Below, piece by piece: positions 1-64,000 of a stretch of 64,000 nt of DNA. Made by a program: the position numbers and the translations under genes. Origin of the DNA: Clavelina lepadiformis. Taxonomy: Eukaryota; Chordata; Ascidiacea; Aplousobranchia; Clavelinidae. How positions within the stretch are numbered: the first letter of the stretch is position 1; every line of letters starts with the position of its first letter. The stretch covers positions 2,790,001 through 2,854,000 of the forward strand of contig NC_135244.1 in NCBI RefSeq assembly GCF_947623445.1, read 5' to 3'. A model generated the notes under the pieces. It was not told where the DNA came from. It did not search any database and saw only the letters and a list, made by a program, of their open reading frames with translations.

Positions 1-433
1 ATTGCTGGTAACTACTAGCATGAGTACTAAACCCATGATAGTTTAACTTACAAAACATAAGTTAAAAAGCGAAGTTAAGCAGATGAGCAGGCGGTGTGTC
101 CTAGCATCAGATGATTGAAAATTGCTTCAACGCTGTACAAGAGTGGCAAGTAATTATGTCATTATTAAACTGTGTGGTATATACTACTTTTTTAGATCAA
201 ATAAATTCTACTCTTTTTAACAAAACAGATCTACAAGAAAAGCGCATGTTAATTAGTTGCAAAAGGTGCATAATCAACCATTATCTCCCTCTACATGTTC
301 ATTATTATGTACCTCGGATTTTCGCACCTTAAGAAGCTGCAATTACATTTATTACATTTTGCCAAGAACAGTGTCAAAGTTTCAACATTCAGCTCCAGAA
401 AGTCGAGTGAACCTAATATGTGTAATATGATTT

Positions 434-617
434 AGAGTGACTATTTCACTGAAAGCGGGTCATGCAGCCCGTTGTTTAAGGTAGGTGGTTAGCTTAGCAG
501 AAAGGACATGCAAAAAGTTAGCTAGTAGTTAGTTAGCCAGTAGAGGTTTTATTGAAGTTTTATTTGGATTAGAAGGTAGATTTTGGTTGCTATGTTATAA
601 CACTGATGTTAGATGAA
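434..617. mobile_element. MITE family 1, copy A (3' truncated)
   Basis: Begins GAGTGACTATTTCACTGAAA and shares a long aligned body with copies at 4901 and 21393, including the GTTATAACA block. The right terminal inverted repeat is missing, so this copy is truncated. Confidence 0.55.
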
Positions 618-787
618 GTTGTTGCAGCCTGTAATTTACGACTGCACAAACACAGCATTATTCCCAATATTTTATACTGTAGTATTCGCAAAATAAACTA
701 TTTTGACGTAACTGAAATGCACATTTTGAAAACTCACTCGCCGCCTTCTTTCCCTTCTCTCTTCCTCTTCTTCGTCCTCTTCTTCAC

Positions 788-938
788 CAACTTTTGATTT
801 TGCAAGGATTAAGCTTTCTGCATCCTTTGGTCCTTGCTTCCCCAGGACTTTGGACATTGCATCGGCCCAACCAACATTTCCATTTTCTTCTTCTTCAATC
901 TCGTCATGAATCATCTTATCATCAACCATAACACCCAT
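788..938 (-). CDS. RRP15: RRP15-like ribosomal RNA processing protein, 5' coding exon (partial)
   Basis: RRP15 is a nucleolar factor for large-subunit rRNA maturation. The exon reads from an ATG at 938, through an acidic run of D and E, into NVGWADAMSKVLGK, the family's hallmark block as I know it from animal RRP15, then a short basic segment ending in ILAKSKV. A GT donor follows at 787-786. Without splicing the frame continues through a very E/R-rich stretch and stops at 672. The remaining two thirds of the protein are not visible between here and the left edge, so they lie off-window or are lost. A TTTTTGTAG acceptor near 1003 could join an upstream leader exon. It lies on the same strand as LEO1 and about 460 bp downstream of it. 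Family call fairly confident; completeness unknown. Confidence 0.6.
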
Positions 939-1395
939 TTTACATTGCAATATTGAACCTACTGAATGTAACAAAGTATCAGTTTTGTTACAGCTGTTGA
1001 TTCTACAAAAAGCCACAAACAAAAAAATAAAATGATATATGCTTGTAATTTCACATAAAGTACACTTATGTGGCAGTGAAATCATCACATAAAAAGCCAG
1101 GCAAGGCTAAATGAAAATAAACACATGTTTGCACTAAGCATTATTGACTTTAATGTCACATTAAAATCTTTAGTGACTATCTGTAGAGCACTCCATACCT
1201 ATTTGTAACAAACAATGGACAAATAAGGAAAAGATCCCAAGTGATTGAATAATATGAAACAACAATGTAAGTTAAGCAAACATCAGCAACGGATTTTTGC
1301 AGTATATATAAACGTAAACCTGGTACTGCAAACAGTGATGTTGTTTTAAAAAAAAATTGATGGATAAAAATCTGACGTGATGAAATTCTCAATGG

Positions 1396-2913
1396 TCATT
1401 CTAAATCGTCTTCATCATCAACAATGTAGGTCTTTTTACGCATTTCTCCATCCTCAGTTCGTTTTCGCTTGTTGTCGATAAAGTCGTCATCATCATCAGA
1501 ACTCAGTCTCTTGGCGTTTATCAGCCTCTTTTCACCTTCGGACTCAGAATCAGAGCCATAAATATTTGGTCGCTCCCATCTGTTACCAGTTGTACCAGAA
1601 CCACTCTTAAATCTATTCTTTATAGCGGATACACTGATGCCTTCATCATCATCGTCATTTGTTGTTCCGTCTTCGTACCGATCTTCTAAGTAATTTGTAT
1701 TGAGACCTCTTGCATGCGACCGCTCTCTCATCCTCCTCTTCTGTGCTTCACGTCTGACGTGAGCTTTTAATTGTTCTTCTTCCTCTTTCATGAGAGCAGC
1801 TTTGCGTGATTCCGGATCCTGACCAGCGATGGGCAGCACCCTCACTTTCTGTTGATTCTGGTTGTGTCTCATTGCAAGTCTGTTGGTCATTCGCTTATGG
1901 GTGGCCGACTTTGTGCTGTGGGGCCGGAAGGTGAGCTTGGTTTTGAAAACAGCTTGTCCTTGCAGCCCTGTGCCCTGTCTAATAAACAAGTGGTTGTGGT
2001 CGCCTTGCAACGACATCTGATGCACGTCAAAGATTTCTGATCCCAGATGCATGGACATGCTCCCGTCTGACCACTTGACCATGCGAGCGTTAGACTCTGT
2101 CAACTCAATGCCATTCTCATCAACATACTTCTTCCATCGAATTGTATTCTCAACTTTCAATTTAAGTCTCGTTCTTCCCTCTTCGTCTAAAAGCTCATCC
2201 TCTTCAATTTCATCTTCATAAACTGATGGATCAAATGGTCGAGGTTCAACGCTTATAAAATTGGGAAAGCGGACAAAATGAATTGCGGAGCCAAGGTTGG
2301 TGCTAATTTTTGGCATCTCCACCTCAATAATCGTTTCTACGGCTTCTTTCTCTTCGGGAGCAGCGGGAGTTTCTTCGTCAACTTCTATTTTTTCATTTTT
2401 GTTGTCTCCTCCTTCTTCATCACTTGAAATGTCTGAAGCATCACCAAATAAATTATTAACTTCCTCTGTTTCTTGGTTATCAGCGTTGGACGACTGATCA
2501 CTGTCGTCCTTGATAAGCCTCTGTTTTCGATTTCCAATTTCACTATCATCGCTGTCATCTTGATCGACTGCTTGATGGTCTTCCTCTGCTTCATCATAAC
2601 TTTCTCTTGCATGCTCGTCATGATCAGCACCGTCCCTGTCAGACATGTACTCTGCATCACTTTCAGCATCAACTTCCTGTGGATTTTCCATCACGTCGCT
2701 GTCATCGCTCCCTGATTCCGCATCTTCATGCTCTGCTATGTTCTCTGCCTCGTCTTCGGATACTTCATTTTCCTGCTCCACCGTGTTATCAGCATCATCG
2801 GAAGATGAATCACCAAACAAGTTCTTTCCGGGACTTTGCGCAACATTTTCATCATCCTCATCACTGACGGCACTGTTTTCAGAATCTGATCCAAATAGTT
2901 GATTTTCATCCAT
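1396..2913 (-). CDS. LEO1: LEO1, RNA polymerase II-associated (PAF1) complex subunit, intronless
   Basis: LEO1 is a nuclear subunit of the PAF1 complex, which travels with RNA polymerase II and supports elongation and histone modification. The 505-residue frame starts at [10 protein letters not shown]. Residues 1 to about 190 are a highly acidic S/D/E-rich region with repeated NLFGD-type motifs. The Leo1 core follows, with [17 protein letters not shown], then [14 protein letters not shown] and the segment containing [14 protein letters not shown]. The C-terminus is basic and then acidic with many casein-kinase-like SDSE/SDDDDD runs, as usual in the family. Length sits between yeast and human LEO1. 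The frame is open 37 codons upstream, but the family start is the MDEN methionine. The whole gene is one exon, unlike the vertebrate gene. Confidence 0.93.
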
Positions 2914-4733
2914 TTTTGCAAAATATCGATATAATTTGCATAAAATAGATTGAATGTGAGCAAAAGGTTTGATAAAATTTTCTACATAAAAATTTAATGT
3001 CTGGTAATACAAAGAAGTGAACATTAGTCAAGGGCTTGAGTGGTTTTAAGCAAAGGATCAACTTTTATAGTTGTCTGAGACAACTAGATTTTGCGGCAGG
3101 CAAGTAAATTAAAGGCTAACCTATTACTTGCCTGTCGAGCAACTAACTTTTTGATAACTAGTGCTTCAGGAAAAGGTTTTAACAATAAAAACTCGTATTG
3201 AAGTCTGGAGCAAACTTTGCTGTAACCTATCATTAAAGGTATATTCGTGTGGTCATTTCTTAAACCATGCAAAATATTTCACAGTAAGTAGCCTAAGCTA
3301 TTGACTTCAGTTTAAGGAGAATCATCAGTTGCTTGAACACACCACTTGCTCGTTTGTTTAATTTTCGCTTTTTCAACTTATGTTTTATGGATTTAACTAA
3401 TTCTAGGTTTAGTGGCAGTGCTAGTTGTTACCAGCAAATATCAACGTTACTTCTCTTGCGTACGTTTTAACTCTTTTCGGCTTTGTCACTTTTTCCTGTT
3501 CATTGGCGAGTGTTAGTAACAACTGGCTTGATTTTTCGTCCCCACCTCGCTTTTGGCGAACAATAAAATGATTGATTGATTAAAATTATAAAGCTTTCCC
3601 CTGCTGGACTAACACAAAACTACCAGTAGGCTATTTATAGCACATCTCAAATATCTCAATATCGGCGTGCACGTTGATGAATCTAACGCGTTCGTGTGCC
3701 ACACTTTGTACTATCATTTCTATGCTCATTGTGCAATGTGCACACCACACACACACGTAATTTTTGGTTTGGTTAACCGACAGCCATTTGCCGAGCCAGA
3801 GCGGGTGCTATAGCCTGCTGTTTTCCAATAGCACTCTGGTATTGGCTGTTGCACAGTGATTGACAGGCTGCTGTTGGTGACGTAATCAATATTCAATAGC
3901 AGTTTAGTTTTGCAAGAAAGTGAGTGATTGATGTAGATTTTTTTCAAGAAAAATGTGTATTGGTTTTTAGAAAAGAATATACATAAAGATTGATTGTGTG
4001 TATGGGGATAGCCTAATTTATGTTCAAGTAAACTTTGAACACCTTTGCTATATACAAAACAAAAATGTTGTCCAGTTTTCATCAGCAACCAATATTAGAA
4101 TTTTACTGGAGCAATCACACTCTGCTTTTTATTACGTCACAAATAGCAGTCTAAAGATCACATAGCGGCAACCAAGAGAAGGGTGCTACTCGAGCAATCA
4201 CAGCTGCTGTTCAGTACGTCATGAACAGCAGTCTAGGGTTACACACACCAACAACAACCTGTCAATTACTGAGCATTAAAGAATAACAGGATTATGTTTG
4301 AAAATAGTAGGCTGCCGTACAACAATAACAATTGTTTTTCTGATTACGACCCTGTCTCACTAAATTAATCATCAGCAACTACATGATGTCACCAGTACCA
4401 GCGTGCTTTACCAATCAGCAATCACGTGACGTCAGCAATTGCAGTCTCTCAAAAACAGCAGGCTGGAATTGGGGACCTCACTTGAAATTTTTAGCATACG
4501 TTCAGTTAAAACTGCTATTGGACATCTGGCTGTAACCTGTAAACAATACTGTTGACTTTGATGGCTAATCTACCGATTGGTTTTGGGGTTTCCTTTACTT
4601 GCAACCTGCTGGACACAACACTTGATTGATCGTGACTTTTGGGCAATCAGCTCTTGAATACGTTTCAGTTTTCACACCTAGAAAGTGTTTGGGAGTGGCT
4701 ATTTCTTTTACCGAAAGTAGGACAGGCAAAGAT
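2914..4733. other. Intergenic region, no gene seen; degenerate ~83-bp repeats
   Basis: No conserved coding signal on either strand. It includes degenerate repeats around 4111 and 4194 with GCAATCAC, ACGTCA and AGCAGTCTA in the same order, and a weaker relative near 4420. Confidence 0.5.
4111..4260. repeat. Degenerate direct repeat, period about 83 bp
   Basis: Two copies starting at 4111 and 4194 share GCAATCACA, then TACGTCA, then AGCAGTCTA. A more diverged copy near 4420-4480 keeps CAATCACGTGACGTCAGC. CRE-like TGACGTCA cores recur. Confidence 0.5.
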
Positions 4734-5641
4734 GGTTACCAGTGATACCGGCGCGCTTTTTCAGTAGTGGATTCGGTACAAGACTTTTTCTCATTTTCTC
4801 CGCCACTCCTTCCTTTGCTCTCATTTCGTGTTTCTTTTTTTCCTCATGCGCCGGGTATTTCTTTGTTATCACTCACGGCCGAAGTTTCGTTTTCGTTCTA
4901 GACTAGAGAGTGACTATTTCACCGGAAGTACAGTAGATCATGCAACCTGTTGTTAAAGATAGTCGGTTGAGCTAAGAGAAAGGCAATGCAAACTTTTGCA
5001 TTTAACTATTTTAGGTTTTATTGGAGTTAAAGTTAGATTATTAGGTTTCGATTAATTTTAGGTTTCCTCGTTATAACATTATATCAGTTATATAAGTTAG
5101 GACAACAAGAAACTGCAAAAATCAGCTTTGAACGAACGATTTTTTCGGTGAAATAGTGGCGCCTTCGTTCTAACAACGTGGCCCCATGGGGTAACTTTGG
5201 ACAAAAATACTGTAAAACAATGGACTAACACCAAAATTATTTTATCTTGACAACGCGTCTAGAAAATTTGCAACATACTATGTTTAAAAAAAACTAAGCA
5301 TTGAAAGAAACAACGATACGAAAACGTGCTGATACGACGATAAGATATCGTCTGGTTTTTTAAGTTACCTCTTCTATTCTTTATTACTTAAGTTACCTGA
5401 CGTCTGGTCTAAATACAATGTAATATGATCGTGTTATAAGTCTGTTGCTATACAGTAGGCTAATTATGTCCAAAGGTACCGCATGGAATAAGAGCGAAAC
5501 ATCTGCCGTCAGTGAAAAACAAACAAATATTGGTGCATGAGGAGAAGAAAGAAAAAACGAAAGCGAACTAAGGACTGGGGGAGAAAAAACTTTGTGCCGA
5601 AACCACTATTGAAAAGCGTACCGATATCACTGGTAACGGTT
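4734..5641. mobile_element. Foldback element with ~150-bp inverted arms
   Basis: The left arm (about 4734-4896) starts GGTTACCAGTGATACCGG. The right arm (about 5492-5641) is its reverse complement, ending CCGATATCACTGGTAAC. Matching continues through the blocks equivalent to TTTTTCAGTAGTGG, TCGGTACAA and CTCATGCGCC with scattered mismatches. The loop holds MITE copy B and about 330 bp of unassigned sequence. No transposase is present, so it is non-autonomous. Confidence 0.7.
4901..5163. mobile_element. MITE family 1, copy B (complete)
   Basis: The left end carries GTGACTATTTCACCGGAA and the right end TTTTTTCGGTGAAATAGTGG, giving terminal inverted repeats with the core ACTATTTCACCG. The element is flanked by TTCGTTCTA at 4892-4900 and again at 5164-5172, a 9-bp target-site duplication. 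It is inserted in the foldback element. The duplication length suggests a Mutator-like origin (inference). Confidence 0.75.
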
Positions 5642-5835
5642 AAAAATAGCCTAGGCGGTTAGGTTAGAGAAATGGCGGGTACGCAAAAAGTTTATTGTAG
5701 CTATTTGAGATTTTTTAGTTTAAAAAGTAGATTTAAGTAAGGTTTAGGTTATTATGTTATAACATGTACGTTAGGTTCATAACAAACTGTGAAAAATAAC
5801 TTCGAACGTACGATTTCCCCTTTGAAATATGACTC
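5642..5835. mobile_element. MITE family 1, copy C (5' truncated)
   Basis: Directly abuts the right arm of the foldback element. It shares the family body (GGTTAGGTTAGAGAAATGG, GTTATAACATGTACGTTAG, CGAACGTACGATTTCCCC) but has a degraded right end and no left terminal repeat. Confidence 0.5.
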
Positions 5836-7341
5836 AAAGTCTTAGCTCTCTAGTACACGCTGTTGTATAGACTGTTTTATCTCAGGCATCTCTTTGCAGT
5901 TAGCAAAGAAGATAATGTTTGTGTATTTGACTGTTCTGTTTGTATGTGTGAGCTCAATCACTTATAGTACGCAGCTATTGTAAAGATGAAGCTTGATTTA
6001 CTCACTCTGCTGACTGTTGTCTGATTATTTTATTTTTATGTCGCAGTAAACACAAGCATTTTATAGGCAGTTAATTCATTTTGATTAGATTTTTCCTTTA
6101 TCGATTGAAGATATTGACATAATACATTGAAGTGAGACTCAGTGAGAGAGCATAATACTGTTCATTTACTGAGTTTAATAGTAGAATGAATTTAGGGAAT
6201 GATCAAACACAATGAACAGCTGTAAGAGCAAACAGGATTATTCCGAACTCGACTGAAATAAACTGAAGGTGGTCAGAATTAGACTGAAGATTGTGATAAT
6301 ATTGTGATAATAACCAAAATTAATATACAGATTGTGTAGGATTTACAATTCTAGTACTTATGTGTTGTTTTAGCACAGCGTAACACGAGACACAATCATT
6401 TCCTGTACCATTGTTGTGACGCAATGAATAGCTATATATGAAAGAATAACTCACGTCACGATTTATAACGATACACAGGAAGTCATGCATAGGCGACACG
6501 TAACGCAATGCTTTGCTTTGCCAATTTCCGTATTCTATGCGGCATTCGATTTGCAAGCAATTTTATAATATCATCACAAGATCACTCACGCCAATCATAA
6601 ATCATACACACTGTTAAATGGAACAGATAATTGTATTTGTACATAAAAAAATAAACAAGGTTCAATTTATCTTAAGAGGAATTGTATACACAATGTAGGA
6701 ACACCGAACACACAGGATATAGGGATTTCCACTTTTAAAAAAGCCAAATATCTTTTATGTATACACGGAACAGTATCATGATTTTAGTATGGTCATTGAA
6801 AACATACACATTGCTGCAAATACAGTACAAAAACTCATATTTTTCAATTGATCTAAAACAATACAGTGCTGATTGTAATTATTCCTAGGAAAGTTAATTA
6901 GCTTTTGAGTTTTTTTTCTGTTGTTTTCGGTTTGCATAGTTTGGTTTGACTATTTTTGTGGTCCAAAAATTCTTAACATGTTGGTAAACTTTTGATCTTC
7001 CTGGTTGATTGGTGCTGCAAATACCTTTGTAATATTAATGATTTTTCGTAGATTGTGTTTTAAAGTTATTTAACTTGTGTTGATTTTTTCCAAAATGCTT
7101 GTAAGATTCTTGCTTAGAGGTTTAAAATTAAACCAAATCTTTTTTAGATCATTGTCATCAAATGCTGAAATAGGTATGTTTGGCATTAAGTACTTGTGTG
7201 TCACTGTATCAATGTCAGTTGATTTTTTCAGTTAGTATTTAGTTAAATAAACTGTGTTTGCTTTGTAAACCATGTGGTTATACTTTAAAGGTTTTACTAA
7301 GTTCTTGAATATTTGCTGAAACAAGCACATTAATATCATCA
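5836..7341. other. Intergenic region, no gene seen
   Basis: AT-rich sequence without a recognisable coding exon. Its right part must contain the promoter of the TMEM53-like gene that starts at 7342. Confidence 0.5.
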
Positions 7342-8777
7342 ATGTACTCATCTTCCTTGGCAGAAAGTGTCAACCAACGCCCAAGATCTGTAGATCAAGA
7401 TGACATAGACTATAATATCACTTTCCCATCTGGTATGTGTTTCCAGTACAATGCAAAAATTTCACGCTATTGTAAAGTTGTTAAAAGTTATTGCAAAGTA
7501 TCAGATCTTGTCATATAAGATACCACAGTTTCTATATGAAGTGAACGATCAGTGAAATGTAAACAATATTTTGTTTAGCAACTTCTGAGGAGGCAGAACC
7601 TGTTGTTTTTCTCCTGGGCTGGGTGGGTAGTAAAGATAAACATGTTGCAAAATACAGCGCAATTTATGAAAAGGAAGGTTGCATAACTGTGAGATACATA
7701 CACCCATCAACCACCGTTTTCTACACAGGTAACATAATAATAAGTACCGGTATCTATAGTTATGACATTGAGCGGTTACAGATACTTTGTCATAGTTCTG
7801 TTCTGGTTCAGAAATGCAATGCATAGCACTAACTTTTGAACAGATCCATCCCATTCTGAAGAGCACGAAAAAGCATCCGTAAAACTCGCCCAATTGCTGG
7901 ATGACTATGACCTCACTGACCATCCAGTTTTTGTCCATGTTTTCAGCAATGGAGGATACTTTTTGTACCGATATCTTGCTGACGTTTTTCATGTCTGTAT
8001 TTGTGATATGTACTTTATAGCATATTGCCTGGTAATGTCAATTTAGCCTTAGTTTCAAACAAAAGTAAATAAACAAATACATGATTGCTGTTATTATTAA
8101 CTGTTACTTGTATTTTTAAAGTACAACTTCAATTAATTTAAATCTGTATTTGCAGAAAAATCAGGTGAATGTGGCAGGATGCATTCTTGATAGCTGCCCA
8201 GGCAAGCTGGAATATCTTGTTGCCGTGAAGGCAATACTTTCTGGCTTTCCAAATAAGCTCGTTTCATATGTTGCTGTTTTTGCATTCACATTTTACTATT
8301 TTGCATTGGTGCTTAAGTACAGCTTGGGATTTGGCAAAAGGAAATTATTGTTCCAGGTTAGTCAGCACAAAGTAAACATCATTTTTGGTGGTTGATTAAC
8401 TTCAAATTGTACTGAGTGGAGTTGTCGCACTGCTGGAAATTATGATGAACATTTAAAAGTAAGCTTTCTTGCACTTTTAGGCCATGCAGTGCTCTCCATT
8501 CCATTCTTGGCCACACCTCTTTCTCTACTCAACTGCAGATGGCATCGTACCTCATCAGCATGTTGAGGAGATGGCCAAATCTCGGAAGGCTGCCGGCGCA
8601 CTGTTCGTTCAACAGCACAATTTCGCAAGCTCACTTCATGTGCAGCATTTCAGGCAGTTTCCCCAAGTTTACACGGAAAAGTGCATACACTTTCTACATG
8701 ACTGCCTCAGAGCTTACGATTGTGAAGACATCAATGATGATAGTGACGCGGGACCCTCAGAGGGTACACCTGTTTGA
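7342..8777 (+). CDS. TMEM53: TMEM53-like (DUF829, alpha/beta-hydrolase-type) membrane protein
   Basis: Five exons: 7342-7432, 7579-7728, 7844-7992, 8156-8356 and 8481-8777, giving about 295 residues (human TMEM53 is about 277). TMEM53 is a nuclear-envelope/ER membrane protein of the DUF829 family. Visible family blocks are VVFLLGWVGSKDKHVAKYSA with AIYEKEGC next, then HVFSNGGYFLYRYL (the nucleophile-elbow region), CILDSCPG, a hydrophobic segment around SYVAVFAFTFYYFALVL, and LYSTADGIVPHQHVE. The strand-like and helix-like order matches the family. The end of exon 3 is uncertain: donor GTCTGT after FH at 7992 gives the better family fit, but GTAATG at 8032 also preserves frame and adds 13 residues. 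Phases are consistent throughout. An AATAAA lies at 9187. Confidence 0.85.
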
Positions 8778-9307
8778 CGAATGTCGCTCACTCATAAAAC
8801 CCAAGCAAACAGGGCTTAGCTGAATGAAGGTATAATTTCATGAATTAAATTCACAGCAACATTGTGTGACTGTGAGCTGGCGCCGGCAACAAATTCATGA
8901 TGGAGTTTTAGCATCAGTCTGTGAATGAAACTTACATTTATGTTTAATTGAGAATGATAACCAATGCATTGCAAATACCACATGCTCTCATTGTATATAT
9001 GTACTGGGTGCTGACAAAGAAAGATACAAAATTTACCTTTATTGCTGAACACTGTGCTATGCGCACATCGCATAATTTACATTATGCTTAATGTAAATTA
9101 ATTGCTTTGCGTGCTTTAATTTTTGCATTATTCAAACATTTGAATTTTTGTTATTTTATGTTTTAATGTGTTTTGTAACAGAAGAGAATAAAAAGCAAAG
9201 AAAATTGGAAAATTTAATAAAACAGATGAACAAAATCTTGCAATACCATTTAATAAAAACCAAATACTAATGTGTATGTGCACAACTTTTTAATTTTAGA
9301 ATTAATA
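8778..9307. other. Convergent intergenic region (3' ends of TMEM53-like gene and ALG14)
   Basis: Holds the 3' UTR of the TMEM53-like gene and, on the other strand, the region after the ALG14 stop. A perfect short hairpin, AATTTACATTA paired with TAATGTAAATT, lies at 9074-9099. No further coding sequence seen. Confidence 0.4.
9187..9192 (+). terminator. Polyadenylation signal AATAAA for the TMEM53-like gene
   Basis: Canonical AATAAA about 410 bp after the stop at 8777, the first such hexamer downstream on this strand. Inferred from motif only. Confidence 0.4.
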
Positions 9308-10539
9308 TCAGATAATTCTCCCTCCCAAATATATTGCTTTAGGGTACTTCTCCAGTAAATTGGGCCATTGAATGAAAAATTTCGAAGTGAAAAGGTAAAG
9401 CAGCTTCCCACTCAAGGACATAGTTGTAACTCTGCAAATGCTTTCAATGTATATAATATCTGCCTGGCAAATCCCGATCACCTAAACAAAAGTTGAAGAC
9501 GTTCAACACCAGCAAAAATGAGGAAACCCGTATAAAAAGAATTAATGATGTAATAATGTTTAATTAAATACCTAAACATAGAGCACTAAATTTTTCCTTC
9601 CAAGAGAATAATTGATTTTGACACAGCAGAGCAAAATGACAGCCTGCCATACTAACTATAAGTACTAACCTTAAACAACAATCCAATTACACATAAAGGA
9701 ATGCAAGTGCCTGGCCCGTTGCACAGTATAAGATCTGGCTTGCTATTCCAAAGAACAGGAAAGGAATAGATTGTTGCAATGAAAGTGGTGTATATCGTGC
9801 TCAGCCATGATTGTGCCACTTCACGGCTTCTGTGATACAGGAAAGGAGCTTTTGTGAAAAACATTGGCGGGTGTTTTGCAACCTTTTAAGATTTAGAACA
9901 ATCTCTATCACATTGTAATCAATGCCAAAAATATCACTATCTATCCAGTCTGTAGGCATTGTAAATGGGCAACCTAGTAACATTTTTGCATCTATTCGAA
10001 TACATGGAATAATTCTACTGAACTTTACAGAAAACTTAGCAAACCTTGGAATTTTTAAAATGTGATAATCTTTTCCATAAACTGAATTTCTTTTATGTTC
10101 AAGTTCCGTTAATTTCTTTTCACTCATGTTGTCAGTTGTTGCAACCACATAAAATCGAGGATTGAAATTTGATGGTAATTTAGACATTAGTCTTACCAAT
10201 TCTGTTGTATGACCACCTAAAAATAACAATGTTAACCGTATCATAATTAACTGTGTAGAGCGAAAAACAAGCTGTTAATTGTTAAAACACAAGCATGGAT
10301 AGAATGAACTTCCTAAAATGCTTACATTTGACTACAGAAGAAAAAAAATTTCTTTAGCTAGCCATCTGGTTGTGATTATTTAATGTTAATAAATTATCTC
10401 CAGCATTACCTGATCCGGCAATTGCCAACACAGTTATCTTCTTGCTTCTAGGTGGATTAATTTGTTGAAAAATAAAACAAACATACACGATTCGGAAAAC
10501 AAATACAATTAAAACTAACAAGATAACGGAGAAAAGCAT
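9308..10539 (-). CDS. ALG14: ALG14, UDP-GlcNAc transferase membrane subunit
   Basis: ALG14 anchors the catalytic partner ALG13 at the ER membrane; together they add the second GlcNAc to dolichol-linked GlcNAc. Exons on the minus strand are 10410-10539, 10045-10216, 9670-9829 and 9308-9481, phases 1, 2, 0, giving 211 residues (human 216). Residues 1 to about 25 form the N-terminal membrane helix. AIAGSG joins GGHTTELVRLMSK across intron 1, restoring the GSGGHT nucleotide-sugar loop. KIP joins RSREVAQSWLSTI across intron 2, as in other ALG14 proteins. KPDLILCNGPGTCIPLCV and YIESICRVTTMSLSGK are diagnostic. It ends YPKAIYLGGRII. All expected blocks are present and unbroken. ALG13 is not in the window. 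Confidence 0.95.
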
Positions 10540-12563
10540 ATTTGCAGCCTATTTGCTTTTTATACAGCTTTTAACCTGTTTTTCACTAACCCGATTAACA
10601 TCTGAGGACCATTGAAATTCTTCCAGTACTAAAAGCTAAGCTATATAGCATAGTGGTTAGTATAGTAAGTATCAGAATGTTATATTCGGACTGATAAGTC
10701 TTTGCACCGCTCGTGTCCAAATTATTGAGCCTGTTTTTGTGGATTTTGTGAAATTCAGCTTAAGCTACTTTTTGAATTTTTAGTAACTAAAAACTGTTTA
10801 TCAAATACTTATTTTGATGAGGGTAGACATCCGCCTAGTGCAGTCACTCTAATTTAATCGTGTGCAGCTTTGTGCAAAGATCGTGCCTTCCCAAGAAACA
10901 GAAATGAGTTTCTGGTTCCTAAGAAAGAGTTTCTTTCCATAAAATTTTGTGTTTACTATCCGTGTTTGTGTATCAGTGTATGTATGAAACTCGTAGTTAT
11001 GTTTTTTCGGTTACATTTTTGAATTATTTTTTGTCTTTTTGATTTATTTTGTATTTTTTATGCTCTTCGTTCAGTGGTTCTAAATTATTGTCTGTACAGA
11101 GTCATTTACTAGTATGAAAAAACGTGCACATTTCAAGCTTGTGAAGGTTTGTTGTTTTATCTCAATTGTATAGGTTGTTCATAAGTTTCTTCCTATGTTA
11201 TCAACGGTTAATTAGTACTGTATACTTTTTTTCCTACAATTAACAGCAAAAAATAAACGATACAAAAGAAGACGCCACTATATTTCCTTTATATTAGCAA
11301 TCTTAATGAATAAGCTCAGTGAGTGATAATCTTTTCCCATCTGCCAAGGGAGGGAACATCCCACACTTAAAACTGAAGCAAACCAATTACCACTGGATAA
11401 AATAATAGGTTAATCAAATGCAACATCTAAACATTCACATATTCACTCCTAACTGATGCACATAGCTTCCAATGCTGCACTTAGTTGATGTACATGGCTA
11501 CACACGCATAAAATAGAGGGACCTCGTTTAATGCCTACCTAACCTTGTGTAAAAATGACACAACCGACAAAAATACCCTAATTTTGCAGTTCTGAATAAG
11601 GGAAATTTCCCTTGTTCAAATTTCAAATTTTCCCTGGAAACTTCCCTAATACCTAAAATACAGCATTAACGGCGTACCAGAATATTGATAAACTGTGCAC
11701 GAATTTGGGTGGTATACTGTTTTTAGTACGATTGAAAACTGTTTGAGGAAAAATAAAAAATTAAAGTTCACAAGCCTATATACTGAAACCAACATAAAGA
11801 CTTGCCGTTTCTGTGTATTTTCTAGTCATAAAACTGATCAAAGTGCGCGAACGGTAAACGTGTGACAATCGGAACTTGCACAAAGGCTAGCTCGGTAACT
11901 GGCGCTAGAGGATGAGAAATCATTGTCAGGTGCAAATCGTGCAAAGACTTTCCTCTATCCTAGTATAAAGATTATTATCATTCCATACCACTAACGTGGA
12001 CTATCGAATTTATTCCATGAACATCTTGCCAATGTAAAATTTGTTTTGAAGAACACGTTTGTCCAATGCTAATGTAAAGGAATTGATTATTTACAACAAA
12101 ACAGAAACAATGACCATTGTAACACTTCCAAATTGTTTTCCTCTCAAGGCTTTTCAGATTTAGTAGAAAAATAAACCCTGCCCTTTCTAATTCTGGCTTA
12201 GACTCTGTTTTTAGCAGCTAACCCGACAACTACGGGCAGTCGCAGGTAACTGAAGCAAAACACAGAAACACACGATACAAGCATTTATACTACATAAGAA
12301 TAACTTTGTTTGCAAGAAACTTGGTAACCATGCACTGCTTATCCAAATAGAAAACACTATCCGTTTATTAATTGCCTATTATGACTAAATGTGGAAACAT
12401 CATATATAACAGGACTCACAACAAACAAGCATTTTGTCAATGAATAACTGCATTTAACACATCGAAAGAAGATGCAGTCATACTACACTGTTTTTTCTTC
12501 AAATTTCATGAAATCCAGGAATTCAAGAAGAATATCAACTATAACATTCACAGTTGGAACTGA
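10540..12563. other. Intergenic region, no gene seen
   Basis: About 2 kb between the ALG14 start and the TCP1 stop. It is AT-rich with no recognisable exon. An AATAAA on the minus strand near 12363 could serve TCP1. Confidence 0.5.
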
Positions 12564-14243
12564 TCACATATCCAGCTCTCCAGCATTGAGGGCGTCTTGA
12601 TAGGATTTACCTTCTTTCCTCTCCGGATACAATTTAATGAGGTCATCAATTCGAAGGATAGTGATGGCAGCCTCAGTTGCCAACTTGATGCTCTTGCTCT
12701 TGATCATTGTCGGTTCAAGGACTCCGGCCGCTTTATTGTCCCTCACCACACCGGTCGTGAGTTCCAAGCCAGTCCACTTTAAATCACGTCGCTTTGGATT
12801 ACACTGAGCTTCATTGTGAAAAGCACGGAGTTTTGCCACCAATTCTGTTGCATCTTGTGCTGCATTGATTGCCAGGGTTTTGGGAATCACTAAAAGAGAA
12901 TGAGCGAATTCAGCGATCGCTAGCTGCTCCCTCGATGACACGGATGTTGCGTAATTCTCCAAAAAGATTGACAAAGCTGCTTCAACGGTACCGCCTCCTG
13001 GAACAACACTTTTAGATTCCAAGACTCGTTTCACCACACACAAAGCATCATGTAATGAACGCTCCATTTCATCGCACGCAACATCAGTTGGGCCACGGAG
13101 TATAATTGATGCAGCGGAGCGAACTTTTGGACTTTTAATGAATATCAACTCATCATCACAGATCCTTTCCTGAACCACTTCCTCAGCATGTCCGAGCAAA
13201 CTGCTGTCGAAACTCTCTTCTCCTTCCAAGTTGGCTAAGGTCGAGCACAGAGTGGCTCCAGTGGCTTTAGCTACTCTTTTTAGATCCCTTTTGAGGACAC
13301 GTCGCACACCCATCGCACCCGCTTCCACGAAATACTTCAGATTTAAGTCATCAATGCCTCCGGTTGTTAAAATAACATTTGCACCAGCTGCCATTATTTT
13401 GGCAATCCTTTCTTTAGTGATGTCAATTTCACGCTTGCGGATATCTTCAAGATTTTCAGGGTTTTCAACAACAATGTGTACTCCCATCTTCATTTTGGTC
13501 TTTTGAAGATTGAAGTCAAGACAAGCGATTTTAGCTCCAACAATTTTCTTTGGCATGGCCTCAGACGCTACTGTGCAATTCACAGCATACCCATTAACCA
13601 GAATGCTCTCCTTTGCGCTCTTTCCATGAGCTTTCAAAATATTGACAGACTTGATGGGGTATTTTGCTACTCCTTTGCCATCTACAAATTTCACTGCGTT
13701 GGCGGCATCCACAACCATGGCGGAAAATAACTCGGAGTCAACACCGATGATCTTTGAAGACATCGATGTTTTCGCACAATTGATCACGACCTCTCTGCCA
13801 AGCTCACCTCCTGGGATTGTCAGGTTCTCGTTCATGTAACGTACTGCCTCTTTACAAGCAAGCCTGTAGCCACTGATGATGGATGTTGGATGGATCTTCA
13901 TCTGAGCCAGTTGATCGGCATTTTTTAGAAGTTCTGCAGCGATGAGGACGACTGATGTTGTTCCATCTCCAACTTCCTGATCCTGCAAGTCGGCCAGCTC
14001 ACACAAAACTTTGGCAGCTGGATGTTCGACATCGAGAAGCTTTAGGATAGTAGCTCCATCATTTGTGACAGTCACGTCACCAACATCATCCACCAGCATT
14101 TTGTCGAGACCAACAGGACCTAATGAACTTTTTACAATATTAGCTATGGAAGAAGCTGCAAGAACATTTTGTGTCCGAACATTTTTTCCTGTTGTTCTCT
14201 CACCAGCCACAGTTAAGGGAGCTTGGGTTTCAATGTTCATCAT
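12564..14243 (-). CDS. TCP1: T-complex protein 1 subunit alpha (CCT1), intronless
   Basis: CCT alpha is one of eight subunits of the cytosolic chaperonin that folds actin, tubulin and other proteins by ATP hydrolysis. The 559-residue frame matches family length. Equatorial-domain signatures are [15 protein letters not shown] with [12 protein letters not shown] next, and the catalytic GDGTTS loop near residue 95. The intermediate and apical domains carry [28 protein letters not shown] and [20 protein letters not shown]. The C-terminal equatorial half has [13 protein letters not shown] and [20 protein letters not shown]. Every key residue I can check is intact. The entire coding region is one exon, unlike vertebrate TCP1. 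A TTTTAATTAG acceptor-like site sits about 13 bp before the ATG, compatible with a 5' UTR intron or a spliced leader. Confidence 0.97.
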
Positions 14244-16352
14244 CTTGATTAATTTCTAATTAAAATGGCAATTCCAATGTCTATTTTCTGAAACACAATA
14301 CAACAAAGTAAAATAGAGTTTCAAACGAATGTAAGTTTTTGTGCAGTTTAGTATAATGTCAACTATAATTATCCTTAACAGTAGCAAAAAAAAGATGCTG
14401 GCAAATTTTTCCAATACTTTGCCTATATGATGGTTATTTCCTATCTGGTGACATGACACATGACAGTGTGCTGGTTCCTCTAAGGTGAGTGCAGTATATT
14501 TTGTAGGTTCATATCTATTGTGTAGTGAGGTTATTTTGATATAAATACAGTTGCATATTCTCCAGCGCACCATATTGAAAAGTTGGCACCCACAGGATTA
14601 AGATTTATCAACCAGTCAAAATGTACACCAAACGTCTTCATTTTCATGCCAATTTATGAAAAATAAATGAGACTAATTAGAGTGTTTAAATGCCAAGGCA
14701 TAATAAACAAAACAATTGAAGCTTTACTGCATGCTGTCAAGGCAAAATTTGTGTCTTTACAAGCATGATTTTTTGTCGAAAACTGCCATACTTTCCAGTT
14801 AGGATAGGCACACAAGCTTACAAACGTGTACAGCAACTTATCAAAGACATGGCAAATTTGGTTGTTTGAACGTCAATTTTTAAAAGTTGAGTCTCCAGTG
14901 CACTCAAACCTTTATGTTTTTGCAAATGATATTTTGTAAAAAGCTGCCATACAACTTCTTCAATCTTGGCTACGGTATCTCTTTGGTAGAATGAAAAATT
15001 TGGCAGTATTTCCCCATTTCAAAAATCGTGCGTGCACAGAGAAATAAATTTTAGCATGATAACGTGAACTGTCACCATGTTCTTTGAATAAATGTGATAT
15101 ACTATAGTACGTAGTAGACTTATGATATAAACCGGAGTTAGTATCGTTTTACTTTTTTCGTCGTCAGGGGAGGAACGAAAAATATAATGCTCAAATGTTC
15201 AGAGAAGCAAACTAGTCTTCTTCATGTATCATTTATTAATTAGTGTGAAAACGTGAAAAAGTAAAGCAAACACAATGACTGGTTGATTAGTCTTGTGGGT
15301 TCAGCACACTTTTTACTGCTATCTCTTGGTATTGGCAGATGAAAAAAGTATGTAGTTAGCGTCTGTTGTCTGGCATAGCCTATAGGCCAGTAAAACGTCT
15401 AACAGTCCGATAGTCTTTGTAGCCTAGCTGCTGTACCTTGTACTAACTGAGCGTATTGTTGGGGTTGTGAACGACAACTAGCACAACCTATCAAGTTAAG
15501 GTGGATTACAGATACCATCTTTCACAATTACCTAAGCGATCTTCTCTAAAACTTTGCCAAGCTAACAACGTTCACATAGCACAGTTGATAAACAGCCACC
15601 TTAACAACCCCAAACCATTTACCATGTATCCACCCAGGCAAATGTTTCGAAAATGAGTAAAATTGACACGGCTCCAAGACAACCAGAAATAGTTCGAAAG
15701 TCTTAACAACATTAATACGAGTGAACATTGGCACATGTGCAGCAACGGTTTTAGTCTCGAAACAGCTTTCTCGAACTTTCTGGGGCGGACGAAAATTTCT
15801 CATGTTGAGCAATATATATAAATCGTCAAATGTGGAAAATAGCAGTAAATTAGTCTAGCCTTGATCGATATTTGTAAAAAAACTTATTTTATAGTATTAT
15901 TTTAATTAATTGAGTTTTAGTTTTCTATCCGTTTTGATTTTTTTTTGCATTAGAATCCGGGGCAGCTGACCGTGAGACCCCACACCAATCAATCAATCGT
16001 GTTGAAATTATATTATGACACTTTTTAGTTTACTTTAAATGGTGAAAATAAACTCTCTCTCTCTTCAAACTTTCTAAAAATTATAATTAATGTGGAAACT
16101 TTATGGCGGATTTCTGATGTTGTTGGCAAGATAGGCTATATCTTTGTAATTAGCACAGGTACGTTTGGGCGAACTTGTTTGTAAAGTTAATACAATACTG
16201 CTTGACCCGAGTAAGAAGTAGTTGATCTGGTTACAAGTTAAATTTCAAGTAAACCCAGCGAACTCACAGCAGCAGACCAGCAATATGATGCAACAAACGA
16301 ATTAAATGGAATAAAGAAGAATTTAGACGTTTATTCTCGTGATAAAAAACTG
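14244..16352. other. Intergenic region, no gene seen
   Basis: Lies between the TCP1 start and the MRPL37 stop. Several short frames exist, but none has family-like composition or consistent splicing. The part next to 14244 should hold the TCP1 promoter. Confidence 0.5.
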
Positions 16353-19345
16353 TTACAATACTCCGTTGAGCCAAAAACCTTGAAACAATTTGAAAACATC
16401 AGGGTTATAGCCAGTGTAGTATTCTGGTGATTTCCAGGTGGTATGACCACATTCCTCGTACATAGCAGCTGATGTCATACCGTCATCAGTCTGGTACAGC
16501 TCTTCCTTGACATGTTCGTTGTCAACCCAAACCTAAACACATTTCATTAACAATTGCTTCGCATAATATTTCAACTTAATGAGGAGCACGTGCTTAAATC
16601 ACCAGCATGTTTGCAACACATTTTTGGAAAATTGCTTTAACCGCTAAATATTATTGAAAAATTTTTTGTTCAGTATAGCCTTCTTACTGACAAAGTTTTG
16701 GTTCAAGGGCCGCTTGCTTTAGCCATTGTCCCAACTTTAATCTAGGCTATCGTTGCAGACGTTGCACCCTATTTGCGGAATACAAACCATGTTTTTTATT
16801 CCGTCATCTGAATTTAACTTGGTCGTATTCAACTGCATGCACATGAACTGAAAAACACGTCCATCTGATGCAACACATTGCGCACTTAAGGGCGACGAAA
16901 GATCTTGTGGATTGTCCTAAAAAAAAGTTTCAATACCCAAATAACACGATCACCTCTGTAGATACAGCATTAACAACAATATGTAAAGGTTCCAACTCCA
17001 AACGAAACTGCTAGACATCTGTTACTTACCCCATACGTTTCTAGAGCTTTACTGTACAGTAAAGTGAACAGGTGAGTAAGCATCTTGCCATAGATTGAGT
17101 TGGGTGGAAGCTGATCGGTGTTAAACAAAGCGATAGTGTGTAAGTGCGGCCGAGAAAATTTGCTTGAAAAACCTACAGAAAAAGCGTCATAGCATTTACT
17201 ATCTGGCATATTACAGCAAACGCTATTACATGAATATAGCACTACCAGAAAAATGTTGAATCATTTACACTAATCAGTAATCACTATAAACAATTGAAAA
17301 CACATTTACTTAATACAGTAGAATTCGCGTAAATCGACACCTCAACGGAATGAAGAAAAAGTGTCGATATAGGCGACGTAACGATATAGACGAATCAATA
17401 TAAATTGTTCCTAAATTCCGGTTTTAGTTGCGAACTGTCGATATAGGCGAATTCTACTGTATTACAGAGCACACAATCTGGTCGATAATTTGTTTTAAAG
17501 CACCTGAATTTGTGAAAAAGTCATAGTTATGCGTTGATTTGAGATCAGCAATGGGCATTATTGGATATATGGGCGCCAGGGAAATATCTTTCGTTGCTAA
17601 TACAGCATTCGAATCAGCAAACGCTGACAGTGGATCCTAAAAAGTATTTAATTCAGTGCTTGGCATGAAAACAACAGATAGGCAGGTAAACAGTTTAAGT
17701 AACCTTAGAATGAATTTGCATGTCTGCACACAAGTCAAACCGAATGTTCCAACTGGTATCTTGAACTGGTAAAAATTCCGTGTCCAATGAAGAACAGTCT
17801 AGTAAAAGCAGACAATGAAGATGACATACTCAATAACATAATATCCTGGGATTTTTCTTGATTCATAATGTGTCAATGTTTTACCAAGTCAATAGGTTTA
17901 CTACTCGTTAATGGTTATCAAAATTGCATCACCGACACACTTTAAATTAAATAACAGATATTAAAAATTATTGTATAGATATTATTAAATATGAAAACTA
18001 AATTGAAGTCTTTAAATTATTAAATCAAATTTTGAGAGATTGACTCCATTATCACTATTAACCAACCTCTTCTAAAACAAGCAATGGAGCGTGGACCTTC
18101 AATGACAATTCGATTGCGAAAACTTTCACTCAATTGAAAAGATCTCGTTTCACACAACCTTATCAATTCCTTCATAATTAATGGACAATACCTGCAAACA
18201 TTCAAAACTGTTTGAATTAAGCAAGCAAACTTCAGGTTGTCAGTTGTGCAGAGAAAACAAGTATTTATTTGAAAATAATGTTAGCTGAACAATGTTAATT
18301 CAACCAGTGCGCATGATAACTGAAGGAATAAAATAAACACCTGTCTGGTTTTGCAACAATTCTATAATTATCAGCTTTCCAGCGTTGTACTTTGTTCTCT
18401 TTGTCTAAACTTCTAGGATCGACATCAAATAAATGTGCATGGCGAATGACCTGATAACAAAAAATTAATTCTTTTCCTTAACAAACTTTTGTTCATGTTA
18501 TCGATTGTGGAATGGCGAGCGTACACTGCTACAGCAAAACAGCTAGTTATGTATCTCTGTTTCTCATACAACACTTTGCAACACAACTTCGCAACCAAAA
18601 ACCACAGCTTTCATATTTGTCAACCTGTATAGCACGTTGATCCTGTTCTGTGTAGGAAACACTCTCTGCAAGATTGTGTATCTGCTTAGGCAGGCCACTG
18701 TCCGCTATTACGGATTTTGTCACAAATAATGCTTGTTTCAACCCTTCCGAAAATGGTAAGCTGCTATTAATAAAATACACAGGTTCCTTGTGGTAGTCAT
18801 CTTTCTCATGTGAAGGTATAGCTGGTTTGTACCTGTTTGTATCAAACAAGAACAATTATCATCTTGTTTTTACACAAGTGTAACCAACAGTTGTTTAAAT
18901 AATGAATTAAATTTAAATGTCACTCTTGTTTATATATACATTTTGTTTTCAAAACATTCCATGATGCATGCAATGCCCTATCAATTAAAAGTACAGTATG
19001 TCCAAAATTATGATTTCGTAGAAATTTATGAAAAATGATATCTTGCATTTGACCCCTATCTGAATTAGATCTCGTCTTATACGACGTTTAATTGGGGTTT
19101 CTAAAATTAGTTGGTACATGTTTATATCAAACAAGAAAAAGTTACCATCTTGCTTTCATACTTGTTAAATTTCATAAATGTCACACTTGGTTATATACTT
19201 TGTTACTAAAATATTGCCAGACATTTGCAGATTACCCAGGTGTATATTTTGCAAGCTCCTTTTCTCTTTCATAATCAATTTCTTGTTTTTTGTCCCAGTC
19301 AGGTGGTTTCCACGCCGACGGAAGTCTCGCAGGATTAAAATTCAG
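16353..19345 (-). CDS. MRPL37: Mitochondrial ribosomal protein mL37 (N-terminal exon uncertain)
   Basis: mL37 is an animal-specific protein of the mitochondrial large ribosomal subunit. Nine minus-strand exons join in phase: 19236-19345, 18625-18832, 18341-18450, 18067-18191, 17704-17798, 17504-17636, 17030-17172, 16788-16916 and 16353-16532, coding about 410 residues before the missing N-terminus (human total 423). Family blocks seen: SLPFSEGLKQALFVTK, VIRHAHLFDVDPRSLDKEN, YCPLIMKELIRLCE, and ASDGRVFQFMCMQLNTTKL followed by KNMVWVDNE. It ends FKLFQGFWLNGVL. The first listed exon needs a phase-0 partner upstream. The best candidate is the presequence-like ORF at 19754, spliced at AAG/GTGCAG near 19663, but this is unproven. 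Intron 5 carries a small transposon. Confidence 0.9.
17312..17464. mobile_element. pogo/Tigger-like MITE in an MRPL37 intron
   Basis: A 153-bp element with near-perfect 29-bp inverted ends: TAATACAGTAGAATTCGCG on the left, and CGAATTCTACTGTATTA on the right. Ends of the type TA-CAGTAGAA and internal TATCGACA recall pogo/Tigger elements, which duplicate TA. It lies between MRPL37 exons 17030-17172 and 17504-17636 and leaves their splice sites intact. Confidence 0.75.
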
Positions 19346-19520
19346 CTGAAAAAAATTCACTATTACTGACTTCATGATAAATAAAGTTTATCAATTAGAT
19401 GAAAAGAAAATGGAAACTTTATGAAACTTAGGCAAAGTTCATGAGTACAAGCTTTAAAGGATCATAACAAACAAAACAAAAACAATATTTAAAACGGAAA
19501 TCTAAATCCTTGGAAATTTA

Positions 19521-19754
19521 TTAAATAGTGTTGTATTGACGAGCAAACATTTGACTATTTCCGTAAAACATTTTAATTACATCTCGCCAATTCAAAGGAA
19601 TTCTTTTTCTTCTTCCACCAATCATCCCACCGGAATTCTTGTATCGCACTCCACGGCTCTGCACCTTGAATACCGACGCTGAAGTAATACTTCCAGAGCA
19701 AAAGCTGGTCGCCGCAAGTGGAGAAGAACTGAGAAATCTCTGAAGATTTGGCAT
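19521..19754 (-). CDS. Small ORF with mitochondrial presequence features; MRPL37 first exon or separate small gene
   Basis: A 77-codon frame starts MPNLQRFLSSSPLAATSF, rich in S, T, A and R and almost free of acidic residues, as in matrix-targeting presequences. It continues through KNSGGMIGGRRKRIPLNWR with DVIKMFYGN after. The stop TAA overlaps an AATAAA signal (19517-19522). Two readings compete. It may be MRPL37 exon 1, spliced after ASVFK at AAG/GT near 19663 in the required phase 0. Or it may be an independent small mitochondrial protein directly upstream of MRPL37, as in an operon-like pair. The basic GGRRKRIPL segment suggests that the second half is also coding. I do not recognise the family. 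A longer frame from 19820 is open but adds less typical residues. Confidence 0.5.
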   Translation of the reverse strand: MPNLQRFLSSSPLAATSFCSGSITSASVFKVQSRGVRYKNSGGMIGGRRKRIPLNWRDVIKMFYGNSQMFARQYNTI

Positions 19755-21392
19755 TTTTACAAATTTATCACAACCCAGCAGGTAATTTTTCAACAGATTC
19801 CACAGAGTTTCAAGTCTCAAATATAATGCAGTGTTACTGTATTAGAGGCTAAAATAATCCTGGATAAAAAGACCCAACTCAAAAGTTTGGAGACATAGAT
19901 GCTACGTAAATGTTTAAATTAGGTTACAAAATGAGCTTCAGTCAAGGGAATTTTACCAGTTTGAGTATAAAATTCCTTTAGTTTGCTGTTTCTTTAATCA
20001 TTTTTAAGTTATATTAACCCATGTTTGTGAAGGAGCACAATTTGTGGTGCTTAACCTGAAATTATGAAACAATAGTTGTTGATAATGTTGATTCTGATTA
20101 TGTTGCAACAATTTACATCTTGCGTAGTAATGGAAAATCTTTGCTGTACACTCGTTACTTGATGTTGTGTACATTTGTTTGACATTTGCTTGTAGCCTAC
20201 TGTAAGTAGAGTTCTTGGAAACGTTTTAGATTTCATTTTACAGTTAAAACAAGATTTACAAGTAAAGACAACAAGTAACTGAAAAATACATTTTTGGATT
20301 GTTAATGGTTAAATAATGTAAACGGTCGTGTGGTTTTATTTAGTTTGTTAATTAGTTTTGTCATGTCGTGTTTCGCAGAAGGTTAATAAACAGTTTAAAA
20401 ATGTGACTATTATTGAGTTATTGCAATGTTACATTTCTCTCATCATCACACATAACGTGCATTCAAATTTTTGTATTATGGAGAACCTTCAAAACAATAT
20501 CAGTGCATTAATGTTGTTCAACAGTCTAAAGCGATTCACTGGATTTAAGATGCAGCAAATTCGACGAAATTTAGCAATAAGACATGCTGCTGCTAAGCAA
20601 CTCGTTAGGGGCAAATTTTGATGCTTTAACAAGCCCCTATGCAATGTACAGCCTGTCTGCTATAAGACACGAGAAACCCAATTAGAAAGGGTTTACTTAC
20701 AGTGTGCCAAAAAAATATGGCAATAAATGGAACGTAAAAATTTGTACCGCGCCAATATAATAGCCTACTTATACTGTAGCAGACTACAGAAAATAAAGCT
20801 AAACAGCAATTCTACCCCAGAAAGTTGGCGCTTAGCCAACTGTCTCTGGCACATCATACAAACGGTCCAGTAAAGAACAAAAATTGTGTCTGTGATTGGT
20901 TAAATTCATGCAAAATACAGTTATGTGCATATTCATTCTGTGCGCATTAGTGCACCGAGTAACAATAGCGAAAAGCATGGCAACTGCACCCTCAAGGTTT
21001 TTTAAAACTGCGGTCAGGTGCTTGGACTCAAATGTTTCCTTTTTACCACCAAAAAAGACAGTCCTTAGGCCTTTTGTTTAGCCTGGTGTTTATTGCAGAC
21101 TCCAAAATGCACCTAGTACACCATTTTGTACCCAGCGCACCTTAACTTTAGCCGTCCTGCACTTCCGAGATTCTGTCGAAAAATGCGTGAAAAATCCTTT
21201 CCAGCCTGACTAATTAACCTGAATTTCGATACTAAAATCTACATTCTAACACTTGAGTCTTGATTGCACCGCTGCTAACATTGTGCCAAACTCTGTGCAG
21301 TCTGCAGTCTAAACATTCGCTAATATACCTTTTTCCGATAATGAAGCTACTTTGTCCAGGAGGGAAAACTTTCTTATCATCTTTAGGCCTAG

Positions 21393-21632
21393 AGAGTGAC
21401 TATTTTACCGAAATTAGGTCACGCAGATCGTTATTAAAAATAAGAGGCTAGGTTAAGAAAATGGGCATGCAAAAATTAGTTTTAGTTACTTGGGTATGAT
21501 TAAAGTTAGATTCAGATTAGAAGGTAGAGTTAAGTTAAGTTTAGGTTGCTATGTTATAATATTTAAGTTATGTTAACAAGAAACTACGAAAACTAGCTTT
21601 GAACGCACGATTTTTTTCCGGGGAAATGGTGG
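21393..21632. mobile_element. MITE family 1, copy D
   Basis: Starts AGAGAGTGACTATTTTACCG and ends TTTTTCCGGGGAAATGGTGG, with the same internal order as copy B, including GTTATAATATTTAAG and GAACGCACGATTT. The flanks TCTTTAGGCCT and TCTTTGGTCT look like a decayed target-site duplication. Confidence 0.65.
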
Positions 21633-24600
21633 CAGTCTTTGGTCTACTCTATACTAACGAAGTAAACAATGGGAATCTTGGCAACACTTTGATCTTTTAT
21701 TAAACCACAAGCATTTTTGTCATGCAATCGTAATAACTTACCAGTACACATAGATCTTTTTGTACACAAAAAGATAAAAGGTTTAAAAAATTTTTCCAGG
21801 TTCTAACCTTTCAAGGTATTTACACCGACGAGAACAACCATGATCTCATAAAATCTGGACAAAAGGCAACTAAAAGTAGATTGGCCTAAAAACTACACTA
21901 TTTATGCAACATTTTATCACATCAAAATGGCTAGTATTTTCGTTCTCTCAAACAGCCCACAGACAACGACGTAAAACAAACAATTTGATATGATCAACAG
22001 ATGAATTTAATGTAAAATACATGCTGTTTCAACTTAGGGGAATCACCGAAACATCGTCGAGTTCTTCAGAAAAATTTCATGGAAATCATAAACAAATTAT
22101 CCTGCTGCAGTAATATTTTTAATTTGATTTTAAAGTTGGTATTATTATGGAAAAATGACTAGTAAAAAATTTTGCTTGTTTATTTTTTCAGTTTAAGAAA
22201 TTCAATCCACAAAATTTTGAACAGTAATGAAATTAGTCCCGACGCTTGATGTACTCGAATGCTAAAAACAATTTACACCCCATTTTTCCATTTTCTTAAC
22301 TTTAATGTATTTAGGCAGCAAAATCACACTTAAAATTACTCAAAAAACTTATTCACAACAAATTTGCTTCAGTTAAAACAAGATTAAATCTAATTAGCAT
22401 AGCATCAAATATGCAACCTAAGATCAGATAAAAATTGTTGTCAATCACGATTTGACATGAAAGCAAAGCTTAATCGCATTTAGATAAGGCGCAACACCAC
22501 GCTCGTCTGTCAAAATAGGCCTACCCTGACAAGCAAGGAGATAACATTAATTGCAGGTCGAGGTTTGCTGTAAACTTGGTTAGTATCATTTTTGTGGTGA
22601 AACATGCATCGCAAGTGAGTTGCTGTTTATGAGCGATTTTCTGCTTGAAGCTAATTATAATGGATTTGTTGATTACGCGTGAAGTTATTTAACTTACTTC
22701 CGCTCTTATTTGTGGACATATCTGAAGACTGAAGACAACTAACTTTTCATTAAATTCAAAAATTTATATTGTAGAAACATTGCAAAAATGCAGAAAAACT
22801 TTTCATTGTATTTTTATGTATTTAAAGCAATTAAAGCTAATAACAGTTTTTCTTATAAACTGTATAACCGCTGCGTCGAGTAAAAAAAATCCAGAATTGT
22901 TATTTTTAGAAATTCCCTAATAACGCAATTGCTATCAAACTATTTGGCTTAGATTTGTTTTGTTTTGCATCATGCTTGCAATTGCCTAATAGTACTACGA
23001 ACACCCTCAGGGCATTTTAAATGTTTTGTCAATCATTCTGTTTAGTATTTACTGCAGTTAAATATTAAATAAACGATGAAGGAACAAAGAATGTTAGAAA
23101 AATCTTAATACTTTTAAAACATTTCAAAATTTTATGTGAACTCCACTACAAAGTTAATATAAAGGTAGAAAGATAATTGTAAGGGAAAACATTCGCACGA
23201 GCAAGGTGTGTACTAGGCTACAATTACAAGAATCGAGCTTAAGCGGTAAGACGGCAAGACCACTTATAGTTTGGTACAGCTGGATGGTTCATAATATTTG
23301 ATGTGACGAGTGACGACAAACTTCATTGCTGGGGACAAATGCAAATTGCTTTTTATGAAAACGACTTGTGGATATCTGATATCTGGAACTGATGCATAAT
23401 TCACAAATTGAATATAAATTATTTAAAATTGGATTACGCGGAACACGTGTCGATTGGTTAACTTTTTCAAGACTGTTGTGTTAAGGTGCGGTTGACTCTA
23501 GTTTTAGTCACTAAGTTTAATAACGACAAATTACAGTGAGCTAAACTTGCTGTGACAATATCTGGTAACGTTTCACAGATTTGAGGATAACAATCAGTTT
23601 AAATCATTGACACAACGCCCATGAAGACGTCACTTTCACTTTTTGTATAACTACAGTTGTGACGTTTTCATGATCATAATTAAAGCAAGTTTAATAGGCC
23701 CTTTTATGAGTACGCCATAAACAATTCACCATAAATGGCACGAAGCATGTTTATGTAAACTAACTTAAAACTTTAATTGCCATTGCGTAGGTTTAAATGA
23801 CGCTTAATATCCAGCAAGCAAAGACAAGAGTCTCTTCTACATGAAGATTTCAGACTTAACAAGGGAAATAATTTTTTAGAAAGCACCGTTATGAAATATT
23901 CTTGAACAAAAATAGAATTTCAAGACGAACTGTCTCTAAGACCAAATATATCAGCTTGACGAAAAGGCGCAATGCATTGAGTTCGCTGCCATGGCGCGTC
24001 TCTTGTTGCATCAAAACTCGCGCATTTGTAGTAAGAGCAGACGATATGGCCACTGTGCGCTTTCTCAACAAGTTTTGCTGACAGGATTCTAAGTATATCT
24101 AAGAAAGAATGAGATCAAAATTTAGAAGGTTTCGGTTGCTACGACTCCGTATTCACAGAGTCGATCATCGTGTTAATACGTTTGCAAGTAAAGTTTTCTG
24201 TGAGTACAGTTTAAATGGTTAGAAACCGGCGGAATCTGTTTTTAAGTCTCTTACACATTCAATGTTTTTTTTGCATTTCGAGCAGTAGCTTCATATGTTA
24301 ACCGAGCAGTAGTTTTATACTTTAACTAGACAGAATCAGTGTTTTTTGAACTAGTTGAAAGGGTAATAAAGATTTTTGCATGCATGGAATTCATCAGAGT
24401 GCCTTTTTTGGACAATTATTTTACTTTTGTTAATAGTTTAACTGGCATTTAAGGTTAGATTTGTATTTGCCTAATATCTGTCAACTAAACCACTAACTTT
24501 AAACAAAAGGCCAAGAATTACATTTTAGTCGTGCTGTTGCTGAGAGTTCAGTAATTGCATGCGGTTGACACAATCGGGTCAGAAGCCCTCAGACATTGCA

Positions 24601-27600
24601 TTCATGAAGAATAGCTTGAAATCTCGTTAACTTGCGGTAAACAAGCCAAAAAAATGATAAGCGTTGCATAGAACACTTTGAGCAAATTGTTTCGACGATT
24701 GGGCCAGGTAAAGCAGAGAAGGGCACAGAATGGTATCTTTAGACACCGTAAGACGCAGTGCATATGCCTGCAATATAAGCTAGTGCTAACGAATGAAATG
24801 ATATACTTCAATTATTAAGCGTTAGAATAACAATGTGGTTTTGTGACAAAACTACCGGTGGTCATTTTCAATAACCGGTGGAAGGGTTCACGCAAGAGAA
24901 ACTTTTTAGGGGTTGCGAAATGACGTATTTTACACGTTGCAATAATTACCGGGTATCGAATTTTCAAAATTGCAGCTGCCAATAAAAACGTTGAGACCAA
25001 TAATTTCAAATCGACTCCGTTCGCCCTAATAACGAAAGAGACCCCACGAAGGAAATATGCATTCGATTGTTCGCAACTATCACGGTTTCTCACAGTGACA
25101 GAGTGTTCTTTTATACGATTATCGTGACGTTATACGACCCTCTTAACTCGTTACTCTAACGTACGAAAAGATGACGTAATACACGGAATGACGCCATAAT
25201 CAAATAAAAAAAGATCAAGTAATTAGGTATAAAATAAATTTCCGCATCCTGTTAAGTACGCAATAGCAACTAAAAACTGTCGAGTTATAACCGGTTAAAA
25301 TTAGTTAAAAATTAACTTTAGTTAATTTAACACTTAGCTGATATTTGATATGATATTTAATTTGATAAAATGATATTTTCATGAAACCTTCTCTGTTTTA
25401 CGCAAAAAATTGCATTTTATATCCACAACTGAATTGACTTAGGTCAAATTTTACCAAAGCACAAATGCTCATGTTTACGCAGAAGCGATCGGTTTTTTGC
25501 TCATAAAATATAAAGGGGTCCTGTGAAAAAAGTCGTCTGTTCAATCAAAACTAACAATGCAAGCACGGCGCCTGTTTAGAAATGAGCGCATTGAACGGAC
25601 GATGACGTCAAGTGGATATTTTTGCTGATTTTCTGTTGTATTGAGTATAAAGATATGGGTCACACGCTTATAGTCATTATACACGATTCGAAAACTTTCT
25701 CAATGTCAAAGGGCATAGTTAAAGGTCAGTCTTGAAGTCAAGTTACATCTGCATTAGATCAGGGACAGGCCCGGAAAGACAGCGCACGAATTTCTTTGCG
25801 CAGGACAATAAAACATGAACTCGGTGGTGAAATATTTTAGAAGATCTGTAGATACATGATAAACTACAAGCTATCACAGATCTGCATTGCTACTGAAACT
25901 CAGATTTATACACACCATATAAGCGAAAGTTTTGCGATCAGCCTATATCGATTATTATCGAAAAATACGAGTTAGTTTCAAAGTTCTTTTGTCTTATGTT
26001 TTGTCTTTTCAAGTTGAGAGGTTCTTATTTTAGAGCGATCTTGTAACACTTTTGGACTTATAAGTCTGTATAAGTGGACTTATAATTTTGAAAGAAAATT
26101 TTTACGTTTTTTGCAACTAATTTATAGGTTCATTCTCGAGAAGATCGGCGTTGATCAGGGCTCGAAAATAGAACCCCAGGGTTCGAAATTAGAAAGTTAA
26201 GTGATAGGCTGCATTAATAGATTCAGTGATTTTTTAATACGTTCAAATGTGGATGGGAATTTACTTATAGACGAACAAATCAAAGAGTCTTCATTATTCA
26301 AGGTAAGAACACTTTCTTGAAATGCCGGGTATCCAATACCCACTGCTCATAATAATTTTGCAGGCTAATTAGAGCTTAAAACTTTGAAGATAATAATATT
26401 TTGTGACAAGTACAACAACGCAACGTAACCCAATTGAAACCAAAACACTATTTTGATAGACGTTTTATAAGATGAAAGGTCACCGATTTGTTGTGCGTTT
26501 TAGGCGTAATTGTATTTTTCGAAAGATTTTTGAACACAATAAACTACAAGGTAGTTATAACGAAAACTAAAAAGAATGGTTGGTAACTGTACAAGTTAAT
26601 ACGCAGAAGCTTCTGAACGATTATTGAGTGACGTAATTACATGCATGACTTGGTTCATCAATTATGTATACGGATTTAAGTTTAAGCAAGTTATAAAGCA
26701 TTATACTTTTGTGTTAACCATTCTCAATCTGTTATTATGCAGCTTTCTAAAGTGCACGTCGACCAAAACTTATTTTATTGTTGTTTTAGTCACGCATGAT
26801 TAATCACATTGAAACCATTTCAATGATTGCGCTTAGACATAGTTCAACGAAGTCTTGTCGTAAAACTGTTTTTGAGTAGATCGATTTCTCATTTCCGTAT
26901 ATACTCAACATCTCAACGACATTTTCGGCTAAACAATTGTCAAAAACATGGACGCATGCCGGCCTCTAAATTTAAGTTCCTTGTAAAGGTTTGATTGAAA
27001 TCTATTAGCAAAATGTTAATGTCAAAGTGTTTCAGAACATTGTCAACTTAAGCTTTGTAAGAAAGACCGTATTTCAAGATAAGTAATTGTGACTCAAGAA
27101 ACGCGTTTGATTTAAATCGCTCGACAGGATATTTGAAGATGAGAGGAAAGTTATCTTCAAAACTCATCGTGTTAAGAATAAGATGTCGCTTTTGCGAACA
27201 CGTTTAAGCAGGAACGGCAATGTTTGATGTTTTAACTTTTAATTGTCGATAATCGATTTTACGGCCGAAATATTTTTGTCCGATGACGTTACAGATTACA
27301 CAATACACGTTATAGATTTATGATTATGAGTGACTGGAAATATTAGTCAAATATGCTGATTATGTTAAAAAAAAACATTCAAAATCACACGGGATTAAAT
27401 ATACAATTAAGTACACTTTATAAGATTTTTATACCAAAAATTTAAACTGCAACTGAAATATTGAACAAAATCCATGCCATTGTTTACCATAGAGTACGAC
27501 GGGCTCTTACGTTTTTGACGCACCAAAGCTAACTAAGGCTCATTCTATGCGTATAAGCTTTTTATTACGTTCATTTAGTATTTTAGTTGACCCACCAGGT

Positions 27601-28195
27601 TTTTTGGTTGTTGTTTTTTTTGGTAAGAAAACAGCAAGGTATATTGGAAATGTATACAAAAACAGTAAAAATAATTTGATAATTACACAGTAACTTCAAA
27701 GTGAAAATATACGGCTGAAGACGCCATATCCACAGCAAAACGTTAGGGCGATGCAAGTCACCTTTCTACGACCTTTCGGATTGGACTTATATTTGACGCA
27801 GGGTCTCGTTATACAAAGCACGGTAGCAGTTGCACAAAGAAAGAGCTATTTGCATTCAAAACTGTATTGTTTTGCCATCTATGCTTTCGACGTCTCATGA
27901 TGTGTTAAAAATAAAAAAGTCATGATTACGCTTGTGTGCAGCCTTAATTGTAACATGGTAAATTTCACGGAGACGTTTTTGCATCGGTCCATCAATTTTG
28001 AACAGGTGATAACATTTAAAAGGTTTTTGTTTTGTGCGGTTCAATTATTTAAAAATAACGTTAGTGGATCAATTATAACAATATTTTGAGAACAGCTGTT
28101 GATTTTAACCCATCTAAGATTCTAAACAGACAAATATGGGAAGGCCCTGTAACCAGCTGCCCTATTTTTAATCAATAACAGCAATATATCAATCT

Positions 28196-28383
28196 ACGCT
28201 GTTGTCCTAATCATGCGTCCTTTGCGTACATGCATTGTTCGCACAGAAGACCCTATTGTTACGTCACTATGTGAACGTTTAAATTTGGTACGCTGTTGTC
28301 CTAATCATGCGTCCTTTGCGTACATGCATTGTTCGCACAGAAGACCCTATTGTTACGTCACTATGTGAACGTTTAAATTTGGT
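28196..28383. repeat. Perfect 94-bp tandem duplication (two copies)
   Basis: Copies at 28196-28289 and 28290-28383 are identical by eye. Each starts ACGCTGTTGTCCTAATC and ends GAACGTTTAAATTTGGT, with a CRE-like TTACGTCA inside. Confidence 0.9.
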
Positions 28384-29254
28384 TTAGAGTGCAATCGCAA
28401 CTAATAAATGACGTCAGAGAACGGCGTCGCCAAGTATGCAGATAGCTGGGAACGACTGTAAATTTTACAAAATTCGGTCGAAGTCTTATTGTAGGATTCC
28501 GTTGGGGTGATGGGCCGCGATCTGAATTCTAGTTTTTGCGAAAGCAATGCTCGCAATAATTACAATTTTTCAACAAAATGCGGTTAAGAATTTGTTGAAG
28601 ATACTTATCAAGTTTTCAACGTCATTAGTGTTCAAAACGAGGCAAACCGCAGCAAAATTTATTATCTTTGCCACCGGCAGCCGGACACTCAAACAACTTA
28701 GCGTTCGCCACTACGGCACAGACCAGGTTCAAAAAGCAGCGTAATTATTAAAAAGTCGGACGGCAGCTTTTATGAGGTTTCTTGCAAGAATGCTTCGAAG
28801 AAGTTTTCAAGGCCCCTTGACCTACTCTCATTGACAATAAATGAAAGCTGACGTTTGTATGGACGGGAGAAATGTCATTTACTGTATAACTCTTTCTCTT
28901 AATAAACTCACTCTGCTGGCTTTAAAAGGACGTGGTATGCAAAGATGAATAAATGAAGTTTTAGAATGGTAAAAAGTGATGTTGGCAAAGGCTTGTTCGC
29001 ATATAAAATGTAGATGGTATCAACATATTTATACTAACACCAACGCAATGCCAAATACTATTACGACATATGCAGCTATTATGCAGTGATGCACTAACAA
29101 TTTCAGCAGTGTAGAATGATAGATACCAGTTTTGGGCTTCGGATCGTTTCATTTTACTTTCAGCTTGCAGTTGACGTTTAGTTTAATAACAATATTTAAT
29201 AAAGTTTTAATGCTTTATTTTATTTAGTTTCAGGGCTCCGTTTAATTTCGAAAA

Positions 29255-32200
29255 ATGAAACTGCTATTGATTTTACTTTCGATTACGTCATTACTACGGG
29301 CAAGCTTGGCATTGTGTAAGCATGGAATGTTTTCGAAAATGTATTTGGTACTTTTCTAGTAGCAATTAGTGAAACAACGAAAGATTAAACCATAAAATAT
29401 TACAGTGGAATGTTTACAAAGCTTTTAATTATTATATGTGTATTTTTGACGTCATAGACGCGCCTGTTGACGTCACTCCAGTGGAGGTGTCCACTCACAG
29501 CCTCTCGGTGAGGTGGAGGACAGTGGATGGGGACGCAAAAGAGTTTTACGCCACCATCACGCCTCTGGATGATGGGGAATCCACAAAGCAGACAAAGGTG
29601 AGAAAATTAGGCTTCTTTTCGACTTGACCTCCGACACTCAGGCTACATTGTTACGTCGTTGCTAACGACGGTAGGCTAAAAATTTGATAAATTGAAACTT
29701 TTGAAAGTGTTATTGGTCTTCGATGACTGACAGAAACCAAATTACTTTTCTAGAAAAGAAAAATACTGAAAAATTTGAGAAACATAAAATAAAGATTTGA
29801 AAGGTTTAAAGCAAAACAAACTATAGATTAATTCTTTAAAGGTCGTTAATTTATGGATCTCATATTTTGACAACGATTTTTGATATTAATTCCAACTTTC
29901 ATTCGAAGCAAATATCTTGTTTCGTTAATTTGCAATTAGACGGTGAAGGGTTTGAAGCAATGTTTGTTGGCAGTAAGTGAGTGAGGCTACATTTGGTACT
30001 GCCATGCATTGATGTTATCTTTGGCTTGATGCATGAGGTTTTACTCAAATTACGATGCTGTTTGATATGTTGTTTTGTATTAAGTAAAAGCGTCGAACTT
30101 CATGTGTTAGCATGGCAAGTATATGTGTTGGCTTTATTACGCTTTCTGCTGTTTACATCTACGCGCTGTGAAATTTATCCTTAAATACCACGATGTTATT
30201 TCTGTCTTATTCTTCGCATCATATTAACTTTTTGCCATTTACAGTTGTTTTCTGTAAACTGATTTTCAAATTCCTATGTTCTAGTCCAAATTTTGTCGAC
30301 ACCAAAATTTACCTCCTTGCAATAAAACTTTTATTGACTTTCTGGTTTGTTAAAAGAACAATTTGTTTTTGGCGCAGCACATCAACCAATCCTACACGAC
30401 CTGGGTGGATCTGGTACCGGGCAAGAACTACACAATTTCGGTCGTCGCTCAAGGTCACGGCGGTTCATACAGCCAGCCTGCTTTCGCTACCGTCACCACA
30501 GGTCTGTTGTGTGATAAAAAAACAAAGCATTTGTTTCATATGTCATAAAGCAACAAGCGTTCTGAATATTTGTATTACATATACAGTAATTCTACTTTGT
30601 CGTTTCTATTGTCGTGTCATTGATCGATTTTTTTCACAATAGAAATAACTTATTTTATATGATGTTTATAGTGCCAATGCCGCCTTTCAACGTCCGTATT
30701 TCCAAGTTTGTGAACCCAATTTTGAACGAGTACGCGGTAGAGGGGAACAAGACGATGAAGTTCCCGGTCTATGGATCAGTTGTGCTTTGGGAGGGGCCGG
30801 ATACAGGCTATCATGATGGATTTGACGTGGTGGTGAACCCGCCACACGGAAAAGTAAAATTGCCTATTTTACTGAAAGGTTTGTATTGCGAGATTCGGTT
30901 TATACGGGAAAAACCTAACACAGTAGACTTTGTAGAAGAAAATTTGTCCAACTGTTTTGTTGCATGTTAAATATCCGAATTAAGGGAACAATGAATTGAT
31001 TTGTAAGACAGTTATATAACAATAAACACGCTAACAAATATGAAACAAATTTTTTTTAAATTGCACACTTGAGTGCTTTAGAATTGCGTGCGCGTGCGTT
31101 GAGTTATTGCTGAACCTTAATTTTCTTGTCAAAATAAACCGATATAAGTTCGTCGTAAAACGTTTTGTAAACGTCTATGTTTGATAAAATCGTCAGTTAA
31201 ATCACAGCATAGCCTATGTAGCACATTGGAGTATCGGCGTAATGATAACCCAGCTTCTAACAAATGCATATTTTTCATGTTGTAACGTCAATTTTGTACA
31301 CTAACGAGTTTAACACGAGTGGTGTATTTTTACAAGCGTTACTACGGAGCCTTTAAATACATAGCTGCGCTATCACTAAACCATCTCGAAAAAGTCAAAA
31401 CCGGGTGTAACGTGAGGCCCCTAAAATACAACTTCCAACAAGGTAGATCTATTTAATTTGCAGCCGGAGCTCGAATAGACGACCCTCGGCAGAAGCGAAG
31501 AATTATCTGGGATCTTACGCCGGGATTGTATTACGACTTCACGGTTCGAACAACGAGCAATGGAAGAAAGAGTGACCCTGCTACCGTGGGGGAACGAATG
31601 CGTGAGTTGCCTTAAAGATATGTCAAGTATTTTTCAGTCAATTTCTTACCGAGGCTGTATATTTCTTTCAAAATTTTACTTTCTTTTTTGTTTGATATCG
31701 CGAACAAAGAACACAGTGTATGACTGTTAAAGAAAAGTAGTGTTTGCGTGTGGGATTAAGGAAAACAAGTATAAAACAATATATACAGTTTTCCCTTTTT
31801 CTTATGGGTTCTCAATTAGCCTACTTGTAGGGTCTTTCGAGAGTTACATGTCCATAAAGCTAAGGCAATGTACGTATGAAAATTAGGTTATTTTTGCTTC
31901 TTTGTAGCCCCCGAAATCCCGGGTGTCCTAAAAAAAGAAAGCGTTCAACCCACCGAAGTGACGCTTTCATGGGACGAGCCCTACAGGGGTATTCTGGACG
32001 GGTTTGTGCTGGAGCTTGATCCAATTGAAGGGACCGTTATTGAACCAGATGATTTGACAAAAAAACGAAGAGTAATCCAAGATCTTGTGCCAGGTATAAA
32101 ATGAAAATGTTGAAAACAGTAAAAAAACATTGAAGTTATATAAAAAATTATATTAAAATAATGAAAAAACATTAAAATTTCCTTTTCCCCCGCTGCCCTA

Positions 32201-35200
32201 TTTCATCTAACAACTAATTTCAGGAACAAAATACAACGTCGACATTTACAGCATTTCCCACGGAATTTTGAGCTTTGAATCTCGGCGGGGTGAATTTAAA
32301 ACACCCCCATCCAAACCGGGTGGACCGGTTGTTACTTCTGACTTAAAAACAACTTCCGTGTTATTGCAGTGGAAACGGCCAGTAGGAAGATTCAATTATT
32401 ATGAGGTAAAAATCAAAGTTACAATTATCAGCAGAGTGAAGTGCTACAACTTGTACAGTCGATGACGTCATAGTAATTGATGTTGTTTTGGTAAAAACAT
32501 CAAGTTTTAATTTTTTCCGATATTTGGAATATTGATAATTTATAATTGATTGTATGCCTGATAACAAACTTATTATATAGTTACGGAATTATATACTTCA
32601 TACTTGATCGGAGGAAACTGTATTCTGTATACCAAAGTCGTAACAGATTATAATAAATAAAGAACGTATTTGACAAATAACCTAGCCCATAGATTACTAC
32701 GTGCGCGACGCTTGCCAACGCCCTTCGAGTGCTAACATACGTCATATAATACTGCACTAATACGTCACAATTTAATTGGTTTCATAACATAACTTGCCTA
32801 TTTAGAATTCGATGTAATTACACAATGACCGCTAATTACTATGTGGTGATTATGTCAACCCTATTATCGTGGATTACCGTCTAAATTCTGTAAATATTTA
32901 CACAGTTTATGAAATGAGACCAGAATGTCACCAACTACAGACATCGAAACGTTTTTTATGAGCAAATGACGTTGATTTTTTCAAGAATTTTTTAATTTTA
33001 ACGAGATGCAATTTTGTGCAATCTCGTCTTTGAGTTAACGTTAAGTTAAGTTAACTGCTGCCATCAAGCGGTCTTTGTCCTGTACATTATAAAATCATTT
33101 TCATATTTTTCACAGTTGTATCTTTCCCGGTCATTTGGCCGTCTATTAAATCCATTATCAGTAATTTTATACGAAAGTTATGCGGACAAAGTGGATAATT
33201 TAAATTTATTTTTGTTGACCCACGCTAAAGCCGAATTAAGGTGCTTGACCGCCCTTGTACGAATTTTAATTTGGTGCGTCATTAAGTAACATGCGGTGGG
33301 CGCCGTTTGTAAGAAAATTGAGCAATATCATAAATAGTTGGAATTGAAGTTCATGAATAATCGATGTTAAGCGTGGTATTGATACTGTCTTATACCGCGT
33401 AGAAAATTCAAACTACCCCATTTCATAAACCGAAACAGAATATCGTAACAAATTTAAATGTTTTGTCGCTATTAATGGAATAGGTCGTCTACTACCCATC
33501 CCTTCTCGATCACGATAGATTACGTCACCGGGTGTATGATCCTGCTGTCAAGTTAACACGGCTGGAAGCCGACACTGAATACTCTTTGATCGTTTATGCT
33601 GTCAGCAACGGCATCTACAGTCAGCCATTACTGGACAAGACCAGAACCGGTTGGTATTTCTTTGATTCTCTAAAACAAAGCCTACACCTGCCGACCATTG
33701 TAGCCTACCTCTGAAGCCGAATGACACATAAAACGTTTGTGGTACAGTTGTGGTCAAAGTTTCGTCGCAATTCCTATTACAGTATATGTCAACATATTCT
33801 ATTATTTAAATTTGAAATATTTACAATATTCTGAATCACAATAAAACTGAATTTGTTATTTCACAGCCCTGCCACGTATTGCTACAGAAGCAACAAGAGA
33901 ACCAACAGGTGATTGCAGAAAAACTCTCATTATATTCTACCACCAGAGCTAAGCACTGTTTAAGTGACATTAGATTTGTTTAAAATCAATATACAGTGTA
34001 TTGAAAATAATGTAAACAAACTTTTTATTCACTCTTCGGCAGCTCCTATAACGGAAAAATCAGCAGCCCAAAACCCGTTCTTCCACATTTCAGCAGCCCC
34101 ACCGTCAGAGCGTGTAAGTGTTTTACAGCTTATTAGCAAAGTTCTTCTATTTTCACGTTCTCTTAAGAACCATAAAAAATAAAGACGAAAATACAGCTTG
34201 TAATTGGGCATGATTTAACGCTTGTGCATTACTTTTTACAGAATCCTGCCGACTTAAAACTAAAGACTGGTAAGCGACGATTATACTGTCTATTTATACT
34301 TTTTAAGGAATGTTTTAGCTGTAAATCAGTCGTTAAGCATTCCTGATGCCTTGCATATCGCACGTATCTATGCCTTATGTGTCGTGTAGGCGTTAATGTA
34401 ATCGCCATCATGGCTTACTGTTGTTACATGCTGCCTGTAGCTCTCCTAAAATATTGCTTGCGCGACGTTGTAACCCTTTGCTTGATCTGTTGTTTGCTTG
34501 TGACGTAATGCAGATCCATTTGAGGCCGGAACAACGACAACGACCAGAAAACCGTCAACCACTGAACGCATGTTGGCAGCAAACACCTTACCGGCACACT
34601 ACTCCATACCGAATGTAGCAGTTAACATAGAGCCCTTTCCTACGACAATTTATTACGAGGGCAGGGTGACTACTGGGCTCAGTTCTGTGCCGACTGGCAG
34701 CAGTAAAATTAACGAAGTCGCTCCACATGCAACGACAAGTGAAATCGGTTCGCTCATGACAAAGATTGGTCATAAAACGCCAAGGACAACTGTCCTGCCT
34801 ACCGCGTCACCAACAAATTTTAGAACGACTTCCAGAACAATCACACCCGGAAAGGGTGCAACCCCCGCTATAGGCGTCCCTAATTTCGTCACAACCCCCA
34901 CTGTCGCTTCTGTGCCTAGTGGCGTCCCAACGTCAACTTCGACACATAGCAGCACCTCCACTTTCAACTCCCCTCGCCAGCGTGGAGATGAGGAGAAGTT
35001 CCCCACTCCAACGCCTACCACTTTCCGGAACACAACCTTTGAACTAATTTACATTGAACACAAAGAAACCGATCCTCAGGAAACAGGCGACCCGGATTCA
35101 GTTACGCCATATATGATTCCTTTCAGAAGGCCGACAACTTCAAAGCATGATGGGAACTCTGGGTCGTTTTCCGAACATGTTGTGGCCGGCAATAAATCTG

Positions 35201-38200
35201 AGATTGAGCAAACCAAATCTGAAGCGTCATTTTCAACTACTGCAACAACACCATCACACAAAGCAGATGACAAAAGCAGTCAAGCAGAACCGACATCATC
35301 CACCCTTCCAATGACAACGCTCGAGAAATTTACGACAGATTCGAACAGAAGTGAAATACCCACAACATCTACGGAGGCAAAACTGTACGTTACGACCCCC
35401 AGCAAAACTCCAAGTACCACAAGTGCGTCTAGTGTTGTTGCTATGGAGAGTGGCAAAGGTCTAACAACGGCTTCTACGGCAGCAAAAGCTCCTACGTCTT
35501 CGACAACCAAATCTACTCAGTTTTTTATTGATTTTCTAACAAAGAAAAGCACCCTTACCGCTTCTCACAGCACCAAACCCGGTAAGAGTACAACTACACG
35601 TACGAATCCCTTTTTCATTGAGTTTATCACTAACAAAGTTACAAGTAACCCTGTGAGAGTGTCATCCACAGTAAGTCCAACTGGCACCGCTACGACATCG
35701 TCTTCGCTGCCACCTTATTACATTGAATTTGTACCCGGAAGAAGTTCTCCTTCAACTAACCAGGAAATCTCAGAAAGTTATCCTGGTCCAAATGACTCCA
35801 CAACTACACAAGCTTCTCCTCATTACATTGAATTCGCAACAAAAGACGTGAAAGATAGACTTGAAGAAAGTTCTACTTCTTATTTCAGTAATTCAACATC
35901 TTCCACGCAGAAACCTACTAGTATCTCAACTTTTGCGTCCAATACTTCAACTCCAGCAGTCACAAACGCGTCCACCTCACAAACGTTATCGCCAGCAAGT
36001 GCTATTACAGACACACTTGGAAACGTGAGTACTGAAGCCAATGACGTAGAAACCACGTCAGCAGAAACTATTTCGGAAAGCCAGCCTGGTCTTCCTGGAA
36101 CGAAAGCCGCTACTTCACCAACAGAAACTTCCAACACATTGTCACCAACAAAACAATCTGTTCCCATATCACACTCAAGTACAAATTATGCCGGTACAAC
36201 TGACAGGTTGGGTCCCAAACATCGAGAAGATGTTGTCACGCAGACACAGGTTCTTTTGGTTTACAAAACTACTGGATTATCGAAAAATACCGTCGTAGAA
36301 GAAGAACCCACAACATCGTTTGAAAAGTTGGTATCTCCTGGTCACTCCGCTCCCACGTCAGTTGATAAAGTTACCCTTGGAACAGTTCCTAGTATAAGTA
36401 CATCAAGTTCCATTCGATCGCGCCCATATTTTGATTCTTATGTAACACCTAATCCAGACAGGTCGAATGCCACAACTAACAGCTCAGAAGAAGTACCAGC
36501 ATGGCCGTTTGCAGAAGGGTTTGTGACTCCACGTTCAACAATGACACCAAACCCTGCCGGAGGTTTTAAGGAAGAAACACAATCCCATTCATACTCTGAA
36601 GACTTTAACCCTGGATCCTCAAACAAAATCGCAGCATCTAACGCCACTAGAAGTTCATTATACTCCCAAAGTCAAAGCCAGCCATATTTTGAAGGATTTT
36701 ATTCGCCTTCCACGACGCCTCAACAAAACTCTACCGCTGTGACACGCAACTTATCAGATTTTAATTCAAGTGACGTCATCACATCACGTCCAACTGAGTT
36801 CAATACTGTTAGTGCCCCTGTGAATTTAAATCATACCGATGGCAGGCCTTTGTTTGAAGGATCCTTTACACTTTCTCAACAAAATCAAACGCCCCACGAT
36901 ACAACTGAAATGGTTGACTTCAGTAAACCTACGACAGGTGCAATCGTTGTCAATGCAACCGGCGCACCAGTTACAGACGACCAAACCGAAGAGTTGCCAT
37001 TTTATGAAGGATTCTTCCCTTTTGATGCAACAACCTCCAGCACTCTGTCAAATCACGTCACAACTAATCAGCCACCAAGCAAAGAATATAAGATGACAAC
37101 GCCTGACCAAAATCCATCTAAAGGCGACGCTACAACCTCGTTCAGCGCAAGCACAATAATAGGAAGACCTAGCAGGACAGAGCACCCTGCACACACCACT
37201 CCCTCTTTGACGGAATCATTTGAGTTTACTACTGCCGGTCTTATCACAAATACGTCGACAGGTACCACTGTAGAGACCACTGCAAGTTCAAACGAATCAA
37301 ATAAAGAAGAAACGACACATCAAAGAGAGAGGTTTGCTTGGGCGTCAACGGCCGCTCTGGCTCAACAAGATCTTCCAACAGCGGTAGGATATGTTCCAGA
37401 AGCGACTACGGTTTTAAACGGCACAACCAGCACAGAGGCCACGGTGAAAGGTCCTACCCTGATCTCCCCAACCAAGAACGCCACGGAACCAGTTAGGAGA
37501 GGGGCAAATTTAGAACTAAAAAACACCACAACGTCATCCATTGAACTAGTTCAGACAACAACTGGATCAACACAAAAACCTCCGACAGATACTGAGCGAA
37601 ATTTAAAAGTTACCACGAGTGTCACAAACAATTTTCGTAACTTTACTGATCCCACCCGAGTTCCCACTACAACCGTAACGCCCAACACAACAACTGGATT
37701 TGAAAACAGCAATGTCACAACTGTAGCTCCTACATCATCAAACGTGGCAAGCAGGACAACGCCGAGTGCGATTGGTAACACAGTTACAATTACGACGTTC
37801 AGTCCAGGTTTGTATTTGCACAAGTTTGAGCAATCGCAATTTTTTTTGCATGCATTTGATAATCGTTGTACGCCGGCTTAAATGTCGTATGTGTTGTTGG
37901 CTAACACGAAACAAGAAAGTAACAGACGACTATGGTGTCAGCGAATAACAGAATTTATTGGTTTACAGACAACGGTTTTACCACCAACGAGGGTAGCGAT
38001 ATCACCGTTCAAACGGACGGAAGAATCGTTCCGATCAAAGAAGGATTTACAACAATCTGCAAACCCAACAATATAACCGTACTCATAGACAAAGTGGGTT
38101 TTACATGTATAGCTGTGTAAATAGAATCGTATTGTGTGCAATAACCACATTTTGTCTGTCCTACAGTATGTATTCACTGCATTTTGCGACTTGTCGAGTA

Positions 38201-40723
38201 GACAGAAAAATACGCAAACGTGATTTTGCTTTAAAACATTGTGATTAATATTCTGATTACTTTTAAGTCTGTGATCGGTGAGTATGAGACAGAATACGGA
38301 CCACTTCATCTAAACGAAGCTGATAACCCGGCTTGTGTTGGTATCGAATACGACACCTATTACAGGTACACCCTCGCGCCCAATCTACTTGAATGCGGAA
38401 CTCAAATTGAGGTATGTATTTTTGTTAATAGTACACAGCTAGCCACGTTGGCAAGCTCGTATCATGCACAGCAACTGCAATGTGTTCATTTTGGATAACT
38501 GCATGCTCACATTGCTATAGCAGAAAGAAGTAGCCTATTGCTAATTTAAAGCATATTGTGTATACTGTAAGTTAAAATACATCGGCTTACTGATCTACAA
38601 CAGTACATGCTTTGTTATACCTTATAGCTGAACGAAACCCACGTTAACTTTACAAATACTGTTTCCAACGAAAGAAATCGAACTGGCTGGCTTAAGGAGT
38701 TTACAGACAGCGCCGAAGTGGTGATCCTGGGTAATAAGATGTCAAACTTCAAGATGAAATTTGTAAATTTGAGGGTATGGTGCACGTTTCCACTCGACCT
38801 TAACGTCACCGCCGAATATCCTTTCCTTCCGAAAATAACGTAAGTACAACTAAAAGTTATGCAATTCGTGTAGCTCCATGCGTTAATTAAAGCTGCTAAA
38901 AGCTACTTAAACCTTCACAAATATGCGTTGGAAATGTGATATGGATTTTATCTAGTAACTGACATTATGATCACTTTGCTTTGCGAACAGGACACAGATT
39001 TTGTCCTTTAATATTTCTGGTCACGGCGAATTCTCCGCCATCATGCAGTTGTTCGAAACAGACGCCTATCTTCAACCGTATAACGCGCCTCCTGTTCTAA
39101 ACGCGACCGAATCCTTGTTTGTTGGCATCTCGCTGCTGGAAACGCAAGACGAATCGACATTTATGGTGCAACTTCATAGATTCTTCACCTTACTGTTTTT
39201 TTACGGCTAAAATATATAAAGTCATTCTGATGATGAGTGATTGAATGTTATTTTATGGTATTACCTTTATTTTTTTCAATTTTCAATGGTTAATTGTTTA
39301 TCAGAAATCATTATGCTCATGTGTCCTCTCTTCAAGGTTGTGAAAAGGTGCTGGGGAACCCCCAAACGCAATCCGCTCCATTCTCAGCAATACGACATAA
39401 TCAAGAACTACTGCCCGGTACGGGGGAGTTTGGACGGTACCGTCAAAGTGTACGGCAACGGTTTGGGAGGGGTCGTGAAGTGGGAAGGAGCCGTGTTTAA
39501 ATTCATCTCGTATGAGCGAGTCTGGCTTCACTGTGAGATTAAGATTTGCTTTGGAGAGGACTGTCAGCCGGTATGTGAAGTAATAACTACACCTAATTTT
39601 TAAATAAAGTCGATGCTTTGGAATTTTGAGCCGCTTCAGTTTAACTGGTCTGGAAATATTATGTTTATTTGTTACGAAGCAAACTTATCATTAAGTACAA
39701 GCTAAGTTCCATACCATGCATATTCACTTCTCACGGCTCGTAGGGTTAGGCTACAGTAGATGAGTATTTGTGAAAAATTCCAATTCCTTCTAGAATTGTG
39801 CGAATCGACGAAAAAGACGTTCGTTAGAGGACGACATCAACGTTCACATTCTGAGCACGGGCCCTATCGTTATGATGAAGGATCCATCGAAATACATGCA
39901 ACCGACAACACCACAGACTACAGCAGGTATGTGAAGGGTCTTACCAATGTTTGGACAAAATAAAACACGCAAAGCTATACTTGCTTGGATGTAGATGCCC
40001 AACCGATAAAAATTGTTTACTTTTGAAGCGAACGTTCCGTTTGACGCACCAACCATTAATTATTATCACAGCATGAGTATTGTCGTAATGGTCATAATAT
40101 CAAAAAGGAGCTTTTGCGATAGAGCATTGCGCCACTTAGATAAAAACACTTCATATCACATAAACACTTCTGTTGTTGCAGAACCGAAAGTCGTAGGGGC
40201 AGGTGTCTTTGACGGAATGACTGCCCTCATTCTGTTTATCGTATTAAGCGTGGTCATCCTAGCCAGTCTCATCACCATAATCACCATCTACTGTCGTCTG
40301 CGTCGCACAAAGCTCTTACAGAAAAAGCTGAACGTTGAAAGTACGTCATCGCGACGTAACGAGACGCGAACTTTTCAAATATCGGACAAAGCGGGTGATT
40401 TTCATGATATTTCGCGTTCATCGCCCGCCATGCACTCCTTCGGGAAGTCTCCTGCCGAGATTCCGGGTGCTTCTATGACGTCACAAAGTGTGACTTGTGA
40501 CATCACACATCTGAACGAACTTTCGACCTCTACGCGTGGGAATGAGGCTTACGTCAACAAAGCTTACAAACAGTCTCCACATGACGCTACAATTGTTGAG
40601 TGTGACATCATCGAAACACTGCCCACATCAACCAATCGTAACGCTGCCTTGTATCCGGTTAAAACTGCGTCATCAGCTGTCGTCAGTGAGGGAGTGGGTG
40701 GACAATATTTAAAACTTGTTTGA
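29255..40723 (+). CDS. Fibronectin III - mucin - ZP domain transmembrane glycoprotein
   Basis: Nineteen exons: 29255-29315, 29458-29597, 30378-30501, 30672-30878, 31464-31601, 31908-32093, 32224-32405, 33484-33649, 33867-33908, 34043-34113, 34242-34269, 34514-37807, 37969-38093, 38268-38411, 38628-38839, 38991-39165, 39337-39570, 39794-39926, 40182-40723. All phases agree, giving 2067 residues. Signal peptide MKLLLILLSITSLLRASLA; four FN3 domains at about 21-108, 109-223, 224-320 and 321-401; a Ser/Thr/Pro mucin region at about 402-1546, mostly one exon; a ZP module at about 1547-1843 with the expected cysteines; RRKRRS furin-type site near 1850; one helix (MTALILFIVLSVVILASLI) near 1901; and a cytoplasmic tail of about 140 residues. 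ZP modules polymerise extracellular matrices such as egg coats. UMODL1-type proteins also combine FN3 and ZP, but I recognise no direct orthologue. Partner and tissue unknown. Confidence 0.85.
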
Positions 40724-41319
40724 ATGCTGAGTATTTTTGCAAATGTTCTTTGACATTCGTCATAAGTGAGACACAAGCTGACTGGTGTAGCCGCCTTCAA
40801 ATTACAGCCAACTTCTATAGACACAACATGCCGCAAAGTTAGTTTCTCTCTATACTAATCCACAAACACCACATTGCTACTGTAAAAAGGGGTGATGGCT
40901 ATTTGACCGCTTTGATGCATACAAGCCTAGTTTGCACGCATTTCATCGTACTTAAAATGTTGTTTTTGAGATCTGGCAAATTTTAGATCATCTTTTTTCT
41001 ATTATCAAGTAATGTATTACTTTTTATGCTACTACAGTAGCTGTTTACCACGCCAAATATTTTAGCAGCATTCTTGTTTAAACTTACTTGATGGATGTTG
41101 TCTTCTTTTGCTGCCGTTACGTGTATTTTTGCAAATCACTGTTTATATTTCGCGTTGCCTACTGCAATGTGTTTGCGTTTTGTGTTAGAATCCTTAAGCT
41201 GTACGTGACTGTAAGCTACAATATTTATCGAATAAAGCTGTTTACTTTTTCAATATTTATCATGCTTGCTGATAACGTTACCATTATAATGTTGCCATTC
41301 CTCGTTTACCCTACGCTTC

Positions 41320-41325
41320 AATAAA
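41320..41325 (+). terminator. Candidate polyadenylation signal for the FN3-mucin-ZP gene
   Basis: AATAAA about 600 bp after the stop at 40723; another AATAAA lies at 41231-41236. Either could be used. Motif only. Confidence 0.35.
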
Positions 41326-41467
41326 ACATTGTTTGTGGCCCTGTATTGCTACAGCTGATTGTTTCGAAGTACGAGATTTTGTTTATTGTTGACCAAGAAA
41401 TCTTGCATAACGTGCAAAGTGAAAACTGTTCATGCGTGAGAATTCAAAAACAGGTGACATTAATGAC

Positions 41468-41568
41468 CCAACAATTCATGCTTGATATGTCACAAGTGTT
41501 ATTCAGGTATACAAAGCTAGTCAAGGCTGAAAGTCTTTCAGTAGAGATGGCAGGTGTTTTATCTTGTA
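41468..41568 (-). pseudogene. Duplicated 3' end of the neighbouring seven-helix gene
   Basis: About 100 bp repeats, in the same orientation, the terminal coding stretch of the gene at 41816-43090. The translated copy reads DKTPAISTERLSALTSF and then YLNNTCDISSMNC, against DKATAISTKRLPALTYF and YLNNTCDMSSVDC in the gene. It lacks the rest of the gene, so it is a tail fragment unless used as an alternative last exon. Confidence 0.7.
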
Positions 41569-41616
41569 CTGATTGATTGATTGAATCGCTGGTTATGAAA
41601 AAGCCGGGCCTCAATA

Positions 41617-41771
41617 ACGCTAGGTATTCGTGAGACATGCCACTAGTTACGCTAGGTATTCGTGAGACATGCCACTAGTTACGCTAGGTATTTGTGAGAC
41701 ATGCCACTAGTTACACTAGATATTTGTGAAACATGCTACTAGTTATGCTAAGTATTTCTGAAACATGTCAC
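41617..41771. repeat. Tandem repeat, about five copies of a 32-bp unit
   Basis: Unit ACGCTAGGTATTCGTGAGAC followed by ATGCCACTAGTT. Copies start at 41617, 41649, 41681, 41713 and 41745; the first three are nearly identical and the last two diverged. The array lies between the two copies of the duplicated gene tail. Confidence 0.9.
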
Positions 41772-41815
41772 GAAGCTGGTAGCGCGCTATCACTGCTGTT
41801 GGATATGAACGTCAA

Positions 41816-43090
41816 TCAGCAATCCACGCTTGACATGTCACAAGTGTTATTCAGATATTCAAAGTAAGTCAAGGCTGGAAGTCTTTTAGTAGATATGGCA
41901 GTTGCTTTATCTTTTGCTTCGCTTGGGACCGCCTTGTCCTTATCGACACGTTTCCTCCTCAGCCAGGGAAAGACAATTTCCCTCCAATTAACGTAGGTGT
42001 ACAGCAGGCACCCAATGTTGAGAAGTATGTTCAATTCGTAGAGGACGCTTAGAACAAAAATTGGCAAGTCGTCCAGAAGCCACATGGACACCATGGCGCC
42101 TATTACGTCAGTCGTGATACCGACCGTACCGCCGACTAAGGCGCGCTTCACGCATTTCAGGAGCCGGTTTGTAGACTTGAAGACGGCCTGCCCGGAGTTA
42201 CGGCGGCCTCCTTCAGAGCGTTTTTTCATCTGAACATTGTGGCAGACTATTGGATAGACGAAAAGGAACGTCAGGCTTATCTGGATGGAGACCGTAGAGA
42301 TCACCATGACGCCGAACGGGACGTACACGGAGACTGTTTCGCTCTCGTGCAGCGGGACGCAGACATTCTCCAAAGTAAAATAATCCCTCCACCAGAGGTG
42401 GAGCACTAGAGCTAGCAGGACAGTGACTACCATCTCTACATAAGTGGCGAAACTGATGAGTTTCAAGCTCCTCGGTCTGATCTTCCGGAGGAGCGGATTG
42501 GCGTAGAAGGCAAATTGTCGGAGCCAGAGGAACACGAGGCATCCATGGATACTAACCGCGGTCAAGGTGATCATCAACTTTGTGAGAGTATTGCAAGCCA
42601 CATCGGAGCTGCCTCCATCGAGAAATATCATTTGCTCCACCAGAACCCGAAAAAAGTTGACGTAAACGGTGAAAAGAAGAGTATTTCGCATCCATCCACC
42701 GGTGTTCACTCGATGCCGGTTTCTACGCGTTTGTCCAGAGCTTTGGTTGTTGTTCTTTTTCGCGGTCGAAATCGCGGCTGTTCCATTTTCGGATGCAAAT
42801 GAGTTGAAAGTGGTGACCAATCTCAAAATGACCGGACGTTTCGAATTGCCCTTGCCTTGTTTTGAATTCTCCCTCTTGACAAAAATCGTGATGCAAATGA
42901 GAAGATAGAAACTCACCAACACGCAAAGAGCGGACACTACTTCGCCCGCAATCCACAACTTCTGCGAGTAAATTTTAGTCCACCAACCAGTGTGATAACT
43001 TCCAGATTCTGACAAATTTGCAACCGTTGAATTATTATTTGAGTCTTGACTGGTGTACAGGTTTTGAAAGTCGACCGTTTCAAAGGCCAT
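41816..43090 (-). CDS. Orphan seven-transmembrane receptor-like protein, intronless
   Basis: A 424-residue single-exon frame. The N-terminal 45 residues carry Asn-X-Ser/Thr sites (NNST, NLSE) and no signal peptide. Seven hydrophobic segments fall at about 47-71, 133-157, 166-190, 208-233, 255-282, 317-339 and 342-368, separated by basic loops on alternate sides. The first loop (72-132) is long, basic and rich in S and N. The tail is basic (RRKRVDKDK) and ends YLNNTCDMSSVDC. This topology fits a G-protein-coupled receptor with an outside N-terminus, but I see no DRY or NPxxY motif and cannot assign a class. It may be a lineage-specific family. The last ~30 residues are duplicated downstream. 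Being intronless fits either a rapidly expanding receptor family or a retrocopy. Confidence 0.75.
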   Translation of the reverse strand: MAFETVDFQNLYTSQDSNNNSTVANLSESGSYHTGWWTKIYSQKLWIAGEVVSALCVLVSFYLLICITIFVKRENSKQGKGNSKRPVILRLVTTFNSFASENGTAAISTAKKNNNQSSGQTRRNRHRVNTGGWMRNTLLFTVYVNFFRVLVEQMIFLDGGSSDVACNTLTKLMITLTAVSIHGCLVFLWLRQFAFYANPLLRKIRPRSLKLISFATYVEMVVTVLLALVLHLWWRDYFTLENVCVPLHESETVSVYVPFGVMVISTVSIQISLTFLFVYPIVCHNVQMKKRSEGGRRNSGQAVFKSTNRLLKCVKRALVGGTVGITTDVIGAMVSMWLLDDLPIFVLSVLYELNILLNIGCLLYTYVNWREIVFPWLRRKRVDKDKAVPSEAKDKATAISTKRLPALTYFEYLNNTCDMSSVDC

Positions 43091-46000
43091 TTTGAAGACT
43101 TAAAATTGAACACCTTACAGCTGTATGAAAAGAAAGCTGTTTTTAAAAACTATAAACTTAAAGGAAGCATAACTAAATCTATATAACTATGCAAATGCAG
43201 ACAGATGCTTTCATATTTTTTTGCAACAGGCTGCAGTATTTTATAGAAAGCCAACAAAATCCAACTGAATAATTGAACAAAATTGATGACACACTGATAC
43301 AAGCTGCTTGAGAGACATCTGCCTAAAGCCTACACTAAAATCATGCTGAGGTCTACGCGTTGTTTTAAATTAATGCTTCATTTTACGTCCAGGATGTTGT
43401 TTACGCCCACCCATATTATAGAGTACATTGACTCCAAGCTAACCTACTATCATCAATGGCAAGTAATAGCGCAGTGAGATGCGCCCGTAAAGCACCATCC
43501 ACTTATTATTTTCAGGGAATTATCAATTTCGCTGTCACTTAAAACAAAACAAAAACGTCAAAGATTGATTAATCCAGTGATCAATGTATTATTTGTGAAA
43601 ATCTTTGTATAGCTAAACAAGTATGACGTAACGCTATAGCTCAGCGAAGTAGATTTGTCATTTGGTAAACAGTTAATTTTATCACGCAAGGCAACATTTC
43701 GCACTGAAGAAAGAGTAAAATTATTGCATTTAAATGAAACGTGAAAAACAATTAAACGTTAGCAAATATTAAAGATTTAGGTTAAACTTTTAAAGCCAGG
43801 CTGTTCAAAGGAAAACAACTTAGTCCGGAGATAAAACGCTACAAACAGGAAGCGCTACAGTAGATATTTTGTTTCCGCAAACACCTTCTTGACTCCGATT
43901 GACATCAAACTGCACTAAATAATCGGTCATAAATGGCCTGACAATAACACAGAAATACTTCCTCATCGCAAACGATAAACATCGGAGGGAAAAGAAGATA
44001 CAAAACTAGTAGTTGGCCAGCCAACTTCAATGCGGATCGAAATATTAACGCGGATGTTGTAGGGGTGGGAAATGTTCCCATGCAAGTCCTGCTTCTCAAT
44101 ACGCAACAGGACGTAGAAGTCGCAAATAGTTCCCAGGCAAACCATTCGGCTGCTGTAATCAGCCGAGTGTACTAAAATTTTAAAACAATCATCAAATAAA
44201 ACTTAAAAATCTGTAATAAAAAATTTACTGAATTTTGAAGCGGCAACACGGTGATGGTGACGAATGTCGTACGGTGGACGTCACTATACGAAAAGTTAAC
44301 GGATATCCGGTCCGGTGCGCATGTGACGTCAACGTAAGTTGCCTTATTATTATTTTGGCAACAATTGGTCACAAGTCTATATTTCGTGATTTTTGACAAT
44401 ATTAAGCTGAAAACTTATTGGAAAGTTTAAGTGGTTGTTTTATAGGCTCCAATGCACGCGGTTTTTCTCCAAAATAAAAATATAGGCGTTTGTGACTTAG
44501 ATATTGTTGAAAGCCAAAATTCAGGGAGATTTATGTCGTAGTTTACCTGTAACAGCTAATTAATTTCATGTACTTTGCATTGAAGATCTCACCTCTTTAC
44601 ATAGGGTTGTAACATTTTACTTCAAGTATAAAATCTATCACTTGTGCAAAATTTCGTGTTTAACCTAAACTATGTCGCTGTTTCTAACTGTATTCTAACC
44701 CACTAGATATTATACTATGGTTGCCGCCAGGCAAAAATAATCATCAGTAAGGCTCAATTGGTGAAAAACTGAACTTTACTTTTGCCGACGTTTCATTAAC
44801 CCCTTCGGGTTAATTAAAATATGTTAATTTAATATGTTAATTTAAAGAATTTATTTAAATATGTTAATTTATCACATGACCGGACGTAATCAGCATTAAA
44901 GTGGTGCGTCGAGGGACCAAGTAGCTTTAAAGCAGAGAAGTTTGAAAGCAAGGTGACAAAAGATAAAGGAGATATTAACCGTCAAAAAGGGCTAAAAATT
45001 GAAAGTTTTCGGAGATTTCCCCCAAAACGTAGTCAAGTGATCGCAATCATATACGAACTTGACCGAAATTGCATTAAACCTCGCCCGCATACCAAATTTC
45101 AAGAACGTCTGATGTTATTTACGCGATTTATCGCACGCGCAACAAAAAATGAGGAAACGAAAAATTTGAAAAATTATGCCCAAATACGTATAGCCTAATA
45201 CCAAATACAATACGTGTCGAAATTTTCGATTTCGTTACGTAATAAAGGATGCCGGCTATACAAGATTCTGCTTAAAACGTTTGCCAACTGTAAGCTACCA
45301 ACTGTTTATGTATAACTGTCTGCATTGGTCGGTAGCTGTCCGGCGTCCACATGCAGGGTTAACTGTAAACTAATTACTTTGTCTCGTTTTCTTGATTGTT
45401 TACAAACTTTACATCGACAAGAATAGAGCCATCTCAAACAGAGCCCAACTGCGCCTATTTCTGTGCCTCTACGCGCCTGCAAATATGAGCTTTAAGCAAA
45501 TATAACCTTCAGTTTAGCACTAGACACGGATAAAACACGGAAAATTTTGTAGTCAACACCGCCTACTTCCTTGGGCTTTTTGCTTCGGGGTTTTTGACGA
45601 AAGATGTGCTTTGCAGAAAATTGTTTGATGGGCAACTTCATGGGATTAATCACCTGAAGGAAACAAAAGGTCGTGGAAAATATCTGACGAACCCACACGG
45701 CGCTCGACAAATTTAGAAAATTTATGGGGTATGCAATACAAGTTAGTTTTGTTAGCTTGGCATCAAGTACTAGTATTTTAATTTTGGTCCTAAGATGCCT
45801 AAGATGCCACAACAACGAGCTCATAAAAAGTATGTTTGAAGACTAACTCACAGAATTAAGTTTTGGATGCACGTCTGCTACCAGAGAACCAGTAACCAGG
45901 TTCACGCCGCGTTGAGGGGATCTTTTGCACAACAAAAATAAACCCAAATCCCTCACTAAGCAAACCTGTAATTTGTACTCGTTTATTCTATTATATGCCA

Positions 46001-48062
46001 TTTCGTGACATGAAACATTTTGTCCATTGTTAAGGGAACTGGCTGAAACTTCCGCAGCAAGTAACTGTGTGAGCATAAGGCTTGAAGAGGGTGTTTAGAA
46101 GGTGTTTCTAAGGTTTAGAAGCCACATGTCAAACGTCAATGCACGTTTAGTGTACGAAGTACTCTATACGTAAAGGTCATAGATACGTAAACGTATAGTA
46201 TACGATGGCTCCTTAATAATGTACGGTGTAACAGCAAGGTTCCTTTCGGTTTATTGGTTTGTTAAAGATACTCGAGGTGTCCCGAACTGTGCGCTAAAAA
46301 TGAAGTTTGATGAAAACGTTTACGATGAGAGAATGAAAGGCTCGCTGGTTGTATTGGGCAATTTGAGGGCAGAGGGGAACATTTACTTGAAGGGGAATGT
46401 CCTAGCGAACAAGAACCAAACACAACACAACAACAATGACAAAACTGTGCGCTGATTAAAAATCTTTCACGCAGGTACATTCAAAGTGTCTTACATTCAA
46501 AGTGTCTTAAGCTTGACATTTGAAGTGGAAAACTTGACTTATGTCACAGTCATCACTGCTAGAATGAAAGTAAAAAATCCAGCACTTTCCAAGTGCAAAC
46601 GAAATTGCTGTGTTATGACGTAGTTTTCGAGCGCTTTCGGAAAGCCTTATTCCCTGCTTGTGTAATCTGCACTCTGTGATTAACAGAGAAACTTTCTTCT
46701 GTATTTTTCTGCAAAGTACATGCCACTAGATGTGCTACGGAGGTGAAAATAAAGGTTTTTGTTGAAAATTTATGAAACACCCAACAGTGGTCTTCTGTGA
46801 ATCCTATTCCAGTGCGTGCATGTCTTAATCAGATCTGAATATATGTGTACACCACGCTGAGTTGTAAATGCATTATTAAGTGGAAAAACTGCTGTGTTGA
46901 ATATTAATATAGGACTCGATGTGAAGTTTGCAGTTTCACTGTCACAGCGCACAAGTTGATTTAAAAATTTATATATAACAAAATTTCTGTTCTGATGTTA
47001 GAGTTATTCAGAAAATCTTTGGTGTCACTTAAATTTCGATGCGTAACATCATTTCCTGCCTGATTTGTTGCAGCATTTCTCAGTCACTTGATTCAATTAT
47101 ATAAGAGCTATAGTCATGTAACCACCACACGCGTTGCGTGCTGGACTGCTGGCCTTCAGCCTGGTTTGTGATGAACACCAGTGTTGTAATCTTCTTTAAG
47201 AAAAAACTGGTAGACTTCCGGTCGTGAGAATCGTGAAAACTGCTTCCGCAGTGAACATGGGTCGATAATTTTTCACTTCGGTTTATTGAAATAATTTGAT
47301 AAATATTTACAGCACTGGGGCGGCCGTTTTTTAAGGAAAAGTATGGCGTACGGAAACGAAAGATTTTCCCGCTGTTTCATGCGTACACGAGCGGGAACAC
47401 AGTTTGAAAGCGGCGGCATTGCGACGATTGCAAAAAGCGGTACGAAAATTAGAGCGGGGCAAAGCAGCGTTCGAAATTAAAGACCATAACATATTGCGGT
47501 ACAAACCAGAAACACGTTTAACGCAGGGGGTTAAGGCTGCTCAATCACGAACTCAATCATAAGCTTTTGACAAATTCAAAATCAAAATTCTCGCTGCGCC
47601 ATTAAGCTTTAAGCCTAACAAACACACACGCAGACGCATTCTCGTAACTCTTGCAAGACGTCATTATGGAACAAACTTTAAGGGGGCAAAAAACTTGCGG
47701 AACAATTTACAGAACATGAAAACAATGAACGCGACGTCATCGATGAACGGTAAATGCTCGGAACATCAAATTGGCAGAAATAGTATAATATTTGTTATGA
47801 TAATAGGCGTTTAAAATACGAAAGACGACAAATTGAATTTGTCCGACGGTTTTATGAATTTCGTACATGCAATGCCGGAAGATACAAAATAGGTTAAAAT
47901 TATCGTCATGGAACAAAAAAAAAACATGAAATTTTTAAAATAATGCATAGTCAAAATAATAGAATCATTAGATAGAATTTCTAAAATGAATTTTTTGATC
48001 GAAAGCGTCGCTCCAACTCGTCAACGATCGCGGGAAACTGGCGAAATTAGGATTGTCCAAAA
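43091..48062. other. 5-kb region with only weak gene candidates
   Basis: Contains a possible two-exon frame at 45492-46076 and exon-like frames at 43963-44340. AT-rich short repeats (AATATGTTAATTTA type) lie at 44810-44871. Otherwise nothing recognisable. Confidence 0.4.
45492..46076 (-). CDS. Possible two-exon small protein, unknown
   Basis: Exon 45852-46076 starts at MLTQLLAAEVSASS and ends before a consensus GTGAGT donor. Exon 45492-45653 follows a TTCCTTCAG acceptor. The join is phase 0 and gives 128 residues. The second half is basic (KHIFRQKPRSKKPKE). I recognise no family, and codon composition is not persuasive, so this is only a candidate. Transcript support would decide. Confidence 0.2.
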
Positions 48063-51000
48063 TCACTGCATAACCGGCATCTCACCGTTTTCGCTCGTTA
48101 CCCGTCCGCGAGATGTCGCGACAGAGGAAGTATCACTGCTGTTACTGTTACGACGAGAACCAAAGCGATTTTCGAGATCAGGGATTTCGTCTGCTATGGG
48201 CTCGCCGTTCGACTTGTAGCTGTTGGTTTGGTGAAGTCCCCGCAGCAAATGGACGTTGAAGTAATATTTCTCGTGGCAAACTTGACCGCAAATCGTGCAT
48301 TTGAAAGGATCGGTCTTATCGTGGCAACTCATGTGTAAAGCCAACATCATTTCGTCACCAAACGTGATGTCACAGTGACGACACGTTCGCTCCTCTTTGC
48401 TTTGCACGGTCTGTGTCGATGACGTGGCGGTAGGACCCGGTTTTCTTTTGTCTTCCTCATCCTCTTTGGGGGTCCCGCTCAGATCCAGCGGAACGAAATG
48501 ACGTTTTACATAAGATGGGGAATTCGAAAGTGGTGGTGTGGGGAAAGCCGGTGACGTAATTGGGCTGTCAGACTGAAAAAAATGAGAATAAAAATGTGAT
48601 TTTAAATTAAATTTCAAAAAATTAATACTGTTAATTAAATAAGATAACGTGTGATTTAAGTATGCATACATTCTCGATGCTTTATTTAGATAAATGTCTT
48701 AATACCTCGTATTTGTTCGCTTCGAAATTGGCTGCTGAAGGTTTCTCATTTGACGAAGGCTCGTTTTGTGCGCTAGAAAAAGATAAGAATTAAGAATTAA
48801 ATTTCGAGCAACGAATAAATTATTCAATACAAATAAAACATGAAAACACTCAGATCCATATCATTTAATCGGGGTACATCGGAAGGGGCGCAGAAACACA
48901 ATGGGCTTTGACATTATCTAAAGCCACAACAGTGGGCGTACGCGAAAAAAATTTGACAAGCACTTTACGGCTTCTGACGAAAAAAGGGCAATAATCGGCT
49001 CACGAAGCTAGCGTGAGAAGGCCGCCTACCTGTCAGATCTCAAATATAAACAAAAGCAACTGGCACTCGCGCCCGGGAGTTGAGTCAGACCGAGATGTAA
49101 CCGCTTTGCGTGACTCGGTGCTCTGGCTTGCGTGAGAGCAGCTTGTCTATTTTGTTTATAGCTGGCCACTTTGTTTATTTGACAATTTAGCCAACTCATA
49201 ATGTTCGTTGGGCTGAACCTTTAACAACGCTGTCGATGCGGCACGCTGACTTAGATCAAAGGAAATCGGCCGACTCATGGTGCAGGAAATTAATTATGTG
49301 ATATGTGATACACCTTGGAAAAATTCCCCATATAACCTTGCAAGGCAGGGTCAGAAAAATATAGACGAACGGCTTAATAGACATTACAAATCCTATTTAT
49401 GTAAACTTGTATATATAGGGCTACAACAGGAACACATGAATCAACGTCGATTTTCAAATATTTGGCGATTTGATTCGTAATAATCGGTTTTTAATTTTCC
49501 GAGAGGCGGCTCCGCTTCGCTCCCACGTCACAGCAGTCTTATGTGGAATGCGAGTGCGGTTACGGTCAGTTTGCGGTTCAGTCGCATTGCACGCGATGCT
49601 TGGTTGTAATTATTGTTCTTACAGCCGTTACATCCCGCTCTGGAACAACCGCAGTTACATGGCGGCCGTATTGACAATTACGGACGCCAATAACGTTCGT
49701 TTCTCTTCTTTTTAACTATTTTTCACCGAGTGAAATTCGGGATGAAGCGCGAACTTTTATAAATTATTCAACCACTTAATTGTGAAAACCTGCTCGCTTT
49801 GATTGGATATTCACGAAATCTGGGCTTTTATGTCGCGCTTAATCGCGTTTTTTCATTTTTAATTGAACTACTTTGACATTAGTAACATTCTGAAAACACG
49901 TAAATCGATTGATAACCCTACTAAAGGTTACAAAAATCCGTCCGGGTCAAAGGGCCATTGTTACATCACAACTGCAGAAGAATGGCAAGCTCCAAGTTCA
50001 GGACAGGCGCGCATTAAACATTAACACGCCATCACGCAGCACACGCACGGTGGGTCGCTATTTGCACGCGAGCAGTGAAAAAGAAGAGAAAAAAAGCGAA
50101 AAAAAAATCGACTGAACGTAAACAAAAAATATCGGGCAGGTTTAATTTCAAGATGGCCGACGGTTGTCACTTAAAGCTTCGCACGCAATCGCCCATCTTC
50201 ACATATTTAAAGCGCTAATTAGCGCATAACTAGACGCGCTACTCATACAACTTGATGCAGACGAACTAGATTAGGTCCGGAAAAGTCATCGTGTATTATT
50301 ATTATTAAAACATCTCCGTCTTGGCACTGATCGAACCATCACAGCCTGGCACTGACATTTGGTAGAAATTAACGACCACGTCATCACGCATTGCGGAACG
50401 GGTTCGAATATATTTCAGATTTATTTAAAGCCAAAAAATTATCTTCGGGTTATGTAAAATATTGTGTGGGTTTCAATTTCAAATACGTGCGGTTGGGTCT
50501 TGGGTCTTCGAAAATCTATAAAATGCGGTTGAGGTGTTCGCGTAAAACATGGAAAATTTTAACCTTAACATAGGGTACAACTAACCAGGCCGTTTAGAGC
50601 TTTTTAAGGAATATATGGTTTTCGATATTCTGTAATACATATCCGGTTATTAAGAGTATGACAGTCTATTGCCGTGTAAAATCGGGATGTTCCACACATC
50701 AAACGCGGCTAAAATTAACGGTATGAATGGAGATTAGGCAAACTGCGGTTTTGTTTTCCCAAAAAATACAGCATGTAAGCTGTTATGATGATTTCGATCT
50801 TTGCACGCAAGCTACGACTGAAACGAACTTTAAAGTACGCCTTTCTCGGACACAATTAAAAACAACGCCCCCTCGAGAATCTGCCATTCGTCAAACCAGC
50901 GGCACGTGCAGTTTTTGCTTTATATGAAACGTCTGTGACTTTTTCTATTTAAGAAAAGGGAATCTACGATTGAATTTTCGTAAAATTCCAGCGCTCCAGG

Positions 51001-54000
51001 TCACGAAAATAACCGATACTAACTCGACGGCGAGACAAAACAATGACAGAAAAACACAAAATGGTCGATGTATCACCTAATAGACCTTGTATTGTGTCGC
51101 AACAATGGCGTTGTGATGAATTCGACGTTAAGCGGTTTTTTCCCCAACAGGATTCGCCTTTTTTCGCGTGAAACAACATTTCATAAATTACCAAATATTT
51201 TCGTCCTGTCACGCAAAGTAAACTACGCAAAATTTGCAAAACAGCGATTTGGCCGATTGCCAAGGCCTGCTTTGTTTACATGCGCTGCCCGCTGTGGTGC
51301 TCGGTGGATGCATTCTTTTCGAAAAATCGCGTTTGGAGTTTCGTAGTAATTCGGCGAGTTGTTTGTCTTGTCCGCACGACTCGAAATCTCTTGTACCACG
51401 ATAAACAGGAAAACTGTTCGGAGAAGCTATTATTATAAAATAGCGTTTTTGGTTATTTTTTCGTAAATACAAATATAACCAACGCAATTTCCAGTTTCAC
51501 GAAAAAAAAATGAAAAAAAGTTTTTTATCAACGTCAAAGAAGAAATTTTTTTTTCTACACGTAGTTTATTGTTTCCTGTCTTACGAAATTATAAACGGAG
51601 AAAAAAGTTTTAATTTGACATTTGAAGGCTTAGAGTTTAAATCGGGCGAATATTACGCGGTTTGTGCGAAATGTCAGCGAATGGCGCAGTCTAAACAGAG
51701 TGCTCTCACCAAAACCGTACTTAATTACAACCTGGGTTTCCAAAAACGGTTCACCGTTTGTGTATCCTTACCTTCGCACGCGATCGTGATACTTGTACGA
51801 AGGCATCAAAGTCAAAGACGATTAATTAATGCCTACGAGAGCCAAACCCACAAATGCAATTCAATTACAATTCTATAACTAACGTTCGTTTAAAACTTCA
51901 TGAATTCGATCGTCGCTTTTAACAAATATAAAATGGTTTGGAGTGACAAGGGATATCCCCCTAAACAGGAACACCATTTTTCGGTAGAGGGGCACGACCG
52001 TTGTATATGTAGCGATGATTCGAAGTCATATTCAGCGCGACACACGGCAACGCCTTCTTGTTTACGATACGTTTCCTAAGTCATCGCTTGCCCGAATTTA
52101 AAACTGAAATATTGGAGACAAGTCGAACTTAGTACGTTGCCTTAACAGCTCGCCCCGGGCAAGGCCAGCTAGGTTGCGTGCGAACAGTTAAAACCGCGAA
52201 AGAAATTGTTTATTTTCGTGATGTAACACCAGAAGGTGTTTATGCTTGAACAAAGACGACATTCGCACGCGAGATAACCACCACTCGTAAACACGCCTCG
52301 CCGGTTTCGGCATTTTTTTTGCGTCGACTTTTTACGATTTTTGTTTTCAAAGAAGTAGCGGGTATTCCTCTGAAATCTCAAAACGACAATTAGAATTTGA
52401 GATTATCGAAGTCACACCAACCCTTTTTCGTACACTCCAGGATGTGACATAACAAAAACGATTTAAAATGCTGTACCCGCAAAACGATGTACTACATCCA
52501 GTACACCGATTTCGACTGCGTCATATTCGTTCTCATAGAAATTAATAATAAACATGTAATGACGCGGGAATCACCGAATTATTCCAATGGGAGATAAAAT
52601 TCTGATGACTCGTAAATTTAATTTGTTTTCTATTTATGCAATTCTCAGTGTTTTTGCTTTTAGAGTATAGTACATGTAACAGCTTAATCTAATTACTTCG
52701 AAAAACGGCCGTTTCCTTGGTTATTTATAAACACGTTTTTAGTTATTTCTATTATTTTGATTCATTCAAATATAACGCTCCAACGAATCTCCGTCACAAA
52801 GACATTTTGCTCACGTGACCAGGCTTTGTTTGTTTCCCATTTCAAGTAACCTTCCTACCGCGTTGTTTACCTCTTACGGCCCATGCGTCACTATTGGACG
52901 ATCAACAAGTGTTTTTCTGACTCACTTACAAATAATTCGATTGCTAAGGGCGCTAGAGAGCCTTTCTACTACAAACAGGCGTGGCATTAGGTGGCGCATT
53001 ACGTGACTGACCAATGGACGGTCTGTGTGCACCGCCGACGACAACAAGGGTTTCGAAAGTGGTCTTTGACCGCTGATACGGACAAAATGCAGCTCCAGAT
53101 GGCCTTACGTCATACTCTGACGGCGGCGTGTTGATTGGCGATATGATAAAGCAACATGCTGATACTATTTCCTAGCAGCGATAAAATTTGTTTACTTCGA
53201 AGAGCTGTTTATTACCACCTCTGCGCTAAATGGAAGATGCTTCCCTCGATGGTATCGGTTGCCAAGACACTAAACCCATTTAAATTGAAGATTTCAAGAG
53301 CTGTCGAACTCTTTTGGACGATACGAACTCGTTACAACAAAAAAATGGTAGCGGTCGTTCTCGTTCACGTTTCAGTCTTCCGTATCTTGCAGTTTCTTTA
53401 AAGTGTGACTCGCGGTCCTTTTAAGCCCGCCAACTAAAACGTGTTGTGATTTGCAGCGCTTTTCTTTTTGTGGAGGCAAAACGCAAACAGACTATTTGTC
53501 CACTGAGTCAGCCCTTTTCACATCCATCAACAACACGATGCATAAACACAATGGTCTCCTATTGCGTCACAATCACTCGAAATGGATAAGGGGTGCGCGG
53601 GGTCGAGAGTTGCGGTTGGACAGGGACGTTTGTTTACAAAAGTGGACCCAGTAGGTTTTGGCGGGCCCGCAAAAAGCAAGTGACGGGGTTGGCATTATCA
53701 AAATTAAAGAGACTTGTTCAACACAATCAAATTAAATCAAGTGTTAAAAATGTCGACCAAAATTAGTTGTCCAAATGACAAATACGTACCGCAAATTACG
53801 GGGCAATTCAGTTTGTTCGCAACTAGTTGTTTTCTACGTCTATTTTTGAGAAAAAACGCACGGATAAATTATGAGACTTGGCCGGTGGCGCTCGAACAAT
53901 AAAATCTGGGACAGTTGGTTTATTTTTCTAGATTTTTAACGAGATGACTTTTAACTCGCCTCAGAAACAATGGCTGTGGTTTCCTGTTATTGTCAACGCA

Positions 54001-57000
54001 CGTTGGCATTGCAATGCATTATCACAGGGTCGGTAAAAAACAGGAACTAAATAAACAAGCCAACAAGACAATACAGTAACTGAGCGGGGATCCTGTTGCT
54101 GTTCAAACAGTTTTCGCGCTCGCTTGAAAACAAGCGGAGGAACTCAAGAGAGCGAAAATTTGATCGTTGGCAGACACAACTCAAAAACAAGGGTGTAAAC
54201 TGTAAACCGCAGCTTTACGGGCTCCGGTTTACGTTCTAAAGACCTATAAAGCGATAACGTGGCAAATTTCGTAACCATTACGTCATCATGAATAAGTTAA
54301 GTACACATTTGGCAAACTCGTACAACCCGGTTTATGAAATATTATCAGGCAGTTTATCGTGATGCATTAGAAGAAGGTATAAGACTATAGAGGGTATAGC
54401 CGGTACATGTTTTTCAAACGCGGCTGGTAGACCAAAGCTAAACAATGTGTCAAAATTCCAACTGTATGTTGTGTAATTATTTACAACTATAGTGGGGGGG
54501 CTTAAACAACAGTCGCAAACATCCCGCTGTAAAAACTGTTTTTCGCGTTTCCATGTTGACTGATAGGATTCTGCGTAGTTGACGTATTTTATAACTTCGA
54601 AAAGCCAACGAACTAAGAATCGCAAAAATATCAACCTAGAGACCATCAGCTTAGCATAAAAACAGGCCCCGACAGCTGTTGGGGAGTAAAAACACAGAAC
54701 CTCTACCCCCTCAAAGTTGTTTGTTTCAAGATTCCAATGAAAACAAAAAGTCGCTCTTGCGAGTCAATCACAGGCAGTAATCGAACTTGAAAGAGGAATT
54801 TGAGTTCGTTTTCAAAAAACTAGACAACAAACAAAAGCGTAAACAATGTACTTGCTACCACGCGGTTGTCGCCTGCCCTTGAACGCAATTTAATTTGTTC
54901 TACAGACAGAGGCTATTTTTTTGCGGTGGCCTTTTTAAAAATCACAGTTTAAAAAAAGCGGAAAAAGCACCACACGTCAATCCAACGACGCGTAAAAATC
55001 AAGCCAAAGACATGGAGATTTTTCCCGGCGATGTACAAGAATGTCATCAAATTGAGGGAAGCGTATTATCGTTACCACATGGCTCTGGCAAGTTGCATAA
55101 TCTAAGAGACCATGTGAGTTATTAGAACGAATTACGTCATAGTCCTTGAGGAACAAACTTAAATTGCTTTGGAGGCGGCTTGCTTGCCTTTAAACGAATC
55201 CTAGTACTAGCGCCAAGCTAATAGACATCGGAAAAACATGTGTTGTTGCCAATAGCGTTTGTATGTATAGCCTAGGCGCTAATAGGTTAGCCATGAAATA
55301 GAGGTTCGTCTTCCAACCGCTTGAGAAATTAGAGTTTGATTGAAATGGACCCGCGTCATTTTGCCGAGCGTATAATGCTATCCGTTGTTAACGTTCCTTT
55401 ATTCCCGACGGTATTACGACAAACTAACTTACAAGAAAACAAATACCAATGATAAGACTTACATTTCCAAGTTCGGCGACGACCCTTTTACAGTCATGTC
55501 ATCGGCTGTTTCGTTAGCACCGGATGACGTCATAGCGTCGTTCTGAGCGTGAGCCTTGCGGTAATGCAGATCAAGGCCATGGTCACCCTTGGCCGTGAAA
55601 TCGCAGCGCGCGCACTGCTTCTGATGAAATAATGGACTTGTTTAGTTGTTTTTCTTTAACTTTGGAAGATGTTGGCGCTGTTTTCAGTGAACCCGACTTA
55701 CCCAGCCGTGAATGCTTTTCCTCGAGTCCGAATCCAGATCCGGGTTCGAGTCCGGGCTTCGGCACAGAGATACGGTGTTTGGTTGTGTGATAACGCTCGC
55801 TGCATTTACGCAAAAAATGTATAAGAATTAAAAATAAACCAAAAAAGGCGTAAAAATAAAGACAAAGACGTTAAAAGTGATCGATTTTCCAACCTGCTGT
55901 GGCGGTAGAGCGGCTGTTTGGTGATTGGCTGGCGGTTTTATCGCTGTCGTCAGAAGAAAGTGCCTTCATCTGGCTGAGAAACTTCTGCTGGTACTGCCAG
56001 ATATTTTTCAACTGATTCGACTGTTCGGTCTCGGCCCCAGGCGTCTGGGGGGTTGAAAATTACAAATTTTCGGATTAACTCATAAAGCTTAGTTTTGGTC
56101 TATTATTATGAAAAGCAATTGTTTAAATAAATAATCAGCAGTAAATGTAGAAGAAGGCTTACGGGGCGAGGGAAGGCGGCCGCGGCCAAAGCACTATTCG
56201 CAGGGTTCGAGATGAACGGGTTCAGGGCCAACTGTTGGTAGAACAAGCGAAGTTGTTCTTGGGAAACGTTTGTACACGACGCTACAAGAAACATCACAAG
56301 TTCACAAAATCGCTTAGAAAGTGGAAAAAACGTTAAAAACAAACCTTTACACAGTGAAAACGTTTAAAAAATGCCTACAAAAACGTTAACCTAATGCGTC
56401 TGGCTTTACGGTAACTTGCGTAATATTTTCAACTTACCGGCAGCGGCCTGTTGTAGTGCTGCGTTCAAAGCCTGCTGTCTCTGGTAGGCGGCGTATGCGT
56501 CCATATCGGAAAGTCCATTTTCCACCTCTCCTGTGGCCTGACCAGCCTGCCCGGATCTGACTTGTTCGGCAAGTGATCGCATCATGTTTTCATCGAGGAG
56601 ACCGGACGGAAATGTATTGGAGTACGGAAATCCGGAAACTGCTCCACCTCCTTAAGATACAACAAACTCTTAGCGATTTTGTCGCGGAAAGTGACGAGTA
56701 TTTTCCGTTTCCGAAGCACTTGCCAATTCTGTCAAAATGTTTTTATTTTACCTGATGCCTGGGCGGCGGCGAGGAAGTTCTGGGCCATCATGGAACGTGG
56801 CGAGAGTCCAGTCACCATGTTTTGCAAGGACATAAGTCGCTCGGACGATTCTGAACAAACAAACGAAAGGAGAACTCAGAACAATGAACGATGCTGTTTT
56901 TCTGCAAAATCTCCGCTATTTACCTTTCGATTTTACGTTGTCAGCGTTCCTGTCATTTTGGTTTTGCGCAACTGCGGCGGCGGCAACAGCTTTTGCCTTG

Positions 57001-60000
57001 GCATTGGTCAGTTCCAGCTGATGCATGACGCGCACATGCTGTTCCAAAAGTGCAGCGCTAGCGCTGACGTAAGTGTAGGCGCAGAATCGGCATCTGAAGT
57101 GGCGAATCGGCATCTCAGACGCATCGTACCGGATTGTAACCTCGCTGCCAACCTTAAGATAACAGACAAGTTGCGAAACATGCACATTACGTACGTTATA
57201 GTACACATCAGCTTATCTAGCACTCGTTGAAAACGTGAATCAGGGACTGAAAATAAAACCATTTAGAATTAAATTGTAATAAAATCATCCTCTACCTCAA
57301 CACCGTCCACAAGAACAGGAGACTCGCTGCCTGCGTATCCTTCATCGGCGAACTGGAGTCCGCTCTTGCCGGGAGAGGAAGAGGAACGATCGCTCGTGAT
57401 GAGAGGAGGCATTATCATCCCTGAAGTTGCGATGAGACTCTTCTGAGCGGCCGCAAGCCAAGGTTGAGAACTGGTCGCAAGTAGATGAGAGGTATCTGTT
57501 TTCCTGGACATCTTAGACTGCATGGAAGAGTCGAGAAGAGTCTTGCTGAAAACGTTTAGGTTCCCTTGCATCTCCTCCACCGATGATAAAGAGTTTGGTC
57601 TCCTTGGCTCATCCGATCTAATGCCGCCTGCAAGAAATTAGTTCAGTTCAGCAAAGGATCGTGCAAAATTTCCAGCATGGTCTAACAGCAGCGAGATTTT
57701 GTTTACCCGAAACACTTGTTTTGTTTTCGTGTTTGTGTCGGGCGCGTCAAATGTGTTATTTGGCAAAGCGCGCAGTGTCTCGCTCAATTCATTCACGTTG
57801 CAGACCGTGTATTGTGCTCATAATTGCGTGCAAAGAGTTTGAAAAGTTTTCTGATGCACTGACAACAGATTGACAGCACGTTTGTCACATATGACTTGTA
57901 TAATAGACGCCAATTGTGACGTAAACAATCAACAGTTTGTCTAACGGCGTGATGGGCTCATGTAGCTACAAATGACGCGAATTTCCGGTGAAAATCTTTT
58001 CCGGTGGCTAGTTGTGATATATTGCGTCATAAATCGGTCACAATACACATGGTGACGTAGTAAAATAACACGTAGGTAGCAGCTATAACTGGCGAAACGT
58101 TATTACGTAATATTGTGTTTGTCGTGTCGTGCGCACTATGCATTGTTTTAAGTCTCATGACTGGACGGCTGCGCACCGGGATAAACTCTTGTTAACATGA
58201 TAAGCGATGATTAATTGTTTGCAACAGAATGACAAACAGTCCGTGTGATTGATTTGTCATTAGGGAAAACATACACATCTTTCCAAGCGCGAATAATAAC
58301 ACTGCATAAGTTTGCGTCACTGAAGTAAACCTCAAGTCATCTCACCTAAGCTAGGTCCGTCTCCTTGCTTCAAAATCATCATCCGTGGATGCTTGGCTCC
58401 CTCCGGTCCCTGAGGACTTTGAGAACGCTTTCTACCTCTTGCGGACCCTTCGTCATTCTGGAATCCGTTTCCAGCTGCCCACGCTCCTCCAGCTAGCCCC
58501 ATCAGCTGATTGGGGAAGGACATCGGATACCCAACATCCGAGGGTGAGGATGTAGCGGACGTGGGGTTTGCGGACTGGTGGTTTTTATTCGAATCCGCTT
58601 TTCCTTTTGATCCGTGTTTGGCTCCTTTATTATTAAACAAAATCGATCTTACCACAATGCATTAGCTCTTTCTTATCGGTACCTTGCTCAGTTTTGGGAG
58701 AAAAACCGCAGCATCCGAATATAACGAAAGATTGATGGAGTGTTAGACAAGAGATCATTAATATCAAACGCATTAACATCCGCAAGTTATCATGAAGCTT
58801 AATTTGTTATTCCACTTCTAACGGTGAGTGCTGACTAAAGTCATATACTGAGTTATACCGCAATGAAGGCTCGGAACTATTTAGTGGCATCCCCTGGCAA
58901 AATTTACAAGGAGAGAATGATCCTATTACCCCTACTCCATGATGACCGGTCAATCAATCAACCCTTCCAAACATAAGCCGCTTTGCCAAAACAAACAAGC
59001 AATGATAATAAAAAGAAACGTATCGAACTGATTTGACGTTCCGACGTGTTTTAGAAGCAGTGGAAAATTCCTACCTTCGTTGGAAAACTTCTTGGCTTTT
59101 ATGGCCTTGTATGCTGAGATTGGAGCGAGAGCGGCTCCTCTTCTTCGGCGGCGTTTAAAGCTGTTTTCGTTGCCAAATTCTTCAAAGCCTTCCCTGGTCA
59201 TGGTCCAGTAGTTAGACTTGGCAGCGTTTTCGTATCGTGGAACTACGGTGGAGATAAAACAGAAACACTTAAAAAGATGGGGTTATCTACACGCGCATAA
59301 ACTACTATGGAATAAATGTGCTTCGACGTTTGAAATACGACCCTCCAATATTCCTGTTTTCAAAGCGCCGAGCGACGGAGAAATTAGCATCATAACGAGT
59401 TCTTCCTTCCTTTGGAAAGACGGGAGCGCAACGGCCAAACTATCTACGCCTAAATTTTAAATCGCTCAATCCACCATATGATAAAGGTGGTAGCTGGCAC
59501 TTCGCTGGCAAACACACTGTGTTACGAAGTACCCTGCTCAAAGGCTCGAATACTTTAACAGCACAAACGTGAGATTTAAGGGGAAATTTAAGGGCTTTTG
59601 TCGCCAGCGCAACACTTCCAAATGTATCCATTACTATAGCAACTGAACCGGCGTGAGAATTCCATGATATGCGAAGTATCCGTGGTCGATTTTCCAAGAA
59701 CGCCCTTCCCGGTAAACATTATTTGTTTCCTCGGAACAATACGTTTTACATATAACCGCACGCTATTGCAATTCAAAGAACGCTACGCTTGCAATCGTGC
59801 AAGATAAAACGAACGTGTTAATTCGGCTTTTAACGACTAATTGTTGCTAATCACTGGCAAGCACTGTGCCAGCGTTGCGTCCTAGTTGTAAGTGGGTGGG
59901 TGATATTTATTTCAAGGCATAGAATTCGGGCGAACGTTACAATCAAAATCATGAATATGAAAGTCACCACGAACAGCGTGTGTACGACGTCAATACCCAC

Positions 60001-61218
60001 TATACCAGTAACATAGAAGCTATCATATCATATCGTCCTAAGTCCATGCATGAAATGTAGAACGAAACTCACCTTTCACGAAGCACTGGTTGAGGCTCAA
60101 ATTATGACGGATCGAATTTTGCCAGGCCGACTTGTCGTGGCAGTATTTGTAATATGGAAAGTGGTTCATGATGTAATCGTAGATGCCTCGCAAAGTGATC
60201 AGATGTCCCGGGCTATCCAAAATCGCCGACGCTATGAGAGCAGGGTACGTGTGCGGGGGTCGCTTGTACTGTGCCCTATCCTCCGGCGGAGGGGTAACTG
60301 ATGTCAACGAGCGGTTGACATTGGCGTTCGAACCGATTATGCCCCGGGCTTGGAACGTCTTGCTCTCGCTCTCCCTGTTGAGATTCTTGGCGTCAATGTA
60401 GGCGCCGGCGTCAGGGCGGTAGCGGTGCTCCGCGATCGGCAGCAACTGCGGCATCGTCGCCGTCGCGCTTGTCGGTATCATCGTCGGCAGACCCATGCCC
60501 GCTGCCATGGCAGCTATCGCACTTGTCGAGTGGGCGTTGATCGCTTCGTACGGGATGCTGACCACGTGAGACGGGGATGAGGAGAAGGACCGCTGGGAAA
60601 TTCCTCCTGGGATGCTGATGGGGGCTTCTAGATCCTTTGGAGAAGATACCTGTATGGGTGATGTCGATGGTCGTCTGTGAATCGCGTCCGACGACAAAGA
60701 TCTCTGCGGGGACACGCCGTAGGTGGGGGTCGCGTCCAGGGGAGGGTTCTCGCTGTTGTTAGGGCGAATTTTCACGAAAGGCTCGGGGCTGTTGGTGATG
60801 CCGTTGTCAGATAAGTTGTCCTCGTTCCTCTCGTTGCTATACAAACTACCAGCTGATTCAACTGAGCCTGGTGATGTTGTCGGTCCCCTGACGCCTTTGG
60901 GGCTAGAGTGATGACGCAACGCTAAAGTTTCGTGCATGTCAATCATCTTGTTTTCTTGTTTAGGGCTTTCGCGTTTATTTTCTTCAACCGGTTTCGCTTT
61001 TATTACTTGTTGTAAGACGTAGTCCAGGTTTTTTCCTTTCCTGGCGTCTTCGTCGTTCGTTTCTAAAGCCAGGTCCGTGTCGATCTGGCGAATTCGGCGG
61101 GGTTTCGAACTGCTTTTTCGCCGCCGAGATTCGAGTTTCTTGCCTGTCCTAAAGCTGTTGACTTGCTGTCCGTTTATAGCGTTCTCCTTCGTCTGGAAGC
61201 TCGCTTGACTGCTTTCAG
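48063..61218 (-). CDS. Forkhead plus C2H2 zinc-finger chimeric transcription factor (5' exon missing)
   Basis: Thirteen minus-strand exons join in phase: 60073-61218, 59075-59242, 58346-58624, 57296-57627, 56924-57152, 56752-56850, 56438-56650, 56163-56281, 55894-56044, 55702-55799, 55463-55620, 48706-48772 and 48063-48572; about 1188 residues plus an unseen 5' exon. A basic patch ([13 protein letters not shown]) precedes an S/P-rich region. The forkhead lies at about 316-410: [42 protein letters not shown], then across an intron [15 protein letters not shown]. Downstream come Q/A-rich segments and C2H2 fingers near 660 ([10 protein letters not shown] type), 947 ([11 protein letters not shown] type) and a pair near 1083-1137 (CRHCDITF and FKCTICGQ) resembling the paired C-terminal fingers of Ikaros/Hunchback proteins. 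PLDLSG near 1047 fits a CtBP-binding motif. Likely a nuclear DNA-binding regulator, perhaps a repressor. Two adjacent genes wrongly joined is the alternative. Confidence 0.75.
48773..55462 (-). other. 6.7-kb intron of the forkhead-zinc-finger gene
   Basis: By far the largest intron in the window. No coding exon or RNA gene was recognised inside. The flanking exons join in phase 2 (AT plus C). It may carry regulatory elements or an alternative promoter for a zinc-finger-only product. Confidence 0.5.
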
Positions 61219-64000
61219 CTGCACAATTGACAATCAGGACGGTAAATTATTACAACTTAAAGTCTGGAAACCAAGTTAAAAATATAATTAAAATGCAAAT
61301 AACCGCCTAGCGCGTTGAACTTGGCCTATACCGTGTGAGTAAACACGCGACAGCTGCTCTAGAACTCTCACCAGCGTTTATATAAGCGAGTGTGAGATTT
61401 TTTCGATGAAAAAAGCTTGTCTTCCTAAATAAGCAAATACAATCACGAAAACTAAAACCGGTAATTCTGTTTATACGACCGTCGCACGCGATTTGATAAT
61501 GACCAAGTCTCTTCTTGGCAACGTTGAAGATAGTATCACGGGCCGCCAGGCTTGGATTTCAATTACCCTTTCTAACACGCAAGGACGTTAAAAATAAATT
61601 TACGTTAAATTATTCAAATTAAGATGTATAGGCTAACATAAATACTTTAATTGCATTTCGTGGTAAATGTACAATAAAACGACTTATTTATTGATAAATT
61701 TTTTTCGCAAAATTTAACTTTATTCCAAAACATTTATTAGACGGTTTAGCTCTGTAATAAACACATAACGAACGCAATAGCTTAATGCTATCACAACATC
61801 CCACTAAAGACTATACAGGCAACGAATACGCACAAACGCTAAATTAGCGGCGTCAAATTTTATTCGAATGAATAGCGGAAAACAACAATATCTTTTTATA
61901 TGTCGAGGAGACATAGTAAATATTGAACAGATGTAAGAAGCATATCCTGTTGTTTAGGCTCTGTGAATCATTAGGAAAACAAAACAATGCCCTTGTTAGC
62001 TGGTGTATGCCAAGACAGCCACAGTGCGCTAAATAAATTATATATCAAAAGCGCAACCTAGAGCACACTAGTCGCTAAAACGTGAATCGGTCCCAAAATT
62101 GTTTTCGAGTTGACATATGCAACGTATGTTGACTGCCTCTCGCTCTGCTATCGTGTTACAACTTCCGTTTTTCGCGTTGAATTCTTGTAAACAACTTGTG
62201 CACTCCAGCGCCTGAGCGATTTCGAAACGCTCTTAATGCCTTTTTTCTGGTTAAATTGGACCGCACGCGGTACCAGCCAACGTAAGACGTAATAATTGCA
62301 GTAACGCCCTTCTAATAAAATAGCACTTTAAGCATGTATTGCGTTATTTTGATGTGCGTTACGGCGCGGTGATGAAAATTGTTAACTTCTGGTGTTATTG
62401 TAAGACCAGCTGTGGAACCAATCCGCTGTTTTATAAGCCCATTTAACAAAATTTCGGATGGTGGGGTTTTGTTTTAGTTACGGTACTCTGTCGTTCGAAA
62501 AAGGAAGGCTGAAAGAATTAAGCAAAATAAGATCACCCTTACGAGCGCGAAAAATGAAGTGCCGGCGCTTCAAGTGGATTGACTAGCTCGGACAATAAGG
62601 GTACGACTTAGAAATTTGGCGAATAATATTTACGCCTACGAATAAAGGTACTCGGGCTTAAACTCACATCGGTTGACACAACGACTTGGTCTGAAACGCC
62701 GTAACGTGCCCAGAAAAGCGGGAAAAGGCTTACTGGCACTGACATGAAAGGGTTTTGAGAGGAAAAACAACTATTGTTAGGTCTCGAAAACCGAGACCTC
62801 GTCAAGATGGCAACAAGACGGCTAGAATAAACAAAGTGCCTTTAAACGGAAAATGCTTTTCAGTCGGTGGGGAAACGAAATACCACAGCGAGCAAATAAA
62901 GCTCTTAACACAGGCACAAAGGCAGCCGCATTTAAAGTATATTATTTTACAAACAAAACATTGCTATTGATTCACAGCATTCTAAGCGCACTTCACAGCA
63001 AATGATAACAACGTTATACAACAGCAGCGGCCTTACCGTGCTCTGACAAAACTCAACTCACTGGCTAACGTAAACCTAGTTACCACGGACAAATTCATAA
63101 CAATCAAACTGCTAATGTCAATAAAGTCAGCCCACGGCCAAATACACCCTGTACCGTTTGCTAACTAGATGTTATAGTTTGTTATAGTTTAGTTTGATGT
63201 AACTAGATATAACCAGGCAACAAAACAATGCGCGGGAAAGACGTACAAACTAGGCCTATAACTTTACTTGTTAACGGCACATAAACATGTCGAAATACTC
63301 ACGGTTGCGAAACTTTGCAACATGTTTATAACTATCTGCACCTGCTGCGCGCAGTACTGTTCAAGTCTGGCACCAACCTACTGCATGCCATACATCATCC
63401 AATGACGTGTACTTGTTTAATACTAATAAGGCTTGTCATAACAACAAAAATGATTTATGTGGTCACAAATCAACATGTCATGCAGGTCTCAAAAGAGTCA
63501 CCTGCTGTTCTAAAAATGTTGTACGTCAATAAGTACATTGCAACACAGGTCGTGTGTAGTAGGTCGCGAAATCCTGTCAACGAGCGCCATTACTCACTTT
63601 TCTTAGCGTCTTCCTTATGAAATGCAACCTCAATTTATCAACTTTACCCTAACCTAGTTTACATCTGACGAAATGGCTAAGTTATAGTACTATGAAAGCT
63701 ACGAAACGTCTCCTAATGAACAACAACTCGATCCTTCGCTTATAATCTTGACATATTTTGATCAGTATAAACCAGTGGTTTTCAACCTGGAGGTCATTAG
63801 CCTTTTTTTAGGGGTCGCGAGAGCTTTCAATGAGTATAAAGTTAATACATGAGTCTTTGTTTAACAGCAATATCATTTACTCGTTTTTATTTTGCTATTG
63901 TGAATGCACAACAACATTACATATGTTTAGCTGGAAATTTTAGGAAGTCTGATTATATTGTGTTGCAAAATGGGTCGCTGAATGAAAAAGGTTGAAAACC
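61219..64000. other. Upstream region of the forkhead gene, no exon identified
   Basis: Should contain, or lead to, the missing 5' coding exon, which must end in phase 1. I found no convincing ATG exon with a phase-1 donor. The minus frame at 62608-62805 lacks family-like sequence and its donor after MSVP is phase 0. Confidence 0.4.
63773..64000. mobile_element. hAT-type MITE, cut by the right edge
   Basis: The left end is CAGTGGTTTTCAACCTGGAG and the last bases before the edge are AGGTTGAAAACC, its inverted complement lacking the final ACTG. CAGTGGTT...AACC ends are typical of hAT elements. The target-site duplication cannot be checked. Confidence 0.75.

Follow-up and report, generated by a model that had tools for sequence, protein, structure and literature searches.

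A candidate tunicate forkhead regulator with a C-terminal zinc finger pair of the Ikaros/Hunchback type

Introduction

The 64,000-nucleotide window analysed here, from the ascidian Clavelina lepadiformis, raises the question whether a forkhead domain and four zinc fingers belong to one gene, and what kind of protein such a gene would encode. Among Fox proteins, a zinc finger is reported for the FoxP subfamily, and finger and leucine zipper are called exclusive to it (PMC8508939); for the Ikaros/Hunchback family, excerpts describe a C-terminal finger pair that serves dimerisation (PMC12506653, PMC11228169). The comparisons below indicate that the regulator encoded by the Clavelina locus is genuine and of a kind so far uncharacterised, with a forkhead domain at one end and a finger pair of the Ikaros/Hunchback type at the other.

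Gene structure and the public Clavelina protein

On the minus strand, 13 exons run from 61218 to a stop at 48063 (Table 1); their introns are all of the GT–AG type, and the phases agree at every exon join. The model within the window, which begins with the first base of the 61218 exon, comprises 1189 residues up to the stop. Coding exon 1, at approximately 66560–66497, lies about 2.5 kb outside the window and ends in a phase-1 donor that fits the 61218 exon; it brings the gene to 14 coding exons in total. The initial annotation had proposed thirteen exons on one strand that keep phase from the forkhead to the last finger pair, and the splice sites, the matching phases and a public protein all bear this out.

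The public protein (P0001) is Clavelina lepadiformis LOC143458611 isoform X2 (NCBI; 1209 aa); public databases thus already include the gene, its product being listed as uncharacterised or under a generic name. P0001 matches model residues 310–1189 with 100% identity (rounded; one residue differs), and has 21 further residues at its start, derived from the exon at ~66560–66497. Exon 11 starts in P0001 with one lysine fewer (HGWQC vs. HGWKQC in the model), consistent with splicing at the second acceptor of a tandem pair; this lysine is kept in the homologs P0002, P0003, P0004 and P0006. P0001 contains coding sequence from either side of the 6.7-kb intron and agrees with the model in the peptides of both the small exon (48706–48772) and the last exon, so that the joins around this intron rest on more than the present model.

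Table 1. Coding exons of the forkhead–finger gene within the window, and neighbouring reading frames.
Feature	Coordinates	Strand	Evidence
Coding exon 2 (first in window): low-complexity N-terminus and approximately first two thirds of forkhead	60073..61218	-	Pfam Forkhead 5.5e-26
Exon: remaining forkhead (wing, KRRRRRG basic end)	59075..59242	-	phase-1 join FVK/VPRY completes domain
Exon: linker with conserved PRMM-LKQGDGP motif	58346..58624	-	gene model, motif scan
Exon: linker	57296..57627	-	gene model
Exon: zinc finger 1 (C-x2-C-x14-H-x4-H), then Ala-rich stretch	56924..57152	-	gene model, alignment
Exon: linker	56752..56850	-	gene model
Exon: Q/A-rich linker	56438..56650	-	gene model
Exon: linker	56163..56281	-	gene model
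Exon: linker	55894..56044	-	gene model
Exon: linker	55702..55799	-	gene model
Exon 11: zinc finger 2 (C-x2-C-x12-H-x4-H); tandem acceptor, giving HGWKQC or HGWQC	55463..55620	-	gene model, public protein
67-base exon after 6.7-kb intron	48706..48772	-	peptide stands exactly in P0001
Last exon: PLDLS (CtBP-type), TQT (LC8-type), zinc fingers 3 and 4 (Ikaros/Hunchback-type pair), stop	48063..48572	-	gene model, motif scan, alignment
LEO1	1396-3027	-	Pfam E 5.2e-52; single uninterrupted reading frame
TCP-1 chaperonin, 563 aa	12564-14255	-	Pfam 3e-155; single uninterrupted reading frame
Thr/Ser/Pro-rich, mucin-like open frame, 1125 residues	34504-37881	+	no Pfam match at E<=0.01
Open frame with many hydrophobic stretches, 427 residues, possibly multi-pass membrane protein	41816-43099	-	sub-threshold Pfam match only

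Relatives in other tunicates

A protein search in which the 7989 candidates sharing most words were scored returned 39 proteins. Among them, the proteins of Phallusia mammillata, Ciona intestinalis, Ciona savignyi and Styela clava (the four being P0002, P0003, P0004 and P0006) are 59, 58, 58 and 43% identical, respectively, over the searched region, of which P0002–P0007 cover 94–99%; relatives of this identity and coverage in four other tunicate species exclude a chance arrangement. The order from forkhead to fingers is the same in the Phallusia, Ciona and Styela proteins, and the species with the gene span Aplousobranchia, Phlebobranchia and Stolidobranchia (taxonomy looked up for Clavelina, Styela and Phallusia). 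The domain pair that the initial annotation recommended looking for in related genomes is present in the proteins of Phallusia, of two Ciona species and of Styela. The new architecture that it had proposed stands insofar as forkhead and fingers share one frame and are real; it is not a one-off of this locus, being an old gene, found in species from three ascidian orders and present in public databases.

Complete ligands in all four fingers are found in seven of the nine aligned proteins (P0001–P0007). In P0008 (40% identity, covering 46%), finger 2 has been lost, as has the final histidine of finger 4, but forkhead, finger 1 and most of the finger pair remain. P0009 (715 aa, from a 3101-base metagenome contig) is fingerless, although its forkhead is of the tunicate type, with 86 identical residues out of 103; since it is nested in the tree among finger-bearing rows, with modest support (89/73), loss of the fingers is as possible as a primitive state. 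The C-terminus of P0009 differs, and contains a stretch that resembles SAM very weakly (ANKS1A, E 0.015) and has no Pfam match; an appendicularian source would be a guess.

A search with the forkhead alone, covering 522 candidates, yielded 276 matches; among the best 120 of these, P0040–P0065 are tunicate-like by their forkhead, and P0066–P0159 show 49–61% identity and bear names such as FoxL1, FoxL2, FoxL3, FoxI2, slp2 and FoxS1. P0040 (405 aa) has the forkhead, a TQT motif and the finger pair, without fingers 1 and 2.

The zinc fingers and the C-terminal pair

Four fingers with C2H2 ligands lie C-terminal of the forkhead; this position, which the initial annotation had contrasted with that of the FoxP finger, is confirmed by the exon order and by the aligned relatives. 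None of the four reaches its Pfam cut-off, and the precomputed domains of P0001–P0007 consist of PF00250 only. Finger 1 is non-canonical (Table 1), and fingers 3 and 4 form a close pair (C-x2-C-x12-H-x3-H-x7-C-x2-C-x12-H-x5-H). The pair spacing fits eight of the 35 family members (P0001–P0007 and P0040); 25 others are fragments ending at or near the forkhead.

The same spacing is common to the three Clavelina pairs compared (L015–L017), which we take to be Ikaros-type on the basis of motifs and spacing and not of a named database match; the earlier claim that the last two fingers are spaced like the Ikaros/Hunchback dimerisation fingers agrees with this pattern. In a genome search with the finger pair, in which 150 of 282 candidates were scored, one full match was followed by L015–L017 at 55.3, 47.9 and 47.6 bits, the next other finger pair reached 33.2 bits, and the rest scored below; the Clavelina genome has at least these three Ikaros-type pairs, separate from the present gene. 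Ordinary DNA-binding fingers, with which the protein would read composite sites together with the forkhead and without dimerising, are an unlikely though not negligible reading of the pair: a PDB search with the pair does give ordinary DNA-binding fingers first, but alignment scores are 138–147 against the Ikaros-type pairs and 86–97 against the four ordinary pairs compared, and in its spacing, as in the residues HM-x-CH and the final H-x5-H, the pair resembles the Clavelina Ikaros-type pairs.

With Ikaros (IKZF) and Hunchback, the protein shares a C-terminal finger pair with the spacing of the three Clavelina Ikaros-type pairs; it differs in being without a tandem DNA-binding finger set, in place of which the forkhead would bind DNA. 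According to excerpts of one study, Ikaros/Hunchback family members have four DNA-binding fingers besides the C-terminal pair (PMC12506653); elsewhere in the present protein there are two isolated fingers only. The same excerpts report that no self-interaction of the worm Hunchback-like protein HBL-1 was detected in a yeast assay (PMC12506653); such a pair need therefore not always dimerise.

At E<=1, neither finger 1 nor finger 2 matches anything else in the Clavelina genome, and searches of this genome with the forkhead, finger 1, finger 2 and the pair found no second copy of the gene. Both stand isolated, and they probably serve protein contacts rather than DNA reading. In the Ciona protein, as modelled by AlphaFold, fair confidence (block means 67–87) is confined to the surroundings of finger 1 and to finger 2; near finger 1, strands run into a 41-residue helix, and finger 1 may on this account be part of a larger small domain. 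The forkhead blocks of the model range from 54 to 73, and the remainder is mostly lower; structure models of fingers 3 and 4 are thus of poor quality, and those of the forkhead no better than middling.

Short motifs and proposed function

The PxDLS motif binds the corepressor CtBP, and TQT is the core of sites for LC8, a dimerising hub. In a scan of ten proteins, PLDLS was present in five (P0001–P0005), 28–36 residues before finger 3; its absence from P0006–P0009 and P0040 implies that CtBP recruitment cannot be general. TQT precedes finger 3 in nine of the ten (P0001–P0008 and P0040), all of them with the finger pair or its remnant, and is absent from the fingerless P0009. When P0001 was shuffled in 2000 trials, TQT arose in 14.7% and PLDLS in 0.8%; for TQT, the constant place before finger 3 is a stronger argument than its occurrence. 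The scan also found PRMM-LKQGDGP after the forkhead in eight of the ten proteins (Clavelina exon 58346-58624), and RG[IL][IVP] before the forkhead in nine (Clavelina exon 60073-61218).

With moderate confidence, we regard the protein as a tunicate forkhead factor ending in an Ikaros/Hunchback-type pair that functions as a dimeric, CtBP-recruiting forkhead repressor. The forkhead would bind DNA; the C-terminal pair would join two molecules, or join the protein to an Ikaros-type partner, and the conserved TQT, of the type bound by LC8, would help the pair to do so; PLDLS, upstream of the pair, would bring in CtBP. The predicted outcome is a dimeric forkhead regulator, repressing at least in the PLDLS lineages. 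An activator or bifunctional regulator, whose Q/A-rich linkers recruit coactivators and whose CtBP-like motif matters in some lineages only, appears improbable; the linker between fingers 1 and 2 is 54–61% identical in P0002–P0005, and PLDLS is absent from P0006, P0007, P0008 and P0040, as this alternative would have it, yet PLDLS is kept in P0001–P0005, and linker composition by itself tells little.

The dimeric repressor can be extended, speculatively, into an evolutionary scenario: an early tunicate may have put an Ikaros/Hunchback dimerisation module behind a forkhead, the pair would heterodimerise with the animal's own Ikaros-type proteins, LC8 on TQT would act as a second clamp, and forkhead targets would, in tunicates alone, be connected to the Ikaros network; the P0040 form would then represent the functional core.

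Identity of the forkhead domain

The forkhead matches Pfam PF00250 with 107.9 bits (cut-off 27), placing the protein in the Fox family, and a Foldseek search gave four matches at E<=0.001, all to forkhead structures. The domain is split by a phase-1 intron after FVK. Across 103 residues, the domains of Clavelina and of both Ciona species do not differ; identity to the Clavelina domain is 94–100% in P0002–P0006 and 83–90% in P0007–P0009. In a tree of 39 rows, which includes few named classes and in which several class labels are our own reading, the ten tunicate forkhead rows form one branch with moderate support (86/90, below the strong-support mark) on a stem of 0.5 changes per column, and this branch has no supported sister. 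The nearest outside forkheads score almost alike in pairwise comparison: a Solea forkhead protein reaches 275, Clavelina L006 272, FoxI2 267.5, FoxG and a FoxC-like sequence 266.5 each, and FoxL1 266. L006, the next forkhead in the Clavelina genome, is 58% identical and groups with FoxD rows. On these comparisons, the domain is treated as an orphan Fox forkhead, known here from tunicates only and with no clear Fox class.

The Phallusia entry bears the name FoxI1, for which these comparisons give no support. In the tree, FoxI2 and Clavelina L001, L002 and L010 fall outside the 33-row branch (94/98, midpoint root; few named classes) that holds this gene. The forkhead is about equally similar to FoxI2, FoxL1, FoxG, FoxS1 and FoxD-like domains, and Clavelina has separate FoxI-like domains on this chromosome; these three forkheads, L001, L002 and L010, lie close together (G000:C5:13.49-13.51 Mb) and are FoxI-like by tree reading.

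That this is a FoxP relative whose fingers were rearranged is highly improbable. Excerpts of PMC8508939 do name FoxP as the Fox subfamily with a zinc finger, and in the present protein, as in FoxP, forkhead and zinc finger would be joined with an element for dimerisation; FoxP has its single finger and its zipper before the forkhead, whereas here up to four fingers come after it, and the dimerisation element would be an Ikaros-type pair. A Pfam search of this protein gave no FoxP coiled-coil match, and at E<=1 no domain at all N-terminal to the forkhead, where FoxP has finger and zipper. The pairwise score to a tick sequence that we labelled FoxP is 183, vs. 275 for the best outside sequence, and the tunicate branch (86/90) is separate from FoxP in the tree, with no tie between them, though the single FoxP row is long-branched (end branch 2.25).

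One gene and its origin

Forkhead and finger pair stand in one unbroken frame in P0005 (1093 aa, 3878 bases), P0007 (1100 aa, 4346 bases) and P0040 (405 aa, 1376 bases), whose contigs exceed the reading frame by approximately 600, 1040 and 160 bases; we read all three as spliced transcripts, which makes two separate genes very unlikely. Two separate mRNAs, the finding that the initial annotation had named as refuting a single gene, are the opposite of what these contigs suggest. After F[VI]K-G, 23 of the 35 family members (Clavelina included) run into unrelated sequence, ten continue, with P0005, P0007 and P0040 among them, and two deviate; the departure of the 23 from the domain reads as at an intron. 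That a forkhead gene and an adjacent zinc finger gene were joined by a wrong gene model or by read-through is almost certainly wrong: the 6.7-kb intron and the 67-base exon separate finger 2 from the last pair, and the Clavelina public record is possibly a computed model, but the unbroken frames of P0005, P0007 and P0040 and the identical forkhead–finger order in the Phallusia, Ciona and Styela proteins contradict it. An origin by gene fusion or exon shuffling is plausible; protein searches with the whole region and with the forkhead, and the genome search with the pair, found no unfused sister of either half.

Searches of the open-access literature yielded no account of the fusion; subscription papers and early Ciona surveys, which lie outside this coverage, may mention it. 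With all fingers below the Pfam cut-offs, the architecture has probably been kept out of sight. A Fox gene with a C-terminal Ikaros-type pair in species from three ascidian orders breaks the exclusivity of zinc finger and zipper that excerpts of PMC8508939 accord to FoxP. It would also illustrate cleanly how a new pairing of domains arose in the vertebrates' sister group; Ciona is a ready system for testing what the gene regulates.

Neighbouring reading frames

Four further frames were noted in the window (Table 1). Those for LEO1 and the TCP-1 chaperonin are uninterrupted, in contrast to the many-exon forkhead–finger gene.
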